The notes beneath the pieces are model-generated. The model saw only the letters and a list, made by a program, of their open reading frames with translations, did not search any database and was not told the DNA's origin. The position numbers and the translations under genes are program-made. From the NCBI GenBank assembly GCA_001789205.1, contig MFYT01000038.1, positions 1-55,006 on the forward strand: a DNA stretch of 55,006 bases. The letters are read 5' to 3'. Below are positions 1 through 55,006 of the stretch, in pieces. The first letter of the stretch is position 1. The number at the start of each line of letters is the position of its first letter. Source of the stretch: Candidatus Raymondbacteria bacterium RIFOXYA2_FULL_49_16. Lineage in GTDB: Bacteria > Fibrobacterota > OXYB2-FULL-49-7 > XYB2-FULL-49-35.

Positions 1-965
1 TTTGAGCCGTCTGGGCCAAGGATGTCGTCGTCATTGCTCCACATAGCCATTTTAAAGAGTATTCCGCCTTTGGGCAAGCCATCATTGTCGAAAAAGCCGG
101 CAGCGCCTTCGTTAAGCGCGGCCCACAAATCAGAAGGATGGCTGGCCTGCGTGGTGGGATAGGGAAAAAGAAACTCAGCATGATGTACTTCGCGGAAGTA
201 GTCGTCAACGCCCTGGTAGGCGACCGCGAAGTCAACGCCCATGCAATTGGGATTACCCTTGGTAAAATTTGTGGCTTCCTGACCTTTACCATAGTTTGCA
301 AGCCAAACGCCATGGAGCAACCCGGTAAGATAGGGTTCTTCGTTCAAGCGTTTGATCAGGTGAAAATATGCCAGGTGCGAATTGTCGTCTCCCACAGTGC
401 CGCCCGGAAGGACCTGCCCCATACCGCTGTAATACCTGCGGAAAACAGGCGGATCAGCTGTCCAGTTACCAGCGGCAAAATCACCCCAATCCCATGGGTC
501 TATCATGATTTCACAGCCATCCTGAACAAACCAACCCTTGAGACTGTCCACATCATGAATGTCATCGTGTACCTGGGCCGAGACAAAGAGGCCGTCGTGG
601 TTGTAGAGAAAGCGCCAGACAACATGAAGGTCTTCAGCGCCGTAGAATCTGCCGTCATTGCACGCATTATTGAACCCCGCCATTTCCCAACTGTTGACTA
701 CCAGAGTGTCTGCAAAGGACCAGATTTCGGATTCAAGCGTACCGTCGATAACAGGGGAAAGATAGCGGTCAGGGTTGTTGGGGTTTACCGGCGGCAGATA
801 GACCTTGTATTTCAACGTACCCTGCCAGTGCTGGTTGAATTCAGCGACCATTCCCGTGGTATCGCACTTCATGTCATTAGGATAATTCGCCGGATCGAGA
901 TACTCGTACTGGCCAAAGACCAGCCCTGCCCATATCAGCAGGAAAAGACCTTTCAGTTCCCTCAT
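1..965 (-). CDS. Secreted CBM9-like carbohydrate-binding protein, C-terminus off left edge
   Basis: The minus-strand frame is open from an ATG at 965 to the left edge, giving about 321 codons without a stop. A strong Shine-Dalgarno (AAGGAGG, 4 nt before the ATG) fixes the start. The protein begins MRELKGLFLLIWAGLVFGQ, a signal peptide. It then reads like the family 9 carbohydrate-binding/DOMON beta-sandwich: SPVIDGTLESEIWSFAD (the 'I-DG-E-W' opening), then LHVVWRFLYNHDGLFVSAQV and a DxxDxD-like segment before DGCEIMIDP. This family binds glycans in extracellular enzymes and outer-membrane proteins. A catalytic or sorting domain may follow outside the window. A plus-strand ORF over the same stretch is only its shadow. 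The CBM9-like fold is an inference from motif order, moderately sure; the substrate is unknown. Confidence 0.8.
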   Translation of the reverse strand, partial: MRELKGLFLLIWAGLVFGQYEYLDPANYPNDMKCDTTGMVAEFNQHWQGTLKYKVYLPPVNPNNPDRYLSPVIDGTLESEIWSFADTLVVNSWEMAGFNNACNDGRFYGAEDLHVVWRFLYNHDGLFVSAQVHDDIHDVDSLKGWFVQDGCEIMIDPWDWGDFAAGNWTADPPVFRRYYSGMGQVLPGGTVGDDNSHLAYFHLIKRLNEEPYLTGLLHGVWLANYGKGQEATNFTKGNPNCMGVDFAVAYQGVDDYFREVHHAEFLFPYPTTQASHPSDLWAALNEGAAGFFDNDGLPKGGILFKMAMWSNDDDILGPDGS

Positions 966-1090
966 AGATCCTCCTTACAATGTATTTGTATTCATGCCTT
1001 TGAAAGTGCGCATAGCTGAGCAGACTTAGGTAAAGCGTATCAAAAACCATAAGTAATTTCTTAATAATACTCCCTACGGTTTCCCGGCAT

Positions 1091-2725
1091 TCATTTCATT
1101 AATACAAGTGTCGTTGTATATTGCCTACTATCCATATCAGCCTTTACAAAATAGATTCCGTTTGCTCTGTCTTTGGCATCCCAAGTGGCCGAGATACCGG
1201 ATGCGATAATGTCCATATCTTTTATTGTTTCGACAATATTTCCACGTATATCTCTTATTGTCAATACGCATTGCTTGTTCTGTGGCGCATCGTCGTATAC
1301 TGTGATGGTCGTTGTCGGATTAAAAGGATTAGGAATGGCTTTTATCATGGCTTTTTTATTCTTTATTTTTTTTTTATCAATAGAAAGCGGATGCTCTCTG
1401 ACGTATATTATCCCCGATTGGGCGGGTATGGTTATTATTCCCGAATCAATTGCTCCAAGGGTGATTTGTATATCTACCGGCTTTTGGCCGTTCATAACCA
1501 GTCCACCCCCGGAGAAGCTCAATGGCCTGCACGGAGTATCTAAAAAAACAGATGCATTCGTTATAGAAGGATTTACGAATACAATGCCTTTCTGATACTC
1601 ACGAGCGTACACGCCAGTTCTACCTACCATTAGGTCGGCGAGGGTTGCAGGAGGAGGCGTCAGGAAGTAGCCCAGGTCAATATCATATTCCGCCCACCAG
1701 TAAGGCTGGGCGGTACCTGGACAAAGGACATAATAGCTATATCGGTTCTTCAGAAGAAAATAATTTGCAATGCACCAATGACGTTTGGGAATAGTATTAA
1801 TGGCAGGCGTTGCTGCATGGGCCATCAGTATCTTGTCGGCACCGGTAATATATTTAAGGATACGCCCGGCTGAAAGTCCCCAATCAGTACTATTCATTCC
1901 CGTAAACCAATTTTCAACCATACCGCCGTCGGTTCCATTGACATAAAAGTCATCCACCCATCCGGTCATCATTCGGTCGATGTTCGGCAGCACAAGAAGG
2001 CTTTCAGCATGATAAGCAGTTCTGATTTCAGTCCAGTAATCCAAAGCCATAGTGTTCCACCAGATACTCAAAATCGGGTCACCCGCGGAAAACCCGCCGG
2101 ATGGATAATTAAACCATCCCGAAGGATAGTAGCCTGATTCGGGAAAACGGCCATTGTCAAAGAACGTCCCGTTAAAAGCGTATGCACTGCAACGGGCAAT
2201 GGTCTGTTCCTTAAAATATTGCCGCCAGCCGGCATGATTTAAATCAGCGAGATAGAAATTAAAAACCGTGCCGTCTTTCAATACTACACGGTGCGCTGAA
2301 TCTGTGATGCCGTCAAAATGCTGGAAGTAACTCTCCCTATTCCACGTGGCCTTGTGCGCCTCCACAAAACCATTAAATGCATTAATATCACTCTCCCACC
2401 CGTTCAACGTCCAATTACCCATAACACTCGGCCCATATGCCTGGATGTAGTGGAGAACGAGAAACTTGTTATTAAATACCCGTATAAGATCGCTTTGGGA
2501 TTTTTCTATTTTCTGGCAACCCACAAAATGAGTGGCTGCAAACTGCGCTGCCTGGGCATTGAGTGTGGCAAACTGGTCAGCCCATACTTTTACACCTGAT
2601 GATGCGTCAGGAAGTTCATAGGGCGCCTTAAGATCAAATGAATACGCCGCGCATACCACAAGCAATAAAAAACAGTAAAAAGCAACACACAATAAGTGTT
2701 TTGCATTCCTTTTTACATATGTCAT
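1091..2725 (-). CDS. Secreted GHL15-like putative glycoside hydrolase with FlgD-like C-terminal sorting domain
   Basis: 544 residues. The N-terminus is a hydrophobic signal segment (about 8-29), so the protein is exported. The middle (about 60-420) resembles the putative glycosyl hydrolase GHL15 TIM-barrel family: VLHYIQAYGPS, then NHAGWRQYFKEQ, TFFDNGRF, and WVDDFYVNG, where acidic residues follow predicted beta strands as in retaining barrels. The last ~80 residues hold IPNPFNPTTTITVYD and end in a short beta strand with ...TTLVLMK, the FlgD-like/T9SS-type sorting domain seen in other proteins of this window. The start is supported by GGGGAGACTT just before the ATG. The substrate cannot be told from sequence. 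It lies with a CBM9-like and a beta-helix protein, which suggests polysaccharide breakdown. The GHL15 assignment is by resemblance only. Confidence 0.75.
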   Translation of the reverse strand: MTYVKRNAKHLLCVAFYCFLLLVVCAAYSFDLKAPYELPDASSGVKVWADQFATLNAQAAQFAATHFVGCQKIEKSQSDLIRVFNNKFLVLHYIQAYGPSVMGNWTLNGWESDINAFNGFVEAHKATWNRESYFQHFDGITDSAHRVVLKDGTVFNFYLADLNHAGWRQYFKEQTIARCSAYAFNGTFFDNGRFPESGYYPSGWFNYPSGGFSAGDPILSIWWNTMALDYWTEIRTAYHAESLLVLPNIDRMMTGWVDDFYVNGTDGGMVENWFTGMNSTDWGLSAGRILKYITGADKILMAHAATPAINTIPKRHWCIANYFLLKNRYSYYVLCPGTAQPYWWAEYDIDLGYFLTPPPATLADLMVGRTGVYAREYQKGIVFVNPSITNASVFLDTPCRPLSFSGGGLVMNGQKPVDIQITLGAIDSGIITIPAQSGIIYVREHPLSIDKKKIKNKKAMIKAIPNPFNPTTTITVYDDAPQNKQCVLTIRDIRGNIVETIKDMDIIASGISATWDAKDRANGIYFVKADMDSRQYTTTLVLMK

Positions 2726-2746
2726 AAGTCTCCCCTTTTATTAATG

Positions 2747-2833
2747 GGCTAATCTACCCACATGCCCGGCCCGCCCCTATTTAAGGGGGAGGAGGGGATT
2801 GAGGCTAGCCTGACAACACGGGTAGATATAGCC
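2747..2833. repeat. Small palindromic element with imperfect terminal inverted repeats
   Basis: GGCTAATCTACCC (2747-2759) and GGGTAGATATAGCC (2820-2833) are near-perfect inverted repeats flanking an 87-bp element. Its middle contains a second palindrome (CCCCTATTTAAGGGG, about 2775-2789) followed by a purine-rich GGAGGAGGGGATTGAGG. This looks like a non-autonomous MITE-like or REP-type repeat in the leader of the glycosidase gene that starts at 2725. The resulting RNA hairpin could also affect expression. No other copy was seen in the window. Confidence 0.5.
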
Positions 2834-2883
2834 ATTATTTAACCTTCATATGCTTATCTTTTCGAAGTATATGGTTCCGGCAT

Positions 2884-4533
2884 TTATTTATAAAGCACCA
2901 TTTTAGCATTCTTTATCAATGTCTTCCCCGATTCTATTTTGTAAATATATATTCCTGATGAAACCAGCCTACCTTCCATGTTCGTGCCATTCCAAACTAC
3001 CCGTCCGTTTGCTTTGCTGCCCAGATCAAAACGTTGTATAAGATTGCCCCTAACATCGTAGATTAATAAAGTAGCATTGTTTATTATCCCGGAATATAAA
3101 CTGAAATAAATCGTTGTTGTGGGGTTAAACGGGTTTGGGCTGTTCCAAAGCTCTGCACTATTGCAAGCTTTTTTTAATATAGTCTCCGTTGCAACATCTC
3201 TGCACTGCGCACCAACCGTTCCGTTAAATTCAAAAGGCCCGATATCGCACGTGTTGTCATTGACGCCAAACCGGCATTTTCCATTAAAATCCTTGAGAGG
3301 AGCATAATTTCTCGTCACATCTATTCGAGGCTCAAAGACGTTGAAATAGGTATAGGGAATTACATAGGTGTTGGCGCCCGCACCTTCAAAGGCAACCTGC
3401 CCGGCTGAGCTGACTGTTCCTATCGTAAAAATATGTGCTACCGCTTCATAGCTGCAGGTCAATTGCGGATCAACATTTAATATATTTCCGGATGTTATCC
3501 ATTTAGTACGTTCCTGAAGTTGTCCACTCACAATCCCGTTCACATTAAAAAAAACATTATTGCGGGCTTCATATGGATAAACAGAATCTAATCCATCGGT
3601 AGGATGATAGTTCGTGTCTCCCACCAAATATCTGTGTTCTAAACAACCGCCCGAAGGGATATTTGAGAAGATATTATTTGTTACGTGAACGTCTGAAACA
3701 TGAAAGGTGCGTATAGGGGTGCCAAAATAACATGTTGCACTTGGACCCGTTTGCTTACAGTATGTATTTTGTTCAATAATGTTAATCAGCCCCTCTGAAT
3801 TGTTCGAACAATTTAAAATGGCATTATTACTTATGTTCCAATTCTCGTGAGGATCTCCCCACATTATCGGGTAAAGCCACTCAGGGTCTTCTTGTGATGT
3901 GGCAAACGAAATTAATGGGGCCTCCTGAATATTAAAAAAGATGTTATTAATGATAGAAATATTGTCAAATTTCTGGCAATAAAGAGAATTCATGAGTGAA
4001 ATTGCACTAATTCCCCCTTCTTCACAGGTAAAGATGCATCCTTCTATCGTAAGGTTCGGCTGTCCGGTTATACCAAGAAAACACCACGCGCGCGAGGATT
4101 TTTTATTTGTACCTACAAAATTTATATTCCTGATGATAACAGTACGGTTTATGGATCCAAGAATCGACAATGTATTAAATGATGTGACAGACAGGCTGCC
4201 ACCGCATTCAACCCGTGCGCTATCAGCCTGAGTACTATCGAGTACCCATACAGCCCTCTCATTTATCAAAGGATTCGCTGATTCTATTACTATATCACCA
4301 GTCAAAGACCAGCACATCACCACATGCTCGTAATAAACGCCCTTTAAGAGGGTAATAGTATATGAAGGTGACGCTGAATCTTTCAGGCTGATAGCATATT
4401 GAATGGTTTTTACTGGTGAGCTTAGGCTTCCATTTGATACACTGTCATTGCCGTTTATTGGATCCACATATACTATTTGAGCCCAAGGCAAGGCAGGCAA
4501 ACACATTGCAGCCAATAATGCAAACCATTTCAT
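2884..4533 (-). CDS. Secreted right-handed parallel beta-helix protein with FlgD-like sorting domain
   Basis: 549 residues with a clear signal peptide (MKWFALLAAMCLPALPWAQ). Mature start IVYVDPINGNDSVSNGS...SPVKTIQYAI is the DUF1565/pectate-lyase-superfamily opening: a YVD-x-NGND strand, then the KTIQ-A turn. Residues about 40-430 show repeating short beta strands with N/I ladders (NISIINNIFFNI, NISNNAILN, VHVTNNIFSN), as in parallel beta-helix lyases and glycosidases. The C-terminus carries SPNPFNPTTTIYFSL and ends in IYKIESGKTLIKNAKMVLYK, the FlgD-like sorting domain. SD AGGAGG precedes the ATG. Catalytic residues cannot be assigned; it could be a lyase, a glycoside hydrolase or a binding protein. 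Its upstream region contains one copy of the duplicated regulatory element (4681-4768). Confidence 0.78.
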   Translation of the reverse strand: MKWFALLAAMCLPALPWAQIVYVDPINGNDSVSNGSLSSPVKTIQYAISLKDSASPSYTITLLKGVYYEHVVMCWSLTGDIVIESANPLINERAVWVLDSTQADSARVECGGSLSVTSFNTLSILGSINRTVIIRNINFVGTNKKSSRAWCFLGITGQPNLTIEGCIFTCEEGGISAISLMNSLYCQKFDNISIINNIFFNIQEAPLISFATSQEDPEWLYPIMWGDPHENWNISNNAILNCSNNSEGLINIIEQNTYCKQTGPSATCYFGTPIRTFHVSDVHVTNNIFSNIPSGGCLEHRYLVGDTNYHPTDGLDSVYPYEARNNVFFNVNGIVSGQLQERTKWITSGNILNVDPQLTCSYEAVAHIFTIGTVSSAGQVAFEGAGANTYVIPYTYFNVFEPRIDVTRNYAPLKDFNGKCRFGVNDNTCDIGPFEFNGTVGAQCRDVATETILKKACNSAELWNSPNPFNPTTTIYFSLYSGIINNATLLIYDVRGNLIQRFDLGSKANGRVVWNGTNMEGRLVSSGIYIYKIESGKTLIKNAKMVLYK

Positions 4534-4680
4534 AGAAACCTCCTAATTAATAAGTTATTTACCTGGCCTTGTGCCACATATCCTGTTTGTTTTCATAATG
4601 TTATACTATATATAATTGTTCCAGATAAACATGTATTAAAATTCCTCATCTATGCAGTTAATATACTCCAGACCGCTATT

Positions 4681-4768
4681 TTTTACAACAACCGCTTTGG
4701 ATATTGATCTGCAGAAATCGTGGAAAAAGGTGATATTTAAAGATATAGTGTAACTATTTTGAATATTT
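4681..4768 (-). promoter_or_regulatory. Duplicated candidate operator, copy A
   Basis: This stretch aligns almost end to end with 14977-15066. Read on the minus strand, both copies share AATATYCAAA at the distal end, then TATCACCTTTT, a TGCA-containing AT-rich block, AATATCCAA and GGTTGTTGT. AATATYCAA thus occurs near each end of a copy as a direct repeat. Copy A lies about 150-235 bp upstream of the beta-helix gene (start 4533) and overlaps the last codons of the AraC-type regulator gene. Position and duplication suggest the binding site of that regulator; binding is inferred. Confidence 0.6.
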
Positions 4769-6733
4769 GGCCCGATAGTCGCTTGGGGTCATACCTATTA
4801 TCTTGGTAAAATTCCGCTGAAAAATACGTGGATCGGTGAACCCCAGATTGTAAGCAATTTCAGAAATCGTTTTTTCACCCTGTCTAAGGAGCTCTTTTGA
4901 GATATCTATCCTGATAAAATTCAGTTTTTGGACAGGTGTAATTCCTGTAACCATTTTATATATTTCAGTAACACGATGGGTGGTTAGGCCTATTTCATGC
5001 GCAATATCTTCATTCGAAAGCTTCCTGGTATGATTTTCCTGTAAAAAGCTGGTTACGGTAGCGCTTATTTTCACCATTGAAGGGGTAATCCCCTCTTTTT
5101 TTCCCTTTTTAAAAATGATAAATGCTATGATAATGGAACTTAAGAGGACTATACAAAGAACCTTGGAGAAAGAACGAACTGTCGAACTCTTGAATCTGAA
5201 GAAGGTTGGATGGGCATAAAATACCTGGCCGCCTTTTAACACCACCTTAGCACTGACATACCACAGCCCATGGCTAAGGCTCTTTTTTAATACAAAGGGA
5301 AATAAAATGGCATTCTTTTGCTGCAACAAGTGCTTCCATGGCAACGGAATGGGAAGCGGTAAGCCATCCATCTGCACTTTACCAAAACTATTTAACGGCT
5401 CGGATTTCCCATTTAGCGTAATAAATAACTTTGGTGTATTTAATATGGAGATGTTAAAAGTCCAATTTTTTGAAGGATCATTAAGATGCCAACGCTTGTC
5501 CCAATCTTCGGACACCCCTTCAGAGCTTATATTGAGTTGTATGTAGGCGATACTCACCGTGTCGGACGTTGTTTTAATCCACACCGGAACAGTATCATTT
5601 TCCTCAAAGTCCTTAAGCGACGAGTTGTGAGGCGGCCTGCCGATTGACAATAAGATATCCTGGCTTTTGGTATGCGGAAAAGGGTACTTTGATGCGATAA
5701 AATAATCTTTCCTGCCCCACCCGCTCCACGAACCAAAAACATTTTTTGTCATTCCGCGGACCGCATATATTTCGTCCGGACGAAATGGTTTGGAGAACCT
5801 ACATAAAGAGGTGAGACAAAAAATGCTGTCCTGAACAAGATCGCCGTTCTCCATGGTTACTGATATTCTAAACGAATCGGAGTATTGATCGCCCACGAGT
5901 TCAAAAACGGGCGACGTTTCAATAAAACATTCTTTGGTTGCAGGTGAATGTATCGTAGGCGGTATGGGCTCTGGCCCAATCCTTTTTGTCGCGATCTTAA
6001 AATTGTCGATATAAATTGCCTTGATGAACGATTCGTTAAAGACCGTCCATTCCCCAAGCGTGCAGAGCTGGTAGGTTTGCGCTTGTGGAATAAGTTTTAT
6101 TTTCTGGATTGCAACAATGGCATTGTCCAGAAACAATGAATCATATAAAGTATCATTCTTTACGGATAAATAACATTCAAGGCAATGCCAGGCGGAGGAA
6201 TCAATGACTGGAACGGGTAGGTTTCCCGCATATACAAAAGGCCCGCCCTCACGTGAATTGTCGCGCACTTCGGTTTTTATCTCATATTTTCCTTTGCCAG
6301 CCGACCGTAGAAAGACACGGGGATTGGGAAAATGAAACTCATCGAGGTTTAATAGGTTAAATGATAAAAGAGTAATAGTTTTATTGCTGGCATCGCCATC
6401 AGAAAATGTTTCGTTGGGAATCACTTTAAAATAAAAGCGGGTGTAGAAACCGTTTTTCACCATTTCAAAAGATCGATGAAACAGAAGCTCTTTTGACAAT
6501 ACACATTGTTTTTTAGAGAGATGTAACTGTAACTCAAGAGCCTTTTCCCCCGCGAAGACATTTTTCGTTTGGATGACAGCGCATTTTGGCTCGCTTGTAA
6601 TCCAAAAATAAAAGACAGAATCGCTTTCAAAATTCTCCTGTAAAATTGTCTCTCCAAAAACAAATAAAGAAGAACAATAAAAGGGAATACATAATAATAA
6701 TAAAAACATTATTGATCTGCCAAAATTAGTCAT
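4754..6733 (-). CDS. Membrane-spanning AraC-family regulator with extracytoplasmic sensor
   Basis: 659 residues. An N-terminal hydrophobic segment (about 8-27) is followed by a long extracytoplasmic region. That region looks like a LamG/jelly-roll beta-sandwich (ENFESDSVFYFW..., about 30-260, ending with an IDNFKI strand) and then an Ig-like part (about 260-520). A second transmembrane helix (about 525-541, VLCIVLLSSIIIAFIIF) is followed by basic residues and a C-terminal AraC double helix-turn-helix (about 560-657). This includes LSNEDIAHEIGLTTHRV and the family signature ISEIAYNLGFTDPRIFQRNF...GMTPSDYR. So sensing outside and DNA binding inside sit on one chain, analogous in logic to hybrid two-component carbohydrate regulators but without kinase or receiver domains. 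It lies between the secreted-enzyme genes and the GRE operon; control of both is inferred from the duplicated element. Confidence 0.85.
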   Translation of the reverse strand: MTNFGRSIMFLLLLCIPFYCSSLFVFGETILQENFESDSVFYFWITSEPKCAVIQTKNVFAGEKALELQLHLSKKQCVLSKELLFHRSFEMVKNGFYTRFYFKVIPNETFSDGDASNKTITLLSFNLLNLDEFHFPNPRVFLRSAGKGKYEIKTEVRDNSREGGPFVYAGNLPVPVIDSSAWHCLECYLSVKNDTLYDSLFLDNAIVAIQKIKLIPQAQTYQLCTLGEWTVFNESFIKAIYIDNFKIATKRIGPEPIPPTIHSPATKECFIETSPVFELVGDQYSDSFRISVTMENGDLVQDSIFCLTSLCRFSKPFRPDEIYAVRGMTKNVFGSWSGWGRKDYFIASKYPFPHTKSQDILLSIGRPPHNSSLKDFEENDTVPVWIKTTSDTVSIAYIQLNISSEGVSEDWDKRWHLNDPSKNWTFNISILNTPKLFITLNGKSEPLNSFGKVQMDGLPLPIPLPWKHLLQQKNAILFPFVLKKSLSHGLWYVSAKVVLKGGQVFYAHPTFFRFKSSTVRSFSKVLCIVLLSSIIIAFIIFKKGKKEGITPSMVKISATVTSFLQENHTRKLSNEDIAHEIGLTTHRVTEIYKMVTGITPVQKLNFIRIDISKELLRQGEKTISEIAYNLGFTDPRIFQRNFTKIIGMTPSDYRAKYSK

Positions 6734-6841
6734 TCTGTTATTTTGTTAATATACTTGAAATTAATTTGCAAGCGCAATAGAGTGCCATGTCAGAATTGCG
6801 TCGTGGCTATACTATCTCGAAAAACAAGTTAAAGGTTTTAG

Positions 6842-8911
6842 TCATAGACATCCATATTCTGTTCGTGCGATAACATGATCTTGGTATGCCTTATCCAATT
6901 GGTAGAAGTAACCGCTCCACCCCCATACCCGAACAATCAGATCCTTATGTCTGTCCGGGAATTCCTGCGCTTCAAGCAAGGTTTCCTTATTTATGGCATT
7001 GAGTTGAAGCTGTTGGCCGCCGATATCCATGTAGAATCTAACCAGCTTTGCTATCTTGGTTATTGCCTCAGTGTTTCTGAATGCGCTCGTATGAAATTCA
7101 ATGGTCAATGGGCCTCCATTGATTATTTCTTTCATATTGGGTTTGGCAAAGGATTTCATGACCGATACCGGTCCCTTTGTCTTTATTCCAAGGGCTGGTG
7201 AAAAATTGGCCCCTAACGGTTCGCCTTTCTTTCTTCCATCCGGACCAGCGCCTAGTTCTGCCGCATGCCATATATAATACATCGCGGAGCCGGAACCCGC
7301 ACGGAAAATTCCATTCCTTTCGTTATGGCACTCCTTTAAAGCACTGCTAAACACCTTTAGAAGATTTACCGCTATTGAGTCGACACATTCATCGTCGTTA
7401 CCCATTTTTGGTGCCTCAAATTTGAGCAGATGGTATAATTGGTTATATCCCTCATAATTTTTTTCGAGAGCATTGATTAGTTCGGACTGCAAAATCGCTT
7501 TCTCGTCAAATACGTACTTCTTTATTGCCGCAAGTGAATCGGCCGCATTGGCAATGCCGGTACCATGTACGCCATAATTGTTATATTTAGCACCCAGTGA
7601 AATATCGCATCCTTTTTCCAGGCATCCCTTCATGAGAACTGAATAAAAGGGGGCTGGTTCGATGAGAATGTTTTTTACATTTTTCATAATCCTGCCGGCT
7701 TCTGCACATATTCCAGTCGATACAATGCTGAAAAGTTCATCAAAAGTACTGCATTTTTGTAGGTGTCCGATAACAGCTTCTTCCACTACTTTCATTAATG
7801 ACAGAGCGCCAATATTAGGAATGTCCATTCCAAAACCGGGAATAATGAATTCCCAGCATGCGGCAACGACATAATCACGAGCATCTTCCAGATCGTATCC
7901 TTTGGCAACAAGTCCCGGAACAACAATCTCATCATTCGAATATTGAGGGAATCCCAGACCAACAGAAGTCAGGTGGGTTCCAAGTTCAATAAGCGATTGT
8001 TCCGTCCGGGAATGGATCCGTAGGTTGATTTTCGGATCGATCAACTTGAGCTCAAGTGATGCTTCGAGGCACATGCTGGTCAATATATTTGCGGCATCAT
8101 TCCCGTTTTTGTCACACCCACCCAAGACAAGACTTTGGCCATTGTCGCCAAGCTGTTGGGAATGATACAAGTCTATGTCCTTATTCAACGCAATGAAGAA
8201 ATCTTCCAATAATTCAAACGCCTTCCCATAATTGAGCCGGCCAGCTTCCATATCGTTAATAAAATATGGCCACATATATTGATCAAACCGTCCTAAAGTG
8301 CAGTGATAATGACCTGCTATCCACATTGAAAAATGGATGATCCGCAACGCCTGCAATGCTTCCCTGAAGGTAGAGGCGCCATATTTCGGAACTTTTTCGA
8401 GCACTTCAACCAAATCGTTTCTTTTTTGCCGTTTAGCCTCCTTGGTATATTTTTCAGCAAACAAAATGACCGCATCTATGGTTTGGATGGAACACTCAAG
8501 GGATTCACAGCTTTGGATGTTTCCGGCAGCTTTCTGTTTTGCGAGGGTATCGAGTGCAATTTCCCGTTTCTTTAAAAGACCATCCTTAAGAACCGAATTA
8601 TAATCGGCTGAAATATTGCAGACCCGGCCCAGTTCATGAATAAAGTGACCAGCGCGGATTTCCTTCAATTCATCGGATAAATACACTTCAGGGATTTTAC
8701 TTATGGTTCTGGTTGCGGTGATATATTCGTCGGGAAGAATGATTGCCTTCTCCATATCCAGAAGGATACAAAGCCGCTGTGCAGTACGCTGCATATATGA
8801 TATATTAATGTTATTGAATTTGTCAGCAAGGCTAGGAACAAGAACTTGCCGGTAGGCATGATGCTTTTTTTGTTTTACATATTCAAATAATCTGCCGGTT
8901 CTTTTTGTCAT
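6842..8911 (-). CDS. Glycyl radical enzyme of unassigned substrate (PFL-like superfamily)
   Basis: 689 residues, shorter than PFL (about 760) or CutC-type eliminases (about 850). Superfamily landmarks are clear: LGRFDQYMWPYF (about 206-217), the thiyl-radical site VVAACWEF with Cys352 and Glu354 (C-x-E, as in dehydratase/lyase-type GREs), GPDGRKKGEPLGANFSP (about 556-572), GGQQLQLNAI (about 631-640) and the C-terminal glycyl loop RVWGWSGYF with Gly664 as the likely radical. C-x-E suggests an elimination-type reaction rather than the Cys-Cys chemistry of pyruvate formate-lyase. However, the ACWE context is unlike the usual GCVE, so the substrate is not assigned. Its start overlaps the activase stop (ATGA), so the two are translationally coupled. 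It is the last gene of a five-gene operon with a hydrolase and two secreted propellers, suggesting a sugar-derived substrate. Oxygen-sensitive, cytoplasmic. Confidence 0.88.
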   Translation of the reverse strand: MTKRTGRLFEYVKQKKHHAYRQVLVPSLADKFNNINISYMQRTAQRLCILLDMEKAIILPDEYITATRTISKIPEVYLSDELKEIRAGHFIHELGRVCNISADYNSVLKDGLLKKREIALDTLAKQKAAGNIQSCESLECSIQTIDAVILFAEKYTKEAKRQKRNDLVEVLEKVPKYGASTFREALQALRIIHFSMWIAGHYHCTLGRFDQYMWPYFINDMEAGRLNYGKAFELLEDFFIALNKDIDLYHSQQLGDNGQSLVLGGCDKNGNDAANILTSMCLEASLELKLIDPKINLRIHSRTEQSLIELGTHLTSVGLGFPQYSNDEIVVPGLVAKGYDLEDARDYVVAACWEFIIPGFGMDIPNIGALSLMKVVEEAVIGHLQKCSTFDELFSIVSTGICAEAGRIMKNVKNILIEPAPFYSVLMKGCLEKGCDISLGAKYNNYGVHGTGIANAADSLAAIKKYVFDEKAILQSELINALEKNYEGYNQLYHLLKFEAPKMGNDDECVDSIAVNLLKVFSSALKECHNERNGIFRAGSGSAMYYIWHAAELGAGPDGRKKGEPLGANFSPALGIKTKGPVSVMKSFAKPNMKEIINGGPLTIEFHTSAFRNTEAITKIAKLVRFYMDIGGQQLQLNAINKETLLEAQEFPDRHKDLIVRVWGWSGYFYQLDKAYQDHVIARTEYGCL

Positions 8912-9831
8912 AGAACTTGCGCCATTATATCGCAGCGGTGAAATACTTCCACATGTTCCAATGGGTCTTTTTTCTCATCAAAGCCCGGTTCATATTTCAT
9001 GTTAAGCGGTCTGTATTTCATTCCTGCAGTCCGATGATACGGCAGGAGTTCAACATGGCGTAAAGCTTTAAATCCCTTTAAGAGATACGCTATTTCCTGC
9101 ATGGTCTCTTTGCTATCGTTTACTCCTGGAATAAGAGGTATTCTTATGATAAGGTCTTTCTCCATTTCATTCAGCAGTGTAAGATTATGAAGTATTTCTA
9201 TGTTCGAGACACCTGTATGTACGCGATGCATGCCGGCATCGATATGTTTGACGTCAAATAGTACGAGATCTATGCGCCCGATAACTTTTCTAAAAATCTC
9301 TTCTTCGCAATATCCGCATGTCTCCAATACGGTATGGATGCCGTCAAGCTGGTCGAGGACTGCAAGAAGAAAGGCGGATTGCGCAAGCGGTTCACCACCC
9401 GAAAACGTGACCCCTCCCTTGCTTATTCGATAAAGATCGTTATTTCTCGTTATTTCACGAGACAATAACTCTGCCGATATCTCTCTCCCAACAATCTCTC
9501 GTGCTCCTGCAGGACAGACGCGTACACATTTTCCGCATGCAATACATGCGAAATTTGTACATGCTTTTCTGCATTCGCCGCATTGCATGCATTTTGACTC
9601 GGTAAAATAAATCTGCGGCGTAGAAAAGAGCCCTTCGGGGTTGTGGCACCATGTGCAGCGAAGGGGACATCCCTTGAAAAACACTGTTGTCCTGATCCCG
9701 GGCCCGTCATATAATGAAAATTCAACAATATCGAATATCATTCCAGTTGCTTCTTTGCCGGAAAGACCGGAGCCAAAAACATTATCTTCCGTCGTAGGAC
9801 AATGATTATACATGAATTTCGCATATTCCAT
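8908..9831 (-). CDS. Glycyl radical enzyme activating enzyme (radical SAM)
   Basis: 307 residues. The radical-SAM motif is Cys55-x3-Cys59-x2-Cys62 (GCPLRCTWCHNPEG), preceded by VEFSLYDGPGIRTTVFFKG, the classic activase opening. An inserted ferredoxin-like domain has two 4Fe-4S sets (C81/C84/C87/C91 and C96/C99/C102/C106), as in activases of eliminase-type GREs. VTFSGGEPL follows. It would use S-adenosylmethionine and reduced flavodoxin/ferredoxin to abstract hydrogen from Gly664 of the adjacent GRE. The annotated start overlaps the upstream hydrolase gene by 26 bp; Met31 (about 9741), just before the conserved core, is an alternative, though with a weak ribosome site. The gene overlaps the GRE start by 4 bp. 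Confidence 0.92.
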   Translation of the reverse strand: MEYAKFMYNHCPTTEDNVFGSGLSGKEATGMIFDIVEFSLYDGPGIRTTVFFKGCPLRCTWCHNPEGLFSTPQIYFTESKCMQCGECRKACTNFACIACGKCVRVCPAGAREIVGREISAELLSREITRNNDLYRISKGGVTFSGGEPLAQSAFLLAVLDQLDGIHTVLETCGYCEEEIFRKVIGRIDLVLFDVKHIDAGMHRVHTGVSNIEILHNLTLLNEMEKDLIIRIPLIPGVNDSKETMQEIAYLLKGFKALRHVELLPYHRTAGMKYRPLNMKYEPGFDEKKDPLEHVEVFHRCDIMAQVL

Positions 9832-12250
9832 GAGGTTTTATATTCACAGCATATGCCTTGTTATTATAACGTAATACAGCTTTGACGCTTTTTCCAGCAG
9901 TCTCAAAAACAATGGCGGTTGTCCTGCTTTTCCGTATACAAAACCCTGCAAGCATGACAGAAGATGGCGTAAGATCAAAAAGCTTTAAAGGAACAACCGA
10001 TCCGGCGCCGTTTCCTGTTATTGTTTCGCGTATATAAGGCGGATTCTGCAGTTGGCTGCTTCTTTCCCATAAATGTTCTTTTCGCCAGTTTCCTTCATAT
10101 ACCCGTATGGTAAATTCATGATGGTAATGGCCTGAAAAAACAGCTCCGCTATAATGGACCGTGTGCTTCGGATTCCCCGTTCTATCATAGGATAAAACAG
10201 GACGGAGATCGCATTCGCCTGCAGCACTCGCACCCAGCCTTATCCCGATAATGCCTTTTTGGGGAATGGTGCGGATACCCTGCATTCCGCTTCTTGGTAT
10301 CACGGCGATTCCCCTGTCTTTCGCCTGGAGAACAGCAAAACGGTGTATGGCTGCATACGAAAGGCTTTGTGAATAGTGCTTTACCACCCCGAAAGGAATT
10401 GAGTAGAACAAATCTCCCGGGTCGCCTTGCAGCTCAATCCGCAGACCATCAATATTAAATTTAGCTTTTTCATTTCTACTCTTCCCGACCCAGCTTGGCT
10501 GGTAGAACATAAAATGCGCTTCGCACAATATCTCTGTTTTTTGCAAGGTTATTAACAATCTGGTTTGCAGGGGCCACGCTGTTTCATGAAATATCTCTAA
10601 TTGAGGGCCAAACGGCGTATTGCGCGTTCTGCAGAAGCCCTTTGAAAGGTCCGGTTTTATCATTTGCGTCTTGGAATAGCCGGTCGGATTTGATAGCTTA
10701 AAGGGAGGAATGCACAGAGTAATAGTTTTATTGTTATGGGAGATGATAAGGTTCTTCCCTTTGACGCGAACTTCAAGGATATCATTTTTGATACTGTTTC
10801 CGTCAAGAAATGGTTCGTACACCCGGGGTGCTTTTTGACCTTTCACTCCAAAAAGTGTCAATGCAAAATCGTCAATCGGCAGCATGGCCTTGAGTTGATA
10901 GTCTGTTCCACAAAACGTATTTATAGTTGGTATTTCATTTCCCTCGGCGGTAACGATTGTTCCTGGAACAGGTGAATCCACGTGTATGGGATATACGCCT
11001 TTTCTGTTCGCGTTGAACGCAAGGAATAATTTGGACATTTTTCTTAAACCGTTGGGGGTTGTCAATATATTTGCCACCTTGTCCATTTTTTCAGCGATCT
11101 CCTTACCCGCAAGTACTGCGGCTTGTTTCAATTCTCCTACTCTGTGTTGCCAACGCGGTCCCCATTCCGCCCAGCCAATCGCGTCTGAATTAACCCCTAT
11201 GAGCAAATGATGCTTGGCCTTGCTCAAGTACGTTGGTTTTCCAAGCGGCGCTAAATATTTTATTTCATCCTCTGGAAAATCAAAAGCGCTTTCGAACATT
11301 TGGCCCCAGGGATTATCGGTGAGCGAGTCATTGCGGCATCTGTTCCTGTGGTCAGATGTGAAGGGTACTGTTTCATTGATTATGCCTGCTTTTTGCACAG
11401 TGCCCATGGCCCGTAAATAATAGGGACGTATCTTTATATCCAAAGGTTTTAGCGACCATTTGCTGAAGCTTTCCTTTTCCAGGCGGTTTTCGAAGCCCCC
11501 GCCAAAGGGCGAATAAACAATGACCTCGGACGGTTCTCCGAATTTCTGAAGCCAGGCCGGAAAGGTTGAAAATTCAATCTTTATTCGATGTTTCGCTTCA
11601 ATGCGCTTTATTGTGCGAAACAATTTTTCGATGCTGCCGCACATCTCAAAATCGCCGCCTGTTAAGAGAAATTCATTATTCCGCGCTTTTATACATTTTT
11701 CTTCAAGACTGGCAACGCCCCATCCTACGTTCTTTGCAACCGTATTAATAAGGGTCCCATCAAGACCGGAAATTCGTGCTGGCCACACATGGTTGCCATT
11801 TTCAAGTACTACCATCCAGTTGACGCCATTCTGTTTGAGCATCCATGGCAGTTGATTGTGATAGGCCCATTCTTGAGACATGAATCCATCCGCGTGGGGA
11901 TCAAGGGTGCTTCTTAGTACCTCCAAACCCAACCGGATACTTTCAAAACCTGTCATTTCATCAGTGTTCATGTTAAGACTGCATGCATATTGACAACCAG
12001 CAAACGCTATCTGGCCACGGTGGAACAGTTTTTTTAGATGCAAAATTATGTCCTTATCATGCTGCTGAAGCATGCGTATGGTGACGCCGCTCATGTTTAC
12101 TTGCGCCCTCAGAAAAGGGTATTGATAAAAGTTTTTTATGCCTTTCCGGTATATTTTGGGAAATTCCTTCAGGATAAACTGTTTGGTATAACGGTCATAG
12201 GACATGTTGGTATGTAACTGTAACGTCAAATAGACTGTCTTGGCCAACAT
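9806..12250 (-). CDS. Large cytoplasmic GH38/GH57-like glycoside hydrolase
   Basis: 814 residues with no signal peptide, starting at an ATG with GGAAGGAG about 9 nt upstream. The first ~350 residues read as a glycoside hydrolase/deacetylase-type beta/alpha barrel. They include YLTLQLHTNMSYDRY at the N-terminus, then RGQIAFAGCQYACSLN, ADGFMSQEWAYHNQLPWML (acidic residue then a 'p-ll-x-G-v-w' segment as in GH38 and GH57), and NSDAIGWAEWGPRWQHR (about 354-370), with acid and aromatic residues. The last ~400 residues are beta-sandwich-like, matching the C-terminal beta domains of GH38-type mannosidases. I cannot decide between GH38, GH57 or a related family. It sits directly upstream of the activase (26-bp overlap) and would plausibly release the sugar unit that feeds the GRE. 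Confidence 0.7.
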   Translation of the reverse strand: MLAKTVYLTLQLHTNMSYDRYTKQFILKEFPKIYRKGIKNFYQYPFLRAQVNMSGVTIRMLQQHDKDIILHLKKLFHRGQIAFAGCQYACSLNMNTDEMTGFESIRLGLEVLRSTLDPHADGFMSQEWAYHNQLPWMLKQNGVNWMVVLENGNHVWPARISGLDGTLINTVAKNVGWGVASLEEKCIKARNNEFLLTGGDFEMCGSIEKLFRTIKRIEAKHRIKIEFSTFPAWLQKFGEPSEVIVYSPFGGGFENRLEKESFSKWSLKPLDIKIRPYYLRAMGTVQKAGIINETVPFTSDHRNRCRNDSLTDNPWGQMFESAFDFPEDEIKYLAPLGKPTYLSKAKHHLLIGVNSDAIGWAEWGPRWQHRVGELKQAAVLAGKEIAEKMDKVANILTTPNGLRKMSKLFLAFNANRKGVYPIHVDSPVPGTIVTAEGNEIPTINTFCGTDYQLKAMLPIDDFALTLFGVKGQKAPRVYEPFLDGNSIKNDILEVRVKGKNLIISHNNKTITLCIPPFKLSNPTGYSKTQMIKPDLSKGFCRTRNTPFGPQLEIFHETAWPLQTRLLITLQKTEILCEAHFMFYQPSWVGKSRNEKAKFNIDGLRIELQGDPGDLFYSIPFGVVKHYSQSLSYAAIHRFAVLQAKDRGIAVIPRSGMQGIRTIPQKGIIGIRLGASAAGECDLRPVLSYDRTGNPKHTVHYSGAVFSGHYHHEFTIRVYEGNWRKEHLWERSSQLQNPPYIRETITGNGAGSVVPLKLFDLTPSSVMLAGFCIRKSRTTAIVFETAGKSVKAVLRYNNKAYAVNIKPHGICEIHV

Positions 12251-12295
12251 AGAGTTTTCTCCTTCCGGTTTTTATAGCGTAAACCTTTTAGATCA

Positions 12296-13561
12296 CTATT
12301 CTTGAAGCCTTTGCTGCTTTGGCAGTTTCCGTTCAGTTGCCACGAACAAAACATGGCCATCACGATCGTCTTCGCCGATGACCAATACGCTATCCTTATA
12401 TAAAAAACAAGGGCCTAACTGATAGGCCCGCCACCAATAACTCGCAGCCGGTACATTGAAGTGCGGAATGCCGAAATCGATATAATTATGACCATTTAAA
12501 TCAAAACCCATGAAATGCACTTTATCATCCCTAGTGCCCGCAAGCATGTAGAGCAAACCGAATTTATTCACGGAAATTCCAGGCATACCGGATGAATAAT
12601 TCGGTTTACCGAAGTTTTTACACGTCTTTTTTTCCGGATCAAACGAAAATAGGATTCCGTCAGCACGGGTACCGCCATAAATGGTGCCATCGGACGCCAA
12701 TACCCACGACTGCACTCCGCCAATCTGCTCCCGGCCACGAATGCTTGGCAAAAACACCTCGTGATATTGCATCGAGTCTTTCTGCACATCAATTGTAAAA
12801 AACTGTCCATTTAATCCCGTTCCCCAGATATTGCCTTTATTGTCTACGATCAGCTTTTCTCCGAAAAATCTGAACCGTGAACGGCCATCAACCGGGTCCT
12901 CTGGTGATAGATCAACAAAGATTTTGCTTTTTTTTGTTTTCAGATCGAATTTGAACAGCTTCCAATGGTCGGTTATTCCATAAATTGCATTAACCGGTTT
13001 GTATAAAACAAACGAGTAAACACCTTCCCCTTCCTGCGCAACCCCGAGATCGATTACCTTTTCGATTGAGGTAAAAGTAAATAGATGGCCTGCGGGAGGA
13101 CGGACGTCTTTTTCCTTGTTTGCATCACGTGAGTAATTCGTGGTTACTTCCTGAAAATCGAACTCAGGCAACCAAACACCCTGCCGAAGGTTCCGCGTGG
13201 AACCGTACACAGTACTGGTTGCAGCATCGTATTCAAGACAGGTAATAATGGATTGGCCGGAAATTTTATCCTTGAGGCACGAGACCTTGTATACGTCTTT
13301 TTTTTCCACATCACCCTCAAAAAGCCATGCAGACCTGCCAGTCATGGCTTGTGTGCCACCGTAAAAAATGTTCCCTTTGCTCAGTACAAGTGCATGCACC
13401 CCGGTATTTTCATTCCGTGGGATTGCGGCATATTTCCCTCTATGTCCTATGGTCGTGCCTACCATCTCTTTTTCCAGGTAGAAATACGATTGTCCGGCGG
13501 CAAGGGTGTAAAGCCCCATGGCAAAAAGGAAGATAATCTTTTTATTGATTGTCTTTTTCAT
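12296..13561 (-). CDS. Secreted beta-propeller protein (SMP-30/NHL-like)
   Basis: About 421 residues from the ATG at 13561 (MKKTINKKIIFLFAMGLYTLAAGQ, a signal peptide). An earlier in-frame ATG at 13573 would overlap the upstream gene by 11 bp. The body shows repeated blade-like strands with G-x-x-Y/W and 'dGtIYGGTR' turns: GNIFYGGTQ, STVYGSTRN, NAIYGITDHWKLFKFDLKT, GNIWGTGLNGQFFTIDV, GTIYGGTRADGILFSFDPEKKT. This is the pattern of 6-7 bladed propellers of the SMP-30/NHL group. It is a distant paralogue of the gene just upstream, and the two are nearly fused (1-bp gap). Function is unknown: binding of a glycan, or a lactonase/lyase role, are both possible. There is no C-terminal NPFNP sorting domain, unlike the enzymes nearby. 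Confidence 0.72.
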   Translation of the reverse strand: MKKTINKKIIFLFAMGLYTLAAGQSYFYLEKEMVGTTIGHRGKYAAIPRNENTGVHALVLSKGNIFYGGTQAMTGRSAWLFEGDVEKKDVYKVSCLKDKISGQSIITCLEYDAATSTVYGSTRNLRQGVWLPEFDFQEVTTNYSRDANKEKDVRPPAGHLFTFTSIEKVIDLGVAQEGEGVYSFVLYKPVNAIYGITDHWKLFKFDLKTKKSKIFVDLSPEDPVDGRSRFRFFGEKLIVDNKGNIWGTGLNGQFFTIDVQKDSMQYHEVFLPSIRGREQIGGVQSWVLASDGTIYGGTRADGILFSFDPEKKTCKNFGKPNYSSGMPGISVNKFGLLYMLAGTRDDKVHFMGFDLNGHNYIDFGIPHFNVPAASYWWRAYQLGPCFLYKDSVLVIGEDDRDGHVLFVATERKLPKQQRLQE

Positions 13562-13562
13562 A

Positions 13563-14852
13563 TCACTTCGCATGGGTTCCCACCAATTGTTTTGGATTAA
13601 ATTTCACCAGATATGCCATGGATTCGCTTTCCTCGCCCTGTACTGCCTTGGCGTTCTCAGCTTCGTTGTCCTCTGCAGAAATGGATTTTCTATGACCGCC
13701 GAAATATATATTACCTTGTGCATCGATAATACCCGAACCGGTTAATTCAGTGATCTTTTTCAAACCGCAAATAACACGCGTTCTCTTTGTCTTTATGTCC
13801 TTTTCAACAAGAAATACGTTTTTTTTTACCGAATCGATAAAATTACCGTGACCGCCGATACCATAATACATCTTATTATCAATGACTGCAAGATTAGGGG
13901 AATAGCAATGACGCCAGTTTCCGTTTGCGGAATCATCACCGAGCGTGGGGCCAAGATCTTCCATTGTACCTGAACCATTTTTAGCCGGTGTATATTTAAA
14001 GGCGATGCCATAATGCGCAAGACCATAGATGGTGCCATCAGGCATGTACTGCAAAGCCATGATTCCTGAAGCTGCCAAATAAAACGCAACCTTGTCTGCG
14101 CGTGGCAGAGATACATGAATATCAACCAGTTCTTTTTTTCTAACATCAAATTTGACCAATTCGCCGTATGTATCAATGGTATAGCCGTTACCCCAGGTAT
14201 CGCAGAAAAGCACACGCGGCTGATGGAAACCATTTATACGGCCATAATCGTTCAATTCTCCTGTGGCAACATCGCAGGTGATAAAATGCTGCTGCGGATC
14301 GGTATTGCCCATCATCAATCCACTCACCTCGCTGTAGACACAGCCCTTTACGCTCCGGTGCAGGCCGTTCAAGCCAAATGTCCCCATTTTGTGTGACGCT
14401 GGGTCAAACCAGCACCAGAACCCGCCGATATAGCCAAACGGATGCTCAAGGATGGTTTCCGACCGGTACGTGCCCGCATCAGTGCCAAAGAAGAATTTTT
14501 TATGTTTGGGACTCCAGTAAATGTAAGTATGAATTTTCGACTGCCAGTGCTTCATGCTCATATGCAACATTTCCATAAGGTCGCCTTCGAACATAAGTTC
14601 GTTTTTTTTTGTGTCCCATGTGTAGATGGCTACGTTGTCCACATGGTTGGCCACACCGATCATCACAACGCCATCAGGATTAATGGCGACCGATCCCCAT
14701 ATGTTGCTACCCGCCTTGTCCACGTTCAGTGGAATATAAGTAATACCCTCAAGTGTCCATTCAGAGTTGAATGAAATGGGGCCTTTGGGCATAACCTGGG
14801 TAAATGCGGTGACTGCTAGAAATACATATAATAACGATAAAATGTGTTTCAT
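13563..14852 (-). CDS. Secreted beta-propeller protein, first gene of the GRE operon
   Basis: About 429 residues from the ATG at 14852, which gives a compact signal peptide (MKHILSLLYVFLAVTAFTQ). An upstream in-frame ATG at 14870 would add six residues. Blade-type repeats are evident: GVVMIGVANHVDNVAIYTWDTKKNELMFEG, KFFFGTDAGTYRSE, GNGYTIDTYGELVKFDVRKKELV, GTIYGLAHYGIAFKYTPAK, GNIYFGGHRK. Overall plan and length match the next gene (12296-13561), so the pair likely arose by duplication. It is the promoter-proximal gene of the operon that runs to the GRE, and copy B of the duplicated element lies 125-215 bp upstream. Function unknown; export to periplasm or surface is well supported. Confidence 0.72.
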   Translation of the reverse strand: MKHILSLLYVFLAVTAFTQVMPKGPISFNSEWTLEGITYIPLNVDKAGSNIWGSVAINPDGVVMIGVANHVDNVAIYTWDTKKNELMFEGDLMEMLHMSMKHWQSKIHTYIYWSPKHKKFFFGTDAGTYRSETILEHPFGYIGGFWCWFDPASHKMGTFGLNGLHRSVKGCVYSEVSGLMMGNTDPQQHFITCDVATGELNDYGRINGFHQPRVLFCDTWGNGYTIDTYGELVKFDVRKKELVDIHVSLPRADKVAFYLAASGIMALQYMPDGTIYGLAHYGIAFKYTPAKNGSGTMEDLGPTLGDDSANGNWRHCYSPNLAVIDNKMYYGIGGHGNFIDSVKKNVFLVEKDIKTKRTRVICGLKKITELTGSGIIDAQGNIYFGGHRKSISAEDNEAENAKAVQGEESESMAYLVKFNPKQLVGTHAK

Positions 14853-14976
14853 GAGTACTCTCTTTCCCATTTAAAACAATAGCACATCTCCTTTAATATC
14901 AACGACATAAACAACGTCGACATCTCACATCTCTTTGAAAGTTTTTTATATGTTTTTAATATAAACCGGAATTTCA

Positions 14977-15066
14977 TTTTAAACAACAACCACATTGGAT
15001 ATTATTATGCAAAATTTGTAATAAAAGGTGATAATTAAGGATGTAATCTGCTAACTTTGGATATTT
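14977..15066 (-). promoter_or_regulatory. Duplicated candidate operator, copy B
   Basis: Second copy of the element at 4681-4768, about 125-215 bp upstream of the propeller/GRE operon. Both copies lie on the same strand relative to the gene they precede, with the same block order (AATATYCAAA, TATCACCTTTT, TGCA, AATATCCAA, GGTTGTTGT). The intervening 14871-14976 is AT-rich and probably holds the core promoter, but no clear -35/-10 pair could be fixed. Confidence 0.6.
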
Positions 15067-15078
15067 ATCTTTTACCGT

Positions 15079-15320
15079 TAAGCCATTTGAATAAAGAAGG
15101 GGGATCTGGCCCGATGATAATCGCTGCCTGTTGAGCAGACCAGGTTGAATTCACGGGCAATGCGGACGAAATAAACGGTCTCGTCAGGCATCCGTCAATG
15201 GAATCGTGGGTCAGTAATGGCAAAAACAGAAAGGCCCTTGTTCAGGGCCTTTTCAATGAGTTGTCCGGGTGGATCAGACCCGTCCGAATGACTGGTGTGC
15301 GTATGATAATCGACCAGTAC
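15079..15320 (-). pseudogene. Remnant of a PHP-domain phosphoesterase gene (TrpH-like)
   Basis: Two fragments in different minus-strand frames read as the two ends of one PHP-domain protein. From 15320 leftward: VLVDYHTHTSHSDGSDPPG...LNKGLSVFAITDP, the N-terminal metal-binding motif (HTHTxxSDG and AITD), which then hits a stop. After a frameshift: DETVYFVRIAREFNLVCSTGSDYHRA..., the C-terminal GSD-H motif, ending at the TAA at 15079-15081. The middle of the protein (about 190 residues in typical TrpH/YciV proteins) is missing and no proper start codon is present. It lies immediately after the DUF4340 gene stop, so it was probably once the last gene of that operon. This, with copy B and the promoter-proximal sequence, accounts for the otherwise gene-free 14871-15326. 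Confidence 0.82.
15221..15253 (-). terminator. Rho-independent terminator-like hairpin after the Gld-like operon
   Basis: On the minus strand, AAAGGCCCTGAACAAGGGCCTTT forms a G/C-rich 9-bp stem with a short loop, followed by CTGTTTTT. It lies about 75 nt downstream of the DUF4340 stop codon and inside the decayed PHP remnant. It could end the transcript of the ABC operon. It may simply be old coding sequence that happens to fold; activity is inferred. Confidence 0.5.
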
Positions 15321-15326
15321 CCCTGC

Positions 15327-16364
15327 TTAATTCATCCCCGGCATGTTTGTAGACTGGGGAGCAGCGCCAGAATCAACTGGCATGGGTTTCTCTTTGAGAT
15401 CCGCGAACTTCCGTTTCAGGTCAGTAAGCCTGGATGAACGGACCTTGAATTTAACCGCGCTGTTCTCGACTTTTACATACCTGCTTCCGTTCTTCTCAGC
15501 GCCAACTAACAGGCCAATAGTTGTACCATCGTTATTTTTGAATGATGCTGCAAGGTCTGGACGATCGAAACCAGTGACCGCGGCCGTATCATCGTCGTAC
15601 CAGTCGTCGGCGTTCAGGCCAGCAAAGGCCGCGAGCCAGCTGTTAATGGCAGACGCATCTCCACCGGCATTTTCAGGCGCGGTAAATTTCCATTTTCCCG
15701 CCGCGACGTCGAAGGAAGCGGTGATTGTATGCACCACAGTGTCTTTCTGCGCTTCCTTGGGTTTGTCCTTTTTCCCCTTTGCGGGTGGGGCGGGCCTGTC
15801 CACATATTCACGATAGCTGACCGTAAGTTCGTTCACATTGTCCTTGTTTAGAGAATAGAGCGCTTTATCGCGGTAAAAATTAGGCAGCGTTGAGAACGCG
15901 CTGCTCATGCGGCCTTTGGAGGAATAGACATTATTATTTCCTTCGAGCCGCAGATAGTTGCCCGTATAGCCCGGCGACATATCGCCGATGTAGAAGGTGA
16001 AGTTCTTTGTACCTTCCACAATCACGCGCACGCCCCGCGCAGTATCGACCTTGAGGTCTTTGTGCTTTTCCGGGTTCTTGGACGCCGGAGCGCCTTGAAC
16101 CTGATCAGCGATAAGGTCGAGCATTTCCCGAACTTTTGCCGTATCCGCGGGATATTCGTATGGTTTGACAGTGACCCAGATATTTTTGACTTTCTTGACT
16201 GTCTCGTCGCGTTCGAGTTCACGTATTGAAATCGACGTGACCGCGGCCTTGTCAAAGCCCTTGAAAAGAGGCGGATTTTTCCGGGAACCGCCCGCTTTTT
16301 CCGAGACAACAATAATGCCGATGGCGGCGACAAGCACAATAAGGAGTAACAGCGTCCGTCTCAT
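15327..16364 (-). CDS. DUF4340 protein of a Gld-type ABC export module
   Basis: 345 residues. One N-terminal transmembrane helix (about 4-22, LLLLIVLVAAIGIIVV) anchors the protein, with the rest on the outer side. The body matches DUF4340: FDKAAVTSISIREL near the start, YPADTAKVREMLDLIADQ (the lysine/aspartate-rich 'a-d-~-v-~-ll-~-l' block), FYIGDMSPGYTGNYLRLEGNNNVYSS, and a second similar half with VKFKVRSSRLTDLKRKFADL. In such operons this protein follows the GldG-like auxiliary subunit. Here its start overlaps the GldG-like stop by 4 bp, so the two are co-translated. The substrate of the transporter is unknown. Confidence 0.85.
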   Translation of the reverse strand: MRRTLLLLIVLVAAIGIIVVSEKAGGSRKNPPLFKGFDKAAVTSISIRELERDETVKKVKNIWVTVKPYEYPADTAKVREMLDLIADQVQGAPASKNPEKHKDLKVDTARGVRVIVEGTKNFTFYIGDMSPGYTGNYLRLEGNNNVYSSKGRMSSAFSTLPNFYRDKALYSLNKDNVNELTVSYREYVDRPAPPAKGKKDKPKEAQKDTVVHTITASFDVAAGKWKFTAPENAGGDASAINSWLAAFAGLNADDWYDDDTAAVTGFDRPDLAASFKNNDGTTIGLLVGAEKNGSRYVKVENSAVKFKVRSSRLTDLKRKFADLKEKPMPVDSGAAPQSTNMPGMN

Positions 16365-18043
16365 GCTTCTGCTCCTTTCCGTATGATGTTCCTGCGTCTG
16401 ACAAAAAGGCCGATACCGATGACCACAACCAAAAGCGGCATGAGAATCATGTTGAAAAGCCTAATGCTCTGGCGCGAAGCGTCTGAAAGCTTGGGATCAA
16501 TGGAGCGCTCGGCGATCTCCTTGGACCTGATGCTGATCAGGTTGTCGCCAAGGGTAAGCCATTCAACAAGATTGACCATGAAAATCAGGTTTTCGCGAGG
16601 CGAACCATCTATGATAAAATCGGAATCGCCCATGAGCACCAGGGAGGTAGAAGGACTTTTCTCTATGATGGTACGAGTCGCGTCGCCCGCGGCGGGTTTC
16701 ATGGCGTTTTTATTTGCCGTATCAGCTCCATCAGAGACCAAGGGTATCGATTTTCCCGCGTAAAAAGAGGAAAACTCACCATTGAGGGCAACGGCCATAT
16801 CAAAAATTTTGCCCTCTTTATTGAAGTCCCAGCGCCGCTGCGGATTCAAATCAAAATAATCCGTGAGTTCCTGCGCATACCGCGTGGTCTGGACCAACGG
16901 TGTGACCGTTATGCCGTTGCCGGCGGAATCGGCCTTGGCAACCGGAGTCACTGAGCTGGCCCAGGTAAAAATCATGGAATTTAGGCCGCTGACAGCGGGA
17001 TTGCCGTTGGCAAAACCCTGTTTCATGATCTTGACCCACAGCGGATAGGGGCTTGACACAGGCCACATCATGCCCTGCAGGTTTATCTGATAGGTTATAC
17101 TGGCATGCGAAGCATCGGCAACCAGGTTCTGGTCGACCCGCGCGCCATAGTGGGTAAAAAGATCGCCCGTATTGTGGGCCTGTTTGGTGGCATTGAGACC
17201 ATAGCTGGTGTTGATGTCCACAGCGTCTATCAGAGCGATAAGCCTGCCGCCGTTCATCAGAAACTGGTCAATCTCGAATTTTTCCCGGTCGTCGAGCGAC
17301 TGGGGGCCCGCGACCACGAGTGTGGCAATATCAGAAGGCACTTCGGTCCCGTTCTTCAGGTCTGATACGACCTTTACCTCGAACTGCTCCTGGAGCGCCT
17401 TTTTGACATTGTTATAAGTTTTTTCCTGGCGTTGTTGCTGCTGCTGTGCGAGCTCCTCAGGCATGAACATGTGCTTGCCGTTGCCAAAGAAAAAACCGAC
17501 CTTTTTGACTTCGGTACGTGTTATCTTCAGAATACGGCTGGTAATATCGTATTCGAGATTACCCACGTTATTAAGGACCGGCATTATCTCCTTTTTCTGA
17601 CCATACAGGATGACCAGCCCCATGAAACACATGATCTGTTGCTGTTTGTCCTTTTCATAGGTCTGCATGGAAACCTCCTGCAGGCCCAAGGAGTTCGCCT
17701 CGCGTTTGATTTCCTCGTCGTCTGAAGGATCGAGGAACTCGACATTAAGGTTGCCGCCGCTGTAGGCTTTGTATTCGGAGAGCAGGTCTTTGATTGTCTG
17801 GGAGATGTTCACCGCAAGCGAGGGAAGGCTCTTTTCGGAAATAAACACCTTGATGGTGACCAGGTCGTCGAGGTTTTTCATGATCCTTTTGCTCGCGTCG
17901 GAAATAGTATACACCTTGTTCTCGGTAAGGTCGGCGCGGGCGAAAAACTTTGCCGCGAGGTAGTTGAGTACTACGACGAACCCGACAATGACCGCGATGA
18001 ACAGGATGAAGTTTGTCCGGCTTGCTATCTTAGTGGTGTTCAC
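16361..18043 (-). CDS. gldG: GldG-like ABC transporter auxiliary protein
   Basis: 560 residues of the ABC-type uncharacterised transport/GldG family. A TM helix lies at about 12-31 (FILFIAVIVGFVVVLNYLAAKFF), followed by the conserved opening RADLTENKVYTISDASKRIMKNLDDLVTIKVFIS. The central extracytoplasmic part includes VSMQTYEKDKQQQIMCFMGLVILYGQKKEIMPVL, NLEYDITSRILKI and GGRLIALIDAVD. A C-terminal TM helix (about 532-550) is followed by RRRN. In Bacteroidota GldG acts with GldA and GldF in gliding and secretion; similar modules in non-gliding bacteria are of unknown substrate. It begins 3 bp after the permease gene. The symbol is by family, not proof of a gliding role. Confidence 0.85.
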   Translation of the reverse strand: MNTTKIASRTNFILFIAVIVGFVVVLNYLAAKFFARADLTENKVYTISDASKRIMKNLDDLVTIKVFISEKSLPSLAVNISQTIKDLLSEYKAYSGGNLNVEFLDPSDDEEIKREANSLGLQEVSMQTYEKDKQQQIMCFMGLVILYGQKKEIMPVLNNVGNLEYDITSRILKITRTEVKKVGFFFGNGKHMFMPEELAQQQQQRQEKTYNNVKKALQEQFEVKVVSDLKNGTEVPSDIATLVVAGPQSLDDREKFEIDQFLMNGGRLIALIDAVDINTSYGLNATKQAHNTGDLFTHYGARVDQNLVADASHASITYQINLQGMMWPVSSPYPLWVKIMKQGFANGNPAVSGLNSMIFTWASSVTPVAKADSAGNGITVTPLVQTTRYAQELTDYFDLNPQRRWDFNKEGKIFDMAVALNGEFSSFYAGKSIPLVSDGADTANKNAMKPAAGDATRTIIEKSPSTSLVLMGDSDFIIDGSPRENLIFMVNLVEWLTLGDNLISIRSKEIAERSIDPKLSDASRQSIRLFNMILMPLLVVVIGIGLFVRRRNIIRKGAEA

Positions 18044-18046
18044 TGC

Positions 18047-18763
18047 TTACCTCCATTTCCTGTTTTCAATGAAGTGGATGTTGAGGAAGACAAAGACACC
18101 CATGACACTCAGGTAATAAATGATGTCGCGGGAATCGATGACCCCCCTGCTGATGCTGTCGTAATGGTTTCCCAGGCCCAGAAAGGTGAAAACCGGGACC
18201 GCGAAATTGGGCAGCGAAAAGGTGACGATGGGAGAACCAAGGATATACATGCCAAAGGTGATGACCACGCCTAAAATGAAAGCGATAATCTGGTTTTCAG
18301 TAAGATTCGAGATGAAGATGCCAATTGCCAGATAAGCGCCGCCCATAAAAAAAGCCCCCGCGTATCCGCCGATGATTGGGCCCCACTCGGGATCTCCGGC
18401 CATTGCCACGCTGATCGGAACGGAAAAAGAAAAGATCAGGGAAATACACAAAAAAGCGTAGGCGGCAAGAAATTTGCCGAGAACGACCTCCACAACCTGC
18501 AGAGGCAGGGTAAAGAGAAGCTCAATGGTGCCCGACTTCTTTTCTTCGGACCAGAGCCGCATGGTGACCGCGGGGATGAAAAAGAGAAAGATGATGGGCA
18601 AGACACCGAAATAGGCTCGCATGGACGCTTGGTTGCTAATAAAAAAGGTCTTGAAAAAGAGCCAATTGGTGAGCCCGATGAAAACAAAAAGGTAGACATA
18701 GGCAATGGGCGAAAGAAAATAGCTCTTAAATTCTTTCTTAAATATTGCTGCGAATCGTTTCAT
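18047..18763 (-). CDS. gldF: GldF-like ABC-2 type permease
   Basis: About 238 residues from the ATG at 18763, preceded by AAGGAG and overlapping the ATPase stop by 4 bp (ATGA). A longer reading from 18838 would lie inside the ATPase gene and is rejected. MKRFAAIFKKEFKSYFLSPIAYVYLFVFIGL is the ABC-2 permease opening, and about six membrane helices follow. FFIPAVTMRLWSEEKKSGTIELLFTLP is the cytoplasmic loop diagnostic of GldF/ABC-2 permeases, and GVIDSRDIIYYLSVMGVFVFLN the conserved end. It pairs with the upstream ATPase to make the transporter core. Confidence 0.9.
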   Translation of the reverse strand: MKRFAAIFKKEFKSYFLSPIAYVYLFVFIGLTNWLFFKTFFISNQASMRAYFGVLPIIFLFFIPAVTMRLWSEEKKSGTIELLFTLPLQVVEVVLGKFLAAYAFLCISLIFSFSVPISVAMAGDPEWGPIIGGYAGAFFMGGAYLAIGIFISNLTENQIIAFILGVVITFGMYILGSPIVTFSLPNFAVPVFTFLGLGNHYDSISRGVIDSRDIIYYLSVMGVFVFLNIHFIENRKWR

Positions 18764-19689
18764 TGTCCGCTCCTTGTGAGTTGCGTGAACACTTCCTCGA
18801 GACTGGCGCCTTCGGCCTTGAGTTCGGACATGCTCCATCCGTTTGCCACGGCGAGTTTGAAGACGTCCTCGGCGATCCTGCGACCCGAGACCGGATGAAG
18901 TTTGAACATGGTAAAACCATCGCTTTCGCCGGTGGCCTCAACCGACTGGGCGCCGCCAAAGCTCCTGAGCTTCTCCTCTATCTGGGAACGGTCGCCCCTG
19001 ATTTTTGCATACACGTATTCCTTACTCATGGACGACAGTTCGTCCAGAGTACCCTGAGCGATGATTTTTCCGCGGTTGATAATAATAGCCCTGCTACAGG
19101 TGGCGGAAACCTCGGGAAGAATGTGTGTGGAGAGAATGACGGTTTTTTCACGGCCGATCCGTTTGATGAGCTCCCTGATTTCGATGATCTGGTTGGGATC
19201 GAGACCGCTGGTGGGTTCATCGAGGATAAGGACATCGGGGTCGTGGATCATGGCCTGCGCCAGGCCCACACGCTGCCTAAACCCCTTGGACAGCTGCGAT
19301 ATGGGCCGCCGAAGCACGGACTTGAGCCCGCAGGTTATAATGATCTCGTCGATCTTTGATGCAAATTTCGCCGTGTCGATCTGCCGTATCTCGGCGATAA
19401 ACCGGAGAAAGCTTAATACGTCGAGGTCCGTGTAGAGCGGGGCGTTTTCAGGAAGATACCCGATCCGTTTCCTCACTTCGAATGAGTCTTTCTCAACGTC
19501 GAAACCGCCGATGCTTGCGGTCCCCGAGGTTGCGCCGAGAAAGCAGGTCAGGATCTTCATTGTCGTGGTTTTTCCCGCGCCATTTGGACCCAGGAACCCA
19601 ATGATATCCCCTTTCTGGACCTCAAAGGAAATGTCGTCCACGGCAGTGATGGTACCGTAGGTTTTCTTCAGATTTTGCACCTGTATCAT
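18760..19689 (-). CDS. gldA: GldA-like ABC transporter ATP-binding protein
   Basis: 309 residues with all ATPase motifs. Walker A is GPNGAGKTT (about 34-42), the Q-loop region is RKRIGYLPENAPLYTDL, the signature is LSKGFRQRVGLAQA, Walker B is VLILDEPTSGLDPNQ, and the switch His is in ILSTHILPE. A ~90-residue C-terminal extension follows, as in exporters partnered with ABC-2 permeases. First gene of the four-gene operon (ATPase, permease, GldG-like, DUF4340). The ~120-bp gap to phoR upstream is AT-rich and probably holds the operon promoter, although no box could be fixed. Confidence 0.93.
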   Translation of the reverse strand: MIQVQNLKKTYGTITAVDDISFEVQKGDIIGFLGPNGAGKTTTMKILTCFLGATSGTASIGGFDVEKDSFEVRKRIGYLPENAPLYTDLDVLSFLRFIAEIRQIDTAKFASKIDEIIITCGLKSVLRRPISQLSKGFRQRVGLAQAMIHDPDVLILDEPTSGLDPNQIIEIRELIKRIGREKTVILSTHILPEVSATCSRAIIINRGKIIAQGTLDELSSMSKEYVYAKIRGDRSQIEEKLRSFGGAQSVEATGESDGFTMFKLHPVSGRRIAEDVFKLAVANGWSMSELKAEGASLEEVFTQLTRSGQ

Positions 19690-19808
19690 AGGTCTTTCCC
19701 TTTATTGGTTTGAGGTTGAAATATATGTTTTGATGAGATTCCCATATTCTTAAAGGAAAAAAAGATACAAAAATTAAAAAAAAGAGTCAACTGTTTGGAT
19801 TTACTATT

Positions 19809-21602
19809 TCAGGAATTCTCTTGTGGCAGACGCAGGACAAAGGCAACGCCTCCATCCATGCCGTCCTCGATACGGACAGCCCCTTTGAGCGTATTGGCAA
19901 TATGTTTGACAATGGCAAGGCCAAGACCCGTGCCACCGGTCTCCCTGCTCCTATGGCGGTCTACCCGGAAGAAACGTTCAAAGACCTTGTCCCGGTATTC
20001 ATACGCAATGCCCACGCCCGAGTCAATCACGCTGATCTCGCACAGAGATGCGCTGGTTGCGGAACGAATGATGATCCGGCCGCCTGGCGTATTGTATTTG
20101 ACCGCATTGCTGATGAGGTTATACAGAGCGATGTATGCCAGTTCAGGAACGCTTCTGATAGTGCAGGAACAATCAGCGGACACGATAAGCCCCTTTTCCT
20201 GAATATGCCCGGCAAGATCGTTAATGATTTCATCGACGCATTGCTTCAGATCCATGTTCTTATATATGATGTTCGCTTTGCCACTTTCGAGATATGAAAG
20301 TTGCAACAAGTCCGCGGTCAGGTTTTCCAAGCGGGAAACACTCTGTTTTATTTTCTGATGGCATTGACGCAGAAAAGCCGGGTCCGCGGACTCGTCCAGG
20401 GTTTCGACATATCCTTTGAGCACTGTGAGCGGGGTCCGCAGTTCGTGAGACGCGGCCTCAACAAATTCTGCCTTTGCCTGCACCAGCCGTTTCTCCTCGG
20501 TGATGTCCACAAAAGTAAGTAATACAACCCGTTCGCCTGATTTGAATTCCTGAAAGAGCGGCGTACACACTGTTTTTAAGTCACAGACACGCCCAGGACC
20601 CCTGAATGCCACAGTGCGCTCAATGCGGCGGCTCGCACCAAGCGATGCGGCCGCGATCTCCTGAAATTCCTGGGCATGGGTAAAACCGGCAAGCGATACT
20701 AAGGGAACAGAACCGGACGTGAATGTTGACCCGAAAAGGCGGCATGCGTTATCGTTGGCAAAAAGCAGGATGAACCGGCTGTCAACAGCCACCACACCTT
20801 CGGGGACCGAATCCAGCAAAGCCCTGAATTCCTCACGCTGGGCAACAAGGTCGCGGATAAGCGTCTGCAGCCGTACGGCTGTTTCATCGATAAAATCATA
20901 CAGCCGGTCTGTTTCAAGTGAAAAACCACGGTACCGCCACTGGCGGGGTCCCGCGCGTTCAATCCGCCTGGCGCTCTCGCCGATTTCGCGTATGACATTC
21001 TGGGCACTGTGAGAATAATAATAGACGGTAAACGCAATGACAAGAAAAGCCGCCATTGCCAGCAGTAACAGCGCGATTACCTGGCCATGCAGGTATGATT
21101 CAATGTTTTTAAGCGGTGTGGCAAACCGTAAATACCCGCATGTAACGCCCTCACGGACAATAGGGGCCGCGATATACAGCATCCGCATGCCTACGGTTTC
21201 GCTGAACCGGACGGCATGGCCATACCCATTGGCTGTGCCAGACCTTGCCAACCCTTGGATTTCGGGCCGGTTGCCGTGGTTTTCAACAGTGGCAATGGAC
21301 GCTGAATCGAGATATGAATCGCCCTGTACGGTGCCATGGGTATCAATAAAAGTTACACGCTGCTTCAGAGAAGCGCCAAGAACAGCGCAATATTCCTGGA
21401 GGGCGCACGCCTGGTCACGCTGATAGAGCGAGTCGGGCATGGTACGCGCGGCGAACAGAAGCGTCCTTCCTTCTTCCTCAATCAGACTGGCTTGGTAAAA
21501 TTGTTTGAGATTACGGAGAAACACCACTCCTGTTGCCGCGGCAATCACCAGAATGGCGACAAACACCGGCAGGCTTACCTTGAATTTCAGGGACTTGAAC
21601 AT
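19809..21602 (-). CDS. phoR: PhoR-type sensor histidine kinase
   Basis: 597 residues. TM1 lies at about 10-29, an extracytoplasmic domain of ~140 residues follows (FIDTHGTVQGDSYLDSASIATVENHGNRPE...), and TM2 is at about 175-196. Next come a short linker, a PAS domain (about 262-370: LLDSVPEGVVAVDSRFILLFANDNACRLF) and HisKA with the phosphorylated His386 in EAASHELRTPLT. The HATPase carries NLISNAVKYN (N box), DSGVGIAYEYRDKVFERF (G1/F) and GGTGLGLAIVKHI (G2). This is the PhoR/WalK layout. It is the last gene of the pst operon, directly after the second PstB. No PhoB-type response regulator gene is in the window, so its partner must be encoded elsewhere. Confidence 0.9.
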   Translation of the reverse strand: MFKSLKFKVSLPVFVAILVIAAATGVVFLRNLKQFYQASLIEEEGRTLLFAARTMPDSLYQRDQACALQEYCAVLGASLKQRVTFIDTHGTVQGDSYLDSASIATVENHGNRPEIQGLARSGTANGYGHAVRFSETVGMRMLYIAAPIVREGVTCGYLRFATPLKNIESYLHGQVIALLLLAMAAFLVIAFTVYYYSHSAQNVIREIGESARRIERAGPRQWRYRGFSLETDRLYDFIDETAVRLQTLIRDLVAQREEFRALLDSVPEGVVAVDSRFILLFANDNACRLFGSTFTSGSVPLVSLAGFTHAQEFQEIAAASLGASRRIERTVAFRGPGRVCDLKTVCTPLFQEFKSGERVVLLTFVDITEEKRLVQAKAEFVEAASHELRTPLTVLKGYVETLDESADPAFLRQCHQKIKQSVSRLENLTADLLQLSYLESGKANIIYKNMDLKQCVDEIINDLAGHIQEKGLIVSADCSCTIRSVPELAYIALYNLISNAVKYNTPGGRIIIRSATSASLCEISVIDSGVGIAYEYRDKVFERFFRVDRHRSRETGGTGLGLAIVKHIANTLKGAVRIEDGMDGGVAFVLRLPQENS

Positions 21603-21605
21603 ATA

Positions 21606-22391
21606 TTATCCGTACCGGCCCTCTATGTATTCGGCGGTCCGAGGGTCGCGCGGAGTTAAAAATAGGTCTTGGGTGCGGCCATGTTCAATCATTTCGCCTA
21701 AAAGCATAAACATGCATTCATCGCTGGCCCTACGCGCTTGCGCCATATTGTGCGTGACAATAATTATGGTATATCTGCCCCGAAGCGAAAACATGAGTTC
21801 CTCTATGGCGCGTGTTCCATCCACATCAAGTGAAGAGCAGGGTTCGTCCATGAGAATGATCTCGGGTTTGAGGGGCAGCAGGCGTGCAATGCACAGTTTT
21901 TGCTGCTGTTCAAGCTGGAGGGAGGTCGCCTTTGCGCCCAGACGGTCCTTGAGGTCGCTCCATAGTCCCACGTCGGTAAGCGCGGTCTCAACGGCCTGGT
22001 CGAGTTTTTCCTTTCCTAATTCGTGTGAGGGCAGGTGGAGGCGCATGCCCAGGACCACATTCTCGTACACCGAGAGCGGCAAGGGATTGGGCCGCTGGAA
22101 AACCATGCCCACGGACTTCCGCAGTTCGAGCAATGAGACATCGGGATCGTAGATATTTTTTCCCAGGATGATAATCTCTCCGGCAGTGCGCACATAGCTA
22201 AAACGTTCGTTGATGCGGTTGAAAGAGCGTAAAAGGGTTGTTTTACCGCAACCACTGGGCCCAATGAGCGCGGTAATGAGCCCCTGCTGGAAATTGGCGC
22301 TGACCTGCTTGAGGGCCTGAAACGATCCATACCAGAGATTTACATTCCTGGTTGCTATGCCCAAAGCGCCTGATCTGGTTTCTTCTGCCAT
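21606..22391 (-). CDS. pstB: PstB-like phosphate ABC ATPase with degenerate signature motif (PstB2)
   Basis: About 261 residues from the ATG at 22391 (AAGGG upstream); an earlier in-frame ATG at 22421 would overlap the other pstB by 17 bp. Walker A (GPSGCGKTT), Q-loop (GMVFQRPNPLP), Walker B (IILMDEPCSSLD) and switch His (IVTHNMAQARR) are canonical for PstB. The signature, normally LSGGQQQRLCIAR, reads LQLEQQQKLCIAR, so the Ser-Gly-Gly that contacts the ATP gamma-phosphate of the partner subunit is lost. It is adjacent to a second PstB with the complementary defects (22405-23169). This suggests an obligate PstB1-PstB2 heterodimer powering PstC-PstA. Confidence 0.9.
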   Translation of the reverse strand: MAEETRSGALGIATRNVNLWYGSFQALKQVSANFQQGLITALIGPSGCGKTTLLRSFNRINERFSYVRTAGEIIILGKNIYDPDVSLLELRKSVGMVFQRPNPLPLSVYENVVLGMRLHLPSHELGKEKLDQAVETALTDVGLWSDLKDRLGAKATSLQLEQQQKLCIARLLPLKPEIILMDEPCSSLDVDGTRAIEELMFSLRGRYTIIIVTHNMAQARRASDECMFMLLGEMIEHGRTQDLFLTPRDPRTAEYIEGRYG

Positions 22392-22404
22392 GGTGTGCTT
22401 GCCC

Positions 22405-23169
22405 TTATCCGAAGATACCATTCACATACTCATACGTTTCGCGCCGCGCGGGCATTTCGGAAAACATGACCTCAGTCCGGTCTATTTCAACAATGCCACC
22501 CTTCCAGAGAAACATGGTATGGTCGGCCAGCCGCCGCGCCTGCTGAGTAAGATTGGTGACCAGAATGATGGTGATCTCATGCTTTAGTTCCTTAAGCACA
22601 TCCTCGATACGCATGGTGGTGACCGGGTCGATGGCAATGGAGAATTCGTCGAGGCAAAGGATGTCGGGCTGGTGAGAGAGGGCGCGGGCAATGGTAAGGC
22701 GCTGCTGCTGGCCTCCGGAAAGCGCTGTGCCCAGACTGTTGAGCCGGTCTTTGACTTCGTACCACAAAGCGGCTTGTTTCAGGCATTTTTCAACCAGAGC
22801 GTCCAGTTCATCTTTTGCGTTGAGGCCTGAACAGCGCGGGGCAAAGGCGACGTTTTCGTATATGGAAAGGGGAAGACCCACGGGCAGGGGGGCCACCATG
22901 CCAATTTTCCGGCGCAAACCAAAAACATCCCTGGCTTTCAGCACATCATCGTTGTCGATGCACACAGAACCGGATACTGTCACGTTTGCAACAAAATCGA
23001 GCGTCCTATTTAAACAGCGCAGAATCGAGGTTTTTCCAGACTGGGCCGGGCCAATAATACTGAATATTTCGTTCCTTACAATGGAAAACGAAACCCCATG
23101 CACGGCCTCATGAGCGCCATACCTGATGCGAAGGTCCTTCACATCTATTATGGGTGTTTTTTCGGTCAT
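22405..23169 (-). CDS. pstB: PstB-like phosphate ABC ATPase with degenerate Q- and H-loops (PstB1)
   Basis: 254 residues. The signature LSGGQQQRLTIAR is intact and Walker A (GPAQSGKTS) still fits GxxxxGK[ST]. Where PstB normally has GMVFQKPNPFP this protein has GMVAPLPVGLP, losing the Q-loop glutamine. Where PstB has VTHN it has VTNL, losing the switch histidine. Walker B is ILCLDEFSIAIDP, with the Glu kept but the following Pro changed to Phe. Its own nucleotide site should therefore hydrolyse poorly, while its signature can complete the site of the neighbour at 21606-22391. It starts 1 bp after the pstA stop and the next pstB follows within ~15 bp. Confidence 0.9.
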   Translation of the reverse strand: MTEKTPIIDVKDLRIRYGAHEAVHGVSFSIVRNEIFSIIGPAQSGKTSILRCLNRTLDFVANVTVSGSVCIDNDDVLKARDVFGLRRKIGMVAPLPVGLPLSIYENVAFAPRCSGLNAKDELDALVEKCLKQAALWYEVKDRLNSLGTALSGGQQQRLTIARALSHQPDILCLDEFSIAIDPVTTMRIEDVLKELKHEITIILVTNLTQQARRLADHTMFLWKGGIVEIDRTEVMFSEMPARRETYEYVNGIFG

Positions 23170-23170
23170 G

Positions 23171-24076
23171 TTACCATTTTTTCTTGTTTCTAAGGTATAC
23201 GCGCAAGGTAATTGCAGATGCGTTTACCAGTAATACAGACCCCATGAGCACCACAGCCGTTGCATACGGTATTGATTCTTTGACATTGGGTACCTGCGTG
23301 GCAACAGTGTAGAGATGCATGGACAGGGCCATGACTTGGTCGGTCAGGCCATAGGGGAAAAAATCGCCCTGTTTGACCGCCTTATAAAAGACCGCACCAG
23401 TGAACATAATTGGCGCTGTCTCGCCCGCGGCCCTGCTTACCTGAAGGATGACGCCGGTAAGGATACCGCTGATGGAATTAGGCAAAACCACGGCCCTGAT
23501 GGTTTGCCAACGCGTGGCCCCAGTGTTCCAGCACGCTTCCCTAAAGGCCATGGGCACAGAGGCAAGGGCTTCGCGGGTGCTGGCGATAATGACCGGCAGG
23601 GTCATTATTGCCAGGGTAAGGGAGGCAGCGATAAGCGAGTATCCCAACTGGGCTGCGTAGACAAAGGCGCCAAGGCCAAAAAGCGCATGCACAATGCTGG
23701 GCACGCCAGCAAGATTGATGACCGCGAGATTGATGAGGCGGTTGAACCAGTTGTCACGCGCATATTCATTAAGATAGATAGCGGCCATGATGCCAATGGG
23801 CGCTGATATTGCCAGTGAAAGAACAACAAGGTTCAGTGTACCGATAAACGCGGGCCATATGCCGCCATCGCGCATGCCGCGCCGGGGCACCTCGACCAGA
23901 AACTCCCAGGAAAGAGAGGGAGAAGCGCGATACACAAGATAGGTAATGATGGCAAAAAGCGGTACAATCATTGCCAGGGCCATGGCCCTGAATACCCATT
24001 GGGCCGCACTCTGAGCGCGTTCCTTGCGGACCACGTGGCTGGTAACGCCGAATTTTACACCTGTGGTGATATGCAT
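23171..24076 (-). CDS. pstA: Phosphate ABC transporter permease PstA
   Basis: About 301 residues from the ATG at 24076 (MHITTGVKFGVTSHVV), 10 bp after the pstC stop. The longer in-frame reading starting at 24421 would overlap pstC by more than 300 bp and is rejected. Six membrane segments are visible. Family signatures include GGIWPAFIGTLNLVVLSLAISAPIGIMAAIYLNEYA and, in the cytoplasmic EAA loop, ALASVPMAFREACWNTGATRWQTIRAVVLPNSISGILTGVIL. It then ends with AAGETAPIMFTGAVF and LVNASAITLRVYLR. It forms the inner-membrane channel with PstC. Confidence 0.92.
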   Translation of the reverse strand: MHITTGVKFGVTSHVVRKERAQSAAQWVFRAMALAMIVPLFAIITYLVYRASPSLSWEFLVEVPRRGMRDGGIWPAFIGTLNLVVLSLAISAPIGIMAAIYLNEYARDNWFNRLINLAVINLAGVPSIVHALFGLGAFVYAAQLGYSLIAASLTLAIMTLPVIIASTREALASVPMAFREACWNTGATRWQTIRAVVLPNSISGILTGVILQVSRAAGETAPIMFTGAVFYKAVKQGDFFPYGLTDQVMALSMHLYTVATQVPNVKESIPYATAVVLMGSVLLVNASAITLRVYLRNKKKW

Positions 24077-24086
24077 AGCTAACCAA

Positions 24087-25022
24087 TCATTTCTTTTTAA
24101 AACCCCGGATGACAAAATCAGCCGTAATATTGACCGTAAAAGTAATAGCAAACAGCAGAACGCCGGTGAGAAAGAGCACGCGATAGTGGTCTGAACCCAC
24201 GGGCGCTTCACCCAATTCCGCGGCAACATTGGCCGTAAGGGTCCGCACGGAATCGAGAATACCGTGAGGTATCTGGACTGCATGTCCGGTGGCCATAAGC
24301 ACGGCCATGGTCTCTCCCACTGCACGACCAACGCCCAGCAACACTGCGGCCAGGAGTCCGTTTTTTGCCGCAGGCAAAAGCACGCGATAGACAAGCTGCC
24401 ATTTTGTGGCGCCCATGGCAATGCCCGCCTCGCGGAACGAATCCGGGACAGCCTTGAGCGCGTCCTCGCCTATGGAAACAATGATGGGTACACTCATGAG
24501 GGCCAGAATAATTCCGCCGTTCAGCAGATTGACGCCCACGGGCGCGCCCGTATAGGTGACTATCAGTTTGCTCATCATGGTAAGACCAATGAATCCCCAG
24601 ACAACACTGGGAATGGCCGCCAGAAGTTCAATGGTTATTTTCAATGCTTCCCTTGCGCGCGGACTGGAGAACTCGGAAATATAGATGGCGCCGCCAAGCC
24701 CAAAAGGGACGGCGATGACCATGGCCAGCGCGGTCACAGCGCAGGTGCCAAGCGTAAGGGCAAGGGTGCCGTAGCGGACATTGACGCTCGATGTAGGATA
24801 CCATTCGGCGCTGAAAAGAAACTGGGAAAGGGAAAACCGCTCGCTGAATAGCACCGGCAGCGCCTCGCGGAAAATGAAAAAGAAAATAGCAAGTACAAAC
24901 AAAATAGCGCTAATGCCGCTCAGACGGATCAGCCATTCCAGTGCTTTTTCCCCTCCTATGGCAAAAGGGGACCGCTGGTGACGCCGCTGGCATGCCGGAT
25001 GTGTTGAATCAGGTATGTTCAT
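24087..25022 (-). CDS. pstC: Phosphate ABC transporter permease PstC
   Basis: 311 residues with about six TM helices. Landmarks are the N-terminal IFFFIFREALPVL, then TLALTLGTCAVTALAMVIAVPFGLGGAIYISEFSSPRAREALK, AAIPSVVWGFIGL, and the EAA loop DALKAVPDSFREAGIAMGATKWQLVYRVLLPAAKNGLLAAVLLGVGRAVGETMAV. The GRAVGETMAV end is typical of PstC. It lies 12 bp after pstS and 10 bp before pstA in the same operon. Confidence 0.93.
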   Translation of the reverse strand: MNIPDSTHPACQRRHQRSPFAIGGEKALEWLIRLSGISAILFVLAIFFFIFREALPVLFSERFSLSQFLFSAEWYPTSSVNVRYGTLALTLGTCAVTALAMVIAVPFGLGGAIYISEFSSPRAREALKITIELLAAIPSVVWGFIGLTMMSKLIVTYTGAPVGVNLLNGGIILALMSVPIIVSIGEDALKAVPDSFREAGIAMGATKWQLVYRVLLPAAKNGLLAAVLLGVGRAVGETMAVLMATGHAVQIPHGILDSVRTLTANVAAELGEAPVGSDHYRVLFLTGVLLFAITFTVNITADFVIRGFKKK

Positions 25023-25034
25023 GGGTTATTATTG

Positions 25035-25943
25035 CTAGTCCAGGGGAACATACCCGCTTTCCTCAACAATAGCCTGGCCTTGAGCTGATAAAATCCAATC
25101 AAGGTATTTTTTTATAGCACCTTCGGGCGTGCCCAGCGTATACACCTGCAGGGACCGGGCTAGAGGATACGACTTGTTCTGTGTGTTGGCTACCGTAGGG
25201 GCTATTCCCGGTTCGCCGATTTTTAATTCAACCTTTAGCATTTTAACCTGATCATTGGCATATCCCATACCACTGTATCCGATGGCCGACCTTGTGGATC
25301 CCACCAGTTCTACCACTTCCTTTGAACCATTCATATCCCGTGAACCCAGTTTGAAATCCTTGTTCATGAGCACGTGTTCCCGGAAAAACTCATAGGTCCC
25401 TGAACTGGACTGACGGCTTACCCGGACTATTTCATCATTTTCCCCGCCAGGCAAAGAAATACCCAGCTGCGACCAGCGGGTTATATCGCCTTTTTCGGAA
25501 AAAATCATATCGAGCTGGTCTATGGAGATCATGTCCAGAGGATTGTCCTTATGAACATACACGGCCAACGCATCGAAGCCCACGATGAATTCCTCGGGCT
25601 TTTTTCCTGTGTTACGTTCCGCGCTTTCTATCTCCTCTTTCTTCATATTCCTGCTGGCACTCGCCATGTCAATGGTACCTTTGGACAGTGCAGCGATGCC
25701 AACACCTGATCCGCCGCCCGAAACCTCTACATCGACTGCAGTGTCAACCAGCGCATAGGCTTCGGCCCATGCCTGAGCAAGGTTGACCATGGTGTCGCTT
25801 CCCTTTATCTGGATAACCTGGCGTTCGACCTCGTCTTTTCCGGTCTTTTTCCCGCACTGGACAAATATGAGCATGGTTGAAATAGCGACAGCGAACGCTG
25901 TCTTGACATGGTCTTGGTTTGTCTTGGATGTACTAAAAATCAT
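25035..25943 (-). CDS. pstS: Phosphate-binding lipoprotein PstS
   Basis: 302 residues. The N-terminal hydrophobic stretch ends in IFVQC, a plausible lipobox (Cys30). The binding domain opens IQIKGSDTMVNLAQAWAEAY, then VEVSGGGSGVGIAAL and IDMASASRNMKKEE, the phosphate-binding loops. VGFDALAVYVHKDNPLDMISIDQLDMIFSEK, RQSSSGTYEFFREHVL and VGSTRSAIGYSGMGYA are standard PstS motifs. An AAGGAG precedes the ATG; the start abuts the phoU stop. It captures phosphate outside the cytoplasmic membrane for PstC-PstA. Confidence 0.94.
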   Translation of the reverse strand: MIFSTSKTNQDHVKTAFAVAISTMLIFVQCGKKTGKDEVERQVIQIKGSDTMVNLAQAWAEAYALVDTAVDVEVSGGGSGVGIAALSKGTIDMASASRNMKKEEIESAERNTGKKPEEFIVGFDALAVYVHKDNPLDMISIDQLDMIFSEKGDITRWSQLGISLPGGENDEIVRVSRQSSSGTYEFFREHVLMNKDFKLGSRDMNGSKEVVELVGSTRSAIGYSGMGYANDQVKMLKVELKIGEPGIAPTVANTQNKSYPLARSLQVYTLGTPEGAIKKYLDWILSAQGQAIVEESGYVPLD

Positions 25944-27065
25944 TTAAGACTCCTTCCTGGTTTCAGTCTTGATTTCTGAGCCGATAAGCGCCTGAACTAG
26001 CGCCTTTATATGGTTTTGGATGAACATGAATGTTTCCTCGTAGGCAGCCTGCACTGTTTCAGGAGTACCCTCTGTTTCCGAGGGGTCGCTGACCAGCCAT
26101 TCGAGGAAAACGGTCTTGCGCGGGCATTGGGGGAATATCTTGCGCGCCCCTTCAGAGAGGGCGACAACAACCTGGTAGTGTTCGATATGCGGTATCTGCT
26201 GAATGGACCTGGGAATGGTACGTGACAGGTCAAAGCCTTTTGTGTTCATGAATTCGATTGTGGCTTGCAGCATTGGCCTGGACTGGGCGCCAGCGCTGCT
26301 GAAAATGAATCTGGGCTGGTTGAGACCAATGGCAATAGCTTCAGCCATGGGCCCCCTGCAGGAATTGTGGTTATCTATGAAAAGGATGCGAAAGGCGCCG
26401 GTACCGGGATGTTTGGCATACTGGCCAGTACACATGTAGAGCGCTTCCATGCAAATATTCCGCGCCTGGTCCGAGACCCTCTCGAGCCGCCGGGTAATGA
26501 CCGCGAGGGGATCGAAAATGTCGTACGGCAGGTTGTTTGACTGAAGGAGCCGCGCCAATTCCCGGTTAATCCGGGTACGCAAGGCATCAACCTTGTCCTC
26601 GATCTCAATGGCCGACCACGCGCGTTCAGGATCAGGGTTTAAAAAGGCCTCTATTGAATCGTGAAACATGGCAATGGAAAGATTGGCCAGCTCTACAATG
26701 GCCTCTTCAACGCCCGAAGCGGTCTTTTCCTTCAATCTGATGACATAGCGCGCAATACTTTCGGCATAATCGCCGATCCGTTCGATCTCGAGATTGATTT
26801 TAATGGTGCTGTAGGCGAACCTGAGGCTTTGGGCAACCGGTTGCTGCCGAACGAGAAATTCGAGACAAAGCCGGTCTATCTCCTTCTCTTTCTCGTCCAC
26901 ATACAGGTCGCGTAAAATGACCGCATAGGCGAGTTCGTGGTCGTTTTCCACAAAGGCCTTAACGCAGTCATTCAGGGCACTTTCAGCCAGGGCCGCCATA
27001 CTGCCAACCTGGTCACGGATACGGTCGATCTCCCGCCGCATACTCTCTTCGTAATGAGTCTGCAT
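25944..27065 (-). CDS. phoU: PhoU fused to a nucleophile-less low-molecular-weight phosphatase/ArsC-like domain
   Basis: 373 residues. Residues 1-~215 are PhoU: two three-helix halves with metal-binding E/D-x-x-x-D motifs (EIERIGDYAESIARYV and RRLERVSDQARNICMEALYM). Residues ~228-360 are a low-molecular-weight protein tyrosine phosphatase/ArsC fold: FRILFIDNHNSCRGPMAEAIA, FIFSSAGAQSRPMLQATIEFM, and DPSETEGTPETVQAAYEETFMFI. In active enzymes the loop is V-C-x4-C-R-S. Here the nucleophilic Cys position is Asp (FIDNHNSCR), while the second Cys, the Arg and the general-acid Asp of the DP motif remain. The domain may therefore bind phosphate without hydrolysis. First gene of the pst operon, with a candidate Pho box upstream. 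PhoU normally conveys phosphate sufficiency to PhoR. Confidence 0.92.
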   Translation of the reverse strand: MQTHYEESMRREIDRIRDQVGSMAALAESALNDCVKAFVENDHELAYAVILRDLYVDEKEKEIDRLCLEFLVRQQPVAQSLRFAYSTIKINLEIERIGDYAESIARYVIRLKEKTASGVEEAIVELANLSIAMFHDSIEAFLNPDPERAWSAIEIEDKVDALRTRINRELARLLQSNNLPYDIFDPLAVITRRLERVSDQARNICMEALYMCTGQYAKHPGTGAFRILFIDNHNSCRGPMAEAIAIGLNQPRFIFSSAGAQSRPMLQATIEFMNTKGFDLSRTIPRSIQQIPHIEHYQVVVALSEGARKIFPQCPRKTVFLEWLVSDPSETEGTPETVQAAYEETFMFIQNHIKALVQALIGSEIKTETRKES

Positions 27066-27128
27066 GAATACCTCTTTCTTTAGTATTATGAAGATACATC
27101 ATATACGCTACAACAGCATTTCACGCAT

Positions 27129-27146
27129 ATTACATTTATATTACAT
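27129..27146 (-). promoter_or_regulatory. Candidate Pho box of the phoU-pst-phoR operon
   Basis: On the minus strand the sequence is ATGTAAT-ATAA-ATGTAAT: two identical 7-bp direct repeats separated by 4 bp, the 11-bp spacing of PhoB-type boxes. It lies about 64 bp upstream of the phoU start, with a possible -10 (TATGAT) about 25 bp downstream. The half-site differs from the enterobacterial CTGTCAT but has the same geometry. Binding by a PhoB-like regulator is inferred. Confidence 0.6.
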
Positions 27147-27199
27147 AGACATCTTTTTTGCAGAAAAAGGCAGGCTCGGGATATAGATAAAAATAAGTC

Positions 27200-27712
27200 T
27201 TACTGGCTGATTTTCTTACGGATCTGACTGACCAGCGAGCTGAATTTCGCAAGGTTGTCCTCGTTAAGTTCGATGAGGGTCTCGTGGGCAAGCAGGATGC
27301 TCTGCCGGAGAAACATCCCGCCCGATTCTGGTGAGGCCATGATTTCCTCGGTCGCCCCTGCCTTCGATACTTCTCCCGGGCTGGCAAGCACAGGATCGAG
27401 AATAAACTGGCAGTTGTTGGTATCAAGAATATTCTGTATCATGGAGTTTGCGTACAGCACAATGGCTTTTTTCTTGCCATTCTTTTTGTAGTATTTGACC
27501 GCAAGATTGGCGATGATGCCGATCATAGTGCTGTCGACATGGACGCACTCGGTAAGGTCAAAAATGAGCTGGGGCGCGTTCAGGTGCTGCTCAGCGTGCT
27601 GGTCCTCGTATTTTTTCAAGTTCGCGGCCTCGGCAAAGGTGGCGTGGCCGGTGATTTTAATGACCGCACCGGATTCGATGACCCCTGCGAATATGTGCGC
27701 GCGTTTTTCCAT
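27200..27712 (-). CDS. STAS-domain protein (anti-sigma-factor antagonist type)
   Basis: 170 residues. An N-terminal STAS-like fold (about 1-110) shows GAVIKITGHATFAEAANLKKY, APQLIFDLTECVHVDSTMIGIIANLAVKYYKKNGKKKAIVLYA, and SMIQNILDTNNCQFIL. The VDST-x-IG loop corresponds to the MDSSGLG phospho-serine site of SpoIIAA-type proteins, so regulation by phosphorylation at this loop is plausible. The last ~55 residues are helical and unassigned. No partner anti-sigma kinase or PP2C phosphatase is adjacent. It lies between the acetate-kinase-like gene and the pst operon on the same strand, outside the pst transcript as judged from the Pho box. Confidence 0.78.
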   Translation of the reverse strand: MEKRAHIFAGVIESGAVIKITGHATFAEAANLKKYEDQHAEQHLNAPQLIFDLTECVHVDSTMIGIIANLAVKYYKKNGKKKAIVLYANSMIQNILDTNNCQFILDPVLASPGEVSKAGATEEIMASPESGGMFLRQSILLAHETLIELNEDNLAKFSSLVSQIRKKISQ

Positions 27713-27770
27713 GCAAGAAAATTAACGTTGTATACAAGGGAAAGTCAAAGGTTAATATGCAAAATTACTG

Positions 27771-28859
27771 TCAGGCACGTTTCAACAATTCGACTGTAGC
27801 CTCCCCCATGATTCGCTGTTTTGTCCTGAAATTCAGACAGGCTTTGATTCGGGAAGTATCGCCATGAACAAACACCGCGCGGTCCCCTGCTTTTTTCCAC
27901 GGCAAGCGTCGCAGATAGAGGCCCATAAAGGATAGTTTCTTCAGCACCTTGAACACGAGCGGCTGAAGGTCGGAAACATATCTGCCCGAAAAAACGATCC
28001 CATCAAGACTCCCTAAAAGAGCCATCCCCTCTCCCGTATGCTGGAGTATCTGATTAAAATACAGGTTAAAGGCCTCGGTAACCTTCCGGTCTTTGCCATT
28101 GAGTTGATAGAGTTCATTGATATCCGCCCTGCGTCCGGTCATTCCAAAAAAACCGCTCTCGTTTTTCAAAATATCATCAATCCGATACATACTCAAATTA
28201 TGGGCCTTCATCAGATAAAAAACCGCCCCGGGATCCAGATCACCGCACGTTGTTTTTCCCATGATCCCCTCAAGCGGAGTATATCCCATGCTAATATACC
28301 TTGGCGTCATGTTCTTTATCGCGCACACGGTTGTTTGCCTGTCTAAAACAATTGACAGCACTTGCGATGTTTCCGGAAACAGGGCGCTGCTATCTTCGTG
28401 CAGCAACCCATGATATCCCCACCGTTTGATTCGGTTAGCCTCGCTGTATTCATAGGGTATCGCGTAATACCGTTCCTCGTCCGGAAGCGATTTAAAAAAG
28501 GCCGTCTCGGAAAACATAAACATTGGAATCGGGCCAACCTGGGTCAGACAAAAAGAAAAGAGAGCGCGCGTATGATTCATATAGAGCGGGAAGAGAGGCG
28601 CCAACCGCGCCAACGAATCGATGGCCCTGCGAGTGATCCGTACGGGTTTGGGGAACAAGTCCCCTCCCGAAACCAGGCAGAAAGCGAACGCGGTGACTGT
28701 CTCGCGCTCTCCGCACATAGTGCGAATGAAAGGCATAAGGTCTGTTTCCAGGAAATCACCGGTGTTCATGGTCGCCACTTTTTTGACTGAAGGCGCTCCG
28801 GCGGCCCTGTGCGTCCATAGCGTTACCTCTCGAATGGAGTGTTCAATTATTATGACCAT
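27771..28859 (-). CDS. Acetate kinase-like protein lacking active-site residues
   Basis: About 362 residues from the ATG at 28859 (MVIIIEHSIREVTLW); the frame is open further upstream, inside ackA, but shows no homology there. Homology to AckA is clear in RIKRWGYHGLLHEDSS (GFHGxSHxY motif), ISMGYTPLEGIMGKTTCGDLDPGAVFYL and LLGSLDGIVFSGRYVSDL. Key residues are missing. The N-terminal NCGSSSLK is replaced by EHSIREVT, HRxVHGG by CLVSGGD, the FDT segment by FSET, the TRSGD arginine by TTCGD, and the C-terminal E-E-x-x-I-A motif is gone. Only the GYHG histidine remains. It overlaps the intact ackA by 17 bp and is probably co-translated. A pseudoenzyme binding or regulating acetate kinase is the most likely role; this is inferred. 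Confidence 0.8.
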   Translation of the reverse strand: MVIIIEHSIREVTLWTHRAAGAPSVKKVATMNTGDFLETDLMPFIRTMCGERETVTAFAFCLVSGGDLFPKPVRITRRAIDSLARLAPLFPLYMNHTRALFSFCLTQVGPIPMFMFSETAFFKSLPDEERYYAIPYEYSEANRIKRWGYHGLLHEDSSALFPETSQVLSIVLDRQTTVCAIKNMTPRYISMGYTPLEGIMGKTTCGDLDPGAVFYLMKAHNLSMYRIDDILKNESGFFGMTGRRADINELYQLNGKDRKVTEAFNLYFNQILQHTGEGMALLGSLDGIVFSGRYVSDLQPLVFKVLKKLSFMGLYLRRLPWKKAGDRAVFVHGDTSRIKACLNFRTKQRIMGEATVELLKRA

Positions 28860-30075
28860 ATGAATGCTCCTTATACGCCTGCCGCGCAATGACAATCTCT
28901 TCGTCCGTGGGAATGACCAGCGTGCGCGTTTCCGCTTTTGAATGAGAGATATCGGCCATGCCGGACCGGTAGCCGTGGTTTTTTTCCGCGTCGATGCGAA
29001 TGCCGAACATCTGCAGATTTTTGCAGACTTCCTCGCGCACCAGAGACAAACCCGTACCAATGGAATCCGTAAAAATCAGGACGTCCGGCTTTTCAAGAAG
29101 CAACGAATAATAGCCGATATATTTTTTGACCCTATTAACATAAAGACTAAAGGCGAGACGCGCCCGCGGATCGGAAACGCTGCTGGCAATAACGTCCCGC
29201 ATGTCGGATGACGCGGCATACACACCGACAATGCCGCTTTTTCTATTCAGGATCGTCTCAATGTCGTCCGCGGAACAATTCTCCTTGAACATCAGGTAAA
29301 ATACCATGCCCACATCAACATCTCCGGACCGCGTATTCATGACCAAACCTTCAAGAGGCGTGAAGCCCATGGAATTATTCACCGAACGGCCGTTACTGAT
29401 GGCGCAAATACTCGATCCTCCGGTACCCAGATGACAGCTGATGATCCGCTGGGTACGCACCTCCCGCTTGAGAAAACCGCACGATGCATGCATCACGTAT
29501 TCATGCGACAACCCATGAAATCCGATCTTATGTATGCCGAATTTCCTGGAAAAAACACGCGGTAGCGCGTATAATGAGTGCTCTTTCGGGATTGTGGCAT
29601 GGAAAGAGGTGTCAAAGACCGCAACTTGGGGAATAGCAGGGTATTCTTTCGCGCACAGTTCAACAAGACTGAACGAGATGGGGTTGTGTAGCGGCGCCAG
29701 GGGCAAGGTCTGGCGTAATTGCTTGAGGGTATGAGCGTTGATACGTGTTGTTTTAGTAAACAACGTACCTGGGTGCACATACCTGTGGGCAAAAAGAGAA
29801 CATGCGATTTCCGGATCATTGGCTGAATCGCCGGCGATTATCTCCATAATACGCCTGAACGCGGCCGCATGGTCTCCCCTGGCCAAGGGCAGCGTTACCG
29901 TGCTCCCCAGAACGGTATGATGGATGGCAGGATCTTCCTTTGTCTTGATCCCAACACGCTCGGCCTCGCCGGCAACCAGTACGCATTCCTCTGGCATTCG
30001 TACAATTTTATACTTTAACGAAGAACTGCCGCAGTTGAGGACCATTACATTCACAGACCCAGGTTCAGATTTCAT
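28843..30075 (-). CDS. ackA: Acetate kinase
   Basis: About 410 residues from the ATG at 30075 (MKSEPGSVNVMVLNCGSSSLKYKIV); a longer reading to 30228 lies inside the upstream gene and is rejected. Active-site elements are present: NCGSSSLK, AHRYVHPG (Arg kept), VAVFDTSFHATIP, KIGFHGLSHEYV, NNSMGFTPLEGLVMNTRSGDVD (Arg kept) and VIPTDEEIVIARQ (Glu kept). It interconverts acetyl phosphate + ADP and acetate + ATP, the usual fermentative ATP step. No phosphotransacetylase gene is nearby. It overlaps the M20-like gene by 11 bp upstream and the degenerate AckA-like gene downstream, so the three form one operon. Confidence 0.93.
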   Translation of the reverse strand: MKSEPGSVNVMVLNCGSSSLKYKIVRMPEECVLVAGEAERVGIKTKEDPAIHHTVLGSTVTLPLARGDHAAAFRRIMEIIAGDSANDPEIACSLFAHRYVHPGTLFTKTTRINAHTLKQLRQTLPLAPLHNPISFSLVELCAKEYPAIPQVAVFDTSFHATIPKEHSLYALPRVFSRKFGIHKIGFHGLSHEYVMHASCGFLKREVRTQRIISCHLGTGGSSICAISNGRSVNNSMGFTPLEGLVMNTRSGDVDVGMVFYLMFKENCSADDIETILNRKSGIVGVYAASSDMRDVIASSVSDPRARLAFSLYVNRVKKYIGYYSLLLEKPDVLIFTDSIGTGLSLVREEVCKNLQMFGIRIDAEKNHGYRSGMADISHSKAETRTLVIPTDEEIVIARQAYKEHSYGHNN

Positions 30076-31285
30076 CACAGCTCCACCCGAATGTCGGCAT
30101 GCCAATGTTCCGCAACGCGATACTTCCCTGACCAAGGGCCGCGCGTTCAAGTTCGTCAAGACGGATTCCCCCATCCTGCGAAACTTCAGAACCAGCGCCG
30201 AACCCGATGGCGGGAATATGCAGTTCACCGCAAATATACGACCCTTCGGTTACAATGCGTTTCCAGCATTCAGTGTCCGCGCTGAAACCGTTTTCACGCA
30301 ATACTTCAAGTGACGCCAAAACAAATGGATCATTCGCCTGGATAAGCCAGGGTTTGAACTCGTTTGTCATTACGGTTTCAAGCCCTGTCTGCATCCGGAT
30401 CTTGTTTTTCACCAATGCTGTTGCGATGCTCGATTTTTCGGGATATACCGCTGTAGCGATGGACCGGGCCCGTTCAAGAATCGCCTCGGGATTCTCGAAA
30501 GGCACAAAAGTACGGTCAACGGCGACGCGGAATTCAGGCGCACGTTCTCCCAAACAGGTATCACGGAAATGCACATCATGAATCATAAGCGTGGCATCGC
30601 CAAGGGTGGTGTCGTGCGGCAAGGTTGCGGAGACCTTCTCCAGTTCATTGATCAATGGGAACATACTGCCCAGCATATTCACACCGCGCTTATTGGGTAC
30701 GACATTTTCGGCAATTGCGCCTCCTATGACAATCTCGTACTGAAGTCTTCCCCGGTGGCCCAAATGGACTTTCAGACCCGTGGGTTCGCATAAAACCGCT
30801 CCCTTGATCTTGGAGGTCCGTTTCAATAGAAACCGTTCAAACAGGTGGCGTATGCCCAGGTCGCATCCTTCAGCCCGAGTGACGCAACACACAATAATAT
30901 CTCCGTTCAGCGGTATCAACGAATTTTTAATGGCCGCGCCTGAATAGATGCTGCTGATTATTCCCACCTTGAACGTGGAGGGACTCGGCGCAAGGTCGCC
31001 CTGCGTGAGAAAATACCCGGAACGCCCGGTCCCCGCCCTGAACAGATCCATGTGGGAAACGAGCATGAGGTCCTCTCCTTGTGTCAGACCTTTTATAATA
31101 CCGATGATATTCCCTGCCTGGTCATCAAATACAAAATCATATTCGAGACGTTCCATCTCCTCGATAATCAGTTCCCTGAATTCAGCGATCGATTGCTCAT
31201 TCACATCAAACTGCCTCATTTTTTCGGAAAACCGGGACATTGGCTTGCGCAGACCCTTCACCTTTCCTTCAAAGATATCGTACAT
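30065..31285 (-). CDS. M20 peptidase-like protein with altered metal ligands
   Basis: 406 residues. The start is set by AGGAGGTG before the ATG. The fold is M20/ArgE-DapE-like: LMLVSHMDLF (H-x-D ligand pair), AVLCEPTGLKVHLGHRGRLQYEIVIGG (EPT and dimerisation-domain entry) and FGAGSEVSQDGGIRLDELERA near the end. Several canonical ligands are not where expected. The bridging Asp of GAADxK is Ile (SGAAIKNSL), the EE pair is reduced to RAEG, and the dimer-domain and C-terminal histidines (G-x-x-x-H and A-H-x-x-D/NE) are replaced. It may be a pseudo-peptidase or use a different metal site. It lies upstream of ackA and downstream of the XRE-cupin regulator. Confidence 0.75.
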   Translation of the reverse strand: MYDIFEGKVKGLRKPMSRFSEKMRQFDVNEQSIAEFRELIIEEMERLEYDFVFDDQAGNIIGIIKGLTQGEDLMLVSHMDLFRAGTGRSGYFLTQGDLAPSPSTFKVGIISSIYSGAAIKNSLIPLNGDIIVCCVTRAEGCDLGIRHLFERFLLKRTSKIKGAVLCEPTGLKVHLGHRGRLQYEIVIGGAIAENVVPNKRGVNMLGSMFPLINELEKVSATLPHDTTLGDATLMIHDVHFRDTCLGERAPEFRVAVDRTFVPFENPEAILERARSIATAVYPEKSSIATALVKNKIRMQTGLETVMTNEFKPWLIQANDPFVLASLEVLRENGFSADTECWKRIVTEGSYICGELHIPAIGFGAGSEVSQDGGIRLDELERAALGQGSIALRNIGMPTFGWSCDEI

Positions 31286-31297
31286 ATGACACCTCCT

Positions 31298-31340
31298 GTT
31301 AATCTAAGCACTACACCATTAACATATACTTAACACATCG
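31298..31340. promoter_or_regulatory. Candidate operator/promoter of the M20-ackA operon
   Basis: The 66-bp gap contains an inverted repeat, GTTAAT (31298-31303) with ATTAAC (31318-31323), and next to it ACATATACTTAACAC. A similar TAAACTAATACTTAATG reads on the opposite strand in the leader of the XRE-cupin gene (about 31968-31985). Shared AT-rich half-sites in both leaders fit autoregulation and operon control by that regulator. Weak evidence, by eye. Confidence 0.35.
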
Positions 31341-31351
31341 TCCAAAAAATT

Positions 31352-31903
31352 TTAAAATGTCGGGGGCGTTACAACCCATAACGCCTGGGTTTCACCATTA
31401 AAAACATTCTTAAAAATGTGCGGCGTGCTTGAATTAAAATAGATACTGTCTCCACGCTGCAGCATATAGCGCGTTTCATTCAAAGTGATTTCAAGCGCTC
31501 CTTTGAGGACCAGCACAAACTCTTGTCCAAAATGCTTATATTGTGACCGTCCTGATGTGGCGTTTTTTTCCAGTTCGAACAAAAGCGGCTCCATCTGTTT
31601 GGTAGGATCGGGTGAGGTAAGAAGTGAAACTGTCATACCTTCAGCGGTCCGCTTCCCTGCTTTGTTCATTGCACCTTTAAGAACTGGGTTGTTATTCTCG
31701 ACATCAGACTCTCCTAAAAGAGCTCCAACTGAAGTCTGAAGAGAATCAGCAAGCGCCTTAAGCGTTGATATTGAAGGTGTTGCCTTGCCTGTTTCAACCT
31801 GGGACAGGAAGCTTGCGCTCACATTCAATTTTTTTGCAAGCTCTCGCAATGAAATTTTCCCTTCTGTCCGGAGCTTCTTGATATTGACGCCTATTATTTC
31901 CAT
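31352..31903 (-). CDS. XRE-family regulator with C-terminal cupin domain
   Basis: 183 residues. An N-terminal helix-turn-helix spans about 6-60: IKKLRTEGKISLRELAKKLNVSASFLSQVETGKATPSISTLKALADSLQ, the XRE pattern. A cupin_2 domain covers about 105-180: HFGQEFVLVLKGALEITLNETRYMLQRGDSIYFNSSTPHIFKN, with the GDSIYF and final P-H of the beta-barrel. Regulators of this type usually sense a small ligand in the cupin pocket. It lies just upstream of the M20-ackA-AckA-like genes on the same strand, 92 bp after the end of the Hyf-like operon, and probably controls the former. Confidence 0.9.
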   Translation of the reverse strand: MEIIGVNIKKLRTEGKISLRELAKKLNVSASFLSQVETGKATPSISTLKALADSLQTSVGALLGESDVENNNPVLKGAMNKAGKRTAEGMTVSLLTSPDPTKQMEPLLFELEKNATSGRSQYKHFGQEFVLVLKGALEITLNETRYMLQRGDSIYFNSSTPHIFKNVFNGETQALWVVTPPTF

Positions 31904-31994
31904 AGATTTTGATTTCTCCTAAGAATAAATATAATAAAACCCTGATTGCGTGTCAAGTGTTATTTCACAACATTAAGTATTAGTTTACATCTAT

Positions 31995-32753
31995 TTAGTG
32001 ATGTATCTTTCCCAAAAATCGCAACAACCCATCAAGAATTGTTATAGGATGCGGGGGACAACCGGGAACAAACAGGTCAACCGGAATATCTGAAGGCACG
32101 CCGTTTAACGTTTCTTCATGGTCAATATAGGGCCCGCCAGATATTGCGCACGCGCCCACGGCAATGACTATCTTTGGGGACGAGATGGCTTCGTAGGTTT
32201 TTCTGAGCGCCAAAGCCATATTTTTAGTTACCGGCCCTGTAAGGCACAGGCCATCGGCATGGCGGGGCGAAGCGACAAACTGGATGCCAAAACGTCCCAG
32301 GTCAAAGACCACTGTGGTAAGCACGTTCAGGTCAGCCTCGCACGCATTGCACCCGCCCGCGCACACCTGGCGCAATTTGAGCGATCTTCCGAGAATACGT
32401 TTGATCTCCTCTCCCATTGCCGTGGCCTTTTCAAACTCCTGGCCCGAAAGAACAAGGCCCTGCCGCAACCTGCTTGCCAAACAATGGTCTTGGGAAAAAC
32501 TGAGCGCTCCTGATGGGCAGACCTTTGTGCAATCAGCGCAAAAAAGACATTTACCAAGGTCAAGGGAAAGGCCGTCTGTCTTTGACAATGCTCCGGTTGG
32601 ACAGGCAACAACGCAGGCATCACACGCTTTATCGCACTTGGAAGCATCGACACGCGGCATACCCCGGAACCGGTCCGGCAAAACCGGCGGCGCCTTGGGA
32701 TATGCGATTGTCCGTTTTTTCTGCCGTATTCGTTCGGCTATTATTTTCAGCAT
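31995..32753 (-). CDS. hyfI: Ferredoxin-NuoB fusion, small subunit of Hyf/Ehr-like complex
   Basis: 252 residues. The N-terminal third has two 4Fe-4S motifs: CDKACDACVVACP and CLFCADCTKVCP. The C-terminal part is NuoB/HyfI-like: CAGGCNACEADLNVL, RFGIQFVASPRHADGLCLTGPVT, VIAVGACAISGGPY and FVPGCPPHPITILDGLLRFLG, supplying the cysteines of the proximal cluster. Most Hyf/Nuo systems keep the ferredoxin (HyfH/NuoI) separate; here it is joined to the small subunit. Last gene of the six-subunit operon, separated from the large subunit gene by ~93 bp that contain a palindromic repeat. Confidence 0.9.
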   Translation of the reverse strand: MLKIIAERIRQKKRTIAYPKAPPVLPDRFRGMPRVDASKCDKACDACVVACPTGALSKTDGLSLDLGKCLFCADCTKVCPSGALSFSQDHCLASRLRQGLVLSGQEFEKATAMGEEIKRILGRSLKLRQVCAGGCNACEADLNVLTTVVFDLGRFGIQFVASPRHADGLCLTGPVTKNMALALRKTYEAISSPKIVIAVGACAISGGPYIDHEETLNGVPSDIPVDLFVPGCPPHPITILDGLLRFLGKIHH

Positions 32754-32771
32754 AGGTTTCTCTGGTAAACA

Positions 32772-32828
32772 GGTACGAGGATAGAGGCTCGAGGATCGAG
32801 AGTGTTCTCCAGCCTCGTACCTCGTACC
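32772..32828. repeat. Palindromic repeat within the Hyf-like operon
   Basis: GGTACGAGGATAGAGGCT (32772-32789) is an imperfect inverted copy of AGCCTCGTACCTCGTACC (32811-32828), 15 of 18 positions pairing. The right arm also contains tandem CCTCGTA units. It would form a long RNA hairpin between the large- and small-subunit genes and could tune their ratio. It resembles dispersed palindromic repeats of environmental genomes; no other copy seen here. Confidence 0.55.
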
Positions 32829-32846
32829 TCGCGCCTTATTTCCCTG

Positions 32847-34337
32847 TTATAAATCATGCCCGCAATACGACAAATTAAAACTCTTGTTGCACAAAGGAAA
32901 ATCAGATATCTGCTGTCCTCGCATTGCCAGGGAAAGTCCTATCCAATTGTGAAACGACGGATCGATGATTTTATAATGGCTCAGTTCTCCCCCGCTGCCC
33001 GTAAACGCCGCATGGCATATTTCCCCCCGCCACCCTTCAACCATCGCTACAACAAAAAGACCCTTGCCTGGATTTCCAATCTCTTTTTTGACCCCGTTTC
33101 CCGGAAGCGACTGCGCTTGCTCCCTGATGAATTTTATTGACTGCTGGATTTCGAGCCTTCGGATAAACGCCCTGGCAAATACATCGCCCGACTCTAATGC
33201 GGATACGGGAACATGGTTAAAACGGTATATGTCGCTGGGAAAATCGCTGCGTACATCCCGGTGCAAACCGCTTGCTCGGGCAGCAGGTCCCACGATGCCC
33301 AGGTCAATACACGTCTGAAGCGCTAGCTTACCCGTGTTCTCGAACCGGGACATGACCGAAGGTGTTTCCCACAGCAACTCAACAGCGCCGAGAACATCTT
33401 TCTCGGCCCGGCCAAGACGGAGTAAAAGTTCTTCAAGCCGTTCCCGGTCAGCATCATATCCTGTTCCGCCCGGTACAACCATGCCTCTGCCAAAACGGTT
33501 GCCGCAGAACAAGGCTGTCATGTTAAGAAAATCACCCCTGATACGGCCGCAGAAAGATGCTGTTGGCAGGAACCCGACATCGCCTGCCAGGGCCCCAAGG
33601 TCGCCTGTATGATTTGCCAAACGTTCGAGCTCGAGCGCAATGCCGCGCAATGCCATTGCCCGCGGAGGCGTGAATCCTCCCTGCGCCAAGGCTTCACAGA
33701 TATGGGCATAGGCTGTCGCGTGTCCGACAGTAGTGTCTCCGGCCAGGGTTTCCATGTAATGAAGGCGCCGCTTTTCAGGAAAGGCCAGCATTGCCTTTTC
33801 AACGCCCCTGTGCTGATACCCAAGAGAAATTTCAAGATGATAGACGTTTTCGCCGTGGCACTGGAAGCGAAAGTGGCCAGGCTCAATGATCCCCGCATGT
33901 ACCGGACCAACCGCGACCTCGTGCACTTCCGAACCTTCAATTTTAAAAAAATCTGTAACGCCGATTGTATCTGATCCATTCACAAACCGTATGGGTTTGA
34001 GCCAGGGATGGCCTTCAGGAACAACGCCATACTGCTCGTGTATCTCGCGTTCAAACCAGTGTGCCTGCTGGCAGCCGGGTGTAAGTGCGGGAAACGTCAT
34101 GCCTGGCTCAGCAGAAATAACACCCAACGACCCTGCTTCATCCTGTGCGACAATACCAATGATGCGCGGGGAACCAATCACCTGTTCAGGCACATAGAAC
34201 AACGCGCACAACCTTCCACCGTCCTTTACTGAATCGATAATGCATTGCCGGAATGTCTCAATTCCCACACAGGGGATGCCTTGGCTATCCATTGCCAGAC
34301 AATTCCGAAACAATAACAATCCGGCTGTGGGACTCAT
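32847..34337 (-). CDS. hyfG: NuoC-NuoD fusion, large subunit of Hyf/Ehr-like complex without NiFe ligands
   Basis: 496 residues. An N-terminal NuoC-like part (about 1-140, ending in the conserved WFEREIHEQYGVVPEGHPWLKPIRF) is fused to a NuoD/HyfG-like part: FRFQCHGENVYHLEISLGYQHRGVEKAM, then RGIALELERLANHTGDLGALAGDVGF. In true [NiFe] hydrogenases the first ligand pair is R-x-C-G-I-C; here the segment is ETLAGDTTVGHA. The C-terminal pair D-P-C-x-x-C is replaced by ISDFPLCNKSFNLSYCGHDL. So no NiFe site is expected, placing the complex in the Ehr (energy-converting hydrogenase-related) group rather than among hydrogenases. The real redox partner is unknown. Confidence 0.9.
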   Translation of the reverse strand: MSPTAGLLLFRNCLAMDSQGIPCVGIETFRQCIIDSVKDGGRLCALFYVPEQVIGSPRIIGIVAQDEAGSLGVISAEPGMTFPALTPGCQQAHWFEREIHEQYGVVPEGHPWLKPIRFVNGSDTIGVTDFFKIEGSEVHEVAVGPVHAGIIEPGHFRFQCHGENVYHLEISLGYQHRGVEKAMLAFPEKRRLHYMETLAGDTTVGHATAYAHICEALAQGGFTPPRAMALRGIALELERLANHTGDLGALAGDVGFLPTASFCGRIRGDFLNMTALFCGNRFGRGMVVPGGTGYDADRERLEELLLRLGRAEKDVLGAVELLWETPSVMSRFENTGKLALQTCIDLGIVGPAARASGLHRDVRSDFPSDIYRFNHVPVSALESGDVFARAFIRRLEIQQSIKFIREQAQSLPGNGVKKEIGNPGKGLFVVAMVEGWRGEICHAAFTGSGGELSHYKIIDPSFHNWIGLSLAMRGQQISDFPLCNKSFNLSYCGHDL

Positions 34338-34340
34338 AGG

Positions 34341-35831
34341 TTAATTACCACCTGAAAGAATGATTGCTGCTGCCCGGTCAATGGCCCCATGGAGAAAGTC
34401 CGGCATCCAGATTCCAAGAAACAGAAGTAGCACTCCGGGAAAAAAGACAAGGAATTTCTCAAGCAACCCTGTTGTAACAAGACTCACGTCTGACTCGTTC
34501 CGTGCCCAAAAAACCGGAATCAAATGGGCAAGAACACCCATAAATACGATTCCCGCACCAAAAAGAAAGAGTACGGCCGCTGTCACGTTCCCGGCATCGA
34601 GCGCGGCTTTGACTGTCTGAAATTCGCTCATAAAAATGGAAAATGGCGCAGCGCCGATAAGGGCAAGGACCGAGATAAACAGCCCAAAACCCCATACGCG
34701 TGATATACGCATAACCCCGCGCATTTGGCCCATGTCCGTTGTTTTAAAAATCTGGCCCAATCGTCCGGCTGAGAAAAAAGCGAGTGTCTTGCCCAGGGAG
34801 TGGTTCAGCGTGTGGAAAAGAGCGGTAAAGACACCGGCATTGCCAAGACCCAGTCCGAGCGCAATGATGCCCATGTGTTCAACACTTGAGTAGGCAAACA
34901 GCCGTTTCACATCGTGTTGAAATATAATGAAGGCCGCTGCCACCAGCAGAGAAACAATGCCAAACAGAATAAGCAGGTTTGTCGCCCATCGTGGACTGCC
35001 AATTGCCGATGAAACAATAGGCAGATAGCGCATAATACAGTAGAGCGAAGCGCTCAGCATGAACCCTGAAAACAAGGCTGATACAGGGGCGGGTGCCTGG
35101 CTGTGCGCATCAGGCAGCCAGTTGTGCATTGGGGCAAGGCCAGCCTTTGTGCCATAGCCGATCAGAAGAAAAATAAACGCGGCCTTCATGAGCATGGGAT
35201 CGCAGAGTGATGCGCGGCCAACAAGATGGGTCCACAGCAAGGCCTGCGCGCCTTCCACGCTCCCGCCTTTTACCGCGGCCGCAGCGGCAAGAAGCGTACC
35301 CATAAATGCAAAGGCCATGCCAACAGAACAGATAATCAGGTATTTCCACATTGCCTCAAGCGACTGGCGCGAGGAGTGGAGGTAAATAAGAAAGGTCGTG
35401 ACCAGGGTTGTTGCCTCGAGGCTCACCCACATAATGCTCAGGTTATTGGCAATGAGCACCAGGGCCATGGTGCTGAACGACCCGCTGAAAAGCGCTGTAA
35501 AAAGCCGTGCCTGTCTCAGCGTCAGCTGGCCTCTGCGCAATTCGCAGGAAAAATACACATATGCATAGCAAGCGCACAGGGAAAACACCAGAAGCATAAT
35601 TGCCAGATTATATGCGGACAACGCATCGAGAAAAAGCCAGTCCGAAGCCGCAAAAAGGGTGCCATGGCATACTACATGGACAACGCTCCACCACCCGAAC
35701 CCGGCCGTAAGAAGAATACCGGTGCACATAACCGCAAGCGCCTTTCGCGCAGCAGGCATTGTTGCCGCAACCGCTCCGGTACACAGAGGCAGAATCAGCA
35801 TAATCCACAGCAAATTTTCGTGTCCAATCAC
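34341..35831 (-). CDS. hyfF: HyfF/NuoN-type membrane subunit
   Basis: 496 residues, about 14 TM helices, Mrp/NuoL-M-N antiporter-like family. Conserved features: MWVSLEATTLVTTFLIY (Glu in the early helix), FIFLLIGYGTKAGLAPMHNWLPDAHSQAPAPVSALFSGFML (the lysine helix and proton-channel signature), KRLFAYSSVEHMGIIALGLGL and NHSLGKTLAFFSAG. It would contribute a proton/sodium path to the complex. Starts 4 bp after the HyfE gene stop. Confidence 0.92.
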   Translation of the reverse strand: MIGHENLLWIMLILPLCTGAVAATMPAARKALAVMCTGILLTAGFGWWSVVHVVCHGTLFAASDWLFLDALSAYNLAIMLLVFSLCACYAYVYFSCELRRGQLTLRQARLFTALFSGSFSTMALVLIANNLSIMWVSLEATTLVTTFLIYLHSSRQSLEAMWKYLIICSVGMAFAFMGTLLAAAAAVKGGSVEGAQALLWTHLVGRASLCDPMLMKAAFIFLLIGYGTKAGLAPMHNWLPDAHSQAPAPVSALFSGFMLSASLYCIMRYLPIVSSAIGSPRWATNLLILFGIVSLLVAAAFIIFQHDVKRLFAYSSVEHMGIIALGLGLGNAGVFTALFHTLNHSLGKTLAFFSAGRLGQIFKTTDMGQMRGVMRISRVWGFGLFISVLALIGAAPFSIFMSEFQTVKAALDAGNVTAAVLFLFGAGIVFMGVLAHLIPVFWARNESDVSLVTTGLLEKFLVFFPGVLLLFLGIWMPDFLHGAIDRAAAIILSGGN

Positions 35832-35835
35832 CGCA

Positions 35836-36480
35836 TTATCCTTTGAGTGAGCTCAACCGATCCGTATCAATGTGATCGAATTCCCTGTTTATATGATACA
35901 TGGCCACGCCCATGACCGTGACCGCGGCAACCGCGTCGAGTAGAATGCCAAGCTCGACCAGCGCCGGTATTTCGCCGACCGCGACCATACCGAACAGATA
36001 CATGCCGTTTTCACAGACAATATAGCCAATGCATTGGGTCAGCGCTTTTCTGCGCGCGACAATGAGAAAAAGGCCCGTGAACATGGTCATGATCGCGGCC
36101 GGAATGATCATGGACCGCCCCGCCCCTAATGCCAGCGGCAGCTTAGCGCTGAACCAGATGGATACACCGAAGAGAACAAGACTGACTACCAGGGAGCTCA
36201 GATACCCGATGAAGGGCTGTATTTCACGCTGCACGCCAGCCTGCCGTATGGTCCGTTTGAGCAAATAAGGAAAGACAAATGCCTTGATCACAATGCCAAT
36301 AGAGGCAATGACAATGATACGTGGGATAAACGTTTCGGCATTGGCAAACAAAGCGATAAGACCGAGTAAAACACCTTGTACCGCAGCGATAGTGATGCAC
36401 GTATAGAGCCGGCTTGTGCCGAACAGGGCGATATCCGTAAGAAGAAGAAGAATGACCGAGGCCTCAATATACGTTTCCAT
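35836..36480 (-). CDS. hyfE: HyfE-type membrane subunit (NuoK-like)
   Basis: 214 residues, about six to seven TM helices: METYIEASVILLLLTDIALFGTSRL, ITIAAVQGVLLGLIALF, IIVIASIGIVIKAFVFPYLLKR, TQCIGYIVCENGMYLFGMVAVGEIPALVELGILLDAVAAVTVMGVAMYHI. The CENGMYLF...LVELGILLD segment carries the conserved glutamates of the NuoK/MrpC-like HyfE family. Lies between hyfC and hyfF with a 7-bp and a 4-bp gap. Confidence 0.9.
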   Translation of the reverse strand: METYIEASVILLLLTDIALFGTSRLYTCITIAAVQGVLLGLIALFANAETFIPRIIVIASIGIVIKAFVFPYLLKRTIRQAGVQREIQPFIGYLSSLVVSLVLFGVSIWFSAKLPLALGAGRSMIIPAAIMTMFTGLFLIVARRKALTQCIGYIVCENGMYLFGMVAVGEIPALVELGILLDAVAAVTVMGVAMYHINREFDHIDTDRLSSLKG

Positions 36481-36487
36481 GTTCCTT

Positions 36488-37408
36488 TCACCTCATGCTG
36501 AAAATCAATGCGCAGATGGCAAGCGCGCCCGCGGCCGCAAGAAGCTGGGGCACTCTGAGCAATCGTACCCGCGCCATGACGGATTCCACGATGCCGGTGA
36601 GCAGTGCAAGCATTACCATTCCCAAAAACGCGTATCCGCAGGATGCCCATACGGGCAGCCCCTCGTCCAAGGGAACCGTTATCCCGATAATAAGCGCGCC
36701 AAGCACCCAAAATTTCAGGGCCGCCGAATACAGAACAAAACCAAGGTCTGGTCCGCTATAGTCGAGGACCATGACTTCGTGTATCATGGTAAGTTCGAGG
36801 TGTGTGTTGGGATCGTCAAAAGGTATGCGCGCGTTTTCGCACAAGAAAACAACAAACAGGGCTGCTGCGACAAGGACAATCTCCGCCAAAGGCAGTGAAA
36901 GCCCGGCTATCATGTCTGAGAGTGACAATGAACCAGTGAGTGTAGCAACTGTTGCCAGTCCGACAAAGAGCACCGGTTCGGCCATGGCGGAAAACTGCAC
37001 TTCCCTACTCGCTCCCATACCCTCAAAGGCTGATCCGGTATCGAGCGCTGCTATGACAAGGAAAAACCGCCACAGCCCCAAAACATACGCAAAAAAAACA
37101 AGGTCACCCTCAAAACTGAGCAGACCCGGTGCATTTCCAAAAGGTACGATTGCGAGCGCCGCAACAGCGCACGCAAGACCGACCACGGGCGCGGCGCGGA
37201 ATATCCAGGACGTTGTCCGGCTGTATACCGCCCCTTTGCGCAGGAGTTTGACCATGTCGTAGTAGGGCTGCAAAAAAGGTTGGCCTGTACGGCCAGCAAA
37301 CACGGCCTTTGTCCTGTTGACAATACCGATCATGAGCGGAGCGAGCGCAAACCCGACAAACATATGAATGATTGAGAAAGCATACATAGCAATTATCTCA
37401 GTTTCCAT
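36488..37408 (-). CDS. hyfC: HyfC/NuoH-type membrane subunit
   Basis: 306 residues, about eight TM helices. NuoH-like landmarks are LAPLMIGIVNRTKAVFAGRTGQPFLQPYYDMVKLLRKGAVYS (the conserved 'GR-G-p-lQpy-D~~Kl' loop), ALDTGSAFEGMGASREVQFSAMAEPVL, and ENARIPFDDPNTHLELTMIHEVMVLDYSGPDL with its acidic residues at the Q-module interface. Overlaps the hyfB stop by 16 bp. It links the soluble subunits to the antiporter-like arm. Confidence 0.92.
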   Translation of the reverse strand: METEIIAMYAFSIIHMFVGFALAPLMIGIVNRTKAVFAGRTGQPFLQPYYDMVKLLRKGAVYSRTTSWIFRAAPVVGLACAVAALAIVPFGNAPGLLSFEGDLVFFAYVLGLWRFFLVIAALDTGSAFEGMGASREVQFSAMAEPVLFVGLATVATLTGSLSLSDMIAGLSLPLAEIVLVAAALFVVFLCENARIPFDDPNTHLELTMIHEVMVLDYSGPDLGFVLYSAALKFWVLGALIIGITVPLDEGLPVWASCGYAFLGMVMLALLTGIVESVMARVRLLRVPQLLAAAGALAICALIFSMR

Positions 37409-39363
37409 AGCAACAAGGCAATAAGTGTTACAACTATATAAAGCACATAAATTTGTATTCTACCCTGCTGGAGCGCGCGCATGCGGGAAAGTAGTCCGAC
37501 AGCTTGGGCAAAGACCGGCCGGTACACACGCTCGTTGCTTGGGTCAGCGGTATGCGTTTCAATGCTCGCCTGTGCCGGGAAATAGTCTGCCGGAACCTTG
37601 ATATGCTTTTTTGTCTTGAGGAACGCGCTGAACAGATCGGTCAATGGCTGGGCAAAGGATGAGGCCGTATATTGCATCCGTGAAAAAGGCGCAGCATAGC
37701 CGCAGTCCCAGGTAACGGTTTGTCCAACAGTCCGGCGCGACAGCAGAAATTTCCTGAAGCCCGCACCTAATATGATAAGTACGACAAGACCGCTGGCAAC
37801 AATTGAGATATTCACAAGCCATTCAGAGGGATCGAAAACAAATGGTCCTGAAATAGGAACAATGGCCAGCACCTCGGGAATCAGAAGGCGGACCACAAGC
37901 GGGCCTGACAGCCCTATGACCACGCATGAAAACGCAAGTATGATCATGGGGACAGTCATGCTTGCCGGAGATTCCTGCACGTGATCGAGTTGTATGGTTC
38001 GCGCCTCTCCTAAAAAAACAATACCAAATACCTTGGTGAAACAGGCTGTTGCCAGGCCGCCGATAAGGGCAAGGGAGGCTATAACGCCCGCAAGAGGCAT
38101 TGCGGTTTCCGCCTCAAGGGAGGTGATACCGGAAAACGAGCCCATATAGACCAGAAACTCGCTTACAAAACCATTGAGCGGTGGCAATCCGGAAATGGCA
38201 ACAGCTCCAATAAGAAAAGTGAGAGCTGTTATGGGCATTTTTTTAATGAGCCCGCCCATATGATCGATCTCACGCGTATGGGTCTGGTGAATAACCGACC
38301 CGGCGCCCAGAAAAAGAAGCCCCTTGAAAAGGGCGTGATTGATTACGTGGAGGAGCCCTCCTGCAAACCCCAGCACAGCAATAGTTTGATGTCCGGTACT
38401 TATGCCGATGAGGCCCACTCCGATTCCCAAAACAATGATCCCGATATTTTCGACACTGTGATAGGCCAGAAGCCGTTTGATATCGTGCTGTGCAAGGGCA
38501 AAAAGGACCCCGAGGATTCCCGATAGCGCTCCAATGGCGATTAATACCATGCCCCACCAGAGCGGCGGCATGCCTAAAAAAGTAATCATTCGGACCAGCC
38601 CATAGATGCCGGTTTTGATCATGACACCGGACATAAGCGCTGAAACAGGGCTGGGAGCGGCCGGATGCGCTTCAGGCAGCCACACATGGAAAGGTATTAT
38701 GCCTGCTTTTGTGCCAAAACCAATACAACCCAGAATAAAGCAACCGGTTGCCGCAGCCGGGGTCAGACAATTATAGAACGAAGAAAACTCGAACGAGCCT
38801 GACTGGTTGCCAAAAAGAATAAACATGGGAATAAGAAAAACCGTTCCCAGTTGTGAGGCGATCAGGTATATCCATGAGGCTTTGCGCACCTCGACCTTGT
38901 CGTTTTCAAACGCGACAAGGAAAAAGGAAGAAAGTGCCATGACCTCCCAGCAAAGAAGAAAAAACAGGCCATTACGCGCCACGCAGACAAGGACCATGCT
39001 TGCGACAAGTATATTGTAAAAAAACCAGTAGAAAGCCGTATTTTTCTGTTCAGCATAGGGTTTCATATACCCTGTCCCATACACTGCCACCAAACCGGAA
39101 AGAATGTAGATGGGGACGAGAAAGATGGCAGAGATAGGATCCAGGCCCATGGAGAACGATAACCAGGGCATGGATGAAGCAAAAGCAAGGGGGGCGAATT
39201 GTGAACCCATGAGCGCCTGTACAGCAGGGACAATGCCAAGGCCCAAGGCCAAAACAGAACCGCATGCGCCTAGTATTCCGGCAATGCGCGGTTTTCCCTG
39301 AACAGCCAGGGAAACCAGACTGGAAAGAAAGAGAACGGCAATAGATGCAAGAATCAGGTTCAT
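37393..39363 (-). CDS. hyfB: HyfB/NuoL-type membrane subunit
   Basis: 656 residues, the largest membrane subunit. Mrp/NuoL family signatures are SGLVAVYGTGYM, NGLFFLLCWEVMALSSFFLVAFE, GFGTKAGIIPFHVWLPEAHPAAPSPVSALMSGVMIKTGIYGLVRM, LLAYHSVENIGIIVLGIGVGLIG and NHALFKGLLFLGAGSV. A HyfB-type C-terminal extension follows, with VTWDCGYAAPFSRMQYTASSFAQPL and a last TM helix. The start overlaps the HTH-EIIA gene stop by 4 bp (ATGA). Confidence 0.93.
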   Translation of the reverse strand: MNLILASIAVLFLSSLVSLAVQGKPRIAGILGACGSVLALGLGIVPAVQALMGSQFAPLAFASSMPWLSFSMGLDPISAIFLVPIYILSGLVAVYGTGYMKPYAEQKNTAFYWFFYNILVASMVLVCVARNGLFFLLCWEVMALSSFFLVAFENDKVEVRKASWIYLIASQLGTVFLIPMFILFGNQSGSFEFSSFYNCLTPAAATGCFILGCIGFGTKAGIIPFHVWLPEAHPAAPSPVSALMSGVMIKTGIYGLVRMITFLGMPPLWWGMVLIAIGALSGILGVLFALAQHDIKRLLAYHSVENIGIIVLGIGVGLIGISTGHQTIAVLGFAGGLLHVINHALFKGLLFLGAGSVIHQTHTREIDHMGGLIKKMPITALTFLIGAVAISGLPPLNGFVSEFLVYMGSFSGITSLEAETAMPLAGVIASLALIGGLATACFTKVFGIVFLGEARTIQLDHVQESPASMTVPMIILAFSCVVIGLSGPLVVRLLIPEVLAIVPISGPFVFDPSEWLVNISIVASGLVVLIILGAGFRKFLLSRRTVGQTVTWDCGYAAPFSRMQYTASSFAQPLTDLFSAFLKTKKHIKVPADYFPAQASIETHTADPSNERVYRPVFAQAVGLLSRMRALQQGRIQIYVLYIVVTLIALLLWKLR

Positions 39364-40040
39364 GGTTGTGTACCCAGCGAATCTTCTATGCGCCGGATCT
39401 GCTGCGCAATGTCCAGTACTTTGGCCCGCTCTTCGAGCATGCGTCTGAAAGCTGCGTCATGGAGCACATAGGCGATCCGGGACAGGATGTTCAAATGCAC
39501 GCGGATGGTAGGACTGACAAGGGTAAACAGCGTATGCACTGGCCTGCCATCAACAGCGCCGAATTCCACTGGTTTTTCGAGGAACAAAAGCGACACCATA
39601 GGCTTGTCCACGGCAAGGACAATGGGGTTGCGCGTATGCGGGATGGCGATCCCCTGCCCTATACCGGTTGAGGCAAGCGCTTCGCGCGCCAGGAGCATCT
39701 GAAGCAGGAACTCCCGGTCGAGTTTTTCCGGAAGACGTAACAGGCCAACAACATTTCTAAGGACCTCCTGTTTGTTCTGTCCTTTGACCAAGTAGAAGAT
39801 GCCGCCAGTCTCAAGCGCGGAACCTATGTCCGCACGTTCTTGCTGGGCGCAGTTGTCAGGGAAAAATCTGGCAGAGGTCCTGGTACCGGTTGTCGTGGCC
39901 CACTCAAGCAGCTCTTCGCGGTTGAACCTGAACTGGCCCCTCACCTTGCAGGCGGGAAATCCCCGTGTTTCGATCCATTCATAAATAGTATTCTCGGGGA
40001 CATTGAAAAAACGCACAACATCTTTGACCTTCAGTTCCAT
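39360..40040 (-). CDS. Excisionase-type HTH fused to PTS EIIA (Fru/Ntr) domain, leader gene of the Hyf-like operon
   Basis: 226 residues from the ATG at 40040 (MELKVKDVVRFFNVPENTIYEWIETRGFPACKVRGQFRFNREELLEW). Its first ~50 residues are a MerR/excisionase-like HTH_17. A short linker leads to EIIA-Ntr/Fru (about 80-220) with the phosphorylatable His135 in STGIGQGIAIPHTRNP and the downstream AVDGRPVHTLFTLVSPTIRVHLNILSRIAYVL block. A reading from 40100 adds an unlikely hydrophobic leader. Its stop overlaps the hyfB start, so it is co-translated with the complex. A phosphorylation-sensitive transcription factor for this operon is a plausible inference. The 98-bp gap to the divergent MFS gene must hold promoters for both directions. 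Confidence 0.88.
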   Translation of the reverse strand: MELKVKDVVRFFNVPENTIYEWIETRGFPACKVRGQFRFNREELLEWATTTGTRTSARFFPDNCAQQERADIGSALETGGIFYLVKGQNKQEVLRNVVGLLRLPEKLDREFLLQMLLAREALASTGIGQGIAIPHTRNPIVLAVDKPMVSLLFLEKPVEFGAVDGRPVHTLFTLVSPTIRVHLNILSRIAYVLHDAAFRRMLEERAKVLDIAQQIRRIEDSLGTQP

Positions 40041-40138
40041 GGCTGCTTTATTATGTGGAAGAACAAAAAGAAACAGATTAATATACAAAAATACGTACAC
40101 CCTTGGCCATGGAATTATTGTATTTTAACAACGCAAAA

Positions 40139-41287
40139 ATGAACACATGGATCATCTATTTCTTCCCCTTTGCCTTTGACATCATTATCGGCATCTCCTT
40201 GTTCGCCAGCCGCCACGCTCTTGCCGAGCAAGGCATGGGCACGCGCACTGTGGGGTCCATTGTCGCGATCTACGGCATCGGCTATATCGCCGCGAACTTG
40301 TTCATGGGAAAAATCATTCGACCAGCCTATGCGCGCGGCCAGATGCTCGTGGGTGTCGCCGCGGTTATCATTATCCTGATTGTCCTGGCGAACACAAAAC
40401 AGGTGCGCCTCATCCAGATTTTCTTCTGCGGCATTCCCCTTGCGGGCAGTCTTTTTTTCAACGCGTTTCAGTCCTTTATGCTCGGTGTGGACAACACCAT
40501 TGCCAAGCCTCTCACCCGGACCATTGCCCATTATACCTTTGCCTGGTCCCTTGGTTTTGCCATTGGTCCTTTTCTCTCTTCGTTTCTGAAAAGCGCCATC
40601 AGTTGGCCCGCTTCGTACTACGCCGCAGCAATCACAGCCGCGAGTATCGGCCTTGTGGCGCTGCTTTTTAAACCATCAATACGGCAAATCAGGGAAAGCG
40701 TTAAACCATCGCCTCCGGTAATGCAAAAAAAAGCGTCCCTAAGTGTTTCGGGGTGGATCGGTGTGCTCATAGGATGGACCGGCTGGAACATGCTGGTAAC
40801 CTACTGGCCTGTGCATGCGCAGCTACTCGGCTTTAAAATCGGTATAAAAGGCCTTGTGGAATTCAGCTTTGCAATCACTCAGGCGCTTACGGGTCTTTTC
40901 CTTGCCCGCATGACGCCCGCGTATTATATGCGGAAAAACTTTGCCATTATAACGATTTTTGGCATTGGCGGCGCACTCCTCTTTTCCGCGGGCATTGGTT
41001 TTTTTGTGGTTGGCGCTGTGCTGTTTGGCATATATTCGGGCAATTTCCTGTGCAATATGATGTTCCACGCATCGGTTGACCCGGAAAAGGCCGTGAAACG
41101 CATTGCGATCAATGAACTGTGTATTGGCATCAGCTTTCTGTGCGCGCCTGTTCTGGCAACCCTTATCAAGATGGCGACCGGCAATTTTGCCGCTTCGTAC
41201 GTGTGTCTCGCGGTTTTTCTGCTGCTTGGCGCAGCGGCCCAGTTTATTGCCGCCCGCCGTACACTTGCAGCGCTTCCCCTATCATGA
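40139..41287 (+). CDS. Major facilitator superfamily transporter
   Basis: About 382 residues from the ATG at 40139 (MNTWIIYFFPFAFDIIIGISLF); an in-frame ATG at 40109 would add ten residues and neither has a good ribosome site. About 12 TM helices, with the MFS topology of two six-helix halves joined by a basic loop near residues 185-205 (KPSIRQIRESVKPSPPVMQKK). Between TM2 and TM3 lies GYIAANLFMGKIIRPAYAR, a loose form of the G-x-x-x-D/E-R-x-G-R/K-R/K loop. Substrate unknown. It is divergent from the HTH-EIIA gene, and its stop overlaps the Smr gene start (ATGA). Confidence 0.85.
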   Translation: MNTWIIYFFPFAFDIIIGISLFASRHALAEQGMGTRTVGSIVAIYGIGYIAANLFMGKIIRPAYARGQMLVGVAAVIIILIVLANTKQVRLIQIFFCGIPLAGSLFFNAFQSFMLGVDNTIAKPLTRTIAHYTFAWSLGFAIGPFLSSFLKSAISWPASYYAAAITAASIGLVALLFKPSIRQIRESVKPSPPVMQKKASLSVSGWIGVLIGWTGWNMLVTYWPVHAQLLGFKIGIKGLVEFSFAITQALTGLFLARMTPAYYMRKNFAIITIFGIGGALLFSAGIGFFVVGAVLFGIYSGNFLCNMMFHASVDPEKAVKRIAINELCIGISFLCAPVLATLIKMATGNFAASYVCLAVFLLLGAAAQFIAARRTLAALPLS

Positions 41288-41700
41288 GTATGAAAGATCC
41301 GCTCCAGTTCCAGATCGACTGGGTAAAACGCCATCCTGTCTCACTCATGGCAAAATACGATGGAAAGGACCCTGCTCTGTTCGAGAAAAAGAAGGCGAGG
41401 CATCGAAAAAAAGTCCCCAAAGTCTCACCACCAAAAAAGGTCCGGGAGATTTCGGTTGACGAGGAAATCGACCTGCACGGACTGACCATCGACCAGGGCA
41501 TTGTGGAACTTGAGCTGTTCCTAGACATGGCGCGTGAATATAAACTCACCAGTGTGCGTGTGATCCACGGCCTGGGTCCGGACAAGGGAGACTCGCTGCG
41601 GAAAGAGGTGCACCGCTACTTTAAAACGCGCGGAAAAAAGAAGATCAGCGGCTTTTTTGTGGAACCGCACAACCAGGGTGCGGTCATTGTGTATCCTTAG
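41284..41700 (+). CDS. Smr-domain protein
   Basis: 138 residues from the ATG at 41284, which overlaps the MFS stop codon; an upstream in-frame reading lies inside the MFS gene. A basic N-terminal half (about 1-60, lysine-rich) precedes a complete Smr domain (about 62-138) with EEIDLHGLTIDQGIVELELFL (the D-L-H-G motif), SVRVIHGLGPDKGDSLRKEVHRYF (H-G-x-G) and the end HNQGAVIVYP. Smr domains are nicking endonucleases, found in MutS2 and as stand-alone proteins in DNA repair, recombination or ribosome rescue. The role here is not known. Confidence 0.9.
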   Translation: MSMKDPLQFQIDWVKRHPVSLMAKYDGKDPALFEKKKARHRKKVPKVSPPKKVREISVDEEIDLHGLTIDQGIVELELFLDMAREYKLTSVRVIHGLGPDKGDSLRKEVHRYFKTRGKKKISGFFVEPHNQGAVIVYP

Positions 41701-41754
41701 GCTTTCTTATCCATAAAAATACAACGATTTCAATTTCTCAACTATTCTTAAAAA

Positions 41755-41798
41755 TCCTGGCATAAAGGATCTTTATTGGGATGCAATAAATTCCAGGA
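41755..41798. repeat. Nested inverted repeats between smr and the beta-helix gene
   Basis: TCCTGG (41755-41760) pairs with CCAGGA (41793-41798), and inside them TTATTG (41773-41778) pairs with CAATAA (41784-41789). There is no T-run, so a simple terminator is unlikely; an RNA fold or protein site is possible. Low confidence. The rest of 41701-41856 is AT-rich and holds nothing else I can name. Confidence 0.3.
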
Positions 41799-41856
41799 AC
41801 AATATTAAATTTTAGATTGCGAATAAATTAGTTATATTTTGTTAAAGGGGGGGATT

Positions 41857-43404
41857 ATGGTAATTCACATTTTCGCTACAGTTGTTTTTCTGTGTTCCTG
41901 CGTTGCGTACGGGTATGTCACCACTGACGGTAAAACAGTACCGCCATTGCCTGCGCCATCATCAAATATCGTCAATGTAAGTACCGGCCCGCAGTTGTAT
42001 ATGGCAGTCCGGAACCAGGCCGCAGGCCAGACAATCCTGATCGCGGACGGCACATACGATGTCTCAACGTTCGAGCCCCTGGTAATACGGGTGAGCAATC
42101 TCACCATTAGGGGAGCATCCGACGATCCTGACAAAGCAATTCTGGTAGGCAAGGGAATGAACAATTGCATCGACGTTGAAGAGGAAATCTTACGGCTCGA
42201 AGGCGGGGCGCAGGCCATTTTAGCGAACATGATGGTCACGGAATCCCGTTGCCACGGCCTCAAATTCCAAAACGGAAACCCTTCCAACGTCATCATTCAC
42301 AATGTCCATTTTCTGAATATCGGCGAACGAATGATCAAAGGGCCTTCCGGCGTTTCCGCGCCAAGCTGCTCCATACGGTACTGCTTTTTTGAAGACACCA
42401 CGATTCCGCCGCCCACCCGTTGCGGCAGCAACAGCATAGACACCTGCGGCGATTATATCGCGGGTATGGACATCATGGGAGAAACAGGCTGGGTGGTCCA
42501 CGACAATGTCTTTAAAAACATCAGGGGGCCCAGCGGACAGGCGCGCGGCGCCATATTCTTCTGGAATGGCAACCAAAACATGACTGTTGAACGAAACACG
42601 TTCATCGGGTGCGACAGAAGCATCTGTTTCGGTAATCTTTCCGGCACAACCGCCTCAGTCACCGGCGGTATCATCAGGAATAATTTTGTTATTCCCGGCG
42701 TGTCGGTCGGTTTTGAACTCACTGATGCCGTCAACATCAAAGTATATAACAATACTTCATTTACTTCGCTTACATCTGGAAACGGCTCTCTTGTCTATAC
42801 AAGGACCTCTGGCTGCGAAGTTAAAAATAACATTATATTCGGCAGTTTCACCGGAACAGGCCCCATGCCCGACACATCACATAATTTCGTTGTTTCCCGT
42901 ACTCAGAAAACCATCGTGGCTCGCTGGTTTCTCAATGAGGCCGCGAATGATCTCCATCTGAAAACAGACACCGCAAGCGCGGTGAACCGCGGTCTTACCC
43001 TGGCTGATGTGACCAATGATTGGGACAAACTCTCCCGCTCAGACGGCCAGACCGACGTTGGCGCGGACGAATTGTCGAACAACCCTTCCCCGCTCATTGA
43101 ATCAATAGCGCCTCTTTTTGAAAAAACATATCTTCGCCAACCTGAGCCCAACCCCTTTAATCCGTTCACTATCATCAGGTATGGTATTGCTCCTGACCGG
43201 GCCAATACGCCTGTTTCCATCACCGTAGCCTCCATGTCAGGAAAAACGATCAGGACCCTCGTACGGGGCAAAGCCGTGGCCGGCAATCATGCGGTCATAT
43301 GGAACGGCAGGGACAATGTTGGAAACATGGCTGCCAGCGGCATGTATTTCATTCACCTGCAAAGCGGAGTAATACTGACAACCAAGGTTATTTTAATTAA
43401 ATAG
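41857..43404 (+). CDS. Secreted parallel beta-helix protein with FlgD-like sorting domain
   Basis: About 515 residues from the ATG at 41857, with AAAGGGGGGG just upstream. A signal peptide (MVIHIFATVVFLCSCVAYG) is followed by IVNVSTGPQLYMAVRNQAAGQTILIADGTYDV, the entry into a right-handed beta-helix of the pectate-lyase/chondroitinase-B type. Ladder strands continue (VIIHNVHFLNI, WVVHDNVFKNI, MTVERNTFIGC, GGIIRNNFVI, IKVYNNTSF) to about residue 340. The C-terminus has PEPNPFNPFTIIRYGIAP, ending HLQSGVILTTKVILIK, the same sorting domain as in the proteins at 1-4.5 kb. Polysaccharide lyase (PL6-like) is one possibility; catalytic Lys/Arg could not be placed. Next to a sulfatase gene, so a sulfated polysaccharide is a reasonable substrate guess. 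Confidence 0.78.
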   Translation: MVIHIFATVVFLCSCVAYGYVTTDGKTVPPLPAPSSNIVNVSTGPQLYMAVRNQAAGQTILIADGTYDVSTFEPLVIRVSNLTIRGASDDPDKAILVGKGMNNCIDVEEEILRLEGGAQAILANMMVTESRCHGLKFQNGNPSNVIIHNVHFLNIGERMIKGPSGVSAPSCSIRYCFFEDTTIPPPTRCGSNSIDTCGDYIAGMDIMGETGWVVHDNVFKNIRGPSGQARGAIFFWNGNQNMTVERNTFIGCDRSICFGNLSGTTASVTGGIIRNNFVIPGVSVGFELTDAVNIKVYNNTSFTSLTSGNGSLVYTRTSGCEVKNNIIFGSFTGTGPMPDTSHNFVVSRTQKTIVARWFLNEAANDLHLKTDTASAVNRGLTLADVTNDWDKLSRSDGQTDVGADELSNNPSPLIESIAPLFEKTYLRQPEPNPFNPFTIIRYGIAPDRANTPVSITVASMSGKTIRTLVRGKAVAGNHAVIWNGRDNVGNMAASGMYFIHLQSGVILTTKVILIK

Positions 43405-43456
43405 ATCAATCACAATAGCAACGCTTTCTGCGACAACACATGCCCGTACAATAAAC

Positions 43457-43480
43457 TACCTTGGAGTAAACTCCGGGGTA
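43457..43480 (+). terminator. Possible terminator hairpin after the beta-helix gene
   Basis: TACCTTGGAG-TAAA-CTCCGGGGTA folds into a ~10-bp stem (two G-U pairs) with a 4-nt loop. A short T-run (TATTTTTC) follows only after ~10 nt, so it is an imperfect Rho-independent terminator. It lies ~53 nt beyond the stop at 43404. Confidence 0.4.
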
Positions 43481-43570
43481 TATAGTCACTATTTTTCTTG
43501 TTTGCACTGCCTTGAAGGATTATTTTCTTAACAAACGGGCTGCTAGGGACCAAAAAAGTGAGGTGATATT

Positions 43571-44947
43571 TTGGAAAGACGCACGTTCATCAGAGGCACT
43601 TTCTTAGGCGCCGCCGCATTCCTTGCCGGATGCAAGGACAGGCAGAGACTCGCACAAGCTCGACCCAATGTACTTGTGATTTTCACAGATGACCAGGGGA
43701 TGAATGACGTAAGTGCTTACAACGGCGACATTCCCACTCCTCACATGGATAGTATCGGGGAAAGGGGCATCCGTTTTACCCAGCATTATGCCGCCGCTCC
43801 CGCCTGTACCCCATCCCGATTCAGCCTGCTGACCGGCTGTTATCCCCAGCGATCCCTGCATAGCTTGGACGAGGTGATCATGCCCGGCGACACCTTCCAT
43901 CTCGATCCGCGCGAAACCACTCTGGCAACGCGGTTAAAAAGTGTTGGCTATAGGACCGCCTTAATAGGCAAATGGCATCTCGGAAGTGCGCGGCCCGAGG
44001 ATCTGCCCATGCATCATGGTTTCGATCGGTTTACCGGCATATCAGGCGGATGTATCGATTACTGGAATCATTCCTATGGACCAGATCCAGATTGGTATAT
44101 CGACAATAAAGAAGCAGTGGAAGAAGGATATGCCACGGATCTGCTGACAGATCATGCCCTCACGTTCTTCGATGAGCAAAGGGAATCGACCCAACCTTTT
44201 TTCCTGTATCTTTCATACAATGCGCCGCATTACGCAAAGTCCACCCGAGATTCTCTTCCCGAGAACACCCTGCGTGTAAGTGAATTCAAACATAACAGCC
44301 TGGTCGCCTACAATACCCTCCAGGCACCAAAAGCCTACCTGGAAAAATTCAGCCACATCAAGGATGAGGCACGGCGATATTATGCCGCCACTGTAGCCAA
44401 TCTGGACGACAATATAGGCAGGGTGCTGGACCGTCTTAAAAGGAACATGCAACTTGATAACACCCTGGTCTGGCTGATTTCCGACAATGGCGCTGATCCC
44501 CAGTATGGCGGAAGCAATCTGCCTTTCAGGGGCAACAAACAGGACCTCTTTGAGGGCGGAATCCGCATACCAGCCATGCTCATGTGGAAAAGCAGGGTCA
44601 AGCCCCTCCAGATCATAAACCAACCCCTTCACAACGTCGATATCCTTCCCACCCTTGCCACCATCTGCGGGTTCACGACCACCGGACGTCCGGTTGACGG
44701 TATCGATGCGGGTGAGATAATTTTCAGCAATCGGCGATTTAGCCGGAAGATGTTCTGGCAATGGGGAAACAAGGGGGCATTCAGGGAGGGAGACTGGAAG
44801 TATATTACTGAGCCGAAGCGCCATATGTTGTACAACATCAAGGAGGACAGCCTTGAAAACCGGGATCTTGCCGATCTTTATCCGGACAAGGTATCGATAT
44901 TACAGAAATTGTACGCGGATAAATATTCTGAATGTAAAATAAGATAA
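43571..44947 (+). CDS. Sulfatase, exported (lipoprotein-type, Tat-like signal)
   Basis: 458 residues. The start is TTG, with GAGGTG about 5 nt upstream. The N-terminus ERRTFIRGTFLGAAAFLAGC combines a twin-arginine motif with a lipobox (Cys21). The S1-type sulfatase core follows: NVLVIFTDDQG (Asp40/Asp41 metal ligands), then CTPSR at residues 79-83 (Cys79 is the residue converted to formylglycine) in ACTPSRFSLLTG. Further on come ALIGKWHLG, FFLYLSYNAPHYA, TLVWLISDNGADP (metal D-N) and GNKQDLFEGGIRIPAMLMW. It would remove sulfate esters from a polysaccharide or its oligosaccharides outside the cytoplasm. A matching formylglycine/anSME maturase gene is not in the window. Follows a secreted beta-helix gene on the same strand. 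Confidence 0.92.
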   Translation: MERRTFIRGTFLGAAAFLAGCKDRQRLAQARPNVLVIFTDDQGMNDVSAYNGDIPTPHMDSIGERGIRFTQHYAAAPACTPSRFSLLTGCYPQRSLHSLDEVIMPGDTFHLDPRETTLATRLKSVGYRTALIGKWHLGSARPEDLPMHHGFDRFTGISGGCIDYWNHSYGPDPDWYIDNKEAVEEGYATDLLTDHALTFFDEQRESTQPFFLYLSYNAPHYAKSTRDSLPENTLRVSEFKHNSLVAYNTLQAPKAYLEKFSHIKDEARRYYAATVANLDDNIGRVLDRLKRNMQLDNTLVWLISDNGADPQYGGSNLPFRGNKQDLFEGGIRIPAMLMWKSRVKPLQIINQPLHNVDILPTLATICGFTTTGRPVDGIDAGEIIFSNRRFSRKMFWQWGNKGAFREGDWKYITEPKRHMLYNIKEDSLENRDLADLYPDKVSILQKLYADKYSECKIR

Positions 44948-44969
44948 AGCGGCTTCCATTTCCCTGCTT

Positions 44970-45695
44970 TCACATGATCGCCGCTTCTTCGCTTGTCAGA
45001 TATCTGAATTTTCCCTTTTCCAGATCCCCCAGTTTTAACGGGCCGATTGCCACGCGTATAAGCCGCAGAACCTCTATACTCAGGGCGCTGAGCATGCGCC
45101 GTATCTGACGGTTTTTACCTTCATCAAGGACAATTTTCAGCCAGCTGTTTTTTTCCCCCTGCCGTAAAACAGCCGCCTGTTTCGCGGCCAGTAATCCGCC
45201 ATGAGGAGAAGGTACGCCGCGAACCAGGCTATCGCATAAAGCCGTATCAGCGACTCGATCGATCTGAACATGATAGGTTTTGTCCAGGTGCGTTTCCGGA
45301 TCTGTGACGCGGCTGGCCCAACGCGTATCGTTGGTGAAGAGTAAAAGGCCTTCGCTTGCCCGGTCAAGCCGTCCCACGGGAGAAAGCCAGGGAAGTCCAG
45401 CGTCCGCAAGACAGGCATAGACCGTGTCCCTCCCCTGCTCATCAGACGCAGTGGTCACCAGTCCCCGGGACTTGTAGAGCATGAGATATATCTTAGCGGG
45501 AGTGGCAATGGGTTTGCCGTCAACGAAGATACGCGCTTTTTTTAAGTCAATACGTATCTTCGCGTTGTGTTCGGTCTTTCCGTTCACCCGTACGCGGCCT
45601 TCAGCGATCAACGTCTCTGCCTGCGTGCGGGAACAATGGCCCAATTTGGACAAGGCGCGAGGCAAAGAAATGAGCCCCTTGTGGCAATTAATCAT
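44970..45695 (-). CDS. RsuA/RluB-family pseudouridine synthase
   Basis: About 241 residues from the ATG at 45695 (MINCHKGLISLPRALSKLGHCSRTQAETLIAEGRVRVNGK), overlapping the upstream gene stop by 8 bp; the longer frame to 45863 is an overlap artefact. An N-terminal S4 RNA-binding domain (about 10-60) precedes the catalytic domain, with the motif SPVGRLDRASEGLLLFTND (catalytic Asp), the KTYHVQIDR block and LKIVLDEGKNRQIRRMLSAL...VLRLIRVAIGPLKLGDL. It modifies uridine in ribosomal RNA; whether 16S or 23S cannot be decided. Its last codons share an AAGCGGC/GCCGCTT inverted repeat with the end of the convergent sulfatase gene, a possible two-way terminator. Confidence 0.92.
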   Translation of the reverse strand: MINCHKGLISLPRALSKLGHCSRTQAETLIAEGRVRVNGKTEHNAKIRIDLKKARIFVDGKPIATPAKIYLMLYKSRGLVTTASDEQGRDTVYACLADAGLPWLSPVGRLDRASEGLLLFTNDTRWASRVTDPETHLDKTYHVQIDRVADTALCDSLVRGVPSPHGGLLAAKQAAVLRQGEKNSWLKIVLDEGKNRQIRRMLSALSIEVLRLIRVAIGPLKLGDLEKGKFRYLTSEEAAIM

Positions 45696-46563
45696 CCGGC
45701 GGCATCTGTATGGTAATGGGCGCAATATCACCGTTGTCCACCGGATCAGGGTCCGGACCAGGGCCTGGGCCCGGACCGGGTTGTCCGCCGCCGCCGTTCC
45801 CCGCATCATTGTTTCCTGAAATCGCAATCGCAAGCACAACAATGCCGGCAAGGGCAACACCACTGCCGAGCATAAAAGGTTTTTTCTTCTTTAACACATA
45901 GCTCTTGATTTTTTGCACCTTGGTCTGGTTTTGTTCAAATAACACGGCTTCAGCCGCGGAATCCTCTTGCGCTATTGAATCACGCGCCCTTGCCAGGGTC
46001 GCATTGAGCGTTGAATCGTCGAGTGCGGCAAACGCAAGAGAATCCGCATTAACAAGCGAATCATACATGGCAGCAAGGGAGTCCTTGTGCAGTTTGGTTC
46101 GGTTTGCAAATGTCATCTTTATGGAATCGGGCCTTTTAACAACCTCGACAACCCTGCCCAGCACCCAGCCAACTTCAGCATTTTCAGCATTAATGACACT
46201 ATAGAAACCTTCCTGTTCACCATTGTAGTTGATGGTATCGCCTTTGCTCAAAGACATGATAATGGCCGAGGTTGGCGACGCTTCTTCCCTGATACCATCG
46301 CGTGAAAGCGCCACCAGTTTCCCTGGAATAACTTTATACTTTACCTTGTTGTCTGTTTCCATGTCATCTGATGATTGGGTGGCGCTTGTATCAGACCGGT
46401 CCAGCACGCTGAACGTTCCGTTATTTTCCTTAACATATAGTATGCTCTTTTCCTTTGGTGCGGCCGTTAGAACGCCTTTTTTTGGATCAGCCTCTGCCCC
46501 GTTCACAGAGCTGGCAAAAACCAGCGCAACTATCAGGACCAAGATTTTTATCTGTTTCTTCAT
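45688..46563 (-). CDS. Envelope protein with SH3-like domain, coiled coil and TM helix
   Basis: 291 residues. A signal peptide (MKKQIKILVLIVALVFASSVNGA) is followed by an SH3_3-like domain (about 78-143) with SRDGIREEASPTSAIIMSLSKGDTINYNGEQEGFYSVI and GWVLGRVVEVV. A charged helical stretch rich in Asp/Ser/Ala (about 150-215) leads to a basic patch and TM helix (about 228-250, FMLGSGVALAGIVVLAIAI). The tail is Gly/Pro/Asp-rich (GGGGQPGPGPGPGP). It lies 33 bp downstream of the giant adhesin-like gene and overlaps the pseudouridine synthase start. SH3_3 domains often bind peptidoglycan or its peptides. A role in anchoring or exporting the neighbour is a guess. Confidence 0.75.
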   Translation of the reverse strand: MKKQIKILVLIVALVFASSVNGAEADPKKGVLTAAPKEKSILYVKENNGTFSVLDRSDTSATQSSDDMETDNKVKYKVIPGKLVALSRDGIREEASPTSAIIMSLSKGDTINYNGEQEGFYSVINAENAEVGWVLGRVVEVVKRPDSIKMTFANRTKLHKDSLAAMYDSLVNADSLAFAALDDSTLNATLARARDSIAQEDSAAEAVLFEQNQTKVQKIKSYVLKKKKPFMLGSGVALAGIVVLAIAISGNNDAGNGGGGQPGPGPGPGPDPDPVDNGDIAPITIQMPPDD

Positions 46564-46596
46564 ATGTCCCGCCTTTTATTTCCCGTTTTTCGCCGC

Positions 46597-49500
46597 CTAT
46601 TTAATCAAAATCATTTTCATGGTCTTATTAAATTTGGTTCCCGCAATCATACGGTAAAAATAGACACCGCTTGCGGCATAGTCGCCCTTTTCCGTGCGGC
46701 CATTCCATTGCACCTTGTAATAACCGCCTTCAACCCTGTCATTGATAAGCGTGCGAACAAGCTGACCTTTGATGTCGTAAATTGCCAGGCAAACCAGCAT
46801 CTTGCCCTTGCCCAGTTCCGGCACAGTATAGCCAATGACGGTAACCGGATTAAAGGGGTTCGGGTAGTTATGAGCAAGCGCAAATGCCTTGGGAATATCA
46901 TGGACATCAGCGCTATGGCGATCAACATAGTTTTTGCTGCCAACCAGCACTTGAAGCGTGCGCGAACCTTCACCTTTGTCCGCAATAAATACATATGCGC
47001 TGTCAGACTTCATATTTATCCTGATGCCGCGCTTACGGTCAACCACATACACTGCCATAGAATCGGGCAAGGTCTCTGCGCCGCGTACATAGGTCTTGTA
47101 CGGCATTTCCGCGACCAGATTGGCGACCTGAGTAACCCATGTTTCGCCGCCATCTTTAAATGAACTGAAATCAGTTATGAGCTTAGTGAGGCCTTTTGCA
47201 TAACTGGTGCGCACAAAATAGGTGCTGAAACCCTGATCAGGCGCCTGCGGCGGCATGGGAGCATCCAATTGCAGGTCATAGTCTGGGGTGCTCTTTGCGC
47301 CTATGACGCCAAAATAGTGCCTGAAGTTCCTCTTGGAATTATCTCTAACTTCCCATTCAAGATTAACATCAGCGCTATCCATGCCCGGAACACGGGTCTT
47401 TGCAACCCCAGCCACGTACGCAACAGACGGTATGCGCAAGGTAATGACAGAATCGCTCCTGTTCTTCACATAGTAACCTTCCCAAGGCTTGAGCGCAGGC
47501 ACTTCGAAGGGCGATACCCAATTGGAATCACTGTAGGTATAGGGGCCGGCGAGCATATTTCCATGACCGGTTGAATCGAGAATTCTCTGCCAGCCGATAC
47601 TGAATAGATACGGGTTAGAAATCGTGGTCCACTGGCCGGGTCGCAACGCAATGGTGAAACACTGGTTAATCGGGATCGTATAGCCAGTATCAACGCTGAA
47701 GTAGAACCCCTTCTTCCTAATCTGCAACCAGAACGCCTTGCCAGCCGCTGTGCGCGCATCGGACGTAGCGCCGATTTCACTATATCCTGTGTCTTCCCAT
47801 GAATAGAGACGCCACTCTTTCACATTGGTTCCAAACCCGCGCATGTACGACATCAGCGAATCATTGACCGCGTCCGTGGGTAAAGAAAACAGTTTCCATT
47901 GATTGGTCGGGAAAGAATCGGGTTGCGCAATATGCGATACCTTGACTTTCACATTACAGCGTGAGGAAACAGAGGTCAATGATCCGTCATTCGCGCGCAC
48001 AAAATATTCAACTCCATGGTCGGTCACAAACAGGGTATACCGGTATCCTGCGCCTGTGGAATCAACGATGGTCACTGAATCGAACTTTACCGAACCGCCA
48101 TAACGGTAATAGACCGTAACGCGAGAGTTGATTATATTGTCGTCAATAGTACCCTTTATCTGGAACTGGGTGCCTTGTCTTGCCGCATTGATGGTATCCG
48201 ATGTATTCATGACCACCGGCGCTTGAGTGTCGATGCCTGCGACAAACGGCACAAGTTTGTTTGTCGTGAAGCTGATCACATGATTTACGGGTACTGTATT
48301 GAACACAATTTTCCAACCATGCGCCGCGGAATCATATACAAACACCCTGACTTTTGAAGTGTCAAAAAGACTGTCCTGGAAACGCACGCTATCCAGATCA
48401 ACGCTAAAGGTGACGTTCTTGCCATACGACATGGGTATTGAACCGGCAAAATCAATGACCGGAGTTGCCATGACGAAATTCCGCAATGTATCGTGCTTGG
48501 CAAAATCAGCCATAGGCCACAACCTGATCTTCGCGGTGTCTGGATTGAACGGAATAGTAACCGAGAGATAGCTCAACAGTTTATTCATGCCTGAATCCAA
48601 TGCAACGTCAAATTTGACCATAATTGAATCTGTTGTATCAGAAACGCCATTCAGCGACGCGACAATGTATCCAACACCTATTTGAGACCCGGTAAAAAGG
48701 CCTGAATCGTTAATAGCGCCAACATTGCCGATGACACTCCATGTCACGTCCTTGGTCACGATATTGTTGCTGTCCTTGTCAATGCCGGTAATGGCAAACT
48801 GGAGGGTACTGTCACGGCCAACAATGGCGTTGTCCGGCGTTATGGCGAGTAATAAAGGAATACCGGGTTTGTCGACAATCAGTATTGTGACACTATCAAT
48901 GGTAATGTTGCAGGCAGAGTCTTTGGTTGTAAAGCGCACTGTCACATTGCTGTCTGAAACATCGGGCACTGTCCAAAAGAATGTTCCGGTATCGGCCAGC
49001 GAATCCTTAATGACCGTATACGCGGCGTCTCCGGCGCTGGCATGGGAGAGTACAGACGCATTATTCGATAAATACGCATCCGAAGCGCTCCATTGTATTG
49101 TTTTAACCGAACCTTTGACCCATCTGACGCCAGAGAGGGGCTTTAGAATAGCGGCAATCGGCATGGTTGAGTCATAGAGTGTTGAATCAGCATAGGTATT
49201 AGTATCAGCATTACCCAGACTGTCGTTGAATGAAACATAGATGCGCTGCACCCCTTGCGCCCTGAACGCGACAGACTGGACAACAGGCGCATACGCGGCT
49301 TTATATATATTATTAAAAGACGTGTCCCAGAAGGCGACAGTTATGGTATCCGCGCCATTTGCCTGGAACGATATCATGGGTTGCTTGGTGTTAATAAATC
49401 CGTTGCTATCGAGGAAAATCGCTGAAACACCCTGCGGCGGCCGGGTATCTATCAGGAAAGGCGCTGTTGTGGAAACAGTATCAGATTCATTGCCATCACT

Positions 49501-52500
49501 GGCGATAAACCTGACCCTATATAGAGTGTCGATAGTGCCCAGATCAGCCTTCGCATCCCATATCCAGGTACTGCACGCGTATGCTGCGCTGCTGTTTGTG
49601 GGAATGGTCCATGGACCGGCTGTGGACGCATGCCATGCCGCGCCATCGGAATATTCCAGACTGAGGGTAACCACGGCATTGTCTCTATCGCGGATAAGGA
49701 TGGGGATAGCGATCCTACCGCTCCCATCATGATAACGGCCGCTAATGACAAGGTTCTTGGTGGTATCGCCCGCAAAAAGATCGGGATGCATATTGTAGGT
49801 GTTTGTGTCAGGCGTAAAAGCGCTGTCTTCCGCGCCAGCATCCGCGGCGCTCCAATTGCCCGCGTCGTCTTTTACAAAGGCGGAGATATAGAACCAGGCA
49901 CTGTCCATAAGACCAGTGAGGGTATCGCTGAGCGTGGCAGCAGACATAGTTCCCCAGATTGTTCCATCAGAATCATTCAAGGCAAAGCGATCGTTACGGT
50001 ATACAATTTTAATGGAATCTGCATCGGCTGAAACGCTGGCTGTCCACGAGACCGCAATACTGTCCCGCAAAAGCGCCGTGGCATGCAGGCCAGTGACAGG
50101 CGCAGGACAAATAGTGTCGAGCGTGGTGTCCGCCACACACGCGGCCACTGACCAGTGGTTGTGTCTATCTTTCACGAACAAGGCAATATTATACGCATGG
50201 TCAGACACAAGCCCGGTAATAGTATCAGCGGCGCTGATAGCGGCAAACGCGGTCCAAAGCATACCATCGCCCGTATCCGCTGGATTGGCTCCGTCGTTTC
50301 TGTACCGGATCATTATAGTATCAGCATCCACGCTTGCAGAGGGCGTCCAGGCAAGGCCAAGTGCTGTTGGGGACACACGGCTCGACACAAGGTCTGTTAC
50401 CGTATCCGGCGCCTTGGTGTCTATAACAAGCGTTGCACCTGCCATTACAAGCGTATCAAAATTATTCTGCGCATCTTTTGCCACAAGTCGTATTTGCACG
50501 CTGTCGCTCTCAAACGCAGTACCAAGCTGACTTGCGGCATGCCAGAAAATATGTTTGTGCGCGGAAGAATCAGAAGCTGATACCGCGCCAATACTGCCGG
50601 TGACCGCGGTGAGTGATGTCCAGTTACCTGACACGCCATTCCGGTATTCGGCAAAGATAGTATCATTCGCATTGTCCTGATCAAAAACCTGGTAGTAGAT
50701 ATCCACGGTATCGCTCGCGTCTGTGCGTTCAACAGCTTGCAGGTCCGCCTGGCTTGTGTTGGTATCAAACAACTCAGGCGCAATGGCCGCGGCAAACGCA
50801 GCCAAAGAAAGATCGGATTCAATGGCGCTGTTGTGCAAATGTCTGCTCTTGACGCGGAATGCGTACTGACTTACTGGCTCAGAAAGGCCGGTGGCTAGGG
50901 CTACACCCCAAGCTGAATCAGTCTGCCATGCCGCCGTACCGCTGCGCGACCCGTCTGTCTGTACATACGTTATGGCGCCAGCTGAATCAACGGCAATGGC
51001 ATAAGACAATCCAGCGGCTTCGTTAAGGGCGGTATCCACGCCAACACGCAGGCTGGAAAGGCCACTATTGCTTAGAACAGGCTGCCTGGGCTGTTTGGGT
51101 TTTACATATCTGACTGCCGAGTCCTCACTGGAAACCGTATTGCCCAAAGAATCAACATGGACCAGCCTGACAGCGTTAAAGCTGTCCGCACCGGTTAGAA
51201 CATGCGGAACCTGGACTGGCGCAGGTGCCGCGGTATTCGCTGTTCCCGGAATAGCCGCGCTATAGGCTCCCCCATTCAACCGGTAGTAATAGGTATTTGT
51301 CGCCGGATGCGTTTCGATAAACGACCCGGCAAGTCTGATGCTGGTCGAATCCGCTGCAGGATTGCCAGTGGTAAAAGAGATTGCAGAAGCAATGACAGGG
51401 GCCTTGTTATCGAGCACCAGCGCTTCAGACACGCCCGCGACAGACACATTGCGTCCGTCAAATGCGCTGAAACGGACCATGAATGTTGATATATCCGCCG
51501 TAATAAGACCATGGCTTAAAGTAACATCAGCATGCTTTGTATTGAAAGTGAATGCGTAGGCCTGGGCGCTGACAAACACATTCGCCGATCTGTAGTCCGC
51601 GCCATTGTTATTGGGCCAGCCAGCGCCAAATGAAAGCGATGCATCGTTGTTCACCGGCGCATGCCATGTTGCGCCGCTATCGTCTGAATATTCAAAATTC
51701 CTGAGCGATACCATGCTCGTTTCGCTATCCACAACCTTGAAATTAATGGTCATGATACCGCTACCATTCAGCGCCTGCGTCACTTCAGCGGCCGGGATAC
51801 TATTGGGACCAGTATAGCCAACAATCGGCGGATTTGTATCAATAAACGGAATAATGACCAGCTCGTTGATGGTGGCGTCTGTGCCATAGTTGCCTGAAAG
51901 GTCGGTTGCCGTGACCGCCACATCATACGTGTCTGGCGCAATTGTATCGAGTATATTGTTTGCCAATATCCAGGTGCCATCTCCATTGTTTGTTCCTGCC
52001 TTGGTCTGACCCGCGACCACAACACTGATTGAAGCAGCAGGATCACTTACCGTACCTGTAAGCGCAGGCGTTGGGTCCCTGGTCTCAAGGACATCGACAG
52101 TCACTGTGGGCGCTGAAAGGTTTATACGGAGTTCATTAATTGTTGCATCGAGGCCTGTATTGCCCGCAGGATCGGTTGCCGTGACCATAACATCATAGAT
52201 ACCTTCAGCCAACGGGTTAAGCGCATTGTCCGCAAGCGTCCAGGTATTGTTGCCATTATTGACCGCAATCTTGGCCTGGCCGCCCACAACCACGGTTATG
52301 GCAGCGCTGACATCATTGATTGTCCCATTGATAGACGGCGTCTGGTCATTGGTACTGCGCGGAATAACCGTGACAACAGGAGCGGTAATATCAATAGTCA
52401 GTTCGCTGGTTGTGGCGTCCATACCAATATTACCAGCGGCATCGGTCGCGGAAACAACAGCGTCATATACACCTTCCGCAATGAGCGAGAGCTGATTGTC

Positions 52501-55006
52501 CGCCAGGGCCCATGTGCCATCGTCATTGTTCACTGCTGCCCTGGTTTGGCCATCAACCATGATGGTGACTGCAGCCGCACTATCATTGACCGTGCCGCTA
52601 AGCGCGGGTGTCTGGTCATTGGTTATCTTCACGTTAATAGAAACAACAGGCGGCGTGATATCAATGACCAGTTCGTTGGTTGTTGCGTCAGTTGCGACAT
52701 TGCCTGCAATATCTGCGGCCATGACTGCAACATCATATGTACCTTCCGAAATTGCCGTGAGCAAATTATCAGTAAGAACCCAGGTACCATCGCTATTGTT
52801 TGTCGCAGTTAAAGTCTGGCCATCAACAGTGACACTGATAGAAGCTGTGTTGTCATCCACCGTACCGGTAAGCGCAGGTGTCTGATCATTGGTGACAAGC
52901 GCATTGATCGTAATGATTGGAGCGGTCAGGTCGATCGTTAATTCATTAGTCGAAATATCCGCGGCTGCATTATTTGCAAGATCGACCGCGGTAACCAAAA
53001 CATCGTATACGCCTTCTGCAAGCGAAGAAAGCGCGTTATTCGCCAAGGTCCAGGTGCCATCACCATTATTTGTCGCTGATTCGGTCTGGCCATCCACAGT
53101 GACCACGATTAGCGCGGTATTGTCGTTGACCATTCCGGTAAGAGCGGGTGTCTGGTCATTCGTGCTAAGATTATTAACCGTTACGACTGGAGCGGTTGTG
53201 TCTATGGTCAGTTCATTCGTTGTGATATCAGTACCAACATTGCCCGCAGCATCGGCAGCATGGGCAACAACATCATAGGTCCCTTCGGCCATGGTTGAGA
53301 GAAGGTTGTCCGCCAGCGTCCAGGTACCATTGCCATTGTTCATTGCCGCCACAGTCTGACCGGCAACGATGATGCTGACACCTGCCGTGAAATCATCAAC
53401 TGCGCCCGTAAGCAATGGGGTCTGATCCTTGGTAATTTTGGCATTAACGAAAATTACCGGTATGGTGATATCAATGGTCAATTCATTCGTGGTCGCATCA
53501 CTGCCTGCATTTCCGGCAATATCCGTGGCAGTTACGGAAACATCATGTACGCCTTCAGCAATGGTTGCAAGAAGGTTGTCCGCCAGGGTCCAGGTACCAT
53601 TGCCATTGTTCACAGCAGCCATGGTCTGGCCATCAACAGTGACACTAATAGAAGCTGTATTGTCATCCACAGTACCGGTAAGCGCAGGAGTCTGATCATT
53701 GATCAACAGCGCATTCACCGTCACAACCGGGGATGTGATATCAATGGTAAGTTCATTGTTCGTAGCTTCTGTACCAACATTCGTCGCAAGATCAGTAGCT
53801 GCCACAGCAACATCATAGATACCTTCTGTAAGCGTGGTGAGCTGATCATCAGCAAGTGTCCAGGTGCCATCGCCATTGTTTGTTGCAGCCAAAATCTGGC
53901 CATCAACTGTAAGGCTGAGAGATGCTGTATTGTCGTTTACAGTACCAGTTAAAGCAGGAGTCTGATCCTTGGTCAACAGGGTGTTAACTGTCACAACCGG
54001 AGCACTGATATCAATGGTCAGTTCATTGTTAGTTGCATCTGCGCCAATATTGCCCGCGGCGTCTGTTGCGCTTACCGCCATGTCATAGACGCCTTCGGCT
54101 ATGGTGGCAAGCAGATCATTGGCAAGTGTCCAGGTACCATCACCATTGTTCACCGCCGCGATGGTCTGACCTGCAACAGTGATGCTGACAGCTGCGGCAA
54201 CATCATCAACAGCGCCAGTGAGCGCTGGTGTCTGGTCTTTGGTAGTGAGTACGGCTACGGTTACAACAGGAAGAGTGATGTCAATGGTCAATTCATTCAC
54301 CGTAGCGTCATTGGCCGCATTACCTGCAATATCAGTGGCTGTGGCTGCAATATCATACGCGCCTTCTGCTATCGTTGTAAGCTGATTATCAGCAAGCGTC
54401 CATGTGCCATCGCCATTATTTGTGGCGACTAAGGTCTGGCCTGCAACCGTGATACTAATTGCAGCTGCGTTATCATTGATTGTACCAGTCAAAGTAGGCG
54501 TCTGGTCGTTGGTAAGAAGCGCATTCACCGTAATAACCGGGGCAGTGAGATCAATGGTAAGTTCATTGGTGGTGATGTCATTACCGGCATTCCCAAGCAC
54601 ATCAGTGGCAATTGTTGCGATATCATATATCCCCTCGCCTATTGCGGTAAGCAGGTTGTCCGCAAGGGTCCAGGTGCCATCGCCGTTGTTTGTTGCTGCC
54701 AAAGTCTGGCCATCAACCGTGATGCTGATAGATGCTGCGTTGTCGTCTATGGTACCACTCAGAGCAGGCGTTTGATCGTTTGTAGTCAGCATAGAAACCG
54801 TGATAACAGGAGCGATGATATCAATGGTCAGCTCATTGGTTGTGGCATCATTGCCACTATTGCCAGCCAGGTCAATTGTTGTTACCGCCACATCATAAAC
54901 ACCATTGGCAATTGTCGTAAGTTGATCATCGGCAAGTGTCCAGGTGCCATCGCCATTGTTTGTGGCAGCCAAAGTCTGACCATCAACCGTAATGCTAATA
55001 GATGCT
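46597..55006 (-). CDS. Giant surface protein with tandem Ig-like repeats, FN3 domains and FlgD-like sorting domain, N-terminus off right edge
   Basis: More than 2,800 residues are visible; the reading frame is open through the right edge, so the true start is outside. From N to C: 11 complete and one partial tandem ~90-residue Ig-like repeats (motifs NDQTPALTGTV, GDGTWTLADN, GxYDVxVxATDxAGN, TNELTIDITAPVVTV). Next is a region with DSETSMVSLRNFEYSDDSGATWH-type modules, then at least two FN3-like domains (VTDLVSSRVSPTALGLAWTPSASVDADTI; VTGLHATALLRDSIAVSWTASVSADADSI). A Big-like module (KDSNNIVTKDVTWSVIGNVGAINDSGLFTGSQIGVGYIVAS) and beta-rich segments follow. The end is HNYPNPFNPVTVIGYTVPE... 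and the terminal strand KFNKTMKMILIK, the sorting domain shared with other exported proteins here. Likely a surface adhesin or matrix protein; ligand unknown. Confidence 0.88.
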   Translation of the reverse strand, partial: ASISITVDGQTLAATNNGDGTWTLADDQLTTIANGVYDVAVTTIDLAGNSGNDATTNELTIDIIAPVITVSMLTTNDQTPALSGTIDDNAASISITVDGQTLAATNNGDGTWTLADNLLTAIGEGIYDIATIATDVLGNAGNDITTNELTIDLTAPVITVNALLTNDQTPTLTGTINDNAAAISITVAGQTLVATNNGDGTWTLADNQLTTIAEGAYDIAATATDIAGNAANDATVNELTIDITLPVVTVAVLTTKDQTPALTGAVDDVAAAVSITVAGQTIAAVNNGDGTWTLANDLLATIAEGVYDMAVSATDAAGNIGADATNNELTIDISAPVVTVNTLLTKDQTPALTGTVNDNTASLSLTVDGQILAATNNGDGTWTLADDQLTTLTEGIYDVAVAATDLATNVGTEATNNELTIDITSPVVTVNALLINDQTPALTGTVDDNTASISVTVDGQTMAAVNNGNGTWTLADNLLATIAEGVHDVSVTATDIAGNAGSDATTNELTIDITIPVIFVNAKITKDQTPLLTGAVDDFTAGVSIIVAGQTVAAMNNGNGTWTLADNLLSTMAEGTYDVVAHAADAAGNVGTDITTNELTIDTTAPVVTVNNLSTNDQTPALTGMVNDNTALIVVTVDGQTESATNNGDGTWTLANNALSSLAEGVYDVLVTAVDLANNAAADISTNELTIDLTAPIITINALVTNDQTPALTGTVDDNTASISVTVDGQTLTATNNSDGTWVLTDNLLTAISEGTYDVAVMAADIAGNVATDATTNELVIDITPPVVSINVKITNDQTPALSGTVNDSAAAVTIMVDGQTRAAVNNDDGTWALADNQLSLIAEGVYDAVVSATDAAGNIGMDATTSELTIDITAPVVTVIPRSTNDQTPSINGTINDVSAAITVVVGGQAKIAVNNGNNTWTLADNALNPLAEGIYDVMVTATDPAGNTGLDATINELRINLSAPTVTVDVLETRDPTPALTGTVSDPAASISVVVAGQTKAGTNNGDGTWILANNILDTIAPDTYDVAVTATDLSGNYGTDATINELVIIPFIDTNPPIVGYTGPNSIPAAEVTQALNGSGIMTINFKVVDSETSMVSLRNFEYSDDSGATWHAPVNNDASLSFGAGWPNNNGADYRSANVFVSAQAYAFTFNTKHADVTLSHGLITADISTFMVRFSAFDGRNVSVAGVSEALVLDNKAPVIASAISFTTGNPAADSTSIRLAGSFIETHPATNTYYYRLNGGAYSAAIPGTANTAAPAPVQVPHVLTGADSFNAVRLVHVDSLGNTVSSEDSAVRYVKPKQPRQPVLSNSGLSSLRVGVDTALNEAAGLSYAIAVDSAGAITYVQTDGSRSGTAAWQTDSAWGVALATGLSEPVSQYAFRVKSRHLHNSAIESDLSLAAFAAAIAPELFDTNTSQADLQAVERTDASDTVDIYYQVFDQDNANDTIFAEYRNGVSGNWTSLTAVTGSIGAVSASDSSAHKHIFWHAASQLGTAFESDSVQIRLVAKDAQNNFDTLVMAGATLVIDTKAPDTVTDLVSSRVSPTALGLAWTPSASVDADTIMIRYRNDGANPADTGDGMLWTAFAAISAADTITGLVSDHAYNIALFVKDRHNHWSVAACVADTTLDTICPAPVTGLHATALLRDSIAVSWTASVSADADSIKIVYRNDRFALNDSDGTIWGTMSAATLSDTLTGLMDSAWFYISAFVKDDAGNWSAADAGAEDSAFTPDTNTYNMHPDLFAGDTTKNLVISGRYHDGSGRIAIPILIRDRDNAVVTLSLEYSDGAAWHASTAGPWTIPTNSSAAYACSTWIWDAKADLGTIDTLYRVRFIASDGNESDTVSTTAPFLIDTRPPQGVSAIFLDSNGFINTKQPMISFQANGADTITVAFWDTSFNNIYKAAYAPVVQSVAFRAQGVQRIYVSFNDSLGNADTNTYADSTLYDSTMPIAAILKPLSGVRWVKGSVKTIQWSASDAYLSNNASVLSHASAGDAAYTVIKDSLADTGTFFWTVPDVSDSNVTVRFTTKDSACNITIDSVTILIVDKPGIPLLLAITPDNAIVGRDSTLQFAITGIDKDSNNIVTKDVTWSVIGNVGAINDSGLFTGSQIGVGYIVASLNGVSDTTDSIMVKFDVALDSGMNKLLSYLSVTIPFNPDTAKIRLWPMADFAKHDTLRNFVMATPVIDFAGSIPMSYGKNVTFSVDLDSVRFQDSLFDTSKVRVFVYDSAAHGWKIVFNTVPVNHVISFTTNKLVPFVAGIDTQAPVVMNTSDTINAARQGTQFQIKGTIDDNIINSRVTVYYRYGGSVKFDSVTIVDSTGAGYRYTLFVTDHGVEYFVRANDGSLTSVSSRCNVKVKVSHIAQPDSFPTNQWKLFSLPTDAVNDSLMSYMRGFGTNVKEWRLYSWEDTGYSEIGATSDARTAAGKAFWLQIRKKGFYFSVDTGYTIPINQCFTIALRPGQWTTISNPYLFSIGWQRILDSTGHGNMLAGPYTYSDSNWVSPFEVPALKPWEGYYVKNRSDSVITLRIPSVAYVAGVAKTRVPGMDSADVNLEWEVRDNSKRNFRHYFGVIGAKSTPDYDLQLDAPMPPQAPDQGFSTYFVRTSYAKGLTKLITDFSSFKDGGETWVTQVANLVAEMPYKTYVRGAETLPDSMAVYVVDRKRGIRINMKSDSAYVFIADKGEGSRTLQVLVGSKNYVDRHSADVHDIPKAFALAHNYPNPFNPVTVIGYTVPELGKGKMLVCLAIYDIKGQLVRTLINDRVEGGYYKVQWNGRTEKGDYAASGVYFYRMIAGTKFNKTMKMILIK
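51850..55006 (-). repeat. Tandem 270-bp coding repeats of the giant surface protein
   Basis: Eleven complete units plus a partial one, each ~90 codons (270 bp), in the same frame. Each unit runs from a (A/P)PVVTVN strand through D/NDQTPALTG, NNGDGTW and TNELTID. Some blocks are nearly identical in DNA (for example CCAGGTGCCATCGCCATTGTT recurs with few changes). The last unit in reading order (about 51.85-52.1 kb) is the most diverged. The array continues past the right edge. Such arrays expand or contract by recombination, and long antisense ORFs over it are by-products of the repetition. Confidence 0.88.

Follow-up and report, generated by a model that had tools for sequence, protein, structure and literature searches.

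A conserved fusion of PhoU to a phosphatase-fold domain without its catalytic cysteine, encoded with an asymmetric pair of Pst ATPases

How PhoU passes the state of the Pst phosphate transporter to the sensor kinase PhoR is a long-standing open question. In Escherichia coli, PhoU contacts both PstB and PhoR (PMC4423584). A 2026 survey published in mBio tied clades of PhoU to families of transporters, with PhoU proteins that carry extra domains excluded by design (PMC13170248). Enterococcus faecalis, a member of the Firmicutes, has tandem pstB1 and pstB2 genes whose products play non-overlapping roles (PMC12096839). In eukaryotes, the PRL phosphatases use their P-loop to control CNNM transporters in a non-catalytic manner, and PRL engineered to carry Asp for Cys keeps the tight binding of an Asp pseudo-substrate (PMC12192612).

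The gene described here, phoU*, resides in a 55,006-nucleotide contig (MFYT01000038.1, hereafter the window) of Candidatus Raymondbacteria bacterium RIFOXYA2_FULL_49_16, a member of the Fibrobacterota, the phylum that also includes the named MAGs of Chitinivibrionales, Chitinispirillaceae and Fibrobacter. It occupies positions 25944–27065 of the minus strand, is preceded by a ribosome-binding-site-like AAAGAGG and encodes a 373-residue protein made from two parts. The N-terminal part (residues 1–220; 26406–27065, minus strand) consists of two PhoU repeats (PF01895 twice, E 1.7e-38) and scores 156.9 bits against TIGR02135 (PhoU), above the equivalog cutoff of 130.25. Both repeats carry the E/DxxxD metal motif, as E95xxxD99 and E195xxxD199. 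The C-terminal part (residues 225–361; 25983–26393, minus strand) is a domain of the low-molecular-weight phosphatase (LMWPTP)/ArsC fold, in which Pfam finds LMWPc at residues 227–356 (E 5.7e-10, above the gathering score); the score against TIGR02691, 46.6 bits, is far under the cutoff of 174.3. An AlphaFold model made with 27 orthologs as input contains both folds (mean pLDDT 88), with an uncertain placement of the two domains relative to each other (pTM 0.59). Foldseek matches this predicted model to the PhoU structures 1t72 and 4q25 and to ArsC (1jl3, TM 0.86 by target length); the predicted ArsC fold also matches 8p5n.

The P-loop of the domain reads F-I-D231-N-H-N-S-C236-R237-G, which is the CX5R motif with Asp in place of Cys. 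Alignments put Asp231 (codon 26373–26375, minus strand) at the position of the catalytic Cys, while Asn234, Cys236, the P-loop Arg237 (26355–26357, minus strand) and the general-acid motif Asp327-Pro328 (26082–26087, minus strand) are all retained. The two further redox Cys positions of ArsC are not Cys. The initial annotation of this DNA had proposed both the two-part architecture of the reading frame and the loss of the nucleophile with Arg, second Cys and DP kept, and both are borne out by the minus-strand reading frame, the Pfam matches, the model and the alignments. It is thus confirmed that phoU* joins PhoU to an LMWPTP/ArsC fold without the nucleophilic Cys. Chance or sequencing error is excluded, since the architecture and the Asp recur in 42 of 51 orthologs.

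Besides the window's own copy, relatives contain ten full or near-full fusions, with 48–59% identity. When the genomes of 84,980 species were scanned, 26 fusion loci emerged, spread over Fibrobacterota, Acidobacteriota, Verrucomicrobiota, Lentisphaerota and Desulfobacterota, and others came from searches of 395 Desulfobacterota, 289 Verrucomicrobiota and 297 Acidobacteriota genomes, for about 50 orthologous fusions in these five phyla. Several of the loci are contigs of metagenome-assembled genomes, for which individual organism names may reflect mis-binning. Viral contigs contained no relative, and plasmids gave only plain PhoU-like matches. The open-access literature yielded no description of a PhoU fusion with a phosphatase or with an arsenate reductase domain, which is weak evidence of novelty.

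The dead-type fusions of the window's lineage are here called class II, with 51 members in the active-site counts. In their PhoU part, E95 and D99 are present in 51/51, E195 in 44/51 and D199 in 49/51. The initial annotation had suggested surveying the nucleophile position in such fusions; in class II it is Asp in 42, Ser in six, and Gly, Cys and Glu in one each. The remainder of the active site is more variable. Arg237 is Arg in 30/51 and lost in 21/51 (41%), Cys236 is Cys in 33/49, and D327 is Asp in 32/50 and lost in 18/50. Asp231 is found with the Arg in 24 fusions and without it in 18, and Asp, Arg and the general acid occur together in 17/51. Fusions without the Arg include some from the window's own phylum (L035 and L036 in genome G075; L040 in G059). 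On the tree, D231 needs six changes, R237 13 and D327 12, and 17 of the 134 columns of the domain need fewer than D231. The loop residues Asn234 and A241-E242 rank with the best conserved, Trp323 is invariant across phyla, and an ArsC fold is still predicted for a class II member that has lost both the Arg and the DP motif.

The dN/dS of the domain, 0.05–0.37, is similar to or slightly above that of the PhoU part and indicates that the domain is under purifying selection. A dead active site kept by selection is the mark of a pseudophosphatase, and this is the pattern that the sequences display. The Asp is common to several phyla, and a sample of stand-alone LMWPTP/ArsC proteins, drawn from the window's and other genomes, keeps the Cys throughout (16/16), so phoU* is not a locally decayed copy. 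Local decay of the window's gene was rejected as an explanation, given the shared Asp and the purifying selection.

Fusions with an intact active site do exist. The class I fusions (L082, L083, L084 and L100, from Acidobacteriota and Verrucomicrobiota) have Cys, Arg, Ser and DP intact. Their genes close pst operons of the ordinary type at the 3′ end, and these operons encode a single canonical PstB and a further PhoU. When the C-terminal domains are placed on a tree, class I groups with stand-alone ArsC, whereas class II forms one clade (99/98); in the PhoU tree, class II is likewise one clade (100/100), except for L147, a truncated copy of L041. Given these positions, separate origins are most likely for the dead and the intact fusions. 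Separate PhoU–ArsC fusions whose catalytic residues are intact were also noted at L111, L112, L113 and L122, where they end classic pst operons on the 3′ side and adjoin a second PhoU.

The sole Cys at the nucleophile position within class II belongs to L049 (8001–9098), which is nested among Asp sequences. In its small Desulfobacterota group, the codons are TGC for the Cys of L049, AGT for the Ser of L045, GGA for the Gly of L047 and GAC for the Asp of L171. A path from Asp through Gly to Cys or Ser is the simpler one, since L049, L047 and L045 sit within the Asp clade and their close relative L171 has Asp. The Cys of L049 thus appears to have replaced an earlier Asp, and an ancestral Cys retained in Desulfobacterota was rejected on the same grounds. 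The initial annotation had held that homologous fusions with the Cys and phosphatase activity would make the window's copy simply decayed. Intact-Cys fusions were indeed found; however, their lineage is a separate one, located in pst operons of the ordinary type, and with the L049 Cys looking secondary, decay does not follow.

The phoU* gene is the first of an operon on the minus strand with small gaps or overlaps between genes, in the order phoU*-pstS-pstC-pstA-pstB_b-pstB_a, with phoR next in the window. pstS (25035–25943) encodes a lipoprotein-like phosphate-binding protein, and pstC (24087–25022) and pstA (23171–24076) encode the permeases; all three products score above the cutoffs of their families (TIGR02136, TIGR02138 and TIGR00974, respectively). 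Directly behind pstB_a is a phoR-like gene for a sensor kinase with PAS and HisKA domains (19809–21602). No E. coli-type Pho box was found near phoU*, and the window as a whole has no more matches to it than chance would give. Upstream of phoU*, by 134 bases, a gene at 27200–27712 encodes a STAS-like protein with a weak match to the anti-sigma-antagonist RssC (36.7 bits, cutoff 250); a single-sequence scan found no counterpart of it beside other fusions.

The two ATPases of this operon are unusual. PstB_b (22405–23169, minus strand) keeps LSGGQ but has Asn for the H-loop His (VTN, 22552–22560) and Pro for the Q-loop Gln (22888–22890). PstB_a (21606–22421, minus strand) keeps Walker A and B, the Q-loop and the H-loop but has LQLEQ in place of LSGGQ (21906–21920). 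Neither protein has the canonical set of LSGGQ, Q-loop Gln and H-loop His, and both fall below the TIGR00972 cutoff of 343.2 bits, with 314.8 for PstB_a and 267.9 for PstB_b. Judging from these motifs, an ABC dimer of the two would have one consensus site, made from the nucleotide side of PstB_a and the signature of PstB_b, and one degenerate site. The open-access literature yielded no description of such asymmetric Pst ATPases, which again is weak evidence.

The asymmetric pair is present in 32/32 class II operons in which both ATPases could be read, and one more, readable for PstB_b alone, agrees, so that all 33 readable operons of dead fusions are of the asymmetric type. The PstB_a signature in these operons varies (LQLEQ, LSLEE, LSLEK, LQLDQ), and that of PstB_b is LSGGQ, or ISGGQ in one. 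By contrast, canonical PstBs are found beside the class I fusions (4/4), and the genomes with class II operons also have canonical PstBs in their second pst loci, as on contig C51 in the case of the window's genome. In seven operons (L220–L223, L225, L229 and L230), the asymmetric pair is accompanied by a plain PhoU or by none. The fusion thus comes with the asymmetric pair, and not the reverse; mutual dependence of the two was considered and dropped because of these operons, which also imply that the domain is not needed for the asymmetric ATPase pair in general. In orthologous operons across phyla, PstC, PstA and the PstBs are mostly 62–81% identical to those of the window, and Desulfobacterota sequences are nested among those of Fibrobacterota, which suggests that the operon has passed between phyla by horizontal transfer.

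At about an even chance of being right, the explanation that we favor is that the C-terminal domain is a non-catalytic interaction domain on a PhoU serving the asymmetric Pst system. The phoU* product would be the dedicated PhoU of that system, and its N-terminal part probably does the usual job of PhoU, contacting the PstB ATPases and PhoR. The C-terminal pseudophosphatase, with an ArsC/LMWPTP fold but without the residue needed for a phosphocysteine intermediate, would not catalyze and may instead offer a surface for binding or scaffolding, through which the seating of PhoU on PhoR or on the two PstB ATPases is adjusted. Such a surface is favored by the contacts of PhoU with PstB and PhoR in E. 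coli and by the precedent of PRL and CNNM. The retention of Asp across phyla, while other active-site residues vary, and the constant linkage to the asymmetric transporter indicate that the domain is a kept part and not a decayed enzyme. More tentatively, the locus may represent a phosphate system of a distinct kind, transferred between phyla as an operon. Its Pst importer would have one ATP site of the consensus type and one that is degenerate, and would be under a PhoU whose built-in pseudophosphatase senses the state of nucleotide or phosphate and thereby gates both uptake and PhoR.

The initial annotation had pictured the domain as a phosphate-binding, non-hydrolyzing pocket. In this unlikely reading, Asp231 replaces the thiolate, the binding of phosphate or a phosphoprotein without hydrolysis falls to Arg237 and the amides of the loop, and occupancy is relayed to PhoR. 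The operon and its PhoR are consistent with it, as are the Arg237, Asn234 and DP of the window's copy, the orthologs that combine Asp, Arg and general acid, and the pseudo-substrate binding that survives the Cys-to-Asp change in PRL (PMC12192612). The idea that Asp must repel phosphate was dropped in view of those PRL data, by analogy with which the Asp and Arg of the window's copy could still hold an anion or a carboxylate. Residual anion binding is thus possible for this copy, and so is the phosphate-sensor version. As a common function, however, phosphate sensing is unlikely, because it should keep the anion-clamping Arg that 41% of orthologs have lost, 18 of them with the Asp in place and the three same-phylum relatives included. 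What stands of the earlier proposal is a nucleophile-less phosphatase fold on PhoU, kept by selection, in a pst operon with phoR; shared phosphate binding is weakened by the loss of the Arg (21/51) and the general acid (18/50).

The persistence of Asp without Arg, together with the conserved Asn234 and A241-E242, would fit a structural role, in which Asp locks the P-loop into one conformation and the domain only stabilizes or oligomerizes PhoU. On its own, such a lock leaves the strict linkage to the asymmetric PstB pair without explanation, and we consider it equally doubtful, if not slightly more so. A once-active ArsC/LMWPTP that lost its nucleophile and is now drifting would account for the wide variation of Arg, second Cys and general acid and for the Ser, Gly and Glu at the nucleophile position. 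It is made highly improbable by the prevalence of Asp over random residues (42/51), by purifying selection, by the fold and Trp323 kept across phyla, and by the trees, in which the intact-Cys fusions are not ancestors. The least probable alternative has Asp231 as a new nucleophile or phospho-acceptor in the style of HAD phosphatases or receivers, making the domain chemically active. The place of the Asp, at the end of strand 1, is reminiscent of those pockets, and residue 232 is acidic in at least 26/51. However, the +2 Asp of HAD enzymes is missing (position 233 is Asp in 4/51), the 27 members scanned with Pfam match LMWPc but neither a HAD nor a receiver (Response_reg) profile, and the fold match is to ArsC. 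The interaction domain remains our preferred explanation.

Pseudophosphatases have been described mostly in eukaryotes, and phoU* adds a bacterial case. Its separable parts, an intact ATP site, a degenerate one and an extra PhoU domain, allow the coupling between transport and signaling to be tested. The PhoU clade to which it belongs goes together with a particular subtype of transporter and is of a kind left out of the 2026 survey by design (PMC13170248). Elsewhere in the window, an acetate-kinase-like gene (27771–28781) that lacks the N-terminal part and apparently the arginine of TRSGD (TTCGD) adjoins a full-length acetate kinase gene (~28843–30066) and is possibly a degenerate paralog. 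At 6842–9831, inspection by eye suggests a glycyl-radical-enzyme-like protein and, adjoining it, a protein that resembles a radical-SAM activase and carries a motif of the CxxxCxxC type.

Among known systems, PhoU of the TIGR02135 type resembles phoU* in its two repeats, its ExxxD motifs and its association with pstSCAB and phoR, but phoU* has the additional ArsC-fold domain, lies at the 5′ end of its operon and belongs to a separate PhoU clade. Thioredoxin-type ArsC and LMWPTP share with the domain the predicted fold (1jl3, 8p5n), the position of the P-loop and the DP motif, and differ in having the nucleophilic Cys and, in ArsC, Cys at the two further redox positions. Class I fusions have the same order of domains in a pst operon, but with intact catalytic residues, a 3′ location, one symmetric PstB and a second PhoU. 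PRL (PTP4A)–CNNM offers a precedent for mechanism only: a PTP-type P-loop domain that binds instead of catalyzing and controls a transporter. The PTP family and the transporter are unrelated to those described here, the system is eukaryotic, and its Cys-to-Asp change was engineered. The tandem pstB1 and pstB2 of E. faecalis are adjacent, as in the window, but both products keep LSGGQ and the H-loop (PMC12096839), whereas PstB_a and PstB_b each lack complementary motifs. PhoU clades tied to transporters, paired canonical PstBs and pseudophosphatases are thus all known separately; the phoU* fusion is a real and conserved variant that brings such elements together, with a function that we infer from its sequence and setting.
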